This document shows, one piece after another, positions 1-49,737 of a DNA stretch of 49,737 nucleotides. Below the pieces are notes generated by a model that saw nothing but the letters and a program-made list of their open reading frames with translations, searched no databases and was not told where the DNA came from. Position 1 is the first letter of the stretch. Every line of letters starts with the position of its first letter. The translations under genes were made by a program, and so were the position numbers. The stretch lies in contig NZ_BCXJ01000010.1 in the NCBI RefSeq assembly GCF_001598215.1, positions 1-49,737 on the forward strand. Direction: 5' to 3'. The DNA comes from Shouchella clausii. Lineage in GTDB: Bacteria > Bacillota > Bacilli > Bacillales > Bacillaceae_D.

Positions 1-110
1 AAGTTGTGGCTCACTATCATTCATTGACGAGATACCTTGTATCTCTTTTACGCTTGGCTTTTGTTCAGTTTTCAAAGGACTCGTTTGTTAGTCGTTTTTT
101 AGCGACTTTT
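1..110 (-). promoter_or_regulatory. Probable rRNA operon leader (minus strand)
   Basis: Read on the minus strand, 61-80 contains CCTTTGAAAACTGAACAA, a sequence characteristic of Bacillus 16S rRNA leaders (boxA-like antitermination region). It lies just downstream of four tRNA genes on the same strand, which suggests that the tRNAs are transcribed into, or lie just ahead of, an rRNA operon beyond base 1. No rRNA gene itself is visible here. Confidence 0.55.
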
Positions 111-156
111 CTATCATACAGTTTCCCACCAAAAAAGTCAACTACTTTTTTTGCAA

Positions 157-233
<77 letters not shown>

Positions 234-264
234 AAAAATCTCAATCTACTAAAACATTTAAATA

Positions 265-338
265 TGGAGCGGGTGATGGGAATCGAACCCACATCATCAG
301 CTTGGAAGGCTGAGGTTTTACCACTAAACTACACCCGC
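265..338 (-). tRNA. tRNA-Gly (TCC)
   Basis: A 74-nt tRNA with acceptor GCGGGTG/CACCCGC, anticodon loop CTTCCAA (TCC) and an encoded CCA. Its 5' half is copied upstream at 463-493. Confidence 0.97.
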
Positions 339-350
339 GTATTATATTGT
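308..350. repeat. 43-bp exact direct repeat, copy 1
   Basis: Identical to 463-505. It covers the 5' half of tRNA-Gly plus 12 bases upstream of the gene. The two copies are separated by 112 bp (351-462) that shows no gene. Confidence 0.9.
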
Positions 351-462
351 ACAAATTTCCGCTATCTCTGCCCCGAACACCATGCCTCTTCCTCTTCTCG
401 CTTATTCAATGATGCTTATGCGTCGAGGCAACTCGGAGGTTTTTCATGGATGTTTCGCTCGT

Positions 463-493
463 GGCTGAGGTTTTACCACTAAACTACACCCGC
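463..493 (-). pseudogene. tRNA-Gly 5'-half fragment (duplicated)
   Basis: These 31 bases are identical to the 5' half of the intact tRNA-Gly (acceptor strand, D arm and start of the anticodon stem), but no 3' half follows. The identity continues through the adjacent upstream sequence, giving an exact 43-bp direct repeat (308-350 and 463-505). The fragment cannot fold as a tRNA. Confidence 0.85.
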
Positions 494-505
494 GTATTAT
501 ATTGT
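463..505. repeat. 43-bp exact direct repeat, copy 2
   Basis: Second copy of the tRNA-Gly 5' segment at 308-350, ending 15 bp before the 3' end of tRNA-Pro. Consistent with a tandem duplication whose first copy lost its 3' half, or with a scar of an excised element. Confidence 0.9.
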
Positions 506-520
506 GCAATACATTACAGA

Positions 521-597
521 TGGTCGGGAAGACAGGATTTGAACCTGCGACCCCTTGGTCCCAAACCAAGTGCTCTGCCAAGCTGAGCTACTTCCCG
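521..597 (-). tRNA. tRNA-Pro (TGG)
   Basis: 77-nt cloverleaf with acceptor CGGGAAG/CTTCCCG, anticodon loop reading TGG, and an encoded CCA. Confidence 0.97.
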
Positions 598-600
598 CAA

Positions 601-677
601 TGGCGCGCCCGAGAGGATTCGAACCTCTAACCGCTTGATTCGTAGTCAAGTACTCTATCCAGTTGAGCTACGGGCGC
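601..677 (-). tRNA. tRNA-Arg (ACG)
   Basis: 77-nt cloverleaf with acceptor GCGCCCG/CGGGCGC, anticodon ACG (A34 expected to be edited to inosine), and an encoded CCA. It is the first gene of the cluster after the promoter at 723-751. Confidence 0.97.
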
Positions 678-722
678 TTGTTTTATTTAAATTGTTTCGC
701 TAGCTCGCCAGCGACAAGTAAT

Positions 723-751
723 AATATAGCATAATCATCCTGCATAGACAA
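723..751 (-). promoter_or_regulatory. Sigma-A promoter of tRNA cluster 1
   Basis: On the minus strand TTGTCT (746-751), a 17-bp spacer and TATATT (723-728) form a good sigma-A promoter about 45 bp ahead of tRNA-Arg. The same arrangement, with shared flanking bases (AAAAAAGTATTG upstream and CTATATTAT around the -10), precedes the second tRNA cluster at 36167-36196. From here to 998 no gene is seen. Confidence 0.75.
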
Positions 752-998
752 TACTTTTTTTAAAAATATTTATCTCAGCGTAATAGTAGCTCTACCTGTT
801 ATTATACCACATTTTATATGGATCTACGAATAGCATTGTTTTTTATTATTGATTTTAATAAAAAAGTAGAAGGCCATGCCAGCTGTTATTTAAGCATAAG
901 CCTTCCAAAACCTCTATTGCTGATACCATGACATTAAACTTTAAGTTTACACACCTACCTAGATTTAATGTACAAAAATTTTCAAGGTTTCCTTGATG

Positions 999-1361
999 TT
1001 ATCCCCATTTAAGGACAATCGACATTGCGCAACAATTGCCGCCCACATTAATGGCCGGAGATTCTAATTGGAATACAATGCCTGTTGGGGAAAACTTAAT
1101 GTCGTTGACAGCAGTTAACCCCGGAACAGATTGAATCATGTGCTGCACGGTTAGGTTGTCGCTCTTTTGTGCTGCTTCCATTAAACGTTTCGCAAATGGC
1201 CGGTTTCCTAATTGGTTCAGAAGGAGCTGGCTCTGTTTAAGCAAAAAATCAAACTGATGAACAGACTCCGTCAATTCAGTCGTATCCACCGGAGGAAATT
1301 GTCTATAAAACACAGCTTGAGGTGGGCATTGATGAAATGCCCGTCGCCAATTGTAATTCAT
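999..1361 (-). CDS. Small hypothetical protein, possibly YuzC-like spore-associated
   Basis: About 120 residues starting MNYNWRRAFHQCPP, chosen because GGAAGAGAAG lies just before this ATG; an in-frame ATG at 1406 has no clear site. The protein has a Pro/Tyr/Phe-rich start (FYRQFPPVDT), a helical middle section, and a C-terminal end with VGGNCC. The FPPVDT segment followed by a helical repeat-like region recalls B. subtilis YuzC, a small protein linked to spores, but this is from memory of sequence style and is not secure. No catalytic motif is seen. It stands alone on the minus strand, with a short membrane protein gene upstream. Confidence 0.6.
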   Translation of the reverse strand: MNYNWRRAFHQCPPQAVFYRQFPPVDTTELTESVHQFDFLLKQSQLLLNQLGNRPFAKRLMEAAQKSDNLTVQHMIQSVPGLTAVNDIKFSPTGIVFQLESPAINVGGNCCAMSIVLKWG

Positions 1362-1465
1362 CTTCTCTTCCTTTCGCACCGCATACTGTCTTACATTTGT
1401 ATGCATATATGCCTATCCAAGGTACAAAGGAAAGGAAGTAGCAACTTAGGCTTTACTTATCTACG

Positions 1466-1660
1466 TTACTGCTGTGCAAGTGTACCGATAGCTGATAATA
1501 TAAAAACAGCAACGGCCAAAATAGCAAATAGCAGCCAAAACTTAGGCATTTTTTTCTTTTTAATGCCGCGATAAACGAGTCCACATAGCCATGTGATCAA
1601 TAACGCAATCAAAAATGCTCCTAACATTCTACCGACAATATAGCCGATTACATAACCCAT
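1466..1660 (-). CDS. Small two-TM membrane protein
   Basis: This 64-residue protein has two hydrophobic segments, residues 3-28 and 42-62, separated by a basic loop (YRGIKKKKMPK). That layout predicts a hairpin membrane protein with the loop in the cytoplasm. The first segment contains Gly spaced for helix packing (GYIVGRMLGA). An AGGAAACGAAGGAA region precedes the ATG. I do not recognise a family. It lies about 100 bp upstream of the 120-residue hypothetical gene and could be co-transcribed with it. Confidence 0.6.
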   Translation of the reverse strand: MGYVIGYIVGRMLGAFLIALLITWLCGLVYRGIKKKKMPKFWLLFAILAVAVFILSAIGTLAQQ

Positions 1661-1855
1661 TTCCTTCGTTTCCTCTCTACATCCAATCTTTTATTAATAA
1701 ATCTATACAAAAGAGCCAAAACCAGTCGCCTCGTTTTGCATTGGTATCTCGTCCTTCAATCGTCGCTTTTAATCTTATTTAGATGAAAGCAGTCATTTAC
1801 ACGGTAAACCAATTATAGCGCCTTTGATTTATGCTTTTTCTAATAGTTTAAGCTA

Positions 1856-2404
1856 CTAAATGTATAATTGATATAAACCAGTTTCATCGTCAATTGCTTT
1901 CGCTCGCTCAAAAGCTGTCTTTTGTGTGCTACTGCTATTTATTTGTTCATACATAAACATTAACACGAACAGAAGAGAAGCATTTCCATCCACATAATCC
2001 TTTGGTGCAATATACGATTCCGCTTTGCAGCGTTTAAATGCTTCCGCTAGCGTTTTATCCCCTAAAGTACAACCTGTAGCCAAGACATGAACACCCTCTA
2101 AACGTGCATGCTTCAATACTTCTTCAGCACCGAAATAACAGGTGCGCGGTTCATTTTCTTCATAAACGTCTTCAGCCAATTCTGGCAATATAAATTGCCC
2201 TTCTTCCCCATGAAAACATAAAATTAAATAATCGCTTTTGTCCCTTGCTTTTCCTGATAAGATGCCGACTAAGTCATTAGGCCGCCCTATCCAGTGCATA
2301 TAGACACGCGCTCCATAATATTCAAGTACAGACCGCAAGGAGAATGCTTCTAATTCACAATTTGGCCCTACTGCTAGGGTAATACGCATATTTGGCTCGC
2401 TCAA
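1856..2404 (-). CDS. Orphan caspase/CHAT-like domain protein
   Basis: A 182-residue protein with a TTG start, 8 bp after GGAGGT. The sequence fits the caspase-haemoglobinase fold: a strand ending LILCFHG with His65-Gly66, then VLATGC with Cys112, then a helix LAEAFKRCKAESYIAP that matches the 'A.AF...GA..VIA' stretch after the CHAT cysteine, and a closing FVLMFMYEQI helix. His and Cys are in the order and context expected for a catalytic dyad. There is no signal peptide, transmembrane helix or partner domain, so it would be a free cytoplasmic domain. Flanking genes do not suggest a substrate. The fold assignment is inference from motif order; activity is unknown. Confidence 0.6.
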   Translation of the reverse strand: MSEPNMRITLAVGPNCELEAFSLRSVLEYYGARVYMHWIGRPNDLVGILSGKARDKSDYLILCFHGEEGQFILPELAEDVYEENEPRTCYFGAEEVLKHARLEGVHVLATGCTLGDKTLAEAFKRCKAESYIAPKDYVDGNASLLFVLMFMYEQINSSSTQKTAFERAKAIDDETGLYQLYI

Positions 2405-2647
2405 TATGAATTACCTCCATATGAAATTGTGTGTGCATTGCCATTGTAAATGAAGTTTATTGAATTTGGAAGATAAAGCAGTGACCTTTTAAGGAAAGCC
2501 AGCGGATTTCGCCGCTAGCTACCAGCAATTTTTCGTCCTTACGTTTTGTCGCTAATATTTCGGTTTTAAGCAGTTTGCCTTCTCCTTATTGTCGGCGTCC
2601 TCCTTAAACACTTGTCATTTTTAGGGCCCTCTCTCATCTAGTTCTTT

Positions 2648-3511
2648 TCAAGAAAAACTTCCCAATGAATCGTAGATACTATTAGAATAGGCAGTAATCG
2701 CTTCGTCATACTCTGGATAGTTGTAGCCAAGACTGGCCGATAATCCTTTCGAGTACTTTCTAAAAAGCTCATAACAAGTAAATAAAGATTGCCACGTTTC
2801 TGCGTAACCCTTCTCACAATAAGTCGAAAGCAATGCTTCCCAATCCTCTTTAGGGAGATAGCGATCAATAAATTTATAATTTTTCCCCACACTAAACGTA
2901 TATCCTCGCTCTGAGCCGACATACCAAGCCATCATTCTCAACAAGTTAGGCCGTGCAATTCCATTTAAATGGTCGATAGCAAAGAGGATTTCCTTTCTTG
3001 CTAATCCTTTGACTACATAGGTGGAAACCATCCAGAATTCATTGCAACAATCATCAAATTCTCTTTCTGTTGGCTTTTTTAGCCAATAGTGACGATCATC
3101 AGCAACGATTTCATTTTTAACGAGTCGATCCTTATCAAGTAGAACTTCAACTAGACCATCACTTTGAGAAAAGTAATCTTTCACTTCGTTGAGAGGAATA
3201 AGGGTTAAATCCAATTTATTGCCATCATCAAAAAGAATAATATAGGAAAACCAATTGCCTAATTCAGGCGGAAAAAGCTTCATGTCCTCCGGCTTTTGCA
3301 TCATTATTGCTTTTCCGAATTGATCAAGCCACTGGTCATTTTCTTTAAACGAGTCCATATCCGTTACAAAGTAAGAAATATCATAATCCTGAAATTTATC
3401 AGGAGTGATATTTTTGTTTGTACGTGAGCCTTCCAACGTGACTAAACGAATTCGCTCATCGTTTTTCGCAAAATCTAAAAACAGCGCCATCATTTCTTGT
3501 TCGCTTCGCAA
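2648..3511 (-). CDS. aadK: Aminoglycoside 6-adenylyltransferase (ANT(6)/AadK family)
   Basis: A 287-residue protein, the usual family length, with a TTG start after GGAGGAGAG. The nucleotidyltransferase signature is clear: LEGSRTN (residues 26-32) followed by DYDISYFV (42-49) with the two metal-binding aspartates, and KLDLTLIPL near 98-106 carrying the third acidic residue. Family members transfer AMP from ATP to the 6-hydroxyl of streptomycin in the cytoplasm. Chromosomal aadK genes are native in several Bacillus species, so this is more likely intrinsic than recently acquired. No mobile element sits beside it. The precise substrate range cannot be read from sequence. Confidence 0.9.
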   Translation of the reverse strand: MRSEQEMMALFLDFAKNDERIRLVTLEGSRTNKNITPDKFQDYDISYFVTDMDSFKENDQWLDQFGKAIMMQKPEDMKLFPPELGNWFSYIILFDDGNKLDLTLIPLNEVKDYFSQSDGLVEVLLDKDRLVKNEIVADDRHYWLKKPTEREFDDCCNEFWMVSTYVVKGLARKEILFAIDHLNGIARPNLLRMMAWYVGSERGYTFSVGKNYKFIDRYLPKEDWEALLSTYCEKGYAETWQSLFTCYELFRKYSKGLSASLGYNYPEYDEAITAYSNSIYDSLGSFS

Positions 3512-3649
3512 TGCACTCTCCTCCGATCTTCTATTTTATTCTTATTTTTATACCCTCTTCCCTTTCTGCAAGACTTTCATTCGCTTAAAGTTACATGTCA
3601 TTGACTTTTTTAATCTTACCTTAATACCCTGCTTGTGATGGGATTTTAA

Positions 3650-3706
3650 ATAAAAAAAGCCCCTTGGCGTGAAAGGAAGATTGACTTCCCACTTCAACCA
3701 AGGAGG
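3650..3706 (-). terminator. Long terminator hairpin after the PTS operon
   Basis: CCTTGG (3662-3667) pairs with CCAAGG (3698-3703), and an inner stem GTGGGAAG/CTTCC..CAC extends it. On the minus strand the hairpin is followed by seven T (3652-3658). It ends the operon that stops at 3823. Confidence 0.75.
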
Positions 3707-3822
3707 TTCATACTCCAAAGGCTAATCAAGTAACCAGTATAGTCTCATCATTCAATCTCAATGAAACACTCGATACAAAACGCTTGTCCGAGCGCTCTAT
3801 ATTTGCGGGCCCATCTGATTCC

Positions 3823-5727
3823 TTAAAGAACACTGCTCATTTTTTTGACGTTGTTTCTGTCCTTCTCAGGAATTGGTTTTTTCAAAAAGCCAATGATCAA
3901 GCATGTAATGATCGACCCAAGCAAGATGCAACCAACGTACAATAATGGTTTATCACTTGCGATTGGGATGACAAAAATACCGCCATGAGGTGCCTTTAAT
4001 GAAATATCCAGCGCCATGCACACTGCACCGCCCACTGCAGCACCGATAATATTTGCCGGAATGATTCTTAATGGATCTGCAGCGGCAAAAGGAATCGCCC
4101 CTTCGGTAATAAAGCTTGCTCCCAAGACATAACTTGCTTTTCCTGCTTCTGCTTCTTGAATCGTAAAACGATTCTTAAAGATTGTTGTCGCAAGCGCAAT
4201 TCCAAGTGGTGGCACCATTCCGCCAACCATCAATGCAGCGGAAGGTTCAAAAATGTTGGCAGCAAACATTGCTAGCCCAAAGGCAGAAGCCGTTTTATTA
4301 ATCGGCCCACCCATATCTGAAGCCATCATACCGGCTAATAAAGCGCCTAACAGTGCCGCATTTATGCCAGTAAGACCTTTTAATACAGCCTCCAAGTATT
4401 GATTAAGCATAGACATTGGTGTGTTCAAGATAAAAAACATAAACGCGCCGACGACTAACGTACTTAATAATGGAACAATTAAAACAGACACTAAACCTTG
4501 AAAAGACTTCGGTATTTTAGCCATTGACTTGCCTATAAATTTAGCAGCAAAACCGCCTACAAAGCCAGCTATCATACCGCCGAGGAAACCAGATCCACCG
4601 ATTGTAGCGACCATGCCACCAATCATGGCTGGGGCTAACCCTTGTTTGTCGGCAATGCTGTAGCCAATAAAGCCAGCTAAAATAGGAACCATCAATGCAA
4701 ATGCCGCTTCTCCACCGACCTGACTAAAGAAATGGGCAATCACATTGTATTGATCGCTTTCAGGATCAGCAGCATAAATGCCAAACATAAAGGAAATTGC
4801 AATAAAAATTCCACCGACTACAACGAATGGGATCATATACGAAACCCCACTCATAATATGCTTGTAAAAATTCAATCCGGTTTTTTCTTCTTCTGGCTCA
4901 GGCTCCTGCTTCTGTACGGCCTGCTCAACCTTTTCATCCCGAATACGATAGGAAAGCGCTTGGTCAATTAAATGATCTGCGTCACTAATCGCTTTTTTCA
5001 CAGGTACATCAACAAAATGTTTGCCTTGTAACGCAGAAGTATCAACTCGTACATCGTGTGCGACTACAATGGCGTCTGCTTTCTGAATATCGGCTGCCGT
5101 AAGTTTGTTCTCAGGGCCATTTGCGCCATTGGTTTGAATTTTCACTTTCATGCCACGTTTTTCGGCTGCTTCCTTTAATGATTCTGCCGCCATATAGGTG
5201 TGGGCAATTCCCGTCATACATGCCGTAATTCCGATTAAATATTTTCCTGAGTCCGCTTCGTCAGTTGTATCCTTTGCCTGTAAGTGGTCCTGTTCCTCAA
5301 TCGCTTTCATCACCTCATCTACTGATGTAGCGACAAGGAGCTTTGCTCTAAACGTTTCACTCATTAAAAATGTGGAAAGTCTAGACAAGAGCGCTAAATG
5401 TTCATTTGAAGCATTTTCCGGCGCAGCAATCATAAAGATTAAATTCGTATGTTGTCCGCCAAAATCAATTCCTTGCAGCGTGCGCCCCATTACAATTGTC
5501 GGTTCGGGTACAGAGCTAGACTTTGCGTGTGGAATCGCAACGCCATAGCCGACTGCTGTCGAAATTTCTTGCTCTCTTTTATAAATCGCTTTTTTGAATT
5601 CTTCCGGGTTATCAGTAAGGCCGTTTTGTGCCAATTTATCGACTAACTCATCAATAACAGCTGTCTGGCTATTCCCTTGAAGGTTCAAAATTATATTGTC
5701 ACGCGTTAAAATATCGACCAATTTCAC
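3823..5727 (-). CDS. PTS fructose-type EIIABC permease
   Basis: A 634-residue fused phosphotransferase permease with a GTG start after AAAGGAGGG. Domains in order are EIIA (1-145, phosphorylated His67 in VAIPHAK), EIIB (162-260, Cys170 in GITACMTGIAHT) and EIIC (285-625, many TM helices, Gly-rich GFLGGMIAGFVGG). It would import and phosphorylate a ketose, or a related sugar such as mannosylglycerate, taking phosphate from HPr. The A-B-C order and size match the Fru family. It is the last gene after a PRD regulator and a class II aldolase, with no 1-phosphofructokinase gene nearby, so the substrate may be something other than plain fructose. Confidence 0.9.
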   Translation of the reverse strand: MKLVDILTRDNIILNLQGNSQTAVIDELVDKLAQNGLTDNPEEFKKAIYKREQEISTAVGYGVAIPHAKSSSVPEPTIVMGRTLQGIDFGGQHTNLIFMIAAPENASNEHLALLSRLSTFLMSETFRAKLLVATSVDEVMKAIEEQDHLQAKDTTDEADSGKYLIGITACMTGIAHTYMAAESLKEAAEKRGMKVKIQTNGANGPENKLTAADIQKADAIVVAHDVRVDTSALQGKHFVDVPVKKAISDADHLIDQALSYRIRDEKVEQAVQKQEPEPEEEKTGLNFYKHIMSGVSYMIPFVVVGGIFIAISFMFGIYAADPESDQYNVIAHFFSQVGGEAAFALMVPILAGFIGYSIADKQGLAPAMIGGMVATIGGSGFLGGMIAGFVGGFAAKFIGKSMAKIPKSFQGLVSVLIVPLLSTLVVGAFMFFILNTPMSMLNQYLEAVLKGLTGINAALLGALLAGMMASDMGGPINKTASAFGLAMFAANIFEPSAALMVGGMVPPLGIALATTIFKNRFTIQEAEAGKASYVLGASFITEGAIPFAAADPLRIIPANIIGAAVGGAVCMALDISLKAPHGGIFVIPIASDKPLLYVGCILLGSIITCLIIGFLKKPIPEKDRNNVKKMSSVL

Positions 5728-5754
5728 GTTATTCCCTCCTTTAAGTTTATGAGT

Positions 5755-6624
5755 TTAGCAAAAATAGAGGTGTGCCTTATTTGTCGAATTAAATAAATCC
5801 ATTTTTTGTTTTACAACTTGTTGTGCAGCTTTCCGCGCACTTGGCATGATCACGTCTGGCTCATAGGCGCCTTGGTTAGCCGTTAAGAAACGCCGCATTT
5901 CCTCAAAGAAAGCACTTTTCATATCTGTCGATAAATTGATCTTTGCTACGCCATGAAGATACGTTTGTGAAATCTCCTCATCTTTATTGTCACTTCCTCC
6001 ATGAAGGACAAGCGGAATTCCTACTTTTTCATTGATTTCAGCGAGCAAGTCTAGCTTTAACTCTGGTTTGCCTGCATGCTTATATTGACCATGAGAAGTA
6101 CCAATCGCAACCGCCAACGTATCGATCCCTGTATCGTTAACAAATGTTTTTGCGTCGTTAGCATCTGTATACAATATTTCGTCAGCCCCGCCTTCAGAGC
6201 TTCCTTCATTGGAGCCAATTGTTCCTAATTCAGCTTCTACAGAAACATTTACGTTATGTGCAAGTTTGACAACTTCCTTCGTGATTGCAATGTTGTCGGC
6301 AAACGAGGCATGGGAGGCATCAATCATGACAGACGTAAACCCATTTCGAATCGCTCTCATCACATCTTTGACAGAAGCGCCGTGATCAAGATGGATGGCC
6401 ATCGGCACTTTTGCGTTTTTGCATCTTTCCCGGACGTAGGCCACAAATTCATCGCCAAGCAACTCCATTTCATTCGGATGGATTTGGATGATGGCAGGGG
6501 CATTTTTTTCTTCAGCTGAATCGACAACGACTCGTACAAACTCACTGTTTGCGACATTAAAGGAACCTACCGCAAAGTGGTGTTCGTATGCTACAGCTAA
6601 CAATTCTTTCATATTCATTAACAT
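5755..6624 (-). CDS. Class II ketose-bisphosphate aldolase
   Basis: 289 residues with the start at MLMNMKELL, placed 7 bp after AAGGAGAG; an in-frame ATG 36 bp upstream has no ribosome site. Zinc-aldolase residues are visible: HLDHG (His78, catalytic Asp80, His81), GTSHG (His178) and VLHGG (His208), positions that fit the KbaY/GatY/FbaA family closely. The family cleaves fructose- or tagatose-1,6-bisphosphate to DHAP and glyceraldehyde 3-phosphate. It sits 27 bp upstream of the EIIABC permease, so it should act on the phosphorylated sugar that the permease delivers. Whether it uses a bisphosphate or a monophosphate cannot be told from sequence. Confidence 0.9.
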   Translation of the reverse strand: MLMNMKELLAVAYEHHFAVGSFNVANSEFVRVVVDSAEEKNAPAIIQIHPNEMELLGDEFVAYVRERCKNAKVPMAIHLDHGASVKDVMRAIRNGFTSVMIDASHASFADNIAITKEVVKLAHNVNVSVEAELGTIGSNEGSSEGGADEILYTDANDAKTFVNDTGIDTLAVAIGTSHGQYKHAGKPELKLDLLAEINEKVGIPLVLHGGSDNKDEEISQTYLHGVAKINLSTDMKSAFFEEMRRFLTANQGAYEPDVIMPSARKAAQQVVKQKMDLFNSTNKAHLYFC

Positions 6625-6644
6625 TGATTTTCTCTCCTTATTGG

Positions 6645-8504
6645 TTAAATCTGATTCCAAACTTCGATAAATTCTGTTTTTTGTTCTGTATGAAGAAGCT
6701 CTCGTACATGTTCGATTCTCTTTGTCTTCTGAAAAAACTCTGTAAACGCGTATTCATTCCGTTCAATATCGGAAGAGGGAATATAAATGATAATCAGCTG
6801 AACTAGCTCATTCCCCCACTGGATCGCTTTCTGATTAACGCCAATGATTACCCTCTCTTTATAGTCTTCCATTTCAAAATAAGGATGAGGAATAGCCACT
6901 AAGTTGCCTATCGACGTATAAGACATTCTCTCCCTTTTCATCGTTGGTTCATAGTAATGCTCTTGGCCATTTAGCGTAAGCAAGTGGCGGATCGCTTCTT
7001 CAGGGCTACTCTCATTCATCCAGTGAATCGCCGCGTCCTCAATAATCGAATGCTGTGCTTCAAGGAAGAAACGAATTTTCTTTATATCAATGCTGTGAAA
7101 GCCATTTTGAATCATAATGAAATTCGCCGTCGTTTGTGGTGTAAATGCTAGATTGATGCCAATGTATAAATAGGCATGGTCAAATACATAATCGGTCGAG
7201 CATTTTTCGATTTTGCAAATGTCTAGTTCATCAAAATATGTTGCAATTTTGGAGGCAATAAGCTTTGTTCGCTCATAGCTTCTACTGTAAAGAATGATGG
7301 TTTTTAATTTCTTCCTCTTTTTATCCTGTGAATCGAGAATGACTTGAATATGATAGGCTAAATAAGCAATTTCACTGTCCTGAATTTCGACAGCAAATTC
7401 TTTTTCAATTTGTAGAGCAATATTAGAAGCAATACTGAAAGAGAAAAAATATTCTGCTTTCGTTTCTTTCACAAACGGGTTATAGATAAGCAAATTATGT
7501 GAAGCAGGATTAATAATTCGGTAAATGTGATTGGAAATGTTATTTCTAAACCTTGTCTGTGAATAAGTAGGAACTTGGTAAACCTGTTCCACTTGACGTA
7601 AAATCGCTTCAATTTTGCCTATCACTTCTGGATTCTTGTTTTTTATTTTGGCATCGTCTAAGTCTAACTGTAACGATATTAAATAATTGACAAGAAAAAT
7701 CGCTTCATCGTCTGTAATATAGGCGAATTTATGCAACTGAGACCGAAACGCTTCTGCTACTTCAAATTCCCTGAACTCTGTCAAATTCACCAGTTCTGTA
7801 TCTTGAATGGCGACAAGATGGCCAGCATTGATTTGATGGATAATAATGATCAATTGAGTAGTCAGTTTTTTGTAAATCGAGAACTCCATGTTAAGTTGGT
7901 CATTTTTATTGATCTCATCCACCACTTTAAAGACCGTTTCAATCGTCTCTGGCTCCACCCACGACCGGAACCCATTGATGACAAAATCCTTGAACATCTC
8001 TTTCTTTACCGAAATGGAGGTGAAAAAGCTTTCTAACAAAATTCGTTTTTGCATTTCCGTTCCAAGCAATTTCATGCCTTTAAACACTTTTGTATCTATG
8101 GAAACATCAATTCCTAAAGCGTCAATATTCATTGTAAGCCGTTGCATTCGACTGCGAATCGTCTGTGGCGAATAATAAAACTTGTCGGCAATTTCATCGT
8201 ATGTGATGTACCGATCCTCATTCATTAAGAACTGGATAATTTCAAACTCCAGAAGCGCTTCTTCCATTTCTTTATTCGTTGAGCCAACTCGCTCTTGATC
8301 AAATTGGCTATCATCTTTGAGAAGTTTATAGCCTTGCGGCGATGAAATAATGACGATGTCACTAAAACTCTCATTAATATCCTTAATGTAGTTGCGAATC
8401 GTGCGGTCCGTGACATTTAAAATCTCAGCCAACGCGGAAGCGGATACATATTCTCGATTCTGGTTCAATAGAAAGTCAATTAATTGATTACGCTTTTTAT
8501 GCAA
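6645..8504 (-). CDS. PRD-containing transcriptional activator (BglG/MtlR type)
   Basis: About 620 residues. An N-terminal winged HTH (VSASALAEILNVTDRTIRNYI) is followed by a second helical DNA-binding stretch, two PTS regulation domains (about 180-390), an EIIB-like domain, and a C-terminal EIIA-like domain ending with GNLVAIPHPYF, where the His is the expected phosphorylation site. Such activators are controlled by phosphorylation from HPr and from the cognate EII. The TTG at 8504 is preferred because AAAGGTGG lies 8 bp ahead; GTG at 8516 or 8513 is possible. Its stop is 20 bp from the aldolase start, so the three genes form one operon and the regulator senses sugar flux through the permease. 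Confidence 0.88.
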   Translation of the reverse strand: MHKKRNQLIDFLLNQNREYVSASALAEILNVTDRTIRNYIKDINESFSDIVIISSPQGYKLLKDDSQFDQERVGSTNKEMEEALLEFEIIQFLMNEDRYITYDEIADKFYYSPQTIRSRMQRLTMNIDALGIDVSIDTKVFKGMKLLGTEMQKRILLESFFTSISVKKEMFKDFVINGFRSWVEPETIETVFKVVDEINKNDQLNMEFSIYKKLTTQLIIIIHQINAGHLVAIQDTELVNLTEFREFEVAEAFRSQLHKFAYITDDEAIFLVNYLISLQLDLDDAKIKNKNPEVIGKIEAILRQVEQVYQVPTYSQTRFRNNISNHIYRIINPASHNLLIYNPFVKETKAEYFFSFSIASNIALQIEKEFAVEIQDSEIAYLAYHIQVILDSQDKKRKKLKTIILYSRSYERTKLIASKIATYFDELDICKIEKCSTDYVFDHAYLYIGINLAFTPQTTANFIMIQNGFHSIDIKKIRFFLEAQHSIIEDAAIHWMNESSPEEAIRHLLTLNGQEHYYEPTMKRERMSYTSIGNLVAIPHPYFEMEDYKERVIIGVNQKAIQWGNELVQLIIIYIPSSDIERNEYAFTEFFQKTKRIEHVRELLHTEQKTEFIEVWNQI

Positions 8505-8804
8505 TCTAACCACCACCTTTCTATGTCATCACTGTATAATAGAAATGACACAGGCGCTATATCCGTATATTTTCCTATAGCTAGGAAAAAATGCGCTTCC
8601 CATCTCTAAACAGTAGGCTATTTTGCTCATATAACCTAAAAACTTTGCGAAGAGGAAAGCCTTATAAATGTAAAAACGAATGTCTAACCTGAATTATTTC
8701 ATGGAATGGAAACTAGAAAGGCGATAACGCTTTGAGGGAGAGTGAATGGAAAGAGGTTATAGGGTAGAAAGCAAACCAATTGGTTGTTTCCACTTATTAA
8801 GCAC

Positions 8805-8832
8805 AAAAAAGGGGAACGAACACTCCCCTTTA
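8805..8832 (-). terminator. Terminator of the PhzF-family gene
   Basis: AAAGGGGA and TCCCCTTT pair around an 8-nt loop, followed on the minus strand by a run of T. The stop codon of the gene lies inside the hairpin. Between here and 8504 no gene is seen; an imperfect palindrome with AAAG..CG/CG..CTTT at 8717-8733 is too weak to call an operator. Confidence 0.85.
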
Positions 8833-9687
8833 ATAGAGTTCACCTTTTGATAAAATTCTTGCCTTCCCGGCAACCTTTATTTTCGGTTGGTTGTGATTCA
8901 CCATTTTCGTTACGATCGTAGATGGCCGATCCATACTGAGTCCTTGGATAAAGACGTAATTGTGGTCAAAATCGTTTAAGACATTGTTTTTGTAGAGATA
9001 ATAGGTTAAAGCTCCAGTCGATGTCCCTGTCGCCGCTTCTTCATTAATACCGTAATAAGGACAGAAATTTCTACTTTCCGCCACGCCCTTAGTGGTATCA
9101 AGTGTAAATGCGTGGATGCCTGCAATGTGATTTTCTTCTGCAAAGGCGGCAATTCCTTCAAAGTTTGGTTTTAATGTATACAATACATCCTTTGTTCTTA
9201 TAGGAAGCATTAAATCCCAAACCCCTGTACTTGATGCTTGAGGTATTAACTCAAATTGATTATCGCCAATCTGACTTTTATCGGTTTCAAACAAATTTGA
9301 TAAAATAGCGTAATCACGAAATGTTTTCCCTAGTCTTGGCTCGGCTTGTTCCATCACTATAAAGGACTGGGCGACTTCAATGGAGAGCGCGCCGGCTAGT
9401 GTTTCCATCATATATGCACGATTGTCTTCAATCAGCTGGCTATCCAATAAAGCCTTAAAAGCTGCGACGGTGGCGTGGCCACACAGGTCAACTTGACAGT
9501 TTGGTGTAAAAAACCTAACTTCAAAGCGATTGTTTTCCAAACGCTTTACAAATGCTGTTTCTGAAAAACGTACTTCTGTTGCAAATTTCTGCATAAAATC
9601 ATGCTCTAGATTTTGGTGTATGACCACACCCGCTGGATTGCCGCCAAAACGTGTTTCAGTGAATGAATCAATGACATAATAATACAA
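8830..9687 (-). CDS. PhzF family isomerase/epimerase
   Basis: 285 residues with a TTG start after GGAGGAATAACG. PhzF hallmarks are clear: the DSFTETRFGGNPAGVV start, a catalytic Glu in FSETAFV near residue 44, DLCGHAT near 67-73, and a second-half repeat EESRNF-like / EEAATGTSTGAL. Members have the diaminopimelate epimerase fold and catalyse acid-base isomerisations; PhzF itself acts in phenazine synthesis, but most bacillary homologues have no known substrate and there is no phenazine cluster here. A RidA-family gene lies upstream on the same strand, 175 bp away. Confidence is high for the family and low for the reaction. Confidence 0.9.
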   Translation of the reverse strand: MYYYVIDSFTETRFGGNPAGVVIHQNLEHDFMQKFATEVRFSETAFVKRLENNRFEVRFFTPNCQVDLCGHATVAAFKALLDSQLIEDNRAYMMETLAGALSIEVAQSFIVMEQAEPRLGKTFRDYAILSNLFETDKSQIGDNQFELIPQASSTGVWDLMLPIRTKDVLYTLKPNFEGIAAFAEENHIAGIHAFTLDTTKGVAESRNFCPYYGINEEAATGTSTGALTYYLYKNNVLNDFDHNYVFIQGLSMDRPSTIVTKMVNHNQPKIKVAGKARILSKGELY

Positions 9688-9861
9688 ACGTTATTCCTCC
9701 ACATACCATCCCACTATCATTAAAATAGAAATGTTCAACGAGAAAAAGATACCGTTATAAAATGGTCCGCTACAGGTAAGGAACTAACTTTAGCCCTTTC
9801 CAATAATGAATGCTTGCAGTATCGTTTTGACATTCCATTGTTTTTATAGGAGGCTTGTTCT

Positions 9862-10257
9862 TTATACTTTAGCTGCCCAAATTTCGATTTCAATTTTGAT
9901 CTCTGGCAATCCTAACTCCGCAAGATACCCAATGGTCATTGCTGGATACTCCTTTTCAAACAGCCGATCCCACTCTGCGTATAAAAAATCCCAATCGATT
10001 TGCTCAGTCGCCCATACATTTACCTTTATAATATTCTCAGCACTTAGCCCTTCAGATTCCAACACTGCTTTCATATTCAAGAACGTATTGCGAACTTGGT
10101 CATTCATATTGCTCGGGAATTGCCCTTGTTGATCTACGCCAACTTGACCTGATGTTACAAATAACTCTGCATTTCTAGGAATCTTCGTAATATGCGTATA
10201 TTTGCCCACTGGTGCTGGCATACTTGCTGGGTTTTTTCTTGTTATTTTTTCACTCAT
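9862..10257 (-). CDS. RidA family protein (YjgF/YER057c/UK114)
   Basis: 131 residues, close to the usual 125-130. It shows the family features: PVGKYTHITKIP at the start, VTSGQVGVD, LKAVLES-like helix, VWATEQIDWDF and a C-terminal IEIEIWAAKV. The canonical RidA substrate-binding Arg-Glu near the C terminus is only partly present: it ends LPEIKIEIEIWAAKV, whereas catalytic enamine deaminases carry a P.xR.xVE pattern. It may therefore belong to a Rid subgroup other than RidA itself. GGTGGGATACGA precedes the ATG. It lies 175 bp upstream of the PhzF gene on the same strand. Bases 10258-10684 hold no convincing gene. Confidence 0.88.
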   Translation of the reverse strand: MSEKITRKNPASMPAPVGKYTHITKIPRNAELFVTSGQVGVDQQGQFPSNMNDQVRNTFLNMKAVLESEGLSAENIIKVNVWATEQIDWDFLYAEWDRLFEKEYPAMTIGYLAELGLPEIKIEIEIWAAKV

Positions 10258-10684
10258 TCGTATCCCACCATTCTAAAGATTTTTTGCTGTTTTCAAATCA
10301 GTTGCCTATCGTTCCTATTCTTCTTAGTTTATCATCCTTACTTAAAAATAGCCCTCAAAGATACGTAAATCACTATCCTAACACGATCAAGCGATGAAAA
10401 CTTTGTTCAAATATAAACCTCCTTCCAGTAGACTTGAAACCGCTCATGGTATAATTGAACAATCACTACATTTTATCTTCTATTATCCTTGAATATGGAT
10501 TTAGACTAGGACTAGTATAAAGACAGGTGTTAAAAACGAATATGCGCAGGGAGAACATGTGTATAGAAACAAGAAGGGCTAAATCATACGCTACTTTCAT
10601 TGTCCATCTATGGGAACACGAGTAGGTTGATCTCCCCTTTATTCTATCCCCCTCCCGTCATACTAGCGTTACAAGGAGAGCTGA

Positions 10685-11929
10685 ATGATGATTGCCGATA
10701 CGTTCGATGTATTTTTATTTGATTTAGACGGGGTCGTTTATATAGGGCCGGACCCACTTCCTGAAGCAGTAGAATCGCTTCAACGATTGCGAAAAAAACA
10801 AAAGGGGATTCGATTTTTAACAAATAACCCTTGTACAACACGAAAAAAAACAGCAGAACGATTGAACGCTTTTGGTATAGAAGCAAGCTGCGACGAAATT
10901 ATCACCTCTAGTTGGGTGACGGCACAATACCTCAGTAAGGAGAACGTCACAACGGCCTTTGTTTTAGGTGATGAACATTTAAAATGGGAATGCCAACAGG
11001 CAGGGATTGATATACAGGACCAAGTAGATGTAGATGCAGTGGTTGTTGGATGGGACGATCAGGTGTCTTTTCATGACATAAAAAAGGCATCAAACATGAT
11101 TCAAAAAGGGGCCACATTCATTGCTACGAATACGGACAAAACCTTTCCAACACCCGAAGGTCCTTCACCTGCCGTAGGGGCCATCGTGGAAGCGTTACGT
11201 GTGTCAACAGCAAAAGAGCCCTTGGTTATGGGGAAGCCCTATCCTCACATGTTTAAGAAGGCGCTTCGTGATTTTCACCCGTCTTCTCAAGCAGTAATGA
11301 TAGGCGATACTCCTTATACCGACATTTTAGGAGCACATCAGGTAGGAATACCAGCTATTTTAATAGCAGACATCGATTTTACACCATACCCTTCAGCAAA
11401 AGATTTGCGTAACCCAGATATTGTCGTGCCTCATCTAAAGAGTCTATTTGACGACAATATCAACATAAAGCCATCGGTCAGTCCTTCCTTTTCTTGGCCC
11501 GATAATATCAAGGCAGGAGTGGCGGGCATTATTTTTGATAAAAAACAGAGAGTTCTCCTCATTAAACGTCTTGATAATGGATTATGGGGTATTCCCTCAG
11601 GTCATGTTGAACCAGGAGAAACTGTCGAAGAAGCGATCATTAGGGAGATTTGGGAAGAAACTGGCTTGAAAGTAAAAGTGAATAAGTTAATTGGAATTTA
11701 TTCAGAGCCTTCCTCTCAAGTTTTCACTTATCCAAACGGGAAGATAAGTCAGTTTATCACCTCTTGCTTTGAATGCGAGGTTGTGGGTGGAACGCTAATC
11801 AAAACAAGCAACGAAACATTAGACGCATGTTATTTTGACTGTAATGATTTACCAAGCCCCCTTCTCCCTATGCACCCCATGTGGCTTCAAGATGCATTAG
11901 CAAAGGAGGTAAAACCTTTTATTAGGTAG
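10685..11929 (+). CDS. HAD phosphatase - Nudix hydrolase fusion
   Basis: 414 residues joining two enzymes. Residues 1-255 are a NagD-type (class IIA) HAD phosphatase: FDLDG at 12-16 with nucleophile Asp13, TNNPC at 46-50 (motif II), GKPYP near 183 with Lys, and GDTPYTD at 207-214 (metal-binding Asp). Residues 275-400 are a Nudix domain with a full box, from G306 through GE at 311-312, RE at 320-321 and EE at 324-325. The pair could act one after the other on a nucleotide-linked substrate, with Nudix releasing a phospho-compound and HAD removing the phosphate; this is inference. GGAGAG sits 4 bp before the start. The gene is single, with a terminator at 12050. Confidence 0.9.
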   Translation: MMIADTFDVFLFDLDGVVYIGPDPLPEAVESLQRLRKKQKGIRFLTNNPCTTRKKTAERLNAFGIEASCDEIITSSWVTAQYLSKENVTTAFVLGDEHLKWECQQAGIDIQDQVDVDAVVVGWDDQVSFHDIKKASNMIQKGATFIATNTDKTFPTPEGPSPAVGAIVEALRVSTAKEPLVMGKPYPHMFKKALRDFHPSSQAVMIGDTPYTDILGAHQVGIPAILIADIDFTPYPSAKDLRNPDIVVPHLKSLFDDNINIKPSVSPSFSWPDNIKAGVAGIIFDKKQRVLLIKRLDNGLWGIPSGHVEPGETVEEAIIREIWEETGLKVKVNKLIGIYSEPSSQVFTYPNGKISQFITSCFECEVVGGTLIKTSNETLDACYFDCNDLPSPLLPMHPMWLQDALAKEVKPFIR

Positions 11930-12049
11930 CATTTATATCAACGGTCCTTTAGTCGATAAAGAGCATGTACTGAGATAGGTGCATGCTCTATTTATTGACA
12001 GCCAATACATTGTCCATACTTCCCTGATGCCTAATCGGTACTGCTAAAA

Positions 12050-12090
12050 AGATTCATTGGAGTTTAACTCCGATGAGCCTTTTTTCTTTT
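12050..12090 (+). terminator. Terminator after the HAD-Nudix gene
   Basis: TCATTGGAG and CTCCGATGA pair (one G-T wobble), followed by GCC and a T-rich run TTTTTTCTTTT. A second dyad without a T-run, AGAGCATG/CATGCTCT, lies at about 11962-11992. Confidence 0.75.
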
Positions 12091-12251
12091 TAAGGGACAA
12101 TGGCACATTGTCGCAATCCATTTTATTGAAGGGAGATCGAGAATGCCGTGTCATGTGATTATTGTTTTTCATCCCTGTTCGACGCGTAAGGTAATCGTTT
12201 GTATACTAATTAGTACCAATACAGGCAGGGATAGGAGTTGTTGGGGAAGAA

Positions 12252-12389
12252 ATGAGGATAGTAAACGAATACTCACCTTTGCAAGTGTCAAGTAAGTCGA
12301 AAGAGTTATTAGATGAAGAAAGATCCCGGCTGGCAACCCTTGAAATTTATAATGAACTTGACTCACTTTGCAAAATTCAATTCCCATGA
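12252..12389 (+). CDS. Possible small protein, 45 residues
   Basis: An ATG preceded by GGGGAAGAA opens a 45-codon frame beginning MRIVNEYSPLQVSSK with an acidic helical centre (LLDEERSRLATLEIYNELD). It is convergent with, and overlaps by 27 bp, the VOC gene on the other strand. The composition is protein-like, but no family is recognised; it may be a genuine small protein or a fragment. Confidence 0.3.
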   Translation: MRIVNEYSPLQVSSKSKELLDEERSRLATLEIYNELDSLCKIQFP

Positions 12390-12758
12390 TACGCCATTTC
12401 TGTCCTTGACAATCGCATGTTTCGCTCCCCAGAACGTGTCTTGTAGTTCCATTTGTACTTCTCCGTCTTTTGACAGCGCGTTGTAGATGCGCGTCATTTC
12501 TTCTTCGCTGTCAAGGTCAGGACCGAGCAAAATATGACTGCCTTGGATCGTCTTTTGCCCAAATACATCCGCCATGTATAAAATGCAATTCTCATTGATA
12601 TGCAATTCGGCATGAATGTACTTTCCTTCATGGCCTTTAAACATTTCAATGCCGTCAGACAGCTGGGTGTTTTTGATTTCTCCGCCGAAAACGTTTTGAT
12701 AGTACTCAATTTCTTCTTTGCAATTCTCGATCCTGAGATGAGGCACGATTCTTTTCAT
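12363..12758 (-). CDS. VOC family protein, PhnB-like
   Basis: 131 residues forming one PhnB-like vicinal oxygen chelate unit: start RIVPHLRIENCKEEIEYYQNVFGG, middle HAELHINENCILYMADVF, end DTFWGAKHAIVKDRNGVSWELNF. The PhnB subgroup dimerises and often lacks the full metal triad, so the enzymatic role is unclear. AGGAGGAAG lies 6 bp before the ATG. It is a single gene; the GNAT gene at 12867 is on the same strand but separated by 108 bp. No genetic neighbour suggests a substrate. Confidence 0.88.
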   Translation of the reverse strand: MKRIVPHLRIENCKEEIEYYQNVFGGEIKNTQLSDGIEMFKGHEGKYIHAELHINENCILYMADVFGQKTIQGSHILLGPDLDSEEEMTRIYNALSKDGEVQMELQDTFWGAKHAIVKDRNGVSWELNFAK

Positions 12759-12866
12759 GAATGCTTCCTCCTAGTAAGGCTTATATAGGCATAGCGTTTC
12801 AGAACAGTATACCCTTTATTCAATAAAACATCCTTCATTCCTTCTTCTAAAATCTGCGGCTAATGA

Positions 12867-13301
12867 TCATTTTTTCAAAGATACTTTAAACACATAACTT
12901 ACTTTTTCATAGTCCATCTTTTCTTCATAAAATCGATGTGCGCTTTCCCTTTTTAATCCTGAAGATAAGGCAACTTGTTCATAATGATTGTTTTTTGCCC
13001 ATTCATGTACATATGTAAGCAGCTTTTCTCCGTACCCTTTTGAACGTTTTTTCTGATCTGTGACTAAGTCACAAACCCAAACGAATCGTCCATAATAAAG
13101 CGTCACCATTGGCTTAAAGCCAATAACAGCAACGATTTCATCCTCGTCAAACAAAGCAAACATTTTGTATCGATCCTTTTCCTGCGCCTCGATCACGAAG
13201 TCAAGATACGAGCGTTCGTCAAGATGAGTGCGCAACTGCTCTACTACTGGAAAGGCTGCGAGAATGTCTTTTTCTGATTGCAGTTCTTTTATCGATCCCA
13301 T
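12867..13301 (-). CDS. GNAT family N-acetyltransferase
   Basis: About 144 residues from [12 protein letters not shown], chosen because GGGGG lies 11 bp before it; two upstream in-frame ATG codons lack a site. The acetyl-CoA binding segment is visible as [27 protein letters not shown] (Q/R-x-x-G-x-G/A type, written here RSKGYG), followed by the strand-helix [29 protein letters not shown]. It should acetylate a small amine or a protein N terminus in the cytoplasm. No neighbour suggests the acceptor. Confidence 0.85.
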
Positions 13302-13483
13302 GTTTATCAATACCCCCAACTTCATTAGCTGCTTAAGGAAATGTACACAATACTTCAATAATATAGCATGTTTCTTTATTCCCTAAAACCTATTTTGGCA
13401 GTGCCTTACGGGAACAAAAAGGTTCTTTGAATCGCCTTTATATGTTATAACTAATGAAGTTGCTTGATCAAGGAAGTGAGCCA

Positions 13484-14200
13484 ATGTCAGACAAACATAA
13501 ACTACTACCGGCTTTAAAAGCAGCGTTTCCGTATACCATACCGATTCTAGCTGGTTTTTTATTTTTAGGAATCGCTTATGGAATTTACATGAACGCTTTA
13601 GGATTCGCGCCCATTTATGCTATTTTAATGAGCTTAACGATCTTTGCAGGGTCGATGGAATTCGTAGCAGCGCATTTGTTGCTCGTTGCCTTTAACCCGC
13701 TTAACGCGTTATTGCTTACACTCATGTTAAACGCAAGGCATTTATTTTATGGCATATCGATGTTGGAAAAATACAAAGGGACGGGGAAAAAGAAATTTTA
13801 TTTAATCTTTGGTCTTTGTGATGAATCGTTTGCCATAAACAACACCGTTCACATACCACCTCATGTCGATAAAGGATGGTTCATGTTTTTTGTCACTTTG
13901 CTCAACCACATTTATTGGGTCGTAGGCGCCACGCTAGGAAGCCTTTTCGGCTCTATCATGGAGTTTAACACGACTGGTTTAGAGTTTGTGATGACTGCCC
14001 TATTTGTCGTTATTTTTCTTGAACAGTGGTCAAAAGAGAAAACGCATCAAAGCTCATTAATTGGTTTAGGTGTTTCCATTTTGATGTTAATCGTATTTGG
14101 CGGAGAAAACTTTATTATCCCTGCAATGGCACTGATGTTAGCCATTCTAACCTTCATGAGAAAACCTTTAGAGAAAGTAGAGGGAACAGCTAGACAATGA
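13484..14200 (+). CDS. azlC: Branched-chain amino acid exporter large subunit AzlC
   Basis: 238 residues starting [16 protein letters not shown], with AAGGAAGTGAG before the ATG. It carries the AzlC/YgaZ signature: [32 protein letters not shown], the [12 protein letters not shown] motif and about six to seven hydrophobic segments. The small subunit AzlD follows with a 4-bp ATGA overlap, so the two are translationally coupled and form one inner-membrane efflux complex. In B. subtilis, azlCD exports branched-chain amino acids and its derepression gives 4-azaleucine resistance. No Lrp-type repressor (AzlB) gene is present next to it here. Confidence 0.93.
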
Positions 14201-14523
14201 CCGTGCCGCAACAAGTGATCATCATTCTCATCGTTGTTTTTGGAACAATGATGACTCGTTTTTTACCATTTTTAATTTTCTCAGCTGAGAAACCAACACC
14301 TCCATATATCAAATATTTGGGAAAGGTTCTTCCACCAGCAGTATTTGGCTTACTTGTGATTTATTCGTTAAGAAAAGTGAACGTTTTTGAAGGTAATTAC
14401 GGCATTCCAGAACTTGTTTCTGTCCTTGTTATCATCGTTTTGCATTCCTGGAAAAAAAATATGTTGCTATCTATAGCAAGTGGGACCATTTTGTATATGT
14501 TCCTAGTGCAAATTGTATTTTAA
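14197..14523 (+). CDS. azlD: Branched-chain amino acid exporter small subunit AzlD
   Basis: 108 residues with three to four hydrophobic segments, including a TRFLPFLIF start after the first helix and [22 protein letters not shown], the conserved AzlD core. It starts within the azlC stop codon (ATGA), so expression is coupled. It has no domain beyond membrane helices and works only with AzlC. The 130 bp to the next gene contain no clear terminator. Confidence 0.92.
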
Positions 14524-14655
14524 ACAGATTTCATAGATTTGTGAAGAATGATTTGAAACGAAATAAGAAAGACTACTAAAACATTTAAAATTACTTTCAA
14601 ATTAGTTTACCGACAGTTGGTAGGATAAAAACTTTTTATTTTAGAGGTGAAAAAC

Positions 14656-15024
14656 ATGGACGTTTTTGAAGAATTTTTAGAGCGTATTGATAACCCGCAA
14701 CACCGTGGTCGAACGGAAGAGGTTCTGGCCTGGGTAACGAAAAAATTTCCATATTTAGTGCCGAAAATAGCATGGAATCAGCCTATGTTTACCGATCACG
14801 GCACATTTATTATCGGCTTCAGTGTCGCGAAGCGTCATTTAGCTGTTGCCCCTGAACAAGCGGGGATTCATCGATTCGTTGATGAGATTGAACAGGCTGG
14901 CTATGATCACACTAAGGAACTGATATGTATCACGTGGGACCGTCCAGTTGATTTCTCATTACTAGAAAAGATGATCGAGTTTAATATACGGGATAAGGCA
15001 AACTGCACTACTTTTTGGCGGTAA
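14656..15024 (+). CDS. fra: YdhG/Fra frataxin-like iron chaperone (DUF1801)
   Basis: 122 residues starting [24 protein letters not shown], 5 bp after AGAGGTGA; a GTG 9 bp upstream is in frame but lies in the ribosome site. The sequence matches the B. subtilis YdhG pattern throughout ([44 protein letters not shown]). YdhG (Fra) is a frataxin-like protein reported to supply iron for iron-sulfur cluster and haem assembly. The gene has its own terminator downstream. Confidence 0.85.
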
Positions 15025-15071
15025 GAGAAGTTGTCACGCTAAGGCCTAATCAGCTTACAATCATTATTTTA

Positions 15072-15105
15072 GGGGGAGGCATTGTGGAACGATGCACCCC
15101 TTTTT
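15072..15105 (+). terminator. Terminator after the ydhG-like gene
   Basis: GGGG..GGCAT and ATGC.CCCC pair around a short loop, followed by TTTTT. Bases 15106-15450 show no gene. Confidence 0.75.
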
Positions 15106-15451
15106 ACATAACGGAAACGTGACCCTTTTCAAAATATGTCCTAACAGCAAGCCTCAATACTACATAAATCATGCCCGCTAGGGACCATTTATAGATCGTG
15201 CTCTCTCAGAGAATGATCGGAATCATTCCAAGATCATAACAACCATTCCCCCTCCCTCCAGACTGCTAACATTACTTTCCATTTCTTATTCACGCCTATT
15301 ACGATTCACCCGTTAAGGATAAAGCTAATCCGAGTCATTATATACCGCGCTTTTCGGCTAGATGAACAGAATCGATCACCTCTGTTAGAAAACTTTTTAC
15401 AAGATTCTATCCCTCCAGCTATTCTACCTTGACTTCGTATGATAAAAATGA

Positions 15452-15504
15452 TTGACATGCCACCAAACGGTGTCCTATAATCAAAACGTCACTAAATGGT
15501 GTCC
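15452..15504 (+). promoter_or_regulatory. Autoregulatory promoter with paired repressor operators
   Basis: TTGACA (15452-15457), an 18-bp spacer and TATAAT (15476-15481) form a near-consensus sigma-A promoter. The spacer is almost filled by CACCAAACGGTGTCC (15461-15475), and a second copy CACTAAATGGTGTCC (15490-15504) lies 29 bp on, over the initial transcript. Each core is a CACY-N4-GGTG dyad. The placement fits steric repression by the ArsR-type protein encoded 67 bp downstream. Confidence 0.75.
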
Positions 15505-15570
15505 AATTATATGTTGTCAAACAGCCACTGGATAGCTGATTTTTGGCAATCATTATTAGGAGAGGGTGTT

Positions 15571-15900
15571 GTGAACGAGTATAGCCCATCACGGGACGTG
15601 TTTGACGCGATTGCCGATCCAACTCGGCGCCATTTAATTCATCTTTTGGCGGAAGCAGACGAAATGCCACTTTATGAGTTAACGGCACAGTTTCATATGG
15701 GCCGAACAGCCGTATCAAAGCATTTGACTATCTTGAAAGAAGCCGATCTAGTCCGCGACCGAAAAGTCGGCAGAGAAACGCGATTTAGACTAAACGCCGC
15801 TCCTCTGAGGGAAGTTCAAGATTGGGTCGCTTTCTACAGCAAGTACTGGAATACGAATATGTTGCGCTTGGGTCAACTATTAGAGGAGGAAGAAGAATGA
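15571..15900 (+). CDS. ArsR/SmtB-type winged-helix repressor
   Basis: 109 residues from a GTG with TTAGGAGAGG upstream; an ATG at 15496 lies inside the operator and lacks a site. It has the typical layout FDAIADPTRRHLIHLLAEAD, then HTH MPLYELTAQFHMGRTAVSKHLTILKEADLV, then the wing RDRKVGRETRFRLN. There are no cysteines in the DNA-binding helix, so it is probably not a metal sensor; it resembles the SdpR/YczG group often paired with SRPBCC proteins. It overlaps the SRPBCC gene by 4 bp (ATGA) and probably represses its own promoter. Confidence 0.9.
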   Translation: MNEYSPSRDVFDAIADPTRRHLIHLLAEADEMPLYELTAQFHMGRTAVSKHLTILKEADLVRDRKVGRETRFRLNAAPLREVQDWVAFYSKYWNTNMLRLGQLLEEEEE

Positions 15901-16295
15901 GTTTAAAATTAGAATTGGATTTTCAATACAAGACGTCGATCGAAAAACTTTGGTCTGCTATAACGGATTCAAACAAGCTTGCCCAATGGATTACAGAAAA
16001 TGATTTTAAGCCCATCGTAGGTCACCGTTTTCAATTTCGCCATGAGCCATCCGAATGGTGGGATGGAATTGTCGAAGGCGAAGTGCTTGTTGTCGATGAA
16101 CCGAATCGCTTGTCTTATACTTGGGCAACCGGGGACGAAAGGCATACCGTCACGTTGACGCTCCAGGATTTAGGGGATGGAAAGGTGAACCTTCATCTCG
16201 AACAAACTGGTTTTTCGAATGTTCATGGCCTCGAAGGCGCGAAACATGGTTGGAGTGCTTGGGCCAACGAGCTTCCAAAAGTGTTGGAACAATAA
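15897..16295 (+). CDS. SRPBCC (AHSA1-like) domain protein
   Basis: 132 residues starting MSLKLELDFQYKTSIEKLWSAITD, coupled to the repressor by ATGA overlap. It shows START/Bet v 1-like AHSA1 features: KLAQWI after the first helices, VGHRFQFR, EGEVLVVDEPNRLSYTWATGDE, and a C-terminal helix HGWSAWANELPKVLEQ. Such domains bind hydrophobic ligands in a cavity; AHSA1 members paired with ArsR repressors are common in Bacillales, and the ligand is usually unknown. A strong hairpin follows. Confidence 0.88.
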   Translation: MSLKLELDFQYKTSIEKLWSAITDSNKLAQWITENDFKPIVGHRFQFRHEPSEWWDGIVEGEVLVVDEPNRLSYTWATGDERHTVTLTLQDLGDGKVNLHLEQTGFSNVHGLEGAKHGWSAWANELPKVLEQ

Positions 16296-16321
16296 CTTGC
16301 ACTCGATTTTTAATCGTTGCA

Positions 16322-16350
16322 AACCGGCTGCAAACGGCATGCAGCCGGTT
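16322..16350 (+). terminator. Strong hairpin after the ArsR-SRPBCC pair
   Basis: A perfect 10-bp inverted repeat AACCGGCTGC/GCAGCCGGTT with a 9-nt loop. It is followed by only two T, so it may be a weak terminator or attenuator that lets some transcription pass into the UvrA-like gene. Confidence 0.6.
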
Positions 16351-16399
16351 TCATAGTAACTAAGATCGAAACATGATTTCTATTGGAAGGATGTTTAGT

Positions 16400-18655
16400 A
16401 TGTGCGAATCGAATCAGGAATACATCGTCATCTCGGGTGCAAGGGAAAACAACCTCAAGAACGTACATTTGCGCATTCCTAAGCGAAAGATCACGATTTT
16501 CACAGGAGTTTCCGGCTCAGGCAAGTCATCGATTGTCTTTGATACCATCGCCGCAGAATCGACACGTTTGCTGAATGAGAACTTCAGCATGTTCGTGCGC
16601 AGCTTCCTCCCCCGCGTTCCTCAGCCAGATACAGACGCGATTGAGAACCTAAGCATGGCAGTAATCGTAGACCAAAAGCGGCTGGGCGGCGGCTCCCATT
16701 CAACCATGGGCACGATTACTGATATTTCGCCCATCCTCCGCCTTCTTTTCTCTAGAGCAGGCCAGCCCTATGTTGGAGAACCAAACATGTTCTCCTTTAA
16801 CGACCCTCAAGGCATGTGTCCCGAATGTAACGGTATCGGCCGCAAACTGAACGTCGACATGGACAAAGCACTCGATATGTCAAAGTCGTTGAACGAAGGG
16901 GCCATTAAACTGCCTGATTACAAAGTCGACGGTTGGGATTGGTCATTGGTTGTACAGTCAGGTCCCTTTGACCCCGATAAAAAACTGAGCCAATATTCAG
17001 AAGAAGAGCTAGAAAAACTGCTGTACGGTAAAGCAAAAAAAGTAAAAATGGACTTTGCAGGAAAAGCAATGAATGTCACAGTAGAAGGCGTCATTGAGAA
17101 GTTCACCAACAAATACATCAAGCAAGATTTGAAGGCGAAGTCTGAGCGTACACAAAAAGCAGTTGCACCATTTATCACCGAGGGCACGTGCTCCACTTGC
17201 CACGGCTCGAGACTTAGTGAGGCGGCGCTTAGCTGCAAAATTAATGGCTGCAACATTGCGGAGATGTCTTCCATGGAGGTCGGCCAGCTCATTCGCGTTA
17301 TCCGTGAAATCGACATCGCTGTTGCCGCTCCGATCGTGAAGTCGTTGACGGAGAGGCTGCAACATCTTGTCGATATTGGCCTTGACTACCTAACACTAGA
17401 CCGGGAAACAGATACATTGTCCGGCGGCGAATCGCAGCGCATCAAGATGGTTAAGCACCTGAGCGGCAGTTTAGTCGATGTCACGTACATCTTTGATGAA
17501 CCTAGCGTAGGTTTGCATCCCCGGGACGTACACCGTTTGAATGAACTGCTGCAAAAGCTGCGAGACAAAGGCAATACGGTAATTGTTGTCGAGCATGATC
17601 CTGATGTAATCAAGGTCGCAGATCATATTGTTGACGTCGGACCTCACGCTGGCAGCCATGGAGGTACGATTGTGTACGAAGGAAGTTTTCAAGGCCTGTT
17701 GGAGTCAGCTACTTTGACCGGTACCCATATGAAGCGGCCCCTTCAGCTGAAGCATGACTCAAGGCAGCCAACTGGCAAGCTGTCTATCAAGGATGCGACA
17801 TTGCATAACTTGCGGAACGTGAATGTCACGATTCCAATGGGTGTGCTGACCGTCGTTACAGGTGTCGCCGGCTCAGGCAAGAGTACGCTTATTAACGACG
17901 TATTCCTCAGTCAGAATCCAGATGCCATTGTTATCGACCAGTCAGCAGTAGGCGTGTCTACACGTTCAAATCCCGCGACTTACACAGGCATAATGGATGA
18001 CGTGCGCAAAGCGTTTGCTTCTGCTAACAAAGTTAACAAAGGATTGTTCAGTTTCAACTCCAAGGGAGCTTGCGAAAACTGCCAAGGGCTCGGTGTCGTG
18101 TATACAGACCTTGCCTTTCTTGAAAGCGTGAAACTGCCATGCGAAGTATGCGGGGGCAGACGGTTTAAGGAAGAAGTGCTTGCCTATAAGCTGAACGGCA
18201 AGTCTATCGCAGAAGTTCTAGAGATGACTGTGGAGCGGGCATTGGAATTTTTCGAACAAAAAGAGATTGTCCGCAAGCTTCAGGCAATGAGCGACGTAGG
18301 GCTAAACTATATTACACTTGGCCAGCCACTTAGCACACTTTCAGGCGGGGAATGCCAGCGTATCAAGTTGGCAAGCGAACTTCACAAGCAGGGCAGCATC
18401 TACGTGATGGACGAGCCGACGACTGGCCTGCACATGTCCGATATCGGTCAGCTTCTAACAATCATGAACCGCCTCGTCGATGCCGGCAATACAGTAATCG
18501 TCATTGAGCATAACCTCGATGTCATTAGCCGAGCGGATTGGATTATTGATATGGGGCCAGACGGAGGCAGCAACGGCGGCGAGGTCGTGTTCGAAGGCAC
18601 CCCATCACAGATTATCCACGCGGAGCAGTCGATCACAGGAAAATATTTGACGTAA
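16400..18655 (+). CDS. UvrA-like ABC ATPase (short paralogue, class II type)
   Basis: 751 residues, against about 950 for housekeeping UvrA. It has two tandem ABC units: Walker A GVSGSGKSS near 36, signature LSGGESQRI and FDEPSVGLHP; then GVAGSGKST, LSGGECQRI and MDEPTTGLH. About 110 residues between the first Walker A and the first zinc cluster, where the UvrB-binding domain sits, are missing, as is the first Cys pair of that cluster (only CPEC remains). The C-terminal zinc finger CENC/CEVC is intact. Such proteins are linked to drug or DNA-damage resistance rather than normal excision repair. Start chosen after GGAAGG. Its base composition is richer in G+C than most neighbours, which hints at transfer. 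Confidence 0.9.
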   Translation: MCESNQEYIVISGARENNLKNVHLRIPKRKITIFTGVSGSGKSSIVFDTIAAESTRLLNENFSMFVRSFLPRVPQPDTDAIENLSMAVIVDQKRLGGGSHSTMGTITDISPILRLLFSRAGQPYVGEPNMFSFNDPQGMCPECNGIGRKLNVDMDKALDMSKSLNEGAIKLPDYKVDGWDWSLVVQSGPFDPDKKLSQYSEEELEKLLYGKAKKVKMDFAGKAMNVTVEGVIEKFTNKYIKQDLKAKSERTQKAVAPFITEGTCSTCHGSRLSEAALSCKINGCNIAEMSSMEVGQLIRVIREIDIAVAAPIVKSLTERLQHLVDIGLDYLTLDRETDTLSGGESQRIKMVKHLSGSLVDVTYIFDEPSVGLHPRDVHRLNELLQKLRDKGNTVIVVEHDPDVIKVADHIVDVGPHAGSHGGTIVYEGSFQGLLESATLTGTHMKRPLQLKHDSRQPTGKLSIKDATLHNLRNVNVTIPMGVLTVVTGVAGSGKSTLINDVFLSQNPDAIVIDQSAVGVSTRSNPATYTGIMDDVRKAFASANKVNKGLFSFNSKGACENCQGLGVVYTDLAFLESVKLPCEVCGGRRFKEEVLAYKLNGKSIAEVLEMTVERALEFFEQKEIVRKLQAMSDVGLNYITLGQPLSTLSGGECQRIKLASELHKQGSIYVMDEPTTGLHMSDIGQLLTIMNRLVDAGNTVIVIEHNLDVISRADWIIDMGPDGGSNGGEVVFEGTPSQIIHAEQSITGKYLT

Positions 18656-18690
18656 AGCATGACATCACCATTCAAAAAAGGAGCTGAAAC

Positions 18691-19398
18691 ATGGCATTTT
18701 TCCAAGACTTGTTCTCGATATTCAAAAAGAGAGAATTAGTATTTCAACAAAGCTACAAAGAATCGGCTGACATGTACTCTTTTCTTTTTGAAAAAGAACA
18801 CGATGTAACATGGAAAGCAGGACAATATGGATTGTTTAGTATCACGCATAAGAAAGTGAAAAATCCCACAAAACCGTTCAGCATAGCTTCTGCCCCGACA
18901 GAGAATGTGATAAAAATAACAACGCGCATTAGCAATGACCCCAGTGCGTTTAAAAAAGCAATGCTCGAATTAAAACCAGGTATGAAAATAAAAATGAGCG
19001 GGCCTGTAGGAGCTTTCAGTCTAGAAGATAAAAAGCCGTCACTCCTGATCGCAGGGGGAATTGGCATCACCCCATTTCGATCGATCCTTAAACAACTAGA
19101 GGCAGAAAAGACTGGGGACAGCAAACCGATTCATCTCCTCTATCTCGATAGCAAAAAGTCGTACTTATTTAAAGATGAACTTGATGCCATTGCCAACCGT
19201 ACGTCCATTCACGTGACTTACCTTGATTCACAAGACAGCTTGCATCAAGAGATTGATCCGTTTACTGCTTCACATCAAAACAATGGCACTTACTTTATTG
19301 CAGGACCAAAATCCATGGTCGATTCCATTTCCACTTACTTGAAAAACAAACACATTTCAAAACGGAATATTAAGAAGGATGCTTTTTTTGGGTATTAA
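18691..19398 (+). CDS. FAD/NAD(P)-binding ferredoxin reductase-like oxidoreductase
   Basis: 235 residues. The FAD site is KPFSIASAP (near 65-73), and the NAD(P) site is LLIAGGIGITPFRSIL (near 112-127), followed by a C-terminal YFIAGPKSMVDS stretch. No 2Fe-2S cluster motif and no membrane segment are present, so it is a free flavin reductase module that would pass electrons between NAD(P)H and an unknown partner. AAAAAAGGAGC precedes the ATG. It starts 36 bp after the UvrA-like gene and may be co-transcribed with it. A long dyad follows at 19406-19440. Confidence 0.9.
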   Translation: MAFFQDLFSIFKKRELVFQQSYKESADMYSFLFEKEHDVTWKAGQYGLFSITHKKVKNPTKPFSIASAPTENVIKITTRISNDPSAFKKAMLELKPGMKIKMSGPVGAFSLEDKKPSLLIAGGIGITPFRSILKQLEAEKTGDSKPIHLLYLDSKKSYLFKDELDAIANRTSIHVTYLDSQDSLHQEIDPFTASHQNNGTYFIAGPKSMVDSISTYLKNKHISKRNIKKDAFFGY

Positions 19399-19405
19399 TG
19401 GGGGA

Positions 19406-19440
19406 GAAGGTAGAACAGGTATGAAGCCAGTTCTACCTTC
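19406..19440 (+). terminator. Hairpin after the flavin reductase-like gene
   Basis: A perfect 11-bp inverted repeat GAAGGTAGAAC/GTTCTACCTTC with a 13-nt loop. There is no T-run after it, so termination strength is uncertain. Confidence 0.5.
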
Positions 19441-19546
19441 CCAATTGAATTCAGCCACGTGCCAGCAGAACAGTGCCTTAGTTATAGCTCAGTGACCATA
19501 GGAATCGGCGCCCTAGGTGATAAAATATAAACGCTACCTACGTTTG

Positions 19547-19933
19547 TCACTTATAATCTTTGTATAATTCTTTTGTATCATCTAGATACTTCATAAACTC
19601 AAGAATGAACTCTTTAGGAGAGAGAATGCGGACTTTGTTTCCAAAACGTATAATTTCCGCTATCGCTTTATCAATGGAGTAATAATTTTTCGTTACACGA
19701 ATGGTCCCATCTGAATGATTGACAATTTCCTCTTCCTGAAAATGATCTAATACTTGTGCCTTCGTCTCTCTGTTAAATTTGAGGCAAACCTCGAATGGCC
19801 TTACGTTGTTTCCCGATTTCTCTTCTTTTCTATATATGTCTTGAATCGTATAAGGACGTCTCGTAAAAAAGCGATTTGTGTCTGTTATACCAAGTTCCGA
19901 CGCCAAAAGTGGAAAACAAAACGGCTCCTTCAT
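19547..19933 (-). pseudogene. 5'-truncated WYL-family regulator (C-terminal remnant)
   Basis: 128 codons that match only the end of WYL-domain regulators: the last part of the WYL domain, then the C-terminal extension with FEVCLKFNRETKAQVLDHF and the characteristic IIRFGNKVRILSPKEFILEFMKYL. The DNA-binding N terminus and most of the WYL domain, about 180 residues, are absent. The frame is open for only ten more codons upstream of the ATG and no ribosome site is present, so the gene looks broken rather than short by design. Intact relatives are nucleic-acid or ligand-sensing repressors. It lies next to an MFS pump on the same strand. Confidence 0.65.
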
Positions 19934-20107
19934 GAAGCGATTTCGTCTTATCGAATAACTTTTCTATATTTGGCTCTAGTGCTTGCCCCATTCCCTAACA
20001 TTTAGGGCACATCCCTTTTGAATTACTGAACGAGAAAACATCCGATTTACCAATAAAGAGCTATAAAGCGAATCATTAGACTAGCTCCCTTAAATTTTCA
20101 TCGTAAA

Positions 20108-21337
20108 TTAAGCGACCGTTTTCTTTAGTGTTTCTATTTCGTTATCAATAAACTTAAAGAAAGGCAAAGTAAGACCGGCAAAAGCCGCTGTGCTAATAAT
20201 CAGCCCGATCAATAAATAAAGTGGCCTAACACCAAATGCCTCACTTAATAATCCACCTACTATTACACCAAGAGGCATTGTCCCTCTAATAATGAATAAT
20301 CGAACAGAAAAAACTTTACCCATTAAGTCGTTTGGAATCACTTGCTGACAAATCGTGGTATTATGTATACTAAAAATCGCCATCACTATACCGCCTATTA
20401 TTTCTGTTGTTATGGCGAAGGGTATACTATGATTAAAGGCCAGAACGAGAAATGTGATTCCACCGATAAACAAGGAACCCAACATGATTAATCTTCGACT
20501 TTTAAATACAATTTTCGGTACTAATATCGCTCCTATAAAATAACCTATAGGGAAACTTGCCATAAAATAACCATATTGTGCATATGAACCATTCAAAACC
20601 TCTGTTATATAAGGGAGCGTTGTAACCATAGTTACACCTACTCCAAACTGAACAAAAGCTAAAAAAATCCCTAACCAAACGACAATACGTTGTTTAAAAA
20701 AGAAATAAATGCCTTCTTTAAATTCCAACAACCACGTACTCCGTACAGGTTGATCCGCTTTTTTTCCTTCGTTTATAAGTAATAAGGCACAGCCACTCAT
20801 TAAGAGCAGAATACTAACCAATAAAAGCGTCACGTCCAAACCTAAATATTGTATGACAATGCCTGCCAATATTGGTGCTAAAAAAGACATGATACGAACC
20901 GTTCCATCAATATAAGCATTGGCAGACTTTAATTGTTCTTTCGGTACAATTGTAGGGGTAATTGCATGATTAGCGGGCACGTAGAGCGGCGAAATGAAAC
21001 CGACTACAATTTGTACAGTGTATATTTGCCATACCTCAAGGTTTCCAGTATATAACGCTATTAAGGGAATGAAAAAGATCATCCCTCTAGTCCATTGAGA
21101 CAAGACCATAATCCACTTTCTACTCCAACGATCAATATATGGACCAATAATTAATTGCAAAATAAGGGATGGAATAAAATACAACAACCACATACTCCCT
21201 AACGCAAAAGTTGACTCGGTTAATTGGTATACTAAGATCGAGTTGCAAAATGTGCCAAACGCCCCTCCCATTTCTGAAATTCCATTTCCTGCCCAAGTAG
21301 AAATAAACGAACGATTTTTGAAAAGGTGTGTTTTCAT
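20108..21337 (-). CDS. MFS transporter, likely drug or metabolite efflux
   Basis: 409 residues with about 12 hydrophobic segments. The cytoplasmic loop after helix 2 reads GPYIDRWSRKWIM, the MFS motif A equivalent, and the N-terminal segment FISTWAGNGISEMGGAFGTF fits the MFS_3/enterobactin-exporter-like group. AAGGGGTTTC precedes the ATG. It starts 16 bp downstream of an ArsR-like regulator gene with which it forms an operon, so expression is probably induced by the substrate it removes. The substrate cannot be read from the sequence. Confidence 0.9.
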   Translation of the reverse strand: MKTHLFKNRSFISTWAGNGISEMGGAFGTFCNSILVYQLTESTFALGSMWLLYFIPSLILQLIIGPYIDRWSRKWIMVLSQWTRGMIFFIPLIALYTGNLEVWQIYTVQIVVGFISPLYVPANHAITPTIVPKEQLKSANAYIDGTVRIMSFLAPILAGIVIQYLGLDVTLLLVSILLLMSGCALLLINEGKKADQPVRSTWLLEFKEGIYFFFKQRIVVWLGIFLAFVQFGVGVTMVTTLPYITEVLNGSYAQYGYFMASFPIGYFIGAILVPKIVFKSRRLIMLGSLFIGGITFLVLAFNHSIPFAITTEIIGGIVMAIFSIHNTTICQQVIPNDLMGKVFSVRLFIIRGTMPLGVIVGGLLSEAFGVRPLYLLIGLIISTAAFAGLTLPFFKFIDNEIETLKKTVA

Positions 21338-21353
21338 TAGAGAAACCCCTTGA

Positions 21354-22397
21354 TCAGTGATTTAAATACTCGCTTAATTCTTCTGCTAGCAGTCTTAACG
21401 CATTTTCTTTTAAAACATATTTCGTTTCTTTTATGCTTACAATTTTTGAAGCTCTTAAGATTTTTAAGTGATGGTGAACAGTAGATTTTCCCATGTCCAA
21501 CATGTTAGTAATGTCTTGAAGCGAGCGATCCTTTTCAAAGAGTAACTTAACAATTCTGAGTCTTACATCGTCTCCAAGTGCTTTGTACTTTTGAACTAAG
21601 AAGTTTGATGGCATGTATTTATCGTCTGGCGAAAGGCTTTCATTCGCAACTGGATAATAAAATACTTTTGTCCCCTCAATGTCTGCTTCAATATTCCAAG
21701 GACGATAAATAAATTGTGGTATTAATAATACTTTGTAAACACTAGGTTCCGGCACATAATGAATGCCTCCCGTCGCCCAATGGACCAACTCCTCCGGGTT
21801 TAATTTTTGTTTCCTATTTAGCTTGGATTTATAATCAAACTCAAGTATCTGCTCAATACGATCTAATTTAGGTTTGATAACAGTATTAAACCAACTTGTC
21901 ATGACATAAGTGAGATGTTGCTTCAATCGTGCCGTTTCTACCTTGAATAGAAAATCTACGTATTGTGGAAAAAATGGATTATCCTCAGTAGCTTTAATTA
22001 GCTTTAAATTGGCAGCAGAATCACCTTGGGCAGCACTTTTTCTTAACTCTTGATAAGGTTCCCCAATATAAGGCAAGCAAATAAATTTGAATTCATAAGC
22101 GTCTAGCTCATTAATATACTGACAGAAATCAGAAAGGCTAGTTCCTTTATAGTAATGAAGCAATTGTAATAATGCCTTCCATGTATTGTTTTCCTCGACA
22201 TATAGTAATTCACTCAATAGTTCATCCGGAAAATTTTCTTTAACCGTTGGCCAATAGGAGTTTGGTTTTTCGAACGTGTCGATTAATTGTTTGTTCGTAA
22301 TAGCCGCAATCCCTAAAGCACACTCCCATAATGGAGAATGGGTTAATTCGACCTGGTATGTTTCTCTTTTTCTACTCGTTATATGTAATATGTCCAT
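21354..22397 (-). CDS. ArsR-family regulator with long N-terminal domain
   Basis: 347 residues starting MDILHITSRKRETYQVELTHSPLWECALG, 6 bp after AGGAGGGTG. Residues 1-240 form a helical domain of the type found in long ArsR relatives (DUF5937-like, probably ligand sensing). Residues 255-345 are a winged HTH: LVQKYKALGDDVRLRIVKLLFEKDRSLQDITNMLDMGKSTVHHHLKIL. There is no Cys-based metal site. The MFS gene follows after 16 bp, so it most likely controls that pump. Confidence 0.87.
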   Translation of the reverse strand: MDILHITSRKRETYQVELTHSPLWECALGIAAITNKQLIDTFEKPNSYWPTVKENFPDELLSELLYVEENNTWKALLQLLHYYKGTSLSDFCQYINELDAYEFKFICLPYIGEPYQELRKSAAQGDSAANLKLIKATEDNPFFPQYVDFLFKVETARLKQHLTYVMTSWFNTVIKPKLDRIEQILEFDYKSKLNRKQKLNPEELVHWATGGIHYVPEPSVYKVLLIPQFIYRPWNIEADIEGTKVFYYPVANESLSPDDKYMPSNFLVQKYKALGDDVRLRIVKLLFEKDRSLQDITNMLDMGKSTVHHHLKILRASKIVSIKETKYVLKENALRLLAEELSEYLNH

Positions 22398-22643
22398 TGG
22401 CACCCTCCTACATTTTTTCATATACAGAGTACACTAAGAAAGAAAACTGTTCAACATTTTTCGAATGAAAAATTCCAAAATCACCGAACCGCTTGTTCTG
22501 TCTTCCACCATCCATTCAGGTCGACACAGTAAGCAGGAGTTTTAAGTTAAGCGCAGAATAGCTACCTATCAAGGTTTGAAGGAGTTGAGAATGAAGTTAA
22601 CTCTAGTTTGCCGGGGTAAATAATGTTAGGAGGGGTTGGGCTC

Positions 22644-22997
22644 ATGGACAATCCAATATTAAAACAAATTGGCACTGTATTCATTCCTGTCAGTGACATA
22701 GACAAAGCTAAAGATTGGTACTGTGATATTTTTGGTTTCAATGGAGATGGGGAGATTCTGTTTGGTCACCTTTATGTCGTTCAATTAGAAGGAACAGGGA
22801 TTGTACTAGATAGCAAAATATATTCGCCAGAAAAAACGTTTCAGATACCAGCCTTCCATTTCAATACCAATAATATTGAAGAAGCTTATCAATATATGCA
22901 GAGTAAAGGCGTGAAACTCCTTACAGGAATAGAAAACAACCATTACTTTAATTTTGAAGACTTAGACGGAAATATGTTAATGGTTTGCAAGGGTTAA
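22644..22997 (+). CDS. Single-domain VOC family protein
   Basis: 117 residues with start MDNPILKQIGTVFIPVSDIDKAKDWY after TTAGGAGGGG. It is a glyoxalase/bleomycin-resistance-like fold: beta-alpha-beta-beta-beta units with DIDKAKDWYCDIFGF, FHFNTNNIEEAYQYMQSKGVKLL and FEDLDGNMLMVC. The usual C-terminal metal ligand Glu (DPDGN.xE) is replaced, since it reads DLDGNMLMVC, so metal catalysis is doubtful and a binding role is possible. It is isolated and convergent with the two-domain VOC gene. Confidence 0.85.
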   Translation: MDNPILKQIGTVFIPVSDIDKAKDWYCDIFGFNGDGEILFGHLYVVQLEGTGIVLDSKIYSPEKTFQIPAFHFNTNNIEEAYQYMQSKGVKLLTGIENNHYFNFEDLDGNMLMVCKG

Positions 22998-23033
22998 TTA
23001 AATTTTATCGATCATTGTACCAAGCTCATTATG

Positions 23034-23075
23034 TAAAAAAACCGACTGCTTTGTAGATAACAAAATAGTCGGTTT
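23034..23075 (-). terminator. Terminator between two convergent VOC genes
   Basis: AACCGACT pairs with AGTCGGTT. On the minus strand the hairpin is followed by a T-run (plus strand AAAAAA at 23034-23040). It may also slow transcription from the plus-strand gene. Confidence 0.75.
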
Positions 23076-23084
23076 CGAACAATC

Positions 23085-23972
23085 CTATAATTCGACATGC
23101 GTGAGGCAATCTGAATCGACATGCAAATGAATTTGGTTTCCAGATGGATCTTCGGTAATGAATGCCCCATTCTCTTCTATGACTCGATAACCCATAGCCT
23201 CTAATTTTACAACCATTGATCTTCTTTGTTCCTCGCTTGGGATAACAACCGTATAAAAAAGCATTCTTACACTATTGGACACAGGTTTCGGGGCATTTTT
23301 TCCAAACCACATATTTGCTCCAATATGATGGTGATACCCGCCACTTGAGAAAAAGGCCATTTGATTTGGTATATCCATGGTAATATCAAACCCTAGACCC
23401 TCATGATAAAATTCCTTCGTTTTTTCTAAATTAGATACATGTAGATGAATATGACCGATCATTGTTTCTTTTGGAATGCCATTCCATGTTTCTCCGTTTG
23501 CTTCAGCAATAATGCTCTCGACATCCATTGGAGCTTGCTTCGAAAAATCTATTTCTCCTGTTGTGTTTCTCCATGTCGACGGATCAGTGTCTACTGCTAC
23601 TTCAATACCATGACCATCAGGGTCTTGAAAGTATAAAGCATCATGGGTTCCATGATAGGTAGCTCCTTGTAATGGATACTTTTCATTCAACAGATGAATG
23701 ATCAGTTTCCCTAAATCTATACGCGTAGGAAAAAGTAAAGCATAATGATACAAACCTGTTGTCCGCCCTTGCTTAGGAATAATATTTTCAGGTTGTTCAA
23801 TTGTAAGCAAAGGCGTTGTCCCGTTTGCTGTCAACACTGCTTTTTTTCCTGATTGATTTAATACTTGAAATCCCATTAAGCCTTTATAAAATTCAAGGGA
23901 ACGCCTTAAATGTTCAACTTTTAAATGAACGTGGTTCACAAATGTATTTGGTTTTCTATGATAGGAATTCAT
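23085..23972 (-). CDS. catE: Catechol 2,3-dioxygenase-like two-domain VOC protein (CatE type)
   Basis: 295 residues with two VOC modules, N-terminal from NHVHLKVEHLRRSLEFY and C-terminal from GHIHLHVSNLEKTKEFYHEGLGFD. The C-terminal domain carries the likely Fe(II) ligands: His in IGHIHLHV, His in GGYHHHIGANMW, and a Glu/His site near the end. Length and architecture match B. subtilis CatE (YfiE), which cleaves catechol extradiol and helps with catecholic compounds. B. subtilis pairs catE with catD (a DoxX protein); none is next to it here. ATAGGAGGT precedes the start. Confidence 0.82.
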   Translation of the reverse strand: MNSYHRKPNTFVNHVHLKVEHLRRSLEFYKGLMGFQVLNQSGKKAVLTANGTTPLLTIEQPENIIPKQGRTTGLYHYALLFPTRIDLGKLIIHLLNEKYPLQGATYHGTHDALYFQDPDGHGIEVAVDTDPSTWRNTTGEIDFSKQAPMDVESIIAEANGETWNGIPKETMIGHIHLHVSNLEKTKEFYHEGLGFDITMDIPNQMAFFSSGGYHHHIGANMWFGKNAPKPVSNSVRMLFYTVVIPSEEQRRSMVVKLEAMGYRVIEENGAFITEDPSGNQIHLHVDSDCLTHVEL

Positions 23973-24179
23973 TTTTTACCTCCTATAGATTCTACAAACA
24001 AAGCTTAATATAAGGCAAAGCGTTAAGTGGGGGCGCAATGTTGTTGTTCATTCTGTTATTGTTTATCGATTAAGGTCATAATAAACCCTTAGAATAATGA
24101 AAGGAAGTAGGCACATTAACGTTCTATAGTATACAAAAAGATACTAAAGGATAATAAAATAGCTCGTCATTTATAAACA

Positions 24180-24214
24180 TAAAAAAGCACCGAAGCCTAA
24201 AAGACTTGGTACTC
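24180..24214 (-). terminator. Terminator after the oxalate decarboxylase-like gene
   Basis: ACCAAG and CTTCGGT pair on the minus strand, followed by GCTTTTTT. Bases 24001-24179 show no gene. Confidence 0.7.
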
Positions 24215-24243
24215 CTCAGTTCCCATACCCTTATAATCATCAT

Positions 24244-25428
24244 TCATATTGTAGGGTACTTCACAACGGGCCATTTTTCTTTCCTTAACTGATCAGTAAA
24301 CTTGGAATCGACATTTATATTATGTTGGACAAGTTCCTTTGGAGTAAGAGCCAACCATTGATTTAAAGATACATCTTCAAACTGATCGCTTTTGAACATT
24401 TCAAGAAACCACACCGATTCGTCGCCTGTATTTTGAATATAGTGCCCTGTGGCAAAAGGGACGTACCCAACATCACCAGCCCGATAATCAAATGTACGCG
24501 CTACACCATTCCCAGTAAACACAGTCATTCTTGCCTGGCCAGTTAAGTAATACTGCCATTCATCATTGTTCGGATGCCAGTGCATTTCCCGCATAGCGCC
24601 TGGTTCAACTTCAACCAAAGCAGCAGCAATTGTTTTGGAAACAGGAAAATTCCTTGAATCCACAATACGTACACTGCCTCCTGGTGTGATCAATGGGGGC
24701 TGTTTTAATAATTCATGCTTAAACGTTTGTGGCACTGCGCCATAAGGGGAGGTCATTTGTTGCGACTGCAACGGTCCTGGAACTTCGTCTTGGTAAATAT
24801 ACACTTGTTCAGTTGGAATGGTTGCAAATACAGATTCAGGTACACCAAAATTTGCCGAAAGAACGTCTTTCGGAGTGTGGGCCATCCAATCGGACAACGA
24901 CAATGTACTTAAATCAGAGAACATCCCATCATCAAAGACAAGCAAAAATTCACAACCGTCATCCAAACCTTGAATGGAGTGGGGAATGCCAGGGGGAAAA
25001 TACCATAAGTCTCCTGGGCCGACATCTTCTATAAAGTTTCTGCCATTTTGATCAACAGCCGTGATCCGGGCATGGCCAAGTAACATATAGGACCATTCTG
25101 CTTGCTTGTGCCAATGAAGCTCACGTACGCCTCCTGGTGTTAAACTCATATTCACTCCGGCAAGTGTTGTCGCAATCGGCAAATCCCTTTGAGTAATTTC
25201 TCTTGACCAACCGCCATGATTTAATTGCATATGGGCATCGGAAAAAGAAAAACGCAAATTAGGAATCAACCCACGATCGGTTTCTGGTGGAACAAGTATA
25301 TTAGGGTTTTGGAGATCACGCATCAAATTCCGCGGACCACGATCAACGCCTCCAGCGCCATCAGCTCGAATAGGCTGCGGAATATTTGAGTTCCCTTTTA
25401 GCGGCTTCACGTTATCTCCCCGTTTCAT
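24244..25428 (-). CDS. Oxalate decarboxylase-like bicupin with altered lid
   Basis: About 394 residues with two cupin domains and no signal peptide. Mn site 1 is HWH (105, 107), Glu111 and His150; site 2 is HWHPNNDEW and a His in [11 protein letters not shown]. This spacing matches B. subtilis OxdC with an offset of 10 residues. The catalytic lid, SENST in OxdC 161-165, reads SDLST here, so the proton-donor Glu162 is replaced by Asp. OxdC converts oxalate to formate and CO2. Start at ATG 25428 after AAGGGG; a GTG at 25413 is possible. It is a single gene with its own terminator. Confidence 0.88.
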
Positions 25429-25558
25429 TTTTTTAATCCCCTTCATCATATTAAACAGGAAGCCGCTTTATTCTTAGTAGTTCGACAATCGTATATATGT
25501 CTCTTCTCCCCTTGGCCCTTTAGTAGCATTGAGAACTTGATTCAAACACATTAATCAG

Positions 25559-25592
25559 AAAAAAAGACGCAATATCCTGTAAAATTGCGCCT
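25559..25592 (-). terminator. Terminator of the arsRBC operon
   Basis: GCGCAAT/ATTGCGTC hairpin on the minus strand followed by TTTTTTT. Confidence 0.85.
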
Positions 25593-25603
25593 TCTCCATA
25601 CCA

Positions 25604-26023
25604 TTATTCTCCTGTTTCTGCAAATTTCTTTATACGTGTTCCTATCTCATCTCGGACTCGTTGAAAGACCATCCACCTCTCTTCTTCGGTACCTTCTGCC
25701 TTCGCCGGATCCTCAAATCCCCAATGGTCACGCTTCACATGTGCTGGCGTGAGCGGGCATTTGTCTGCTGCATCGCCGCATAGCGTCACAACAAAGTCAG
25801 CGTTGTTTAACAGGTCTACATGAATGAGATCGGATGTTTGATTGGAGATATCAATCCCTACTTCGTTCATTGCTTTTACGGCATTAGGATTCAAACCATG
25901 GGCTTCAATTCCTGCGCTATAGACCTCCCACTCATCTGATAGATAATGCTTCCCAAATCCTTCCGCCATCTGACTGCGGCATGAGTTTCCTGTACATAAA
26001 AAGTAAATGGTTTTCTTTGACAT
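25604..26023 (-). CDS. arsC: Thioredoxin-coupled arsenate reductase ArsC
   Basis: 139 residues, the standard size of the low-molecular-weight phosphatase-like ArsC. The P-loop CTGNSCRS has the nucleophile Cys10 and Arg16, and the redox pair is at LCGDAADKC (about Cys82 and Cys89). Asp in DHWGFEDPA near 105 acts as general acid. It reduces As(V) to As(III) using thioredoxin. It is the third gene of arsR-arsB-arsC, 14 bp after arsB, with AAGGAGTGG upstream. All catalytic residues are present. Confidence 0.97.
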
Positions 26024-26037
26024 GTGCCTTCCACTCC

Positions 26038-27336
26038 TTAATGAATGATCATTAACCAGAGGTATAAACCTAATAACGTTATAAACAACACAGGTAAAGT
26101 AATGACTACACCAGTCTTAAAATAAGTACCCCATGAGATTTTTACACCTTTTTGTGTCAACACATGGAGCCACAATAATGTGGCGAGTGAACCAATGGGT
26201 GTTATTTTCGGCCCTAAATCGGAACCAATCACATTTGCGTAAACCATCGCTTCCTTCATTAATCCAGTCGCGCTCGTCGTATCAATAGCAATCGCATTGA
26301 TCATTACCGTTGGCATGTTGTTCATCATCGAACTTAAAACAGCGGCAACAAACCCCATCCCCATTGTAGCAGCAAAAACACCTTGCTCCGCGATCCTCTC
26401 AAGTCCCAAAGCGAGTAAATCTGTTAAACCGACATTTTGTAAGCCGAACACGACCACATACATCCCAATCGAGAAAAAAACAATGTTCCATGGCGCGCCT
26501 TTCAATATAGACCGGGTTTGAATAACAGGGCTTTTTCTAGCTATCACTAAAAAGATCAACGCAATCAGTCCTGCAATAATAGAAACGGGGATATGCAAAA
26601 ACTCACTAACTAAGTAACCAATTAACAATAGAACAAGCACCCACCATGACAAGCGAAACATGTTATCGTCTTTAATTGCCGATGCAGGTGATTGCAACGT
26701 CTCGTAATCATAGTTTTTCGGGATGCTTTTTCGGAAGTAGAGATACAACACGAGGATACTCGCGATTAAAGAGAAGACATTCGGAACAATCATGCGTGTC
26801 GCATACTCAATAAAGCCAATGCCAAAAAAGTCAGCCGAAACAATGTTCACTAAGTTACTCACAATGAGTGGCAGAGACGTTGAGTCAGCGATAAATCCAC
26901 TGGCAATGATAAAAGGGAATACCATTTTTTCATTAAAGTTTAAAGCACGGACCATCGCTAAAACGATTGGCGTTAGAATTAAGGCAGCGCCATCGTTGGC
27001 AAAAAACGCCGCAACTACGGAACCAAGAATGCACACGTATACAAACATCAGCTTGGCGTTCCCCTTCGCTGCCTTGGTCATATGTAAGGCGGCCCATTCA
27101 AAGAAACCAATCTCATCGAGGATTAAGGAAATAATAATAACGGCAATAAATGTCAACGTGGCATTCCACACAATCCCCGTCACTTCAACCACATCTGCAA
27201 TTGAGACAACGCCAAGTAATAAAGCAAGAATAGCTCCTCCACACGCCGACCAACCAATATTCAAGTTACGAGGCTGCCAAATAACCAACGCGAGCGTCAT
27301 AATAAAAATCAATGAAGCAAAAATAACCGTTAACAA
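26038..27336 (-). CDS. arsB: Arsenite efflux transporter ArsB
   Basis: 432 residues with about 12 TM segments and a TTG start after GGGAGG. It has the ArsB/NhaD-type sequence: [47 protein letters not shown], and [14 protein letters not shown] with the conserved NN-P motif, then [24 protein letters not shown]. It exports As(OH)3 or antimonite driven by the membrane potential. No arsA ATPase gene is present, so it works as a secondary carrier. It lies between arsR and arsC, 15 bp from each. Confidence 0.96.
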
Positions 27337-27351
27337 CGCTTAATCCTCCCT

Positions 27352-27696
27352 TTACCCACAGTCTACAGGTATTTCCTTCTCTAAAAGACTGCGGTAGCGT
27401 TCATCTTGATCTGAAAGTTGCTTCAAAATGGCTTGAACGAATTCAGCTTTCGGAGAGGATTGGTTCAAAGAATAAAAACGCCATTGGCCTTTTCGCGTTT
27501 CCACTACTAGGCCAGCTTCCTTAAGTTTCTTTAAATGCTGACTAATTGAAGGCTGACTCGCTTCAAACATATCGACAAATTGACAAACGCAATATTTTTT
27601 CTTTGAAACAAGTTTCAACATGAGCAACCGAGTGGGATCACTAATCACTTTCATGCATTTCGCAATTTCTTCGGAGCTCAGTGACTTAAATACCAT
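27352..27696 (-). CDS. arsR: Arsenic-responsive repressor ArsR
   Basis: 114 residues with winged HTH FVDMFEASQPSISQHLKKLKEAGLV and, at the start of the recognition region, KKYCVCQF, the ELCVCDL-type As(III)-binding Cys pair. A second possible ligand is the C-terminal Cys (PVDCG). It should leave its operator on As(III) binding and induce arsB-arsC. An operator candidate with two TTATATAA arms lies about 30 bp upstream of the start. AAGGGGGAAG precedes the ATG. Confidence 0.95.
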   Translation of the reverse strand: MVFKSLSSEEIAKCMKVISDPTRLLMLKLVSKKKYCVCQFVDMFEASQPSISQHLKKLKEAGLVVETRKGQWRFYSLNQSSPKAEFVQAILKQLSDQDERYRSLLEKEIPVDCG

Positions 27697-27723
27697 TCAT
27701 GATCTTCCCCCTTCCAAACAATA

Positions 27724-27747
27724 TTATATAACGAAATCATTATATAA
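27724..27747 (-). promoter_or_regulatory. Candidate operator of the arsRBC operon
   Basis: TTATATAA-CGAAATCA-TTATATAA, two identical palindromic 8-mers separated by 8 bp, lies just upstream of arsR. It is the only strong dyad in the region and differs from the ATCAA-N6-TTGAT sites of the neighbouring unit, which suggests two separate ArsR specificities. Confidence 0.55.
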
Positions 27748-27787
27748 GTAAATGCTAATATAAATGACAATAATTTATGCGTTCCCA

Positions 27788-27819
27788 TAAAAAAACGAGC
27801 ACCTTGTACCCGTTTTTTA
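27788..27819 (-). terminator. Terminator after arsI
   Basis: ACGGGTAC/GTGCTCGT with two G-T wobbles and T-runs on both sides; it ends the minus-strand arsR2-arsI unit just before the arsRBC promoter. Confidence 0.7.
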
Positions 27820-27823
27820 TCAT

Positions 27824-28219
27824 TCAAGATATAGGAGTATTGCCTATCTTCTCACTGTCTTGTTTTGTATAAAAATATTCCCATTTGTTTCCATCGGGAT
27901 CGGTTACCCAAAATTTATCTTGTACAGCATAACAACAAGTAGTATTCAATTCTTCACGGACAAAGAAACCTTCACGTTCGAGCCTTTCTTTATGTTTAAG
28001 TACATCTTCTTTGGTCTCAACCTGTATACCTAAATGATTAATTTGATTTCCAGCCACTTTATTTTTTTGTGTTAACGTCAAATTTAAATTAGGTTCTTGT
28101 GTCAGAAATTTGACATAATCGTCTTTTACTTTTACCGGTTTCACGCCTAAGAATCGTTTATAAAAGGTTTGACTTTCACTTAAATTTTTTACATTAAGCC
28201 CAATGTGCACATTCACCAT
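27824..28219 (-). CDS. arsI: ArsI-like organoarsenical C-As lyase
   Basis: 131 residues, a VOC fold with the ArsI/CadI features: HIGLNVKNLSESQTFYKRFLGV, then INHLGIQV (His ligand), and the vicinal Cys pair in NTTCCYAVQDKFWVTDPDGNKWEYF, where CC binds trivalent organoarsenic and Glu is the last metal ligand. ArsI cleaves the C-As bond of MAs(III), roxarsone(III) and similar compounds with Fe(II) and O2. GAGGAGGAAT lies before the start. It is preceded by its own ATCAA-N6-TTGAT operator, and is the third gene after arsR2 and a small Cys-pair protein. Confidence 0.9.
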   Translation of the reverse strand: MVNVHIGLNVKNLSESQTFYKRFLGVKPVKVKDDYVKFLTQEPNLNLTLTQKNKVAGNQINHLGIQVETKEDVLKHKERLEREGFFVREELNTTCCYAVQDKFWVTDPDGNKWEYFYTKQDSEKIGNTPIS

Positions 28220-28236
28220 TATTATTCCTCCTCTAT

Positions 28237-28256
28237 ATCAATAAAATTTGATTTAA
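28237..28256 (-). promoter_or_regulatory. ArsR2 operator, site 1 (ahead of arsI)
   Basis: ATCAA-TAAAAT-TTGAT-TTAA. Overlaps the stop of the small Cys-pair gene and lies 18 bp before arsI. Confidence 0.7.
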
Positions 28257-28408
28257 TAAACACAGCAAGCCCCATTTTGATAGTAACGAAGCACCACTTG
28301 ATCTTTTACTTGTTCCATCCTCTCTTCTTTTAGCAATTGCTTCATCTCATCTACTGGCTCTTTACAACATTTGTTAAAAGGAGAAAAGAAACGTTTTAGT
28401 ATCCTCAA
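28253..28408 (-). CDS. 51-residue vicinal-cysteine protein in the ars unit
   Basis: Encodes about 51 residues from a TTG that follows GGAGGTGA by 8 bp; the ATG at 28426 is within the ribosome site. The sequence has a basic N-terminal stretch RILKRFFSPF, a Cys pair NKCCKEP near residues 13-14, a charged helical centre, and a second pair GACCVY at the C terminus. Two vicinal Cys pairs are a typical As(III)-binding arrangement, as in ArsD, but I do not recognise the family and ArsD is about twice as long. Flanked by ArsR-type operators and placed between arsR2 and arsI, it could be a small arsenic-binding chaperone or sensor. Confidence 0.65.
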   Translation of the reverse strand: MRILKRFFSPFNKCCKEPVDEMKQLLKEERMEQVKDQVVLRYYQNGACCVY

Positions 28409-28424
28409 CTTGCCACTCACCTCC

Positions 28425-28444
28425 ATCAAGAAAAATTGATTTAA
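28425..28444 (-). promoter_or_regulatory. ArsR2 operator, site 2 (ahead of the small Cys-pair gene)
   Basis: ATCAA-GAAAAA-TTGAT-TTAA. Lies between arsR2 and the 51-residue gene, overlapping the ribosome-site region. Confidence 0.7.
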
Positions 28445-28463
28445 CAATTTATAATTAAAACCG

Positions 28464-28781
28464 TTACTTAGACGGTTTTAATATACAGCAGAGTTGTTCC
28501 GACAGTAAGGCATCAACTTCTGTCTCATTAACACTGTAATAACTCCAAGTACCCTTTGTTTCCATTTTCAACAAATTTGCGTCGACTAAAATCTTCAGGT
28601 GGTAGGATAGCTTAGATTGGCTCATTTGCATCTCTTCCGTAAGATCACATACACACGTTTTACCTTTTAGACTAAGGACATTTAACAGACGTAAACGTTT
28701 TGTGTCGGCTAATGCCTTAAACTTGGTTTGGAAATCCTCTAATTCTTGATTGGAAAGATGATTATTAACAGGTTGTTTCAT
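28464..28781 (-). CDS. arsR: ArsR-type metalloregulatory repressor, second copy
   Basis: 105 residues. The As(III) site CVCDL is present (TCVCDLTEEMQMSQSKLSYHLKIL), with Cys-Val-Cys at the start of the recognition HTH, and a C-terminal Cys pair EQLCCILKPSK that could add a third ligand. It differs clearly from the arsRBC regulator in sequence. Its promoter carries two copies of the ATCAA-N6-TTGAT operator, so autoregulation is likely. It heads a unit with the small Cys-pair protein and arsI. TTGAGGTG precedes the ATG. Confidence 0.93.
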   Translation of the reverse strand: MKQPVNNHLSNQELEDFQTKFKALADTKRLRLLNVLSLKGKTCVCDLTEEMQMSQSKLSYHLKILVDANLLKMETKGTWSYYSVNETEVDALLSEQLCCILKPSK

Positions 28782-28801
28782 GATAGCACCTCAACTTTTA
28801 A

Positions 28802-28821
28802 ATCAAAAAAAATTGATTTAA
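28802..28821 (-). promoter_or_regulatory. ArsR2 operator, site 3
   Basis: ATCAA-AAAAAA-TTGAT-TTAA, just downstream of the -10 element, positioned to block transcription start. Confidence 0.75.
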
Positions 28822-28825
28822 GTCC

Positions 28826-28854
28826 ATTCTAAAGGACAATAAACTAAAAATCAA
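28826..28854 (-). promoter_or_regulatory. Sigma-A promoter of the arsR2 unit
   Basis: On the minus strand TTGATT (28849-28854), a 17-bp spacer and TAGAAT (28826-28831). The -35 hexamer overlaps operator site 4 and operator site 3 follows the -10, so repressor binding would cover both ends of the promoter. Confidence 0.7.
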
Positions 28855-28869
28855 GAGTTCTTGATTTAA
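28850..28869 (-). promoter_or_regulatory. ArsR2 operator, site 4
   Basis: ATCAA-GAGTTC-TTGAT-TTAA, overlapping the -35 element. Confidence 0.75.
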
Positions 28870-28960
28870 TAAATAATTGCTGATCGTATAACGTCCTACA
28901 CCGTGACCGACGAAGCGATCATGTCGTCTTTTGCTTAAGATTGATATCGAAAAAAAGCTG

Positions 28961-28990
28961 TTGACAATAAAAAAATCATCGTGTTATAAT
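28961..28990 (+). promoter_or_regulatory. Sigma-A promoter of the CarD-like gene
   Basis: TTGACA (28961-28966), 18-bp spacer, TATAAT (28985-28990): both consensus hexamers, about 68 bp before the start codon. Confidence 0.85.
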
Positions 28991-29057
28991 TAAAAATTTG
29001 TTAAATAAACAAATGTATGGTAACCTTAAGAAAGTCCCGTATATGGAGGTGGATTGT

Positions 29058-29519
29058 ATGTTTCAAATTGGCGATAACATTGTTTATCCGATGCACGGAG
29101 CAGGTGTAATTGAGGCGATAGAAGAAATAGAATTTTTAGAGGAAAAACAACAGTATTATATCATAAAAATGTCAATCAACAATATGAAAGTTATGATTCC
29201 AACGAGCAAAATAGTGAGTTCAAGTATACGGCCAGTTACTGATATACTTGCGATAAACCACATTATACACATATTTCAGCACGGAGAATCAGATACGTTA
29301 CTGCCGTGGAAACAAAGGTATAAAGTAAACGCGGACAAAATAAAAATGGGTGACATACAAGAAGGTGCTGAAGTTGTACGCGATTTAATGCGTATTAAGA
29401 AAGAAAAAGCACTTAATACAAGCGAAAAAGAAATGTTGGATAATGCCTATGAATTTTTGCTTAGTGAACTGGAAGTCATTAAAGGAATCACCGAAAATCA
29501 AATAAAAAGTTTCTGTTAA
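29058..29519 (+). CDS. CarD/CdnL-family transcription regulator
   Basis: About 153 residues starting MFQIGDNIVYPMHGAGVIEAIEEIEF, with GGAGGTGG 5-6 bp before the ATG; an upstream in-frame ATG at 28998 lacks a site. Residues 1-60 form the RNA-polymerase-binding Tudor-like domain (GDNIVYPMHGAGVI, YYIIKM, KVMIPTSKI) and the rest is a helical domain (WKQRYKVNADKIKMGDIQEGAEVVRDLMRI). CarD-type proteins bind the RNAP beta subunit and stabilise open complexes; B. subtilis YdeB is a related protein. It is a single gene with a near-consensus promoter. Confidence 0.88.
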   Translation: MFQIGDNIVYPMHGAGVIEAIEEIEFLEEKQQYYIIKMSINNMKVMIPTSKIVSSSIRPVTDILAINHIIHIFQHGESDTLLPWKQRYKVNADKIKMGDIQEGAEVVRDLMRIKKEKALNTSEKEMLDNAYEFLLSELEVIKGITENQIKSFC

Positions 29520-29636
29520 AGATAGACATGATTGCACCTCAAAAATTCACTAAATTTTTTGGTAATATTATGATTAAAAGTCATCATTTCAAAGACGTTC
29601 AAGTAGGTTTTTTAGTGAGCATGATACAGAGAACAT

Positions 29637-29669
29637 AAAAAAACAGGCCCTATATAAGGAGCCTGTTTG
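29637..29669 (-). terminator. Terminator of the cold shock gene
   Basis: AAACAGGC and GCCTGTTT pair, with a T-run on the minus-strand side (plus AAAAAAA at 29637-29643). Confidence 0.85.
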
Positions 29670-29681
29670 TATGAAAATTAA

Positions 29682-29885
29682 TTAAGCAGTTTTTTGAACG
29701 TTAGCTGCTTGAGCTCCACGAGCACCTTGCTCAATGTCAAACGTTACTTTTTGACCTTCGTCTAAAGATTTGAATCCTTCACTTTGGATAGCAGAGAAGT
29801 GTACGAATACATCGTCTCCATCTTCGCGTTCGATAAAACCAAAACCTTTTTCTGCATTAAACCATTTCACTGTACCTTGTTCCAT
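29682..29885 (-). CDS. Cold shock protein, CspA/CspB family
   Basis: 67 residues, the usual size. The OB-fold RNA-binding motifs are intact: RNP1 KGFGFIE (residues 14-20) and RNP2 DVFVHFS (26-32). It is an RNA chaperone that melts secondary structure, useful at low temperature and in stationary phase. TAGGAGGC precedes the ATG, and about 150 bp upstream to 30040 show no other gene, consistent with the long leaders of such genes. Which of the B. subtilis paralogues (CspB/C/D) it matches cannot be told. Confidence 0.95.
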
Positions 29886-30293
29886 TTTTGTTGCCTCCTA
29901 GTGCGTTGCCACACATTATATTACTACTCTTGTCCAAAGTATCATCAAGACGAAAAGTCAATATTCATACTATCCTTTACACCGAACAAAAATAATTCCC
30001 TTTATCATAACAGAAAACGGAAGTAATGGCAAATTAATTTTAGTTTTTTTGCCATAGCGGTATAACGTGTGAATATCAGGGTAGAAACGGCATCGAATTT
30101 ATAGCATGTCTAATCATCTCCCTTAAAAAATCTTACTTTTCAGACCCGTGAGATTGCTTCACTTATGGTATATGATAACTATATCTAAACAGTAAATTAT
30201 AGCTTGAAGAAGAAAGCAAGAATTAATTTTTACAATAACTGCTTTGGAAGAAGCTAAACAATATAAGTAAAGGCTAATTGGAGGATAAGTTAG

Positions 30294-31223
30294 ATGAAAC
30301 CTAGAATTGGAATGATTGGATTAGGTGGGATTGCTCAAAAAGCGTATTTACCTATTTTATCAAAGGAAGTAGATTGGACCTTTGTCGGAGCATACTCGCC
30401 GAATAAACAAAAAAGAGAACAAATCTGCAACCACTATCGCATCAAAGCATTTGAAGATTTATCTATGTTAAGTGAATCATGTGATGCCATCTTTGTTCAT
30501 AGCTCAACAGAAACACATTATGAAATTGTATCTCAACTACTTCGTGATGGAATCGATGTTTATGTCGATAAACCATTAGCAGCTACTATTGAACAGGCGG
30601 AGGACTTGGTTCATTTAAGTGAGACGCTTGGCAGGAAGCTGATGGTTGGATTTAATCGGCGCTTCTCACCCATGTACGTGAAATTAAAAAAGTTACTGAA
30701 AGAGAAGGACACTGCTTGGATGAACCTTGAAAAGCATAGAAGCGCCTCAATCAATGATACGCTTTCTTACGAACACACCCTGTTGGATGACTATCTCCAC
30801 CTAGTAGATACAGTTAGATGGCTTTCGGATGGAAACATACGTTTTGAAAATGGCTTTTTGAAAACGATTGACTCTAAGTTAGCCTTTACTAAACAACAAT
30901 TCCAGTCTGATGATCATATCATCTTTAACAGTTCCATGCATAGGAGTGCAGGCACCAACTTAGAACAACTAGAATTAGTAACGACTGGTGGAATCTTTCG
31001 TGTGAAGAACATGAACATCTTTGAATGTGAAACAGATAATCAACTCTCCACTTTTTATTCTGGCTCATGGGAATCGATCCTAGAACAAAAAGGATTTCAG
31101 CATGCTGTGAACCATTTCATTCAATGTATTCAACAAAATATTGAGCCGAGTGTACCAGCAAGAGAAGGTTTAGAGTCACAAGTTTTGTTGCAAGAACTTA
31201 TTCAACATTCCAAGCGCCTTTAA
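30294..31223 (+). CDS. Gfo/Idh/MocA family oxidoreductase
   Basis: 309 residues. A Rossmann NAD(P) motif is at the start, IGMIGLGGIAQKAYLPIL (residues 4-21), followed by VHSSTETHYEIV (substrate or cofactor contact), VDKPLA with the conserved Lys-Pro (EKP motif, here DKP), and MVGFNRRFSPMY, then a C-terminal alpha/beta domain. The EKP/DKP and GFNRRF patterns match MviM-like sugar-dehydrogenase relatives. TTGGAGGATAAG precedes the start. It is a single gene; no sugar operon is adjacent, so the substrate is unknown. Confidence 0.9.
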   Translation: MKPRIGMIGLGGIAQKAYLPILSKEVDWTFVGAYSPNKQKREQICNHYRIKAFEDLSMLSESCDAIFVHSSTETHYEIVSQLLRDGIDVYVDKPLAATIEQAEDLVHLSETLGRKLMVGFNRRFSPMYVKLKKLLKEKDTAWMNLEKHRSASINDTLSYEHTLLDDYLHLVDTVRWLSDGNIRFENGFLKTIDSKLAFTKQQFQSDDHIIFNSSMHRSAGTNLEQLELVTTGGIFRVKNMNIFECETDNQLSTFYSGSWESILEQKGFQHAVNHFIQCIQQNIEPSVPAREGLESQVLLQELIQHSKRL

Positions 31224-31376
31224 AGATAACCTAAATCAATTAAATCATTTATAATCCGTAAGTCTTATCCCTCATTATGTTCATTTACAGTCCTCACCAT
31301 TGACGATTTTTATATGTATCTGATTTCTTGTGATCAGTGTACTATAAAATAATGAGTATACTAGGAGAGGGAATTT

Positions 31377-32168
31377 ATGTCGACGACTACATTGAAAATT
31401 ATCGCCTTATGCGCTATGTTCATTGATCACATCGGGCAATTTTTTCCTGAGACACCGGAATGGTTTAATTGGATTGGAAGAATATCCGCCCCTATTTTTA
31501 TTTATTGTGTTGTTTTAGGGATTAAACACACTATGAATAAAAAGAAATACCTTATTCGGTTATACTTATTTTCATTAAGTATGGCGATTGTAAATATGGT
31601 ACTGAATCAACTATTTGATTATACGCATTTCTATATTTGGAATAATTTTTTTAGTTCTTTATTTGTTGTTGCGGTAGTGGTACTTTTACTAGACAACTTT
31701 AAAGCAAAAAACTTGTTTTTCTTCATCATTTGGCAACTATCAACTCTTATTTTATGTTTCGTTTTAGTTGAAAAATATGAGGTATTAAGACTAAGTGATC
31801 CATCAGGTACATACTACTTTTTAGGTTCAGTATTTGGTAATATCCTCTTTGTGGAAGGCACTTTTTTAGGGGTTGTACTTGGGGCTATATTTTATCTTAC
31901 TTTATCGAACCGAATCAATTTAATTATTCTATATACCTCCTTCTCCTTGTGTTTTTATATGCTTCACTTAAAGGTGAACAATTACGGAAATCCAGTCATT
32001 CACACCTATTTGTTTCCGTTTGCAGACTATCAATGGATGATGGTTTTCGCTCTTCCATTTTTATTGCTCTATAACGGCAACAGAGGGATTGGCTTAAAGT
32101 ATATCTTCTATATTTTTTATCCGTTACACTTAGTTATTCTGTATTTATTGACTGTGTCTCGATTGTAG
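31377..32168 (+). CDS. TraX-like multi-spanning membrane protein
   Basis: 263 residues, with about eight hydrophobic segments and TTLKIIALCAMFIDHIGQFF at the start, the TraX/acyltransferase-like motif with Asp-His-Ile (DHIGQ). The family includes F-plasmid TraX, which N-acetylates pilin, but chromosomal Firmicute copies are common and are not tied to conjugation. The C terminus GIGLKYIFYIFYPLHLVILYLL also fits. AGGAGAGGGA precedes the ATG. A hairpin region follows at 32248. The role is unknown; membrane acetylation is plausible. Confidence 0.85.
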   Translation: MSTTTLKIIALCAMFIDHIGQFFPETPEWFNWIGRISAPIFIYCVVLGIKHTMNKKKYLIRLYLFSLSMAIVNMVLNQLFDYTHFYIWNNFFSSLFVVAVVVLLLDNFKAKNLFFFIIWQLSTLILCFVLVEKYEVLRLSDPSGTYYFLGSVFGNILFVEGTFLGVVLGAIFYLTLSNRINLIILYTSFSLCFYMLHLKVNNYGNPVIHTYLFPFADYQWMMVFALPFLLLYNGNRGIGLKYIFYIFYPLHLVILYLLTVSRL

Positions 32169-32240
32169 TAAATTAAATCTACAACTTCCTACTAGTTAAA
32201 CAAAATCATCGCTTAAACGACTTCTTTTGAAAATCAGCAT

Positions 32241-32308
32241 ATAAAAAATACCAAGGGCGCTTTTAACCCTTGGTATTCTTGCGTTTTACTGATGTGGTTG
32301 AGTTCGTG
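32241..32308. repeat. Degenerate copy of the tRNA-Leu 3' end and its terminator
   Basis: Includes the hairpin AATACCAAGGG/CCCTTGGTATT (32248-32278). Aligned with 35211-35271, most positions agree: TAAAAAATACCAA, GCTT, TTGGTA, CGTTTT, then CTG.ATG.GGTTGAG, the last 11 bases of the tRNA-Leu(GAG) gene. About 80% identity by eye over some 65 bases. The hairpin could still serve as a terminator. From here to 32510 no gene is convincing. Confidence 0.6.
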
Positions 32309-32510
32309 TTGATTAGGAAAATCCTTCTCGATACAAACTCCATTTTAATGGCTTTAAAAGCGGCTTATGCAACAGTGTTGTCTTACGGGGCGGCTTTGTT
32401 GCTAAGCGATTATACGTTGTCATCCAAGTTACAAAAGCAAATAGATGCTCGTTAACACTCTTACTAGGCGATTGCATATACTGTAAAAAAAGCCCAAGGA
32501 GAGATTTGCT

Positions 32511-33023
32511 ATGAATTATTATCATAATTTATTTTACAACATTCCCCAAAACCTGAATGAATGTAGAGATTTTCCCTATTACCAAAGACATAACATGTAC
32601 AGAACAGTGCCATACCAACAACCCAAAACGGACTTTGGTAAAGAGCCCTTTACATTAAACATCTCACAAGCTTCCAAAAATAATAATACCTACCGCACTG
32701 CCATTTGGACTGGAGAACATCTACAAGTAACCTTAATGAGCATTAATGTCGGTGACGATATCGGGTTAGAAATACACCCTCAAACGGATCAATTTTTCAG
32801 GATAGAACAAGGTCAAGGCTTGGTACAAATGGGTAGCAGCCCAAATCATTTAACGTATCAAGCAAATGTTTCCGACGATAGCGCGATTATGGTTCCTGCT
32901 GGCACATGGCACAATGTTACCAATACTGGGCCTGTACCTTTAAAACTTTATTCCATCTATGCGCCTCCACATCATCCTTATGGTACGATCCAACCAACAA
33001 AAGCAGATGCTATGGAATCGTGA
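32511..33023 (+). CDS. Cupin domain protein with Tyr/Asn-rich N terminus
   Basis: 170 residues. The N-terminal 45 residues are rich in Tyr, Asn and Pro (MNYYHNLFYNIPQNL), a composition common in spore coat and crust proteins. Residues 60-150 form a cupin: GDDIGLEIHPQTDQFFRIEQGQGLVQMG, with His and Glu ligands, and AIMVPAGTWHNVTNTG with the last His. AAGGAGAG precedes the start. The catalytic role is unknown; spore association is only an inference from composition. It lies inside the tRNA-Leu-bounded segment. Confidence 0.8.
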   Translation: MNYYHNLFYNIPQNLNECRDFPYYQRHNMYRTVPYQQPKTDFGKEPFTLNISQASKNNNTYRTAIWTGEHLQVTLMSINVGDDIGLEIHPQTDQFFRIEQGQGLVQMGSSPNHLTYQANVSDDSAIMVPAGTWHNVTNTGPVPLKLYSIYAPPHHPYGTIQPTKADAMES

Positions 33024-33286
33024 TTTTTGTGTGTAGGCTTGTAAACATGTATGTTTGCAAGCTTTTTATCTGACTTCTGTATTTACTCTAAAAGTACTTA
33101 AGTTTATTAAAACGTCATAACAGTTTATAGGATTCATTTTTAACCACCTATTCTTAATGTATGTCAATTGCCTAATAGGTTCTAAACTAGTTAATGATGA
33201 TTCTAGGCAGTTTTACTGAGGGATAATCCGTTGAGTACAGGTACTCTTTTATTCTGTATCTGTACTTTTTGACCATTTCGTTCTTT

Positions 33287-33604
33287 CTAGGTTTTTTCTC
33301 CCCACAAAACAAGTTGTTCGAATATAGGAATAAGTTCAATCCCTGCCTCCGTTAATGAATACTCAACTTTAGGTGGAACTTCATTATATTGAACTCTTTG
33401 AACAATCCCGTGTTCAATCATTTCCTTTAGAGATTGATTTAACATTGTCCCTGTAATACCAATCACTTGTCTTTTTAATTCGTTATACCGAATGATTTTG
33501 TTACTGCATAATACAGCTAGTATAGATAAATTCCATTTTCCTGATAAGACTTTTAATGCGTAACTGGCTGGAGCTAACTCTTTGTTTAACTGATCATCAG
33601 GCAT
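33287..33604 (-). CDS. HxlR-family transcriptional regulator
   Basis: 105 residues, the standard size, with the HxlR pattern: ALKVLSGKWNLSILAVLCSNKIIRYNELKRQVIGITGTMLNQSLKEMIEHGIVQRVQYNEVPPKVEYSLTEAG (given here only as landmarks: GKWNLSIL, RYNELKR, GITGTMLNQSLKEM, YNEVPPKVEYSLTEAG). HxlR proteins sense oxidants, aldehydes or quinones, often next to the oxidoreductases they control. The divergent neighbour is a broken quinone oxidoreductase-like gene, so its target may have been lost. Confidence 0.9.
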   Translation of the reverse strand: MPDDQLNKELAPASYALKVLSGKWNLSILAVLCSNKIIRYNELKRQVIGITGTMLNQSLKEMIEHGIVQRVQYNEVPPKVEYSLTEAGIELIPIFEQLVLWGEKT

Positions 33605-33744
33605 AATTTGTTCCTTCCTTAGTCATTTTTTTCTTACTTAGACAGTTTATTATGCGTACATGTTATATATATATATCTTTAATTATAATCAAATTAGAAA
33701 TTAAATCATCGTTGGTTTTAACAATAAAAGGAGTGTTTAAGTTG

Positions 33745-33923
33745 ATGAATATCAAAATCAATACAGTAGCATTACAAAGACAAGCTTTGGATCGCAGTTC
33801 GCAGAAAGTTAATTTGCTGACTAGAGATTTGTAGCAGAATTTGAGAATACCAATATAGAGTTTGGTTTTTCACATCCCCATCTTTTCCTGCTGTTTGGAC
33901 GAATGCATATCGAATATCAGTAG
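33745..33923 (+). pseudogene. Frameshifted small gene
   Basis: AAAGGAGTG precedes an ATG that opens MNIKINTVALQRQALDRSS and stops after LLTRDL at 33834. The adjacent frame, starting at 33831, continues VAEFENTNIEFGFSHPHLF and ends with MHIEYQ at 33923. One missing base near 33830 would join both parts into about 59 residues. I do not recognise the family. Together with the next gene, it shows decay in this segment. Confidence 0.5.
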
Positions 33924-33986
33924 CTAAAAATACATAACGATTTTTATTTCCGAGTAAACCTCGGTATCAAAGGAGAACGTAAATAA

Positions 33987-34975
33987 ATGACGAAAATAGA
34001 AAAAAACGTTGTGTTCAACAAAAATGAGATGCTGGCTGCACAATACAACAATTACGGATCACCAGATGTTTTTTACGAAGGTTATATAGCAAAACCAGTA
34101 GTAAAGCCAGAAGAGGTACTCATTCGTGTCCATGGAACAAGTGTAAATCCAATGGACATTATGTTTCGGTCCGGAAAACTGAAGATGTTAACGGGACGAA
34201 AATTCCCCAAAGGCACTGGAATTGACTTTGCTGGTGAGGTCGCTGGAATTGGATGAGATGTTACAAATTTTCAATTAGGCGACAAAGTGTGGGGAGTTCT
34301 TCCTATGAACTTGAAAAGCCAGGTTGGAAGTGCCGCTGAATATGTAACTACTTTGCCCAAACATTTATCAAAAAGCCCCACTAAAATTGATCTTTTACAA
34401 GCTGCGGCATTGCCAGGAGTTGGTGCTACCGCAATCATTGCCTTACGATATAAAACAAAACTCAGAAAGGGCGAAAGGCTACTTGTGCATGGTGCAAGCG
34501 GGGGAGTTGGTAGTATTGCTGTCCAAATTGGCCGCATGTTAGGTGCACATGTAACTGCACTTGCAAACGCGAACATCTTAAATTTTTGCAGGAGATCGGT
34601 GCAGACCAAGTGTTTGACTATTCGCAAATATCCCCAACTATTCTTGAAGAGTTTGATGTCATTATGGACACAGTGGGAACAGACCTCAAACACTACAGGC
34701 GCTTGCTTGCAAGGAATGGAAGGATGGTCACAATTAGTTTTCCCAGCTTCACCTCCTTTTCCTATATACTAGCATCAACTATGTTCGGTTCTCGTAGAGT
34801 TCAAACGTTTAGTGCGAGTCTAAAAACCGATCTTCTTAAGGAATTAGCAGGTTATGTAGATTCCGGCGCTATTAAACCAATTATTGATAGCATTTACCCT
34901 CTTTCCGATATTGCTGGAGCGCATCGTTCATTGGAAGCTGGTGGGGGACGCGGGAAGCGCATAATACAAATATGA
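33987..34975 (+). pseudogene. Zinc-type alcohol dehydrogenase / quinone oxidoreductase, broken
   Basis: The MDR protein is clear but interrupted twice. The first frame encodes the GroES-like half (EEVLIRVHGTSVNPMDIMFRSG, GIDFAGEVAGIG) and meets an in-frame TGA at 34254. The same frame resumes with DVTNFQLGDKVWGVLPM and the Rossmann motif HGASGGVGSIAVQIGRMLGA. Near 34570 a +1 shift is needed to continue into EHLKFLQEIGADQVFDYS and the end AGAHRSLEAGGGRGKRIIQI. The intact protein would be about 330 residues. Catalytic Cys ligands for zinc are absent in the first half, so it resembles the QOR type. A divergent HxlR gene is the likely regulator. Confidence 0.88.
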
Positions 34976-35129
34976 GAAGGAAGAAGGCCTTGCTTCGGCA
35001 GGGTTATTTTTTATCGTTTACGTTCCTCTTTTTTGGGTTTGTCGGTTTTCAAGACAGCACACTCGTAAAGAACCTAAAGGCTTATCACCTACTTCCGAAC
35101 AATACGTCAGTTATGTCATAAGCTAAAAA

Positions 35130-35174
35130 TCATGTTTTTTCACCTTGTGGCGAGTTTGTGGCGAGTTGGGCATA
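35130..35174 (-). pseudogene. Possible integrase C-terminal remnant
   Basis: On the minus strand the frame YAQLATNSPQGEKT followed by TGA resembles the extreme C terminus of tyrosine integrases of Bacillus phages and ICEs (…KLATN.PQ..). Only about 14 codons remain. It lies 40 bp inside the tRNA-Leu terminator copy, where an integrase gene is expected beside an attachment site. The match is short, so the call is tentative. Confidence 0.3.
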
Positions 35175-35210
35175 AAAAAACACCCATTTTCCCCTAGAAA
35201 ATGAGCGCAT
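35173..35210 (-). terminator. Hairpin beside the possible integrase remnant
   Basis: CATTTTC/GAAAATG hairpin followed on the minus strand by GGTGTTTTTTT; a good terminator downstream of the tRNA cluster or of the lost integrase. Confidence 0.6.
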
Positions 35211-35216
35211 TAAAAA

Positions 35217-35251
35217 ATACCAAAGGTGCTTCAAACCTTTGGTACTCCTAC
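35217..35251 (-). terminator. Terminator of tRNA cluster 2
   Basis: TACCAAAGGT/ACCTTTGGTA hairpin with TTTTTTAA on the minus-strand side, 13 bp from the 3' end of tRNA-Leu(GAG). The degenerate copy of this block is at 32241. Confidence 0.8.
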
Positions 35252-35263
35252 GTTTTTTCTGTA

Positions 35264-35348
<85 letters not shown>

Positions 35349-35354
35349 GTATTC

Positions 35355-35440
35355 TGGTGCGGGTGAAGGGACTTGAACCCCCACGTCATAAAGACACTAG
35401 ATCCTAAGTCTAGCGCGTCTGCCAATTCCGCCACACCCGC
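35355..35440 (-). tRNA. tRNA-Leu (TAG)
   Basis: 86 nt with acceptor GCGGGTG/CACCCGC, long variable arm, anticodon loop CTTAGGA (TAG), encoded CCA. Confidence 0.96.
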
Positions 35441-35464
35441 TGGCAATTTAAATGTAATTATAGA

Positions 35465-35541
35465 TGGCGGTCCGGACGGGACTCGAACCCGCGACCTCCT
35501 GCGTGACAGGCAGGCATTCTAACCGACTGAACTACCGGACC
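35465..35541 (-). tRNA. tRNA-Asp (GTC)
   Basis: 77 nt with acceptor GGTCCGG/CCGGACC, anticodon loop CTGTCAC, encoded CCA. Confidence 0.97.
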
Positions 35542-35548
35542 TTGTTGA

Positions 35549-35624
35549 TGGTGGAGGATGACGGGATCGAACCGCCGACCCTCTGCTTGTAAGGCAGATG
35601 CTCTCCCAGCTGAGCTAATCCTCC
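35549..35624 (-). tRNA. tRNA-Val (TAC)
   Basis: 76 nt with acceptor GGAGGAT/ATCCTCC, anticodon loop CTTACAA, encoded CCA. An unusually long 259-bp spacer without a gene separates it from tRNA-Glu. Confidence 0.97.
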
Positions 35625-35883
35625 ATTTTGACTGCAGATAAGCGGCGAATTTCTTTGTCCAATTCGTGTCTCTCGGTCAGTCACGTACGGTTGTACGCTC
35701 CTTTCCTCGAGCACTTCTTGTCCTCGAACTTCTTGCTTCTCTTTGTCAAACAATGATGCTGATAAGCTGCAAATCTCTTCGTCTCGTTCATGATTCTCTA
35801 ACAGCGATTGAAACGAACTGGTGCTGGAAAGGAACAATAGAACAGAGCATGTCCATTTTCCTTTCAGCGCCTCGTTTTGCAAA

Positions 35884-35955
35884 TGACCCGTACGGGATTC
35901 GAACCCGTGTTACCGCCGTGAAAGGGCGGTGTCTTAACCGCTTGACCAACGGGCC
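35884..35955 (-). tRNA. tRNA-Glu (TTC)
   Basis: 72 nt with acceptor GGCCCGT/ACGGGTC, anticodon loop CTTTCAC. CCA is not encoded. Confidence 0.96.
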
Positions 35956-35962
35956 AGAAGAG

Positions 35963-36050
35963 CGGAGAAGGAGGGATTTGAACCCTCGCGCCGCTTACAC
36001 GACCTACTCCCTTAGCAGGGGAGCCCCTTCAGCCACTTGGGTACTTCTCC
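35963..36050 (-). tRNA. tRNA-Ser (GCT)
   Basis: 88 nt with acceptor GGAGAAG/CTTCTCC, long variable arm, anticodon loop CTGCTAA. CCA is not encoded. Confidence 0.96.
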
Positions 36051-36051
36051 A

Positions 36052-36126
36052 TGGCTCCACAGGCAGGATTCGAACCTGCGACCGATCGGTTAACAGCCGA
36101 TAGCTCTACCACTGAGCTACTGTGGA
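36052..36126 (-). tRNA. tRNA-Asn (GTT)
   Basis: 75 nt with acceptor TCCACAG/CTGTGGA, anticodon loop CTGTTAA, encoded CCA. It is the first gene of the cluster. Confidence 0.97.
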
Positions 36127-36166
36127 ATATGTAGACTATTTTCCGCCTCTCCTTGGCGACTCTTAT

Positions 36167-36196
36167 AATATAGCATAGTCACTTCCTTTGATGCAA
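36167..36196 (-). promoter_or_regulatory. Sigma-A promoter of tRNA cluster 2
   Basis: TTGCAT (36191-36196), 18-bp spacer, TATATT (36167-36172) on the minus strand. It overlaps the end of sprT and closely resembles the promoter of tRNA cluster 1. Confidence 0.75.
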
Positions 36197-36643
36197 TACT
36201 TTTTTCGATAAAAATTTTAGTTTCCCGTGGCAGTTGCCACAAACATATTTTTGCGTATTGATTTTTCGCCGCCGGTGGTATATTCGGCTACAAGATGTAC
36301 ATGTATACACCAGAACTGTCTGTTCGTCTTGCGCTGTTTTGCAATAGCGAGGTGCTCCTGTTTTGGCAAGCCATTCCTGAAAATCTTTATCGCCATGTTT
36401 GTAGCCTTTCCCTTCGAGATGAAGGTGGTAATGGCAAAGTTCATGTTTAATGATGCCGATCAGTTCTTCTTTGCCATAGCGCTCATATTGTTTTGGGTTT
36501 AGCTCGATATCGTGGCTTTTTAGCAAATACCTTCCCCCCGTTGTGCGAAGGCGGTTATTGAAACGGGCCGTGTGTGTAAAAGGGCGCTTAAAAAAAGCAA
36601 GAGAAATCGTTTCTGTTAGCTGTTGCAATTCTTTGTTTGTCAT
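36179..36643 (-). CDS. sprT: SprT family metalloprotease-like protein
   Basis: About 154 residues starting [18 protein letters not shown], with GGGGGACAAAGA just before; an in-frame ATG 48 bp upstream is less likely. It has a zincin site [10 protein letters not shown] (HExxH) and a C-terminal zinc ribbon from two Cys pairs, TCTSC and CGNC, the SprT-like architecture. B. subtilis YdcK is the equivalent at the same place beside cmpA and tex. The function is not well established; SprT/Spartan relatives act on DNA-protein crosslinks. The tRNA promoter lies in its last codons. Confidence 0.93.
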
Positions 36644-36723
36644 TCTTTGTCCCCCATAAAAACTATTCAACTCTGACAAACAGCCTAACATATACTACTT
36701 GAAACATGAGAGGAGCGTTCGAT

Positions 36724-36867
36724 ATGCCTATTTGGTTAAAGAGACAGCTTCGCAAAGCGTATGCTGAAAAAAACCGCCATCAATTGAAGCTTTTAAATCA
36801 ATGTTGGTTTTATTATAAAGCAACTCATGGAGAAAACACGCTTTCTCAACGTAAAGAACCGATGTAG
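36724..36867 (+). CDS. cmpA: Cortex morphogenetic protein CmpA
   Basis: 47 residues starting MPIWLKRQLRKAYAEKNRHQ and continuing LKLLNQCWFYYKATHG. This matches the B. subtilis CmpA pattern (MP.WLKKQ…, LLNQCW.FY) and the gene sits between sprT and tex on the opposite strand, as in B. subtilis. CmpA is a small sporulation protein that, with SpoIVA and ClpXP, delays cortex assembly as a quality check and is then degraded. This copy is about 10 residues longer at the C terminus than the 37-residue B. subtilis form. GAGAGGAG lies 8 bp before the ATG. Confidence 0.88.
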   Translation: MPIWLKRQLRKAYAEKNRHQLKLLNQCWFYYKATHGENTLSQRKEPM

Positions 36868-36885
36868 GGAGCTTGAGACGCTCCC
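36867..36885. terminator. Hairpin between convergent cmpA and tex
   Basis: GGGAGC/GCTCCC around a 7-nt loop. There is no long T-run on either side; it may serve both genes weakly. Confidence 0.5.
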
Positions 36886-36894
36886 TTCATGCAG

Positions 36895-39057
36895 TTAGAC
36901 AACAACCGGTGCCTTCATTGTCAGGCTGATGCGTCCTTTTTTCTCGTCAACGCCCTCTACCCAAACAGTAACAACGTCGCCAATGGACACAACTTCCATA
37001 GGGTGTTTGATGTAACGGTCCGCCAATTTGGAAACATGCACGAGACCGTCCTGTTTGACGCCAATATCGACAAAGGCGCCAAAATCGACGATATTGCGCA
37101 CGGTGCCTTGAAGCTCCATACCTTCTTCCAAGTCCTCCATCTTAAGAACATCTTGTTTTAATTGTGGCGCTGCTAATTCATCCCGTGGATCCCGGTTTGG
37201 ACGGGCAAGTGCGTCGATAATATCGGCTAATGTTAACGTGCCAATGTCAAGTTTTTCTGCTAATTCGCCTTGATTGAGGCTGTTTAGTCTTTGTTTCAAT
37301 TTGTCTGTGCCAATGTCTTTTTGCTCGGCTTCTACATACTGAAGGAGTTTTTTCGCCTCGTTGTAGCTTTCTGGATGAATGGCCGTCGCATCCAATCGAT
37401 TTTTGCCGTCTGGGACACGTAAAAAGCCAATGCATTGCTCATATGTTTTGGCGCCTAAACGGGGAACGCTTTTTAATGCTGTTCTTGTTGTAAATGGCCC
37501 GTGTTCGTCTCGATAGGCAACAATGTTGGTCGCTTGCGTTTTATTAAGCCCAGCCACATAAGAAAGCAATGCTGCTGAAGCAGTATTGACATTGACGCCG
37601 ACACGGTTGACGGCTGTTTCCACGACAAAAGCAAGCGACTCATTTAGCTTTTTCTGTGACACATCATGCTGGTATTGGCCGACGCCAACCGATTTTGGAT
37701 CAATTTTGACTAGCTCCGCCAACGGGTCTTGCAGGCGACGGGCAATGGAGATCGCGCTCCGCTGCTCGACTTGGAGATCAGGGAATTCAGTGCGGGCGAT
37801 TTCAGAAGCAGAATAGACGCTCGCCCCCGCTTCGTTAACGATACAATAGTAAAGCGTATCATCGATCTCTTTAATCGTACTTGCGATAAATTGCTCGGTT
37901 TCACGGGAAGCTGTTCCGTTGCCGATGGCAATCATTTTGACGCCGTATTTTGTCGTCACATTCCGTATGATCGCTGCTGCTTCTTCTGTTTTATGGTGTG
38001 GTGCTGTTGGATACATGACCCCTACTTCAAGCGCTTTGCCTGTCGCATCTACAACCGCCCATTTGCAGCCTGTCCGAAAAGCTGGATCGATGCCTAACAC
38101 GACTTTGCCTTTCATCGGCGGCTGCAAGAGCAGTTGCTTTACATTTTCTGCGAAAATCGTGATCGCCTGCTCTTCCGCTTTTTCAGTCAAAAATGCCCGT
38201 ACTTCCCTTTCTAGTGAAGGCTCAACCAAACGCTTGTAAGCATCTTCAATCGCCTCTTCGACAATGGGAACGACCGGTGAACCATGCTTTTTGATGGTGA
38301 GGCGTTTGATTTGGTCGATAAAGGCATCGCTTGGGAAGCGTACGTGAACGCGCAATACCTCTTCTCGCTCACCGCGGTTAACGGCGAGTGTCCGGTGGGG
38401 CACCATTTTTTTAATAGGCTCTTGGAAATCATAATAAAGGGCGTAGACGCCTTTTTCATCTTCTGCGCCGCCATTTTTTCGGCTTGTTTCAACTGTCGCT
38501 TGCTTTAATGCCCGTTCACGGAGCCTCGACCGTACTTCTGGGTCTTCGGCAAACATCTCTGCTAGTATATCTTTCGCGCCAGCGATTGCGGTATCACTGT
38601 CTGGCACTCCTAATTCTTGATTGATAAAGGGCGTTGTCGCTGTTTCTAGCGAAAATTCTCTCGGAAAAGACAATATTTCTTGCGCCAATGGCTCAAGCCC
38701 TTTTTCTTTTGCTGCGGTTGCCCGAGTGCGTCGCTTTTGTTTATATGGCCGGTATAAGTCTTCTAATGTTTGCAGCTTTCGGGCCGCTTTAATTTGCGCC
38801 TTTAATTCGGCTGTCAATTTGCCTTGTTCATCAATGAGGCGTAGCACTTCTTCTCGCCGTTGCATGACGTTTTCAGCATATTCATGCGCATCGGCGATTG
38901 CTTTGATTTGCAATTCATCAAGACCGCCTGTTTGTTCTTTCCGGTATCGAGCAACAAAAGGGACCGTATTGCCTTCCTTTAACAACTCGACAACTTGCCT
39001 AACTTGTTTCGGCGCTAAGCCTGTTTCCGTTACCGTTTCGTTTACCAATTCCTCCAT
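36895..39057 (-). CDS. tex: Tex, S1-domain RNA-binding transcription accessory protein
   Basis: 720 residues starting MEELVNETVTETGLAPKQV after GGAGGACGG. Domains in order: helical N-terminal Tex region (with FVARYRKEQTGGLDE), a YqgF/RuvC-like nuclease-fold domain (VVLGIDPAFRTGCKWAVVD near 330), helix-hairpin-helix repeats (GVNVNTASAALLSYVAGLN, and RTALKSVPRLGAKTYEQC), and a C-terminal S1 RNA-binding domain (GMELQGTVRNIVDFGAFVDIGVKQDGLVHVS). Tex is a highly conserved nucleic-acid-binding factor needed for expression of some virulence and stress genes. Same position as B. subtilis ydcI. Confidence 0.96.
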   Translation of the reverse strand: MEELVNETVTETGLAPKQVRQVVELLKEGNTVPFVARYRKEQTGGLDELQIKAIADAHEYAENVMQRREEVLRLIDEQGKLTAELKAQIKAARKLQTLEDLYRPYKQKRRTRATAAKEKGLEPLAQEILSFPREFSLETATTPFINQELGVPDSDTAIAGAKDILAEMFAEDPEVRSRLRERALKQATVETSRKNGGAEDEKGVYALYYDFQEPIKKMVPHRTLAVNRGEREEVLRVHVRFPSDAFIDQIKRLTIKKHGSPVVPIVEEAIEDAYKRLVEPSLEREVRAFLTEKAEEQAITIFAENVKQLLLQPPMKGKVVLGIDPAFRTGCKWAVVDATGKALEVGVMYPTAPHHKTEEAAAIIRNVTTKYGVKMIAIGNGTASRETEQFIASTIKEIDDTLYYCIVNEAGASVYSASEIARTEFPDLQVEQRSAISIARRLQDPLAELVKIDPKSVGVGQYQHDVSQKKLNESLAFVVETAVNRVGVNVNTASAALLSYVAGLNKTQATNIVAYRDEHGPFTTRTALKSVPRLGAKTYEQCIGFLRVPDGKNRLDATAIHPESYNEAKKLLQYVEAEQKDIGTDKLKQRLNSLNQGELAEKLDIGTLTLADIIDALARPNRDPRDELAAPQLKQDVLKMEDLEEGMELQGTVRNIVDFGAFVDIGVKQDGLVHVSKLADRYIKHPMEVVSIGDVVTVWVEGVDEKKGRISLTMKAPVVV

Positions 39058-39107
39058 TGCCTTACCGTCCTCCAATCTCCGTTTATCATAGCACAAAAGC
39101 AAATAAA

Positions 39108-39146
39108 CAAAAAAGAAACACCTCGCCCTGTAAGGTGTTTCTTTTC
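39108..39146 (-). terminator. Terminator of the rsb-sigB operon
   Basis: GAAACACCT/AGGTGTTTC with a T-run on the minus-strand side (plus AAAAAA at 39109-39114). The other side is also T-rich, so it may work both ways. Confidence 0.9.
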
Positions 39147-39156
39147 GCTTATCGCC

Positions 39157-39783
39157 CTATCCCCTATGTACCGCAGCAGGCACTCTAAATTTGCCGACCA
39201 TTAACGTCGCGTCATCTTTTTGATTAAACCGTTTGGCTGCCACCACGTTCTCACTTACGTTGTATAAGCCACTCTGGTCAATTAACGCTTGTTTTGGCGG
39301 AAGCCGGTCGACGCCATCTGTATAGATCATAAAGGCGCTACCAGGAGAATATAAGAACTTGTCGCTTTTGATTTGGCTTTTGCGGCCACACAAATAACCC
39401 CGCGCCGGCATTGGCTGAATAAACGAGCCGTCAGGATGGAACAAGACAAAGCCAATGTTTCCGAAGTTTGCATAATGGAGGATGTTGCTTTCGTAATCAA
39501 TTTTAACGACTGTAATAACAGCGCCCCGTTGGTGGATTAAAGCCCTATTGCAATGTTCAAGAATCACATCGACCGATTCAGCATGATACGTTTGTACCGC
39601 TTCTAGTGCAGTTATAGTAGAATGGTAAGCCCCTTGGCCGCTCCCTAAACCATCGACAACGGCACATACTGTGTATGTGCCTTTTTGAATCACCATATGC
39701 CCGTCGCCGCAAACGGCATTGCCTGGTTTGATTTGCTGGACAGTCGCAATATCCGTATAGTGGTCTTTAAAATACGTAAGCAT
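39157..39783 (-). CDS. rsbX: RsbX, phosphoserine phosphatase of the stressosome
   Basis: 208 residues from an ATG at 39783 that overlaps the sigB stop by one codon region, giving coupling. It is a small PP2C phosphatase: GDGHMVIQKGTYTVCAVVDGLGSGQGA with the metal Asp, then HYANFGNIGFV, MIYTDGVDR and DDATLMVG. RsbX dephosphorylates RsbS-P and RsbR-P and thereby resets the stressosome after stress. It is the last gene of the operon, as in B. subtilis. Confidence 0.94.
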   Translation of the reverse strand: MLTYFKDHYTDIATVQQIKPGNAVCGDGHMVIQKGTYTVCAVVDGLGSGQGAYHSTITALEAVQTYHAESVDVILEHCNRALIHQRGAVITVVKIDYESNILHYANFGNIGFVLFHPDGSFIQPMPARGYLCGRKSQIKSDKFLYSPGSAFMIYTDGVDRLPPKQALIDQSGLYNVSENVVAAKRFNQKDDATLMVGKFRVPAAVHRG

Positions 39784-39784
39784 T

Positions 39785-40570
39785 TCAGAAAATCTCCGTA
39801 GGCTCCACACGGATGGAGTCGCGCAGTTTTTGAAGTGCACGGCGCTGCAAACGGGATACATGCATTTGTGAAATGCCCAATTTTTCGCCTGTCTCTTTTT
39901 GGCTTAAATTCTCATAATAGGTGCATTGAAGAATGTCCTTTTCCCGTTCGTTTAGCACTTCGAACGCTTTTTCAAGCAATAACTTTTGGTCAGCTTGCTC
40001 ATAGCCAGCCTCTTCATTTCCAACAAGATCAAGAAGCGTCACTTCTCCGCCTTCTTGGTCTGCCTCAAGAGGACGATTGACGGATAGTGCTTGGTAACTT
40101 TTGCTCATTTCCATTGTCTCAAGCACCTCTTCCTCTGTAACTTGAAGGTACTCGGCAATTTCATGAACATAGGGGGAACGTTGCAACTCAATGGTTAACG
40201 TATCCGCTGCTTTCTTAATTTTTGGGCCTAGTTCTTTAATGCGGCGCGGCACATGGACACTCCATGTTTTGTCGCGAATAAACCGTTTAATCTCTCCTAC
40301 CACTGTAGGAACAGCGAACGATTCAAAGCTTCTGCCATAGTCTTCGTTATAACGTTTCATTGCGGCGAGCAGGCCAACCATGCCGACTTGATACAAGTCT
40401 TCATCGTATTCCCGCCCTTTTGAAAACTTCCTTGAAAGGGAGCGGACAAGCGCTTCAAAATGGTTTACCAATTTGATTTGGGCTTCTTCACTTCCAGTTT
40501 TTTGGTATTCTTCGATCCAAAGATAGATATCATCCTTGTTCTGACTGTAAGGAAGAGATTCCGTCGACAC
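39785..40570 (-). CDS. sigB: General stress sigma factor SigB
   Basis: About 261 residues. Region 2 (VGMVGLLAAMKRYNEDYGRSFESFAVPTVVGEIKRFIRDKTWSVHVPRR shown by landmarks YDEDLYQVG and FIRDKTWSVHVPRR), region 3 (YLQVTEEEVLE), and region 4 (ILQCTYYENLSQKETGEKLGISQMHVSRLQRRAL) are complete. GTG at 40570 is preferred, with GGGGTGGAGG ahead; a GTG 15 bp upstream is possible. It overlaps rsbW, so anti-sigma and sigma are coupled. It directs transcription from GTTTAA-N14-GGGTAT type promoters such as the one at 41386. Confidence 0.96.
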   Translation of the reverse strand: MSTESLPYSQNKDDIYLWIEEYQKTGSEEAQIKLVNHFEALVRSLSRKFSKGREYDEDLYQVGMVGLLAAMKRYNEDYGRSFESFAVPTVVGEIKRFIRDKTWSVHVPRRIKELGPKIKKAADTLTIELQRSPYVHEIAEYLQVTEEEVLETMEMSKSYQALSVNRPLEADQEGGEVTLLDLVGNEEAGYEQADQKLLLEKAFEVLNEREKDILQCTYYENLSQKETGEKLGISQMHVSRLQRRALQKLRDSIRVEPTEIF

Positions 40571-41012
40571 TTTCCTCCACCCCACTCTCGTAAAGATACT
40601 TTGTCACGACGAGCATCACGCCGTTATCTTCATTAATTTCAACTTTATCCATTAAACTGCTGATGAGGAATAAACCAAGCCCTCCTTCCTTCAAATCTCC
40701 AACTGGCTTTTGCCCATCTACTGGGCCTAGTCGACTTTCCACATCTTGAATGTCAAAACTCTTGCCTTGATCAGCAACGACTACTTGAATTCGATCGTCA
40801 TAAATATAACAAGCTAAATAAATCGATCCACCTTCGGAATAGGCGTGCTCTACGACATTCGTACATGCCTCGGCAACGGCGATCTTAATATCCTCAATGT
40901 CGTCGTAAGCAAAACCAAGACGGTTCGCGACGCCAGAAACCGTTAAGCGTGCAATACTTACGTATTCGGGCTTGGCAGGGAGCTCCACGTGGATACGGTC
41001 ATGTTGTTCCAT
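40530..41012 (-). CDS. rsbW: RsbW, anti-sigma-B factor and serine kinase
   Basis: 160 residues with GHKL kinase features: IKIAVAEACTNVVEHAYSEGG (N box), VVVADQGKSFD (G1) and EGGLGLFLISSLMD (G2). It binds SigB when unstressed and phosphorylates RsbV. Starts inside the rsbV stop codon (TAATG overlap) and overlaps sigB, so stoichiometry is coupled through translation. Confidence 0.96.
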   Translation of the reverse strand: MEQHDRIHVELPAKPEYVSIARLTVSGVANRLGFAYDDIEDIKIAVAEACTNVVEHAYSEGGSIYLACYIYDDRIQVVVADQGKSFDIQDVESRLGPVDGQKPVGDLKEGGLGLFLISSLMDKVEINEDNGVMLVVTKYLYESGVEESVDGISSLQSEQG

Positions 41013-41341
41013 TAACTCTGCCCCTCCTTCACTTCTTCAATCGTAATCACTTCATCGAGTCCCGTTATCGAAAAAAGCCGCCTAACTCGACTGGACATGC
41101 CACAAAGCTTTAAGTTGCCGCCATTTGCATCGGTTGTTTTTAACACGCCAACAAAAACACCAAGTCCAGTACTGTCAATATATTCCACCTCATTAAAATG
41201 AATCGTCAACTCAATACCTTTTTCCTTTGCTAGAGGGATGAGAGATTCACGTAGTTGAGGAGCTGTATAAGCATCAATCTCGCCAGCAAGGTAAATATGA
41301 TGGGCGTTGTCTGTTTGTTCTGATCGTATTGTAAGGTTCAT
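41012..41341 (-). CDS. rsbV: RsbV, anti-anti-sigma factor
   Basis: 109 residues, a STAS domain. The phosphorylation site is in VEYIDSTGLG (Ser57), which matches the conserved DSTGLG. Start MNLTIRSEQT after GAGGAGGACGG; an ATG 24 bp upstream is unlikely. Unphosphorylated RsbV displaces SigB from RsbW; RsbU reactivates RsbV. The gene is the first behind the sigma-B promoter, so the whole rsbV-rsbX part is induced by its own product. Confidence 0.96.
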   Translation of the reverse strand: MNLTIRSEQTDNAHHIYLAGEIDAYTAPQLRESLIPLAKEKGIELTIHFNEVEYIDSTGLGVFVGVLKTTDANGGNLKLCGMSSRVRRLFSITGLDEVITIEEVKEGQS

Positions 41342-41385
41342 ATGTAAACCGTCCTCCTCAAGCAATTAAGTTCCATTTCTCTTTC

Positions 41386-41411
41386 ATACCCGGCCAATCA
41401 TATTTTTAAAC
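41386..41411 (-). promoter_or_regulatory. Sigma-B autoregulatory promoter
   Basis: GTTTAA (41406-41411), 14-bp spacer, GGGTAT (41386-41391) on the minus strand: a perfect sigma-B consensus. The TAA of the -35 box is also the rsbU stop codon. Transcription would start about 45 bp ahead of rsbV. Confidence 0.95.
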
Positions 41412-42422
41412 TGTTCTCCGCAAAAGAATAAGCGTAAAATCATCACGTAATACAAAATCTTGGATTTTTACAAGTTCCTCATAAACGCGGTTCACGGTTT
41501 CTTGTGCGGATAAATGCATGTATTTACGAATTAATTTCGTTATCTCTTCCCGCTCAATAAATTCGTCGCCAATGCGGCATTCTGTTACGCCGTCGGACAA
41601 GAGCACAATAAAATCACCTACATCCAAGTGGCGTGTATATTCTTTATAATTTGTTTGCCGAGACACGCCTAATACGAGCCCTTTGGCATGCAATTCTTCA
41701 AAGGCGTCGTTCGCCACGCTGTAAAAAAAGCCTGGCTCGTGTCCCGCACCTGAGTAGTGGAAATCACCCGTCGTTCTGTTATAATACCCGTACATCATCG
41801 TAATAAACATGCTGTCTCCGACGTTTTGGGCAACAACACGGTTTAAATTTTCAAGTAAAAGCGAAGGTTGGAGTTGCTGTTCTGATGGCAAACTGTCCAT
41901 CGCATATTTGATCATAGACATGCAAAGAGCCGCTGGCACGCCTTTGCCAATGATATCGGCAATTGCCATGCCCAGCCCTTTGTCATCCTCGTGCACATAA
42001 TGGTAATAATCGCCGCTCATTTTCTTTGCTGGTTCACAAACAACACCGACATCGAGAAAATCCGTTTTTGGCTTTTCTTGCGGGAGAAGGGTCTGCTGCA
42101 TATTGGCTGCGACGTCAATTTCTGACTCAAGTTCTTGCTGTCGGTTTCTCAAAATTTGATGTTCTTGATAAGCGAGCCCGTACCCCATCATGACTTCCAA
42201 TAGGAGAACAAATGAATCTTGAACTTGCTCGTCCATTTGCGGGAACATTTCTGTCAACACCTTAAAATGGATGCTGACAAATTCTTCAGGCGAAATTTTT
42301 TGCTCCAACAAAAACTTGCTCACTTTTTGCGCCTCGTAGAGACTTTGTTCAGATTTGTGTTCCAAAAAGTCTTTCAAGATGCGCTTATAAGAAAGCTGTA
42401 ATTTATAGTCTACAACAGACAT
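41406..42422 (-). CDS. rsbU: RsbU, PP2C-type phosphatase activated by RsbT
   Basis: 338 residues. The N-terminal helical domain (about 1-110, YKLQLSYKRILKDFLEHKSEQSLYE) binds RsbT, and the C-terminal PPM/SpoIIE domain shows QTLLPQ, KKMSGDYYHY, GMAIADIIGKGVPAAL, HYSGAGHEPGFF, DFIVLLSDGVTE and DDFTLILLR with the metal-binding aspartates. It dephosphorylates RsbV under environmental stress. Stop codon lies in the sigma-B -35 box. Confidence 0.95.
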   Translation of the reverse strand: MSVVDYKLQLSYKRILKDFLEHKSEQSLYEAQKVSKFLLEQKISPEEFVSIHFKVLTEMFPQMDEQVQDSFVLLLEVMMGYGLAYQEHQILRNRQQELESEIDVAANMQQTLLPQEKPKTDFLDVGVVCEPAKKMSGDYYHYVHEDDKGLGMAIADIIGKGVPAALCMSMIKYAMDSLPSEQQLQPSLLLENLNRVVAQNVGDSMFITMMYGYYNRTTGDFHYSGAGHEPGFFYSVANDAFEELHAKGLVLGVSRQTNYKEYTRHLDVGDFIVLLSDGVTECRIGDEFIEREEITKLIRKYMHLSAQETVNRVYEELVKIQDFVLRDDFTLILLRRTV

Positions 42423-42854
42423 CTATCTCACATGCCCCCTCACTTGGGCCCATTTTGTTGCCGTGATCGTTGTTCCTACGCCTATTTCTGAATCAATTGT
42501 AAATTCATCCATAAGCCTTTTCACGCCAGGCAAACCTGCCCCTAGGCCGCTGGAGGTAGTAAATCCGTCTACCATCACTTGCCGTATATCTTGAATGCCA
42601 GGGCCGTCATCTTTAGCAATCACACGAATGCCTTTGATTACCTCGAGCTTGGAGGGCTTTTCCACCAATTCAAGGCGAATTTCTCCCCGTTTCGCATATA
42701 AATAAATGTTTCTTGCAAGTTCAGAAATGGCTGTCGTGATCCGAGCTTGATCTACACTGCCAAAGCCTATTTGGCGTGAAAGGTCGCGCCCTGCCTGCCT
42801 AGCAGCGACGATCCCCCATTCATTTTTTACTTCCACACAGGATTGGATATCCAT
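42423..42854 (-). CDS. rsbT: RsbT, serine/threonine kinase of the stressosome
   Basis: 143 residues, GHKL kinase: ITTAISELARNIYLYAKRG (N box), VIAKDDGPGI (G1), and TSSGLGAGLPGVKRLMDEF (G2). It is held by RsbR/RsbS; on stress it phosphorylates them, is released, and activates RsbU. Its stop is followed directly by the rsbU start. Confidence 0.95.
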   Translation of the reverse strand: MDIQSCVEVKNEWGIVAARQAGRDLSRQIGFGSVDQARITTAISELARNIYLYAKRGEIRLELVEKPSKLEVIKGIRVIAKDDGPGIQDIRQVMVDGFTTSSGLGAGLPGVKRLMDEFTIDSEIGVGTTITATKWAQVRGHVR

Positions 42855-42856
42855 CT

Positions 42857-43213
42857 CTAACCCTCCAATTCCTGTTGCAAGCTTGCGAGTCCCTGTTCAA
42901 GATCTAACGCGGTTGAAACACCTTCTAATTTGATTCCCATATCAATTAATGTAATCGCGACAGCAGGACGAATGCCGGTCAATACGACACGAGCCCCCAT
43001 CAAATTGGACATGTCGACAACATCGCCAAGCACTTTGGCAATGAACGAGTCAATCATATCGACACTTGTCAAATCGATAACGACTCCCTTTGAACCTTCT
43101 TCGTGGATTTTTTTAAGCAGATCCTCCTGGAATTGGAGGGCTGTTTGATCATCTAACTCAATTTGGATGCTGATTAACAAATATTGATTGAGCTTGAGAA
43201 TCGGAATCCTCAT
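42857..43213 (-). CDS. rsbS: RsbS, stressosome scaffold
   Basis: 118 residues starting [22 protein letters not shown], with GGGAGGGGG ahead. STAS domain with the conserved [12 protein letters not shown]; Ser56 corresponds to Ser59 of B. subtilis RsbS, the RsbT target. Very high identity to the family by eye. It co-assembles with RsbR into the stressosome and sequesters RsbT. Confidence 0.95.
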
Positions 43214-43230
43214 TGCATTTCCCCCTCCCA

Positions 43231-44049
43231 TCATAAATCTACTACTTTCTTTCCTGTCATTTCTAAAGCCAACACAACCCCTTTGCGAAGCGTACTCTGC
43301 GTTGGAAATCTAGCCAGGTCAATGCCCAAGTTGACAATTGTCTGGGCAATTTCAGGGCGAATGCCTACTAATACAGCCTTCGCTCCAATTAAACGGACAG
43401 CTTCGGAAGCTTCAATGATATGCTGGGCAACCATTGTATCGACAACCGGGACACCTGTAATATCAATCAAAACAACTTTTGACCGGTGTTCAATCACACC
43501 TTCAAGCAAATTTTCCATAATCAATTTTGCCCTCGCTGTGTCAATCGTTCCGATTAGTGGCATCACGGTGATCCCTTCAAAAACAGGAATCAGCGGAGCG
43601 GACAATTCTAACAGCGAAAGCTTCTGCATTTCGATCGTACGTTCCCAATTCCCTGCATAGTCGTTTACAATTCGATCCGTCCGTTCATCGATCCATTCAT
43701 TTAATTCAGCTAACATTTCCACAGCCTGACTTTCTCTTAAATCAGACGCTAAAACCAACCTTTGGCATACTTTCCTAAACAAATGCATCGATTTTGAAAA
43801 TAAGATAAGTGAACCGCCATTTTGAATAAAACGGTCGACTTGCTCCTTTAATTCCGTGTAATAACTGTCTTTATGTCCTTCAGCCGTAGACAGCACCAAT
43901 TCCATAAGTTTTTTGTTCGTATGTTCAAACGCCTCGTCAGGTAGCATTTGCAAATCGCTATCTGAACGAAGCTTAACCCATTCTTTTCCCCATTCTTCGA
44001 TAAGTTTTGCTCGATTTTTTAATAGATAAGAAGCAATAAACGATTGCAT
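43231..44049 (-). CDS. rsbR: RsbR (RsbRA), stressosome sensor
   Basis: 272 residues. Residues 1-140 are the non-haem globin-like sensory domain, and 150-270 the STAS domain. Both RsbT phosphorylation sites are conserved at the same numbers as in B. subtilis: Thr171 ([11 protein letters not shown]) and Thr205 (VVDTMVAQ). First gene of the eight-gene operon, with its own sigma-A-like promoter at 44086. AAAGGGGAAGG precedes the ATG. Confidence 0.95.
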
Positions 44050-44085
44050 AGCCTTCCCCTTTCACCCTGTATTTCTCTTATTGCT

Positions 44086-44114
44086 ATTATTTCACGAGTC
44101 GACATCGCATGCAA
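44086..44114 (-). promoter_or_regulatory. Likely sigma-A promoter of the rsb operon
   Basis: TTGCAT (44109-44114), 17-bp spacer, AATAAT (44086-44091) on the minus strand, about 40 bp ahead of rsbR. Confidence 0.55.
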
Positions 44115-44200
44115 AGATTAATCGTGTTCAGCGATCGTTTTTCTCCGTGTTTAACAATTCCACATTTTAAGGAATCGTACTTATAAATGGCAAATAAAAA

Positions 44201-44272
44201 ACCCTGTACGAGTGCTGCCCCCAAGTTAGAGTTAAAAATCTAACCTTTTAGGGTCACTACCATGTACAGGGT
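44201..44272 (-). terminator. ndoA terminator hairpin carrying an IS-end-like insertion
   Basis: Outer arms ACCCTGTAC (44201-44209) and GTACAGGGT (44264-44272), with A-run at 44194-44200 giving the minus-strand T-run. The loop is filled by a 50-bp segment (44213-44262) that forms its own hairpin CCCCCAAGTTAGA/TCTAACCTTTTAGGG and resembles the left end of the IS element at 49651. The original terminator probably had a short loop. Confidence 0.65.
44213..44262. mobile_element. Solo IS150-like (IS3 family) end fragment
   Basis: TGCTGCCCCCAAGTTAGAG...AAAAATCTAA is closely related to TGCTGCACCCCAAATGTTAGAG...AAAAATCTAG at the right edge of the window. No transposase is present, so it is a remnant or a non-autonomous short copy. 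It sits exactly between the two arms of a terminator. Confidence 0.55.
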
Positions 44273-44342
44273 ATTGCATAAAAAAAGATTCGTGATGCAC
44301 ACCAATGAGATGGTTGCCATCCTCTTTTTTATACTCAAATGG

Positions 44343-44693
44343 TTAAAAATCAATTAATCCCAAACTAATCGTGAGTGCCTTGTCAACAGACCGCATCATT
44401 TTCTCGTCAAGATGGGTAATTTTATCTGTCAGTCGCTGTTTGTCAATGGTGCGTACTTGCTCAAGAAGAATGACCGAATCTCGGTCGAACCCATATTTGC
44501 TTGCATTGATTTCCACGTGTGTTGGGAGTTTTGCTTTTTGGATTTGGGCTGTAATGGCTGCTACGATCACTGTCGGGCTAAATCGGTTACCGATATTATT
44601 TTGTATGATGAGTACAGGCCTGACCCCACCTTGTTCTGAACCGACCACGGGGGAGAGATCTGCAAAATACACATCGCCGCGTTTGACTATCAC
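44343..44693 (-). CDS. ndoA: EndoA/NdoA (MazF-type) endoribonuclease toxin
   Basis: 116 residues from [34 protein letters not shown], nearly the B. subtilis NdoA start. The MazF fold residues are conserved ([56 protein letters not shown]). It cleaves single-stranded mRNA at UACAU sites in B. subtilis and is held by the antitoxin encoded just upstream, overlapping its start by a few bases. Confidence 0.94.
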
Positions 44694-44697
44694 ATCG

Positions 44698-44889
44698 CTA
44701 CACCCCACTAACGAGACGCGTCAGCGTATGATTCGCTTCCTCCTCAGCAAGAAAGGCTTCTGATGCAATTGTAAGATTAATTTTCGCCATCTCCATATAG
44801 CCTTGTTGCATTGACTCACGAATTTCAGCTTTTAGTTTTGCACGCTTATTGCTGTTTTCTTCGTTGTCCCACTTTTCCTGCTCAAGCAC
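44698..44889 (-). CDS. ndoAI: NdoAI-like antitoxin lacking the ribbon-helix-helix domain
   Basis: About 63 residues from the GTG at 44889, with GAGGTGG upstream. The C-terminal half matches Ndo[38 protein letters not shown], the toxin-binding tail. The N-terminal RHH DNA-binding domain of about 45 residues (B. subtilis MSESSARTEMKISLPENL...) is missing; in its place is a short charged segment [21 protein letters not shown]. No trace of the RHH coding sequence is seen in the 140 bp upstream. Without it, dimerisation and autorepression should change. Confidence 0.85.
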
Positions 44890-44977
44890 AGCATCCACCT
44901 CATTTAATCAGTGTAAGGCCTATTTAGGCAATTCATTTCTACGTCCGACCATTCGCCGCAAGTTATACATCATTTAT

Positions 44978-45006
44978 CATAGCATTGCCAATCGCTCTTT
45001 GCAAAG
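44978..45006 (-). promoter_or_regulatory. Sigma-A promoter of ndoAI-ndoA
   Basis: On the minus strand TTGCAA, 17-bp spacer, TATGAT, about 90 bp ahead of the antitoxin start. The long leader contains a 16-codon upstream frame without a ribosome site. Confidence 0.5.
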
Positions 45007-45040
45007 CTCTTTTTCAAAATCTTGCTTTGCTATTTAGCCA

Positions 45041-46273
45041 TTATCCATTCTGTTGGTCATTTTTCCCTTGCTCTTCTATTTTATGCATAACCCTTGATTC
45101 TATTTGCACAGATTGATATTTGCCGTTTTTCACGTAAACACGGGGCAAGCGAGGATTGAGCATACAGGCAGCTTCATAATTAATCGTATCAAGCCGCTTC
45201 GCGACGTCATCAAGCTCAATTTGTTCTTGGGCGTCTTTGCCTACAAGAGTAACAGTCGTTCCATTTGGCACTGGCTCAGGAAGTTCAATCATGCATTGGT
45301 CCATACAAATTCTCCCTGCAAAGCGCGCTTTTTGCCCATTGACAAGTGCATACCCGCCTTTCGTGCTGTTTTGCCTTGCCCAGCCATCGGCATAGCCGAT
45401 TGGCAATGTCGCAATCCATGTTGGTGCTTCTGCTTGATAAGTAGCTCCGTAACTGACGGCGTCCCCTTTTTGAATAAGCTTCGTGAAAACTGTTTTTGTT
45501 TTTAGCGATAAGGCTGGAACGAGCTTAAATGGCAGCGCTTGTTTTATTTCTAATGAAGGGGTAAGTCCATACATGGAAATGCCAAAACGCACCATATTGT
45601 ACATATCGCCTGGATAGCGCATGCTCGCTGCGCTATTGCCAGTGTGAATGAACGGAATCGACACCTTTGCTTCTTCCAATTTGTCGACACATGCTGCAAA
45701 TCGTTCTTGTTGTTTTCGGTAATACGCATGATCGAGCTCATCGGCAGTGGCAAAATGGGTAAACAGCCCTTCAACAACACCTATTTTTTGTGCAGCACAA
45801 ACAACGGCGATCGTTTTTTCAACCGTTTGTTGGCCTAGGCGGCCCATGCCCGTGTCCATTTTGACATGGATACGGAGCGGATCGTTTAATGTTTTTGCCA
45901 GAAAACGTGTAGCCTCTTCTAGCCATTCCTGCTCAAATACAGTCACCGAGATCCCCTCAGAGCGGGCAAGCTCTGCATTTTCTGGGCGTGTTTTGCCAAG
46001 GACAAGGATTGGCGCCTGAATGCCTGCCTTTCTAAGTTCCAATGCTTCGTCTAATAAAGCCACGCCAAGAAAGGTCGCTCCGGCAGCAAGCGCCTCCTTA
46101 GCAACGGCTATAGCCCCGTGGCCATAGCCGTTCGCTTTCACCACTGCCATAATGGCGACATCGCGGCCTTGGCCGCTATAAAAGCGCGCTAGCGACGAAA
46201 CATTGCTTGAAATAGCATCCAAATCAACCTCAACCCATGTATCCCTAAAGAAAGGGAGTGCCGTTCGATCCAT
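45041..46273 (-). CDS. alr: Alanine racemase
   Basis: 410 residues, fold type III PLP enzyme. PLP lysine is Lys46 in VVKANGYGHGA, and the catalytic Tyr lies in VSYGATYQ near 280. RFGISMYGL and the C-terminal LDTINYEAACMLNPRLPRVY are typical. It makes D-alanine for peptidoglycan. The C terminus is 20-30 residues longer than most, with a charged tail ending in KIEEQGKNDQQNG. CTGGAGGTAATTAG precedes the ATG. Confidence 0.97.
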   Translation of the reverse strand: MDRTALPFFRDTWVEVDLDAISSNVSSLARFYSGQGRDVAIMAVVKANGYGHGAIAVAKEALAAGATFLGVALLDEALELRKAGIQAPILVLGKTRPENAELARSEGISVTVFEQEWLEEATRFLAKTLNDPLRIHVKMDTGMGRLGQQTVEKTIAVVCAAQKIGVVEGLFTHFATADELDHAYYRKQQERFAACVDKLEEAKVSIPFIHTGNSAASMRYPGDMYNMVRFGISMYGLTPSLEIKQALPFKLVPALSLKTKTVFTKLIQKGDAVSYGATYQAEAPTWIATLPIGYADGWARQNSTKGGYALVNGQKARFAGRICMDQCMIELPEPVPNGTTVTLVGKDAQEQIELDDVAKRLDTINYEAACMLNPRLPRVYVKNGKYQSVQIESRVMHKIEEQGKNDQQNG

Positions 46274-46334
46274 CTAATTACCTCCAGGACAGTTAAGTTC
46301 TTATCCTAGTATAAAAGCTCATTGGAAAATTGTC

Positions 46335-46361
46335 GAACGGTGTTCTTTGGCAACACCGTTC
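46335..46361 (-). other. Perfect 10-bp hairpin in the alr leader
   Basis: GAACGGTGTT-CTTTGGC-AACACCGTTC. It lies between the lipoprotein terminator and alr, about 60 bp ahead of alr, without a T-run. It could stabilise the alr mRNA 5' end or mark a regulatory site. Confidence 0.4.
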
Positions 46362-46374
46362 CTTTGCATATGCT

Positions 46375-46402
46375 AAAAAAGCCACGAGTTCCCTCGCGGC
46401 TT
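46375..46402 (-). terminator. Terminator after the YdcC-like lipoprotein gene
   Basis: GCCGCGAG/TCGTGGC hairpin followed by TTTTTT on the minus strand. Confidence 0.85.
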
Positions 46403-46541
46403 CAGACTGTAGACAAACGCTCGCACCCTTCGATGCTTTCCTCGTTCACATGCTTTTTCATAGGCAAGAAACTTGTTGCTCACACGTCTTTTCCCATCTT
46501 TACTCGGTTTCGCGCCTCGGCTGACAAGCGTCTTCTCTCAG

Positions 46542-47564
46542 TTACTTTTCGGTCGTGGCGTAAACAGAGCGGGCAACATCCGCCATCTCTTCTTCTGATA
46601 AGCTCTCTGAAATCAGGGAGTAGTCGATGCCCTCATGAGACCACATAATGCGGTCAGCCGATTGGATTCCAATCGTAAAACCAAGGTCAACTGGATCTCC
46701 CTTCACTAAATTTAAAGGCGCTGTTGTCGCTGGGACGATCGTGCTCTTCTCTTGTATCAGTGTGAAAGGTTTATCGCCAGAATACTGTTGCACATAAGCT
46801 GTGCGCTCGCCTGTTTCGACAGTCTCCAATTTAGGCTCACTGTCGACTCCATCCGGGATAAACATCGGGTAGCGAATCGAAATTTCCTCCTCTTCTTCAG
46901 GAGTAGCCATTGTCGGTTCGGACATTTGCGCGCCATCCATTGTTTTTTCTGTATTAAAGTCCTCATTCGACAGCTCTGGATTTTTCTCGAATTCAGTAAA
47001 CGTCAAGTCCACTAACACATTGTTGTCAGCATCCATAATCTTTACGGAAACAGGCGCTAAATCTTTTTTATTCAACCGAATTTCTTGGCTGTTTAAGTTT
47101 TTGTTTTGATACGTTGTCGCTGTTTTAAAGACATAATGGTTTTCGTCTTGTGAAAACATGACATCAGCGTCAAGGCTAATATCCTTTAAAAGCGATTCAT
47201 ATAGATAAGCTTGACTGCTCGTTTTTGGCCAATCGCTTTGGAAACGGAATGTTTTGTTTAGCGCTGGCGTCAAAACAAACACGCCGTCATCATTTTTTAA
47301 AATGATTTGGCTTTGTTCGTTTTTCGCATTTTTTAAATCAACTTTGTAATAAGCGTTATCTTTTTGCCACACTTCTACATCATACGTCTGCGGTTCTTGG
47401 CCGGTTTCCAGTACCATCGTCGCTTTTGATTTGTAGCTCTCCGTATTTTCTAGAGCCTCTTCTACGTCATTTAAAACATCCTCTTGCGATTTCTCTCCAC
47501 ATGCTGCCAATACGACTACCATTAGGACAGCAACCATGGCCAGCCATGATTTCGTCTTCTTCAT
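46542..47564 (-). CDS. ydcC: YdcC-like sporulation lipoprotein (LolA-like fold)
   Basis: 340 residues starting MKKTKSWLAMVAVLMVVVLA, a lipoprotein signal with lipobox LAAC and Cys22 as the lipidated residue. The body matches the YdcC/outer membrane lipoprotein-sorting-like pattern: beta-rich repeats such as KATMVLETGQEPQTYDVEVWQKDNAYYKV and QEIRLNKKDLAPVSVKIMDADNNVLVDLTF. The gene lies at the same position as B. subtilis ydcC between acpS and alr, which is sigma-E controlled. The function is unknown; it would be anchored at the outer face of the membrane. GTG 12 bp upstream is a possible start. Confidence 0.87.
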   Translation of the reverse strand: MKKTKSWLAMVAVLMVVVLAACGEKSQEDVLNDVEEALENTESYKSKATMVLETGQEPQTYDVEVWQKDNAYYKVDLKNAKNEQSQIILKNDDGVFVLTPALNKTFRFQSDWPKTSSQAYLYESLLKDISLDADVMFSQDENHYVFKTATTYQNKNLNSQEIRLNKKDLAPVSVKIMDADNNVLVDLTFTEFEKNPELSNEDFNTEKTMDGAQMSEPTMATPEEEEEISIRYPMFIPDGVDSEPKLETVETGERTAYVQQYSGDKPFTLIQEKSTIVPATTAPLNLVKGDPVDLGFTIGIQSADRIMWSHEGIDYSLISESLSEEEMADVARSVYATTEK

Positions 47565-47683
47565 GCCTACCTTCACCCCTTCGGCTCACTTTAGGCATGG
47601 ACGGCGAGTCCATTGCCCTGTTGCTGTAAACTATATGAGCCGAATGGCGTCAATATGCAGACGAGTATTGACAAGTAGCATTT

Positions 47684-48037
47684 TTATGTTTCAATGACGA
47701 CTTGTGCAGCAGCGTAATCTTTTGAGTGTGTAATGGAAAGATGGACACGGGCGCCGTCGTCGGTCACCACAATATACGGCTTCCCACTGCCTTCAGTGCG
47801 GATTTCAATATCATGCCAAGAAAGGCCGGCGCCAATTCCAGTCCCTTTCGCTTTCGCAAAAGCTTCCTTTGCAGCAAAGCGGCCAGCCAAATATTCGATT
47901 TGGCGGTTCAGCGCCAGCTGTGCCATTTGCTCTTGTTCATAGGAAGTCAACACTCGTGCCGGGAAACGAGGCTGTCTCACAAAAACAGCCTCAATTCGTT
48001 TTAGTTCAATCAAATCAATGCCAATGCCGACAATCAT
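47684..48037 (-). CDS. acpS: Holo-acyl carrier protein synthase AcpS
   Basis: 118 residues starting MIVGIGIDLIELKRIEAVF, with Mg-binding Asp9, then FAAKEAFAKAKGTGIGAG (Glu and Lys of the CoA site) and the C-terminal HLSITHSKDYAAAQVVIE. It transfers the 4'-phosphopantetheine group from CoA to ACP. GGTGGTG precedes the start. Divergent from the rhomboid gene with about 120 bp between them. Confidence 0.96.
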   Translation of the reverse strand: MIVGIGIDLIELKRIEAVFVRQPRFPARVLTSYEQEQMAQLALNRQIEYLAGRFAAKEAFAKAKGTGIGAGLSWHDIEIRTEGSGKPYIVVTDDGARVHLSITHSKDYAAAQVVIET

Positions 48038-48160
48038 TTGCACACCACCTGTTTATCATTCTGTCCGGTTATGCGGCACAAGGCGCAAGCTGCTATAATG
48101 AGACTAATTCATGATGGCCAAACGCCTTATACTGCTAATTACCTAAAAAGGGGGACTCCC

Positions 48161-48922
48161 ATGTTTTATCGCAACGAAACCTTTTCGAGCTATATTCGCA
48201 ACTACCCTGTCATCACCACCATTATAGCGGCCAATGTGATCGTCTATTTCCTTTTCCTCATTATACCTTACGGGAGCTGGCTTCACTATTCTGGGATGGG
48301 ATGGAATGCAGCGATTCTTGCTGGCGAGTACTGGCGCCTCGTAACGCCGATCTTTTTGCATGGCGGACTGTTCCATTTGTTTTCAAACATGTTCGCTTTG
48401 CTCATTTTCGCTCCTGCACTTGAAGTGATGCTTGGAAAAATAAAATTCGCAACCATTTATCTCATTTCAGGCGTCTTGGCAAACGTGGCCACTTTGTTTT
48501 TGGAATCACCAAGCTATACCCATGTCGGTGCGTCAGGCTCCATCTTTGGCTTATTTGGCATCTTTTTGTTTATGTACCTTTACCGTAAAGATTTAATGGA
48601 TAGCCAATCGGGGCAAACGATTATTCCGATCATTGTTATTTCTGTGATCATGACTTTTGTCGGTGCCCATATTAATATTTTCGCCCACTTATTCGGACTG
48701 TTATTTGGCTTCCTACTAGCACCTTCCTTTCTAAAAGGGGCGCGTCCTTTTTATAGCCTCCAAACGACCAGCCGTGTTCGCCGTGCTTATTTTGACGACG
48801 ATGAAATCCAGTTTAATCCTCAGCGCTGGAAACGTGCTAATAGCAATCGGAAACTGAAAAAAGTGTTATGGTTGCTTGTAGCGATTATTGCCATTATTTT
48901 ATTGGGAACGATTCAGTTATAA
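48161..48922 (+). CDS. Rhomboid family intramembrane serine protease
   Basis: 253 residues starting MFYRNETFSSYIRNYPVITT after AAGGGGGAC; 41 extra in-frame upstream codons are unlikely. Six or seven TM helices. The catalytic dyad is Ser125 (GASGSIFGLFG) and His176 (FAHLFGLLFG), and Asn in HLFSNMFAL near 76 forms the oxyanion hole. Positions fit GlpG-type rhomboids. Equivalent to B. subtilis YdcA, whose substrate is unknown. A basic tail of about 60 residues is cytoplasmic, with a last TM segment. Confidence 0.93.
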   Translation: MFYRNETFSSYIRNYPVITTIIAANVIVYFLFLIIPYGSWLHYSGMGWNAAILAGEYWRLVTPIFLHGGLFHLFSNMFALLIFAPALEVMLGKIKFATIYLISGVLANVATLFLESPSYTHVGASGSIFGLFGIFLFMYLYRKDLMDSQSGQTIIPIIVISVIMTFVGAHINIFAHLFGLLFGFLLAPSFLKGARPFYSLQTTSRVRRAYFDDDEIQFNPQRWKRANSNRKLKKVLWLLVAIIAIILLGTIQL

Positions 48923-49029
48923 GGGGCTTTGCGCCTTTAAACGCTCATCACACATCACCCGGCATAGCGATACGTTTGTCCGCATAGGATGGAAGAAAGC
49001 TTGGCTACTGAGTGGGTGAGGGTGATAGG

Positions 49030-49638
49030 GTGATAAAAGGACTTCGTTATGTCATTGTGTTGCTTGCAGGCTGTTTGCTAATTAGCCTTGGAATTAACTT
49101 ATTTTTTGTTTCCTACCATTTGCTTGACGGCGGCATTATTGGCGTCGGATTGATCGCCCATTACATCTGGGACTTTCCAGTTGGGATGACCATCATTGTG
49201 GTCAGTATTCCCATTTACATTATTGCTTGGATGTACTATAGGCCGTTTTTTTACAACTCACTGGTAGGCGTTATTGTTTCTTCCTTAATGATCGATTACT
49301 TTGCCGCTTTTATACCGGCTACTCCCCTTTTGCCTCCACTTCCTAGCGCCATTATTGGTGGCCTGATGCTCGGAGTAGGCGCCGGTATTATGTTTCTCCT
49401 AGATATTAGCACTGGGGGCTTTGACTTGTTGGCACAGATGATTGCTGCTAAAACAAAATGGAATGTCGGTGTCTTAATTGTCGGTTTTGATTTAGGAGCA
49501 GTCGTAGCTGGCATTCCCATTGTGACACACGATGAGATCATTTTATCGGCTATTGCCGTCATTGGTACTGGCTTTGCTACCACTGTTATTACAGCTCTTG
49601 GCGGCGTGAATGGCCATGGCAGCATGTCGGCGAAATAA
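49030..49638 (+). CDS. YitT-family membrane protein, short form
   Basis: About 202 residues from GTG, with TGAGGGTGATAGG ahead. Five to six TM helices match the YitT N-terminal domain: LLAGCLLISLGINLFFVSYHLLDGGIIGVGLIAHY and GGLMLGVGAGIMFLLDISTGGFDLLAQMIA. The C-terminal DUF2179 cytoplasmic domain of typical YitT/YqfU proteins (280-290 residues) is absent, so this is the short, membrane-only form. The function is unknown. The gene ends 12 bp before the IS element. Confidence 0.85.
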   Translation: MIKGLRYVIVLLAGCLLISLGINLFFVSYHLLDGGIIGVGLIAHYIWDFPVGMTIIVVSIPIYIIAWMYYRPFFYNSLVGVIVSSLMIDYFAAFIPATPLLPPLPSAIIGGLMLGVGAGIMFLLDISTGGFDLLAQMIAAKTKWNVGVLIVGFDLGAVVAGIPIVTHDEIILSAIAVIGTGFATTVITALGGVNGHGSMSAK

Positions 49639-49650
49639 AAAGCCGTCGCA

Positions 49651-49737
49651 TGGTGCTGCACCCCAAATGTTAGAGTAAAAATCTAGCATTTGGGGTGTTT
49701 TTCTGTGGCAAAATATAGTGACGAATTTAAACTGAAA
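49651..49737 (+). mobile_element. Left end of an IS3-family (IS150-like) element, cut by window edge
   Basis: Starts TGGTGCTGCACCCCAAATG; inside lies a hairpin CACCCCAAATGTTAGA/TCTAGCATTTGGGGTG that could block incoming transcription. It is followed by the start of an OrfA-like gene. The same end, without a gene, occurs at 44213. Confidence 0.8.
49705..49737 (+). CDS. IS3-family OrfA transposase, N-terminal fragment
   Basis: GTG opens AKYSDEFKLK, the N terminus typical of IS150/IS3 OrfA proteins (MAKYS.EFKLK...). Only 11 codons are in the window. It would encode the HTH part made before the OrfAB frameshift product. Confidence 0.75.
   Translation, partial: MAKYSDEFKLK

Follow-up and report, generated by a model that had tools for sequence, protein, structure and literature searches.

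The small gene between the repressor gene arsR2 and the C-As lyase gene arsI of Shouchella clausii may encode a dithiol protein under ArsR control whose role is to bind trivalent arsenicals, methylarsenite (MAs(III)) being the likeliest, and to pass them to ArsI, a reading that we regard as about evenly balanced between right and wrong. We give a little less credence to a broader proposal, that Bacillales possess an ArsR regulon of dithiol mini-proteins in at least three profile-unrelated sets (the KCC...ACC type described here, a CC-tail type and a CCxVxIKEV type), which would serve ArsI and permeases of the ArsP type by carrying or buffering trivalent organoarsenicals and would also act alone. 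"The window" below is the whole stretch of DNA analysed, 49,737 nucleotides of contig NZ_BCXJ01000010.1; its relevant features are as follows.

28253..28408, minus strand: predicted 51-residue paired-cysteine protein (TTG start, stop included; from translation, ribosome site and dN/dS)
28464..28781, minus strand: arsR2, ArsR/SmtB repressor with Cys 43, 45, 98 and 99
27824..28219, minus strand: arsI, C-As lyase family, with H5, H62, C95 and C96 and no Cys tail
27352..27696, minus strand: arsR1, second ArsR/SmtB repressor, first gene of the adjoining arsR1-arsB-arsC unit
26038..27336, minus strand: arsB efflux pump (TIGR00935)
25604..26023, minus strand: arsC arsenate reductase, thioredoxin type (TIGR02691)
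28425..28441, minus strand: the small gene's ATCAA-N6-TTGAT operator, 16 nt upstream of its start
28237..28253, minus strand: ATCAA-N6-TTGAT operator ahead of arsI
28801..28818, no strand assigned: proximal ATCAA-N6-TTGAT operator ahead of arsR2
28849..28866, no strand assigned: distal ATCAA-N6-TTGAT operator ahead of arsR2

The ORF at 28253-28408 is real. Its predicted product, read on the minus strand from 28408 to 28253, is MRILKRFFSPFNKCCKEPVDEMKQLLKEERMEQVKDQVVLRYYQNGACCVY, with CC at residues 14-15 and 48-49, Cys nowhere else in the 51 residues, and a C-terminus, ACCVY, that runs two residues beyond the second pair; four Cys fell into two such pairs in 0.5% of shuffles (P = 0.005). A GGAGGTG ribosome site stands 9 nt upstream of the TTG start, and the start is supported because the homolog from Alkalicoccobacillus, equal in length, has ATG at the matching residue. 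The gene begins 55 nt beyond arsR2 and ends 33 nt ahead of arsI; of the six small intergenic ORFs in the 49.7 kb window whose ribosome-site match spans at least 6 nt, it alone contains CC. A first-pass annotation had proposed a TTG-started gene with a strong ribosome site between arsR2 and arsI, encoding two Cys pairs in 51 residues, and the coordinates and translation agree with it on each point. Comparison with the same-genus homolog gave dN 0.024 and dS 0.116 from only 6 nucleotide differences, and comparison with the Alkalicoccobacillus homolog (39% identity) gave dN 0.56 and dS 1.35, near saturation, with zero indels. These comparisons, one of few differences and one near-saturated, support the view that the ORF evolves under purifying selection.

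No related family was found for the protein in Pfam and NCBIfam at E values up to 1, the sole match being an unrelated baculovirus model under its cut-off, and a PDB sequence search with the window family gave a best E of 0.13. A structure model of the 51 residues had two low-confidence helices (pLDDT 57.6) and was left unused. With no description in the literature searched either, the protein merits the term undescribed that it had been given at the outset.

The operators tie the small gene to its neighbors. An exact ATCAA-N6-TTGAT site lies directly upstream of the small gene, placing it among the operator-bearing genes, and arsR2, the small gene and arsI each stand behind an exact site, as had been claimed from the letters. 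The longer form AATCAA-N6-TTGAT has four exact occurrences in the 49.7 kb window, none of them outside the ars unit, and gives six strand matches over the whole window where 0.14 are expected. We infer that ArsR2 binds these sites and controls the small gene. General scans were close to background for promoters (11 sites vs 10.1 in shuffles) and gave 1 terminator vs 2.8 in shuffles. The arsI product itself matches NF041414 at 165.9 bits (cut-off 116). The arsR1-arsB-arsC genes sit downstream behind a separate promoter-like site; ahead of arsR1, two TTATATAA motifs 8 bp apart (window 27724-27747) are unlike the ATCAA operators, and arsR1 may read another operator than arsR2. Elsewhere in the window, a perfect TTGACA-18-TATAAT promoter with a TG extension (28961-28990, plus strand) precedes a CarD-family gene (29058-29519). 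One perfect operator-like site at another place in the window genome (L144, C2:192643) lies inside a coding-looking ORF and was set aside as probably due to chance.

Homologs with both Cys pairs are rare, being confined to Shouchella relatives and Alkalicoccobacillus. The ORF in a S. tritolerans record (L012) is identical letter for letter; that of Alkalicoccobacillus porphyridii (L003/L013), at 39% identity and the same length, shares the six-gene order arsR-small-arsI-arsR-arsB-arsC and the four-site operator layout. A protein search matched 5 of 100 relatives, own genome counted, and a profile search placed the family in 6 of 41 family genomes. Eight of 397 order genomes passed E 0.01, of which the own genome and two others (G317, G216) were accepted; nine of 398 class genomes passed, with only the own genome accepted, and matches at E 0.0009-0.01 in the order and class searches were rejected as homologs. 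Plasmids and phages yielded no match to the family, nor did viral contigs in a search sensitive enough for close relatives only, and a mobile origin was accordingly rejected.

Alignment of seven members separated two types. The first Cys pair is present in all seven, preceded by K in six, and the C-terminal pair in three, all ArsI-linked and from two genera; conservation of the Cys pairs, on which the initial reading depended, therefore holds for the first pair and fails for most members at the second. Type one has both pairs and is encoded between arsR and arsI (window, L002, L003). Type two, from Halalkalibacter and two other genomes (L004, L005, L015), is shorter, has the first pair only, ends at NG, and directly follows an ArsP_1-type permease gene, ahead of a second small CC ORF; the PF03773 match was run on the L004 permease, and those of L005 and L015 were assigned by similarity. 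A further homolog (L016) also lacks the C-terminal pair; it is located outside ars genes, and no operator accompanies it. The other six of the seven aligned members adjoin genes connected with trivalent organoarsenicals, either arsI or an ArsP_1-type permease gene. A selenocysteine reading of the short homologs was discarded: NG is followed by a TAG stop in one of them and by a TGA stop in another, and their ends are thus ordinary.

The suggested survey of other Bacillales loci for two-pair ORFs yielded Alkalicoccobacillus. Of the 397 order genomes, 74 supplied 77 ArsI loci, and among these a window-type ORF was present only in the window's own (next best E 0.23). More loosely defined small CC ORFs, hand-chosen from a list, lay near arsI in 16 of the 77. 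On an ArsI tree of 76 rows (two fragments dropped, L003 added) with many unresolved forks, 11 changes are needed to explain which loci have a small CC ORF, so it has been gained and lost repeatedly. The two ArsIs with a window-type neighbor belong to one supported clade of nine, and the other seven have no small CC neighbor; ArsI therefore does not need the small protein, which, given these close ArsI relatives, is an accessory. Relatedly, L101, a close neighbor of Alkalicoccobacillus on the ArsI tree, has the arrangement arsR-operator-arsI with no small ORF, so that operator and ORF look like a unit present or absent together.

Small CC ORFs also recur beside permeases. Permeases similar to that of L005 (E up to 1e-40) occur in 104 of 299 order genomes searched, and the best 30 of these 104 genomes supplied the permease loci (L107-L136). 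At least one small CC ORF was present in 27 of these best 30, and an exact operator in 29; among their 46 small CC ORFs, 27 have an operator at most 120 nt upstream. For the ArsI-linked small CC ORFs the corresponding count is 2 of 16, the window's included, and most of those with no operator directly follow arsI. In each of the six permease loci inspected along with their larger CC ORFs, an ArsR gene lies upstream. Hand-excluded from the ArsI loci were CC ORFs that were arsR or arsI pieces (L048, L049, L060 and the second of L042), two out of frame by appearance (L058, L074), and a 57-residue ORF with a terminal CC, lying about 190 nt beyond arsI (L061:2643-2816, L067:1596-1769), which by eye we take to resemble a HesB-type protein.

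In a slot test, all small ORFs that had a ribosome-site match within 60 nt were counted, with no selection for CC. In the best 30 permease genomes of the 104, CC was present in 42 of 45 such ORFs vs 17 of 121 on the opposite strand, and in the ArsI loci in 12 of 17 vs 10 of 260 opposite-strand controls (Fisher P = 6e-22 and 1e-11, respectively, with kinship ignored and several ORFs near-identical). Two sets were aligned: A3, the CC-tail set, hand-collected, with 24 rows at 28% mean column identity, some of them maybe unrelated; and A4, the CCxVxIKEV set, with 14 rows. Both were built from ArsI and permease loci, many of their profile matches are the same genes, and the invariance of CC in them arises by selection of rows; the slot test, the profile matches and the matches away from ArsI and permeases are less biased on CC, with kinship ignored.

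Among 169 order genomes, the A4 profile matched in 34, with 32 of the matches within 1.3 kb of a permease, and the A3 profile matched 25 places in 24 genomes, 12 beside a permease and 8 beside ArsI. Five of the seven remaining places have two to four exact operators nearby (L194, L197, L198, L170, L204), shuffled versions of six of the loci away from ArsI and permeases having 0.01-0.02 sites; the other two (L201, L202) are weak matches with no operators. In L198/L205 (L205:1199-2201), three CC-tail genes stand in tandem after arsR, every one with an ATCAA-N6-TTGAT site of its own in front, and the 4.2 kb examined of L205 hold neither ArsI nor permease. L204:1431-1911 carries an A4 ORF paired with one that is A3-like by eye, with three operators and no ArsI or permease within 3 kb. 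Five plasmid records contain an A4-type ORF (annotated as hypothetical protein in four, unannotated in one), and two A3-type representatives had no plasmid match. On Priestia megaterium plasmid p9 (L203:527-4337), an A4-type ORF, annotated hypothetical, directly follows the permease gene. The opposite strand carries an ArsR/SmtB, an ATP-grasp and a carboxymuconolactone decarboxylase family gene at 0.7-2.6 kb upstream of that permease.

Homology of the window family to A3 or A4 was rejected (hhalign probabilities 1.8 and 0.7); the resemblance is one of size, Cys pairs, operator and gene company. Seven A3/A4-type representatives had no family match above chance, and A3 gave a best E of 0.29 in a PDB sequence search. 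In the window genome itself, nothing matched the permease at E 1e-40 or passed the thresholds applied for A3 and A4; a weak A4 match at E 0.07 was rejected. The recurrence of small paired-Cys proteins in ars units suggests that they are undescribed small arsenic-binding carriers.

Among known systems, ArsD serves inorganic As(III) together with ArsA and has about 120 residues, vs 51 here. The judgment that the small protein is not ArsD stands, there being no ArsD family match, and arsA is absent from the six annotated genes of the window ars unit. The two proteins are alike in lying in ars units, in that both may pass trivalent arsenic, and in an N-terminal vicinal pair (Cys12-Cys13 in ArsD, Cys14-Cys15 here); the ArsD site is, however, Cys12-Cys13-Cys18 according to the accessible part of PMC12607644, and the window protein has no third Cys near the pair. 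NF040734 (SaoC) was not matched by the window protein in NCBIfam at E up to 1. SaoC is small and shares a unit with SaoE, the model of which is matched weakly by the L004 permease (86.7 bits, cut-off 325). SaoC, a Cys-Cys-COOH (seleno)protein of the SAO organometallic system in the accessible text of PMC13188914, likewise has a C-terminal Cys pair and belongs to an organometal system, but the pair in the window protein is not its last two residues and there is no selenocysteine. The C-terminal CC tails of ArsI and ArsR show the same dithiol motif in the same regulon; these belong to an enzyme and a repressor, whereas the small proteins are separate genes. Finally, Exiguobacterium acr3 clusters encode a small Cys-rich hypothetical protein, described in the available portion of PMC9671657 as of unknown role, which is similar in size, Cys content and location in an arsenic pump cluster; that description sets it apart as a member of the DnaJ/Hsp40 Cys-rich superfamily beside acr3 and arsK, not ArsI.

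In the mechanism we propose, the small dithiol protein would be under the control of ArsR2. Its vicinal Cys pairs would bind trivalent arsenicals, most likely the highly toxic MAs(III); the bound arsenical would be kept off other cell thiols, and MAs(III) would be handed to ArsI for demethylation. Translation, arsenical binding, MAs(III) preference and hand-over are all inferred, the hand-over from gene context only. Two-thiol sites suit MAs(III): SpArsR, whose As(III) site is missing its third Cys, responds to MAs(III) and not As(III) (accessible text of PMC11868830); ArsR2 has no third C-terminal Cys. Bacillus ArsI binds its substrate through Cys96-Cys97 (PMC12607644, accessible part), the window ArsI having C95-C96. 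Hand-over of MAs(III) or As(III) to ArsI, one of the roles first suggested, fits the gene context and two-thiol chemistry; transfer to ArsB, another, finds no specific support. Buffering, the third, comes not far behind the hand-over in plausibility, because other small CC ORFs occur singly or in three copies with operators of this kind.

Of the competing explanations, simple sequestration of As(III) or MAs(III) by a minimal-metallothionein-like thiol buffer, with no hand-over, survives best, although we consider it doubtful and give it about half the weight of the hand-over. The small CC ORFs that stand apart from ArsI and permeases, namely the tandem triplet behind arsR and the two-type pair, have their own operators; the extra gene copies suggest a dose effect, and these stand-alone and multiplied A3 copies favor plain buffering. 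On the other hand, the proximity of A4 to ArsP_1-type permeases (32/34) is tighter than a free buffer needs, A3 lies beside a permease or ArsI in 20 of 25 places (both sets having been built from such loci), and the 51 residues include only 4 Cys. A regulatory peptide that adjusts ArsR2, for instance by offering it the inducer or taking the inducer away, seems improbable. In its favor, the small gene directly follows arsR2, and a CC tail on ArsR is rarer with a small CC ORF (1/13 vs 16/41, P = 0.043, kinship ignored) among the 54 of 77 loci with a readable ArsR tail; most small CC ORFs, however, follow arsI or surround the permease and do not come directly after arsR.

Equally improbable is an ArsI accessory that replaces the CC tail common to most ArsIs. 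The window and Alkalicoccobacillus ArsIs are both tail-less, and the small protein ends one residue beyond ACCV, yet a tail CC accompanies the small CC ORF in 12 of 16 loci and occurs in 52 of the 61 that have no such ORF (P = 0.45), and within the same bacterial family four ArsIs with no tail have no small ORF either (L085, L098, L101, L104); with no complementarity over the 77 ArsI loci, such replacement is not supported. Least likely of all, and very improbable, is a non-functional leader or chance ORF between arsR2 and arsI, which the TTG start and narrow distribution (6/41 family genomes) would allow but against which stand dN below dS, equal length with no indel across 39% identity, the gene's own operator and ribosome site, and the first CC pair in all seven homologs.

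In the literature searched, which covered few subscription papers, these small ORFs are nowhere described, and no soluble protein is named as a partner of ArsI or ArsP. The accessible part of a 2025 review of arsenic in Bacillus (PMC12607644) mentions no small CC protein, those of PMC6205960 and PMC9671657 describe no such small ORFs beside arsI or arsP, and that of PMC12608789 has nothing on them. The same review portion reports arsP as undetected in Bacillus ars operons; contrary to this, ArsP_1-type permeases with ATCAA operators are common in Bacillales, and their export of MAs(III) is putative. Recurrent paired-Cys mini-proteins linked to operators would be a testable candidate for holding MAs(III) between sensing, cleavage and export and, if they do so, would represent a layer of arsenic handling that is missing from current accounts of ars operons.
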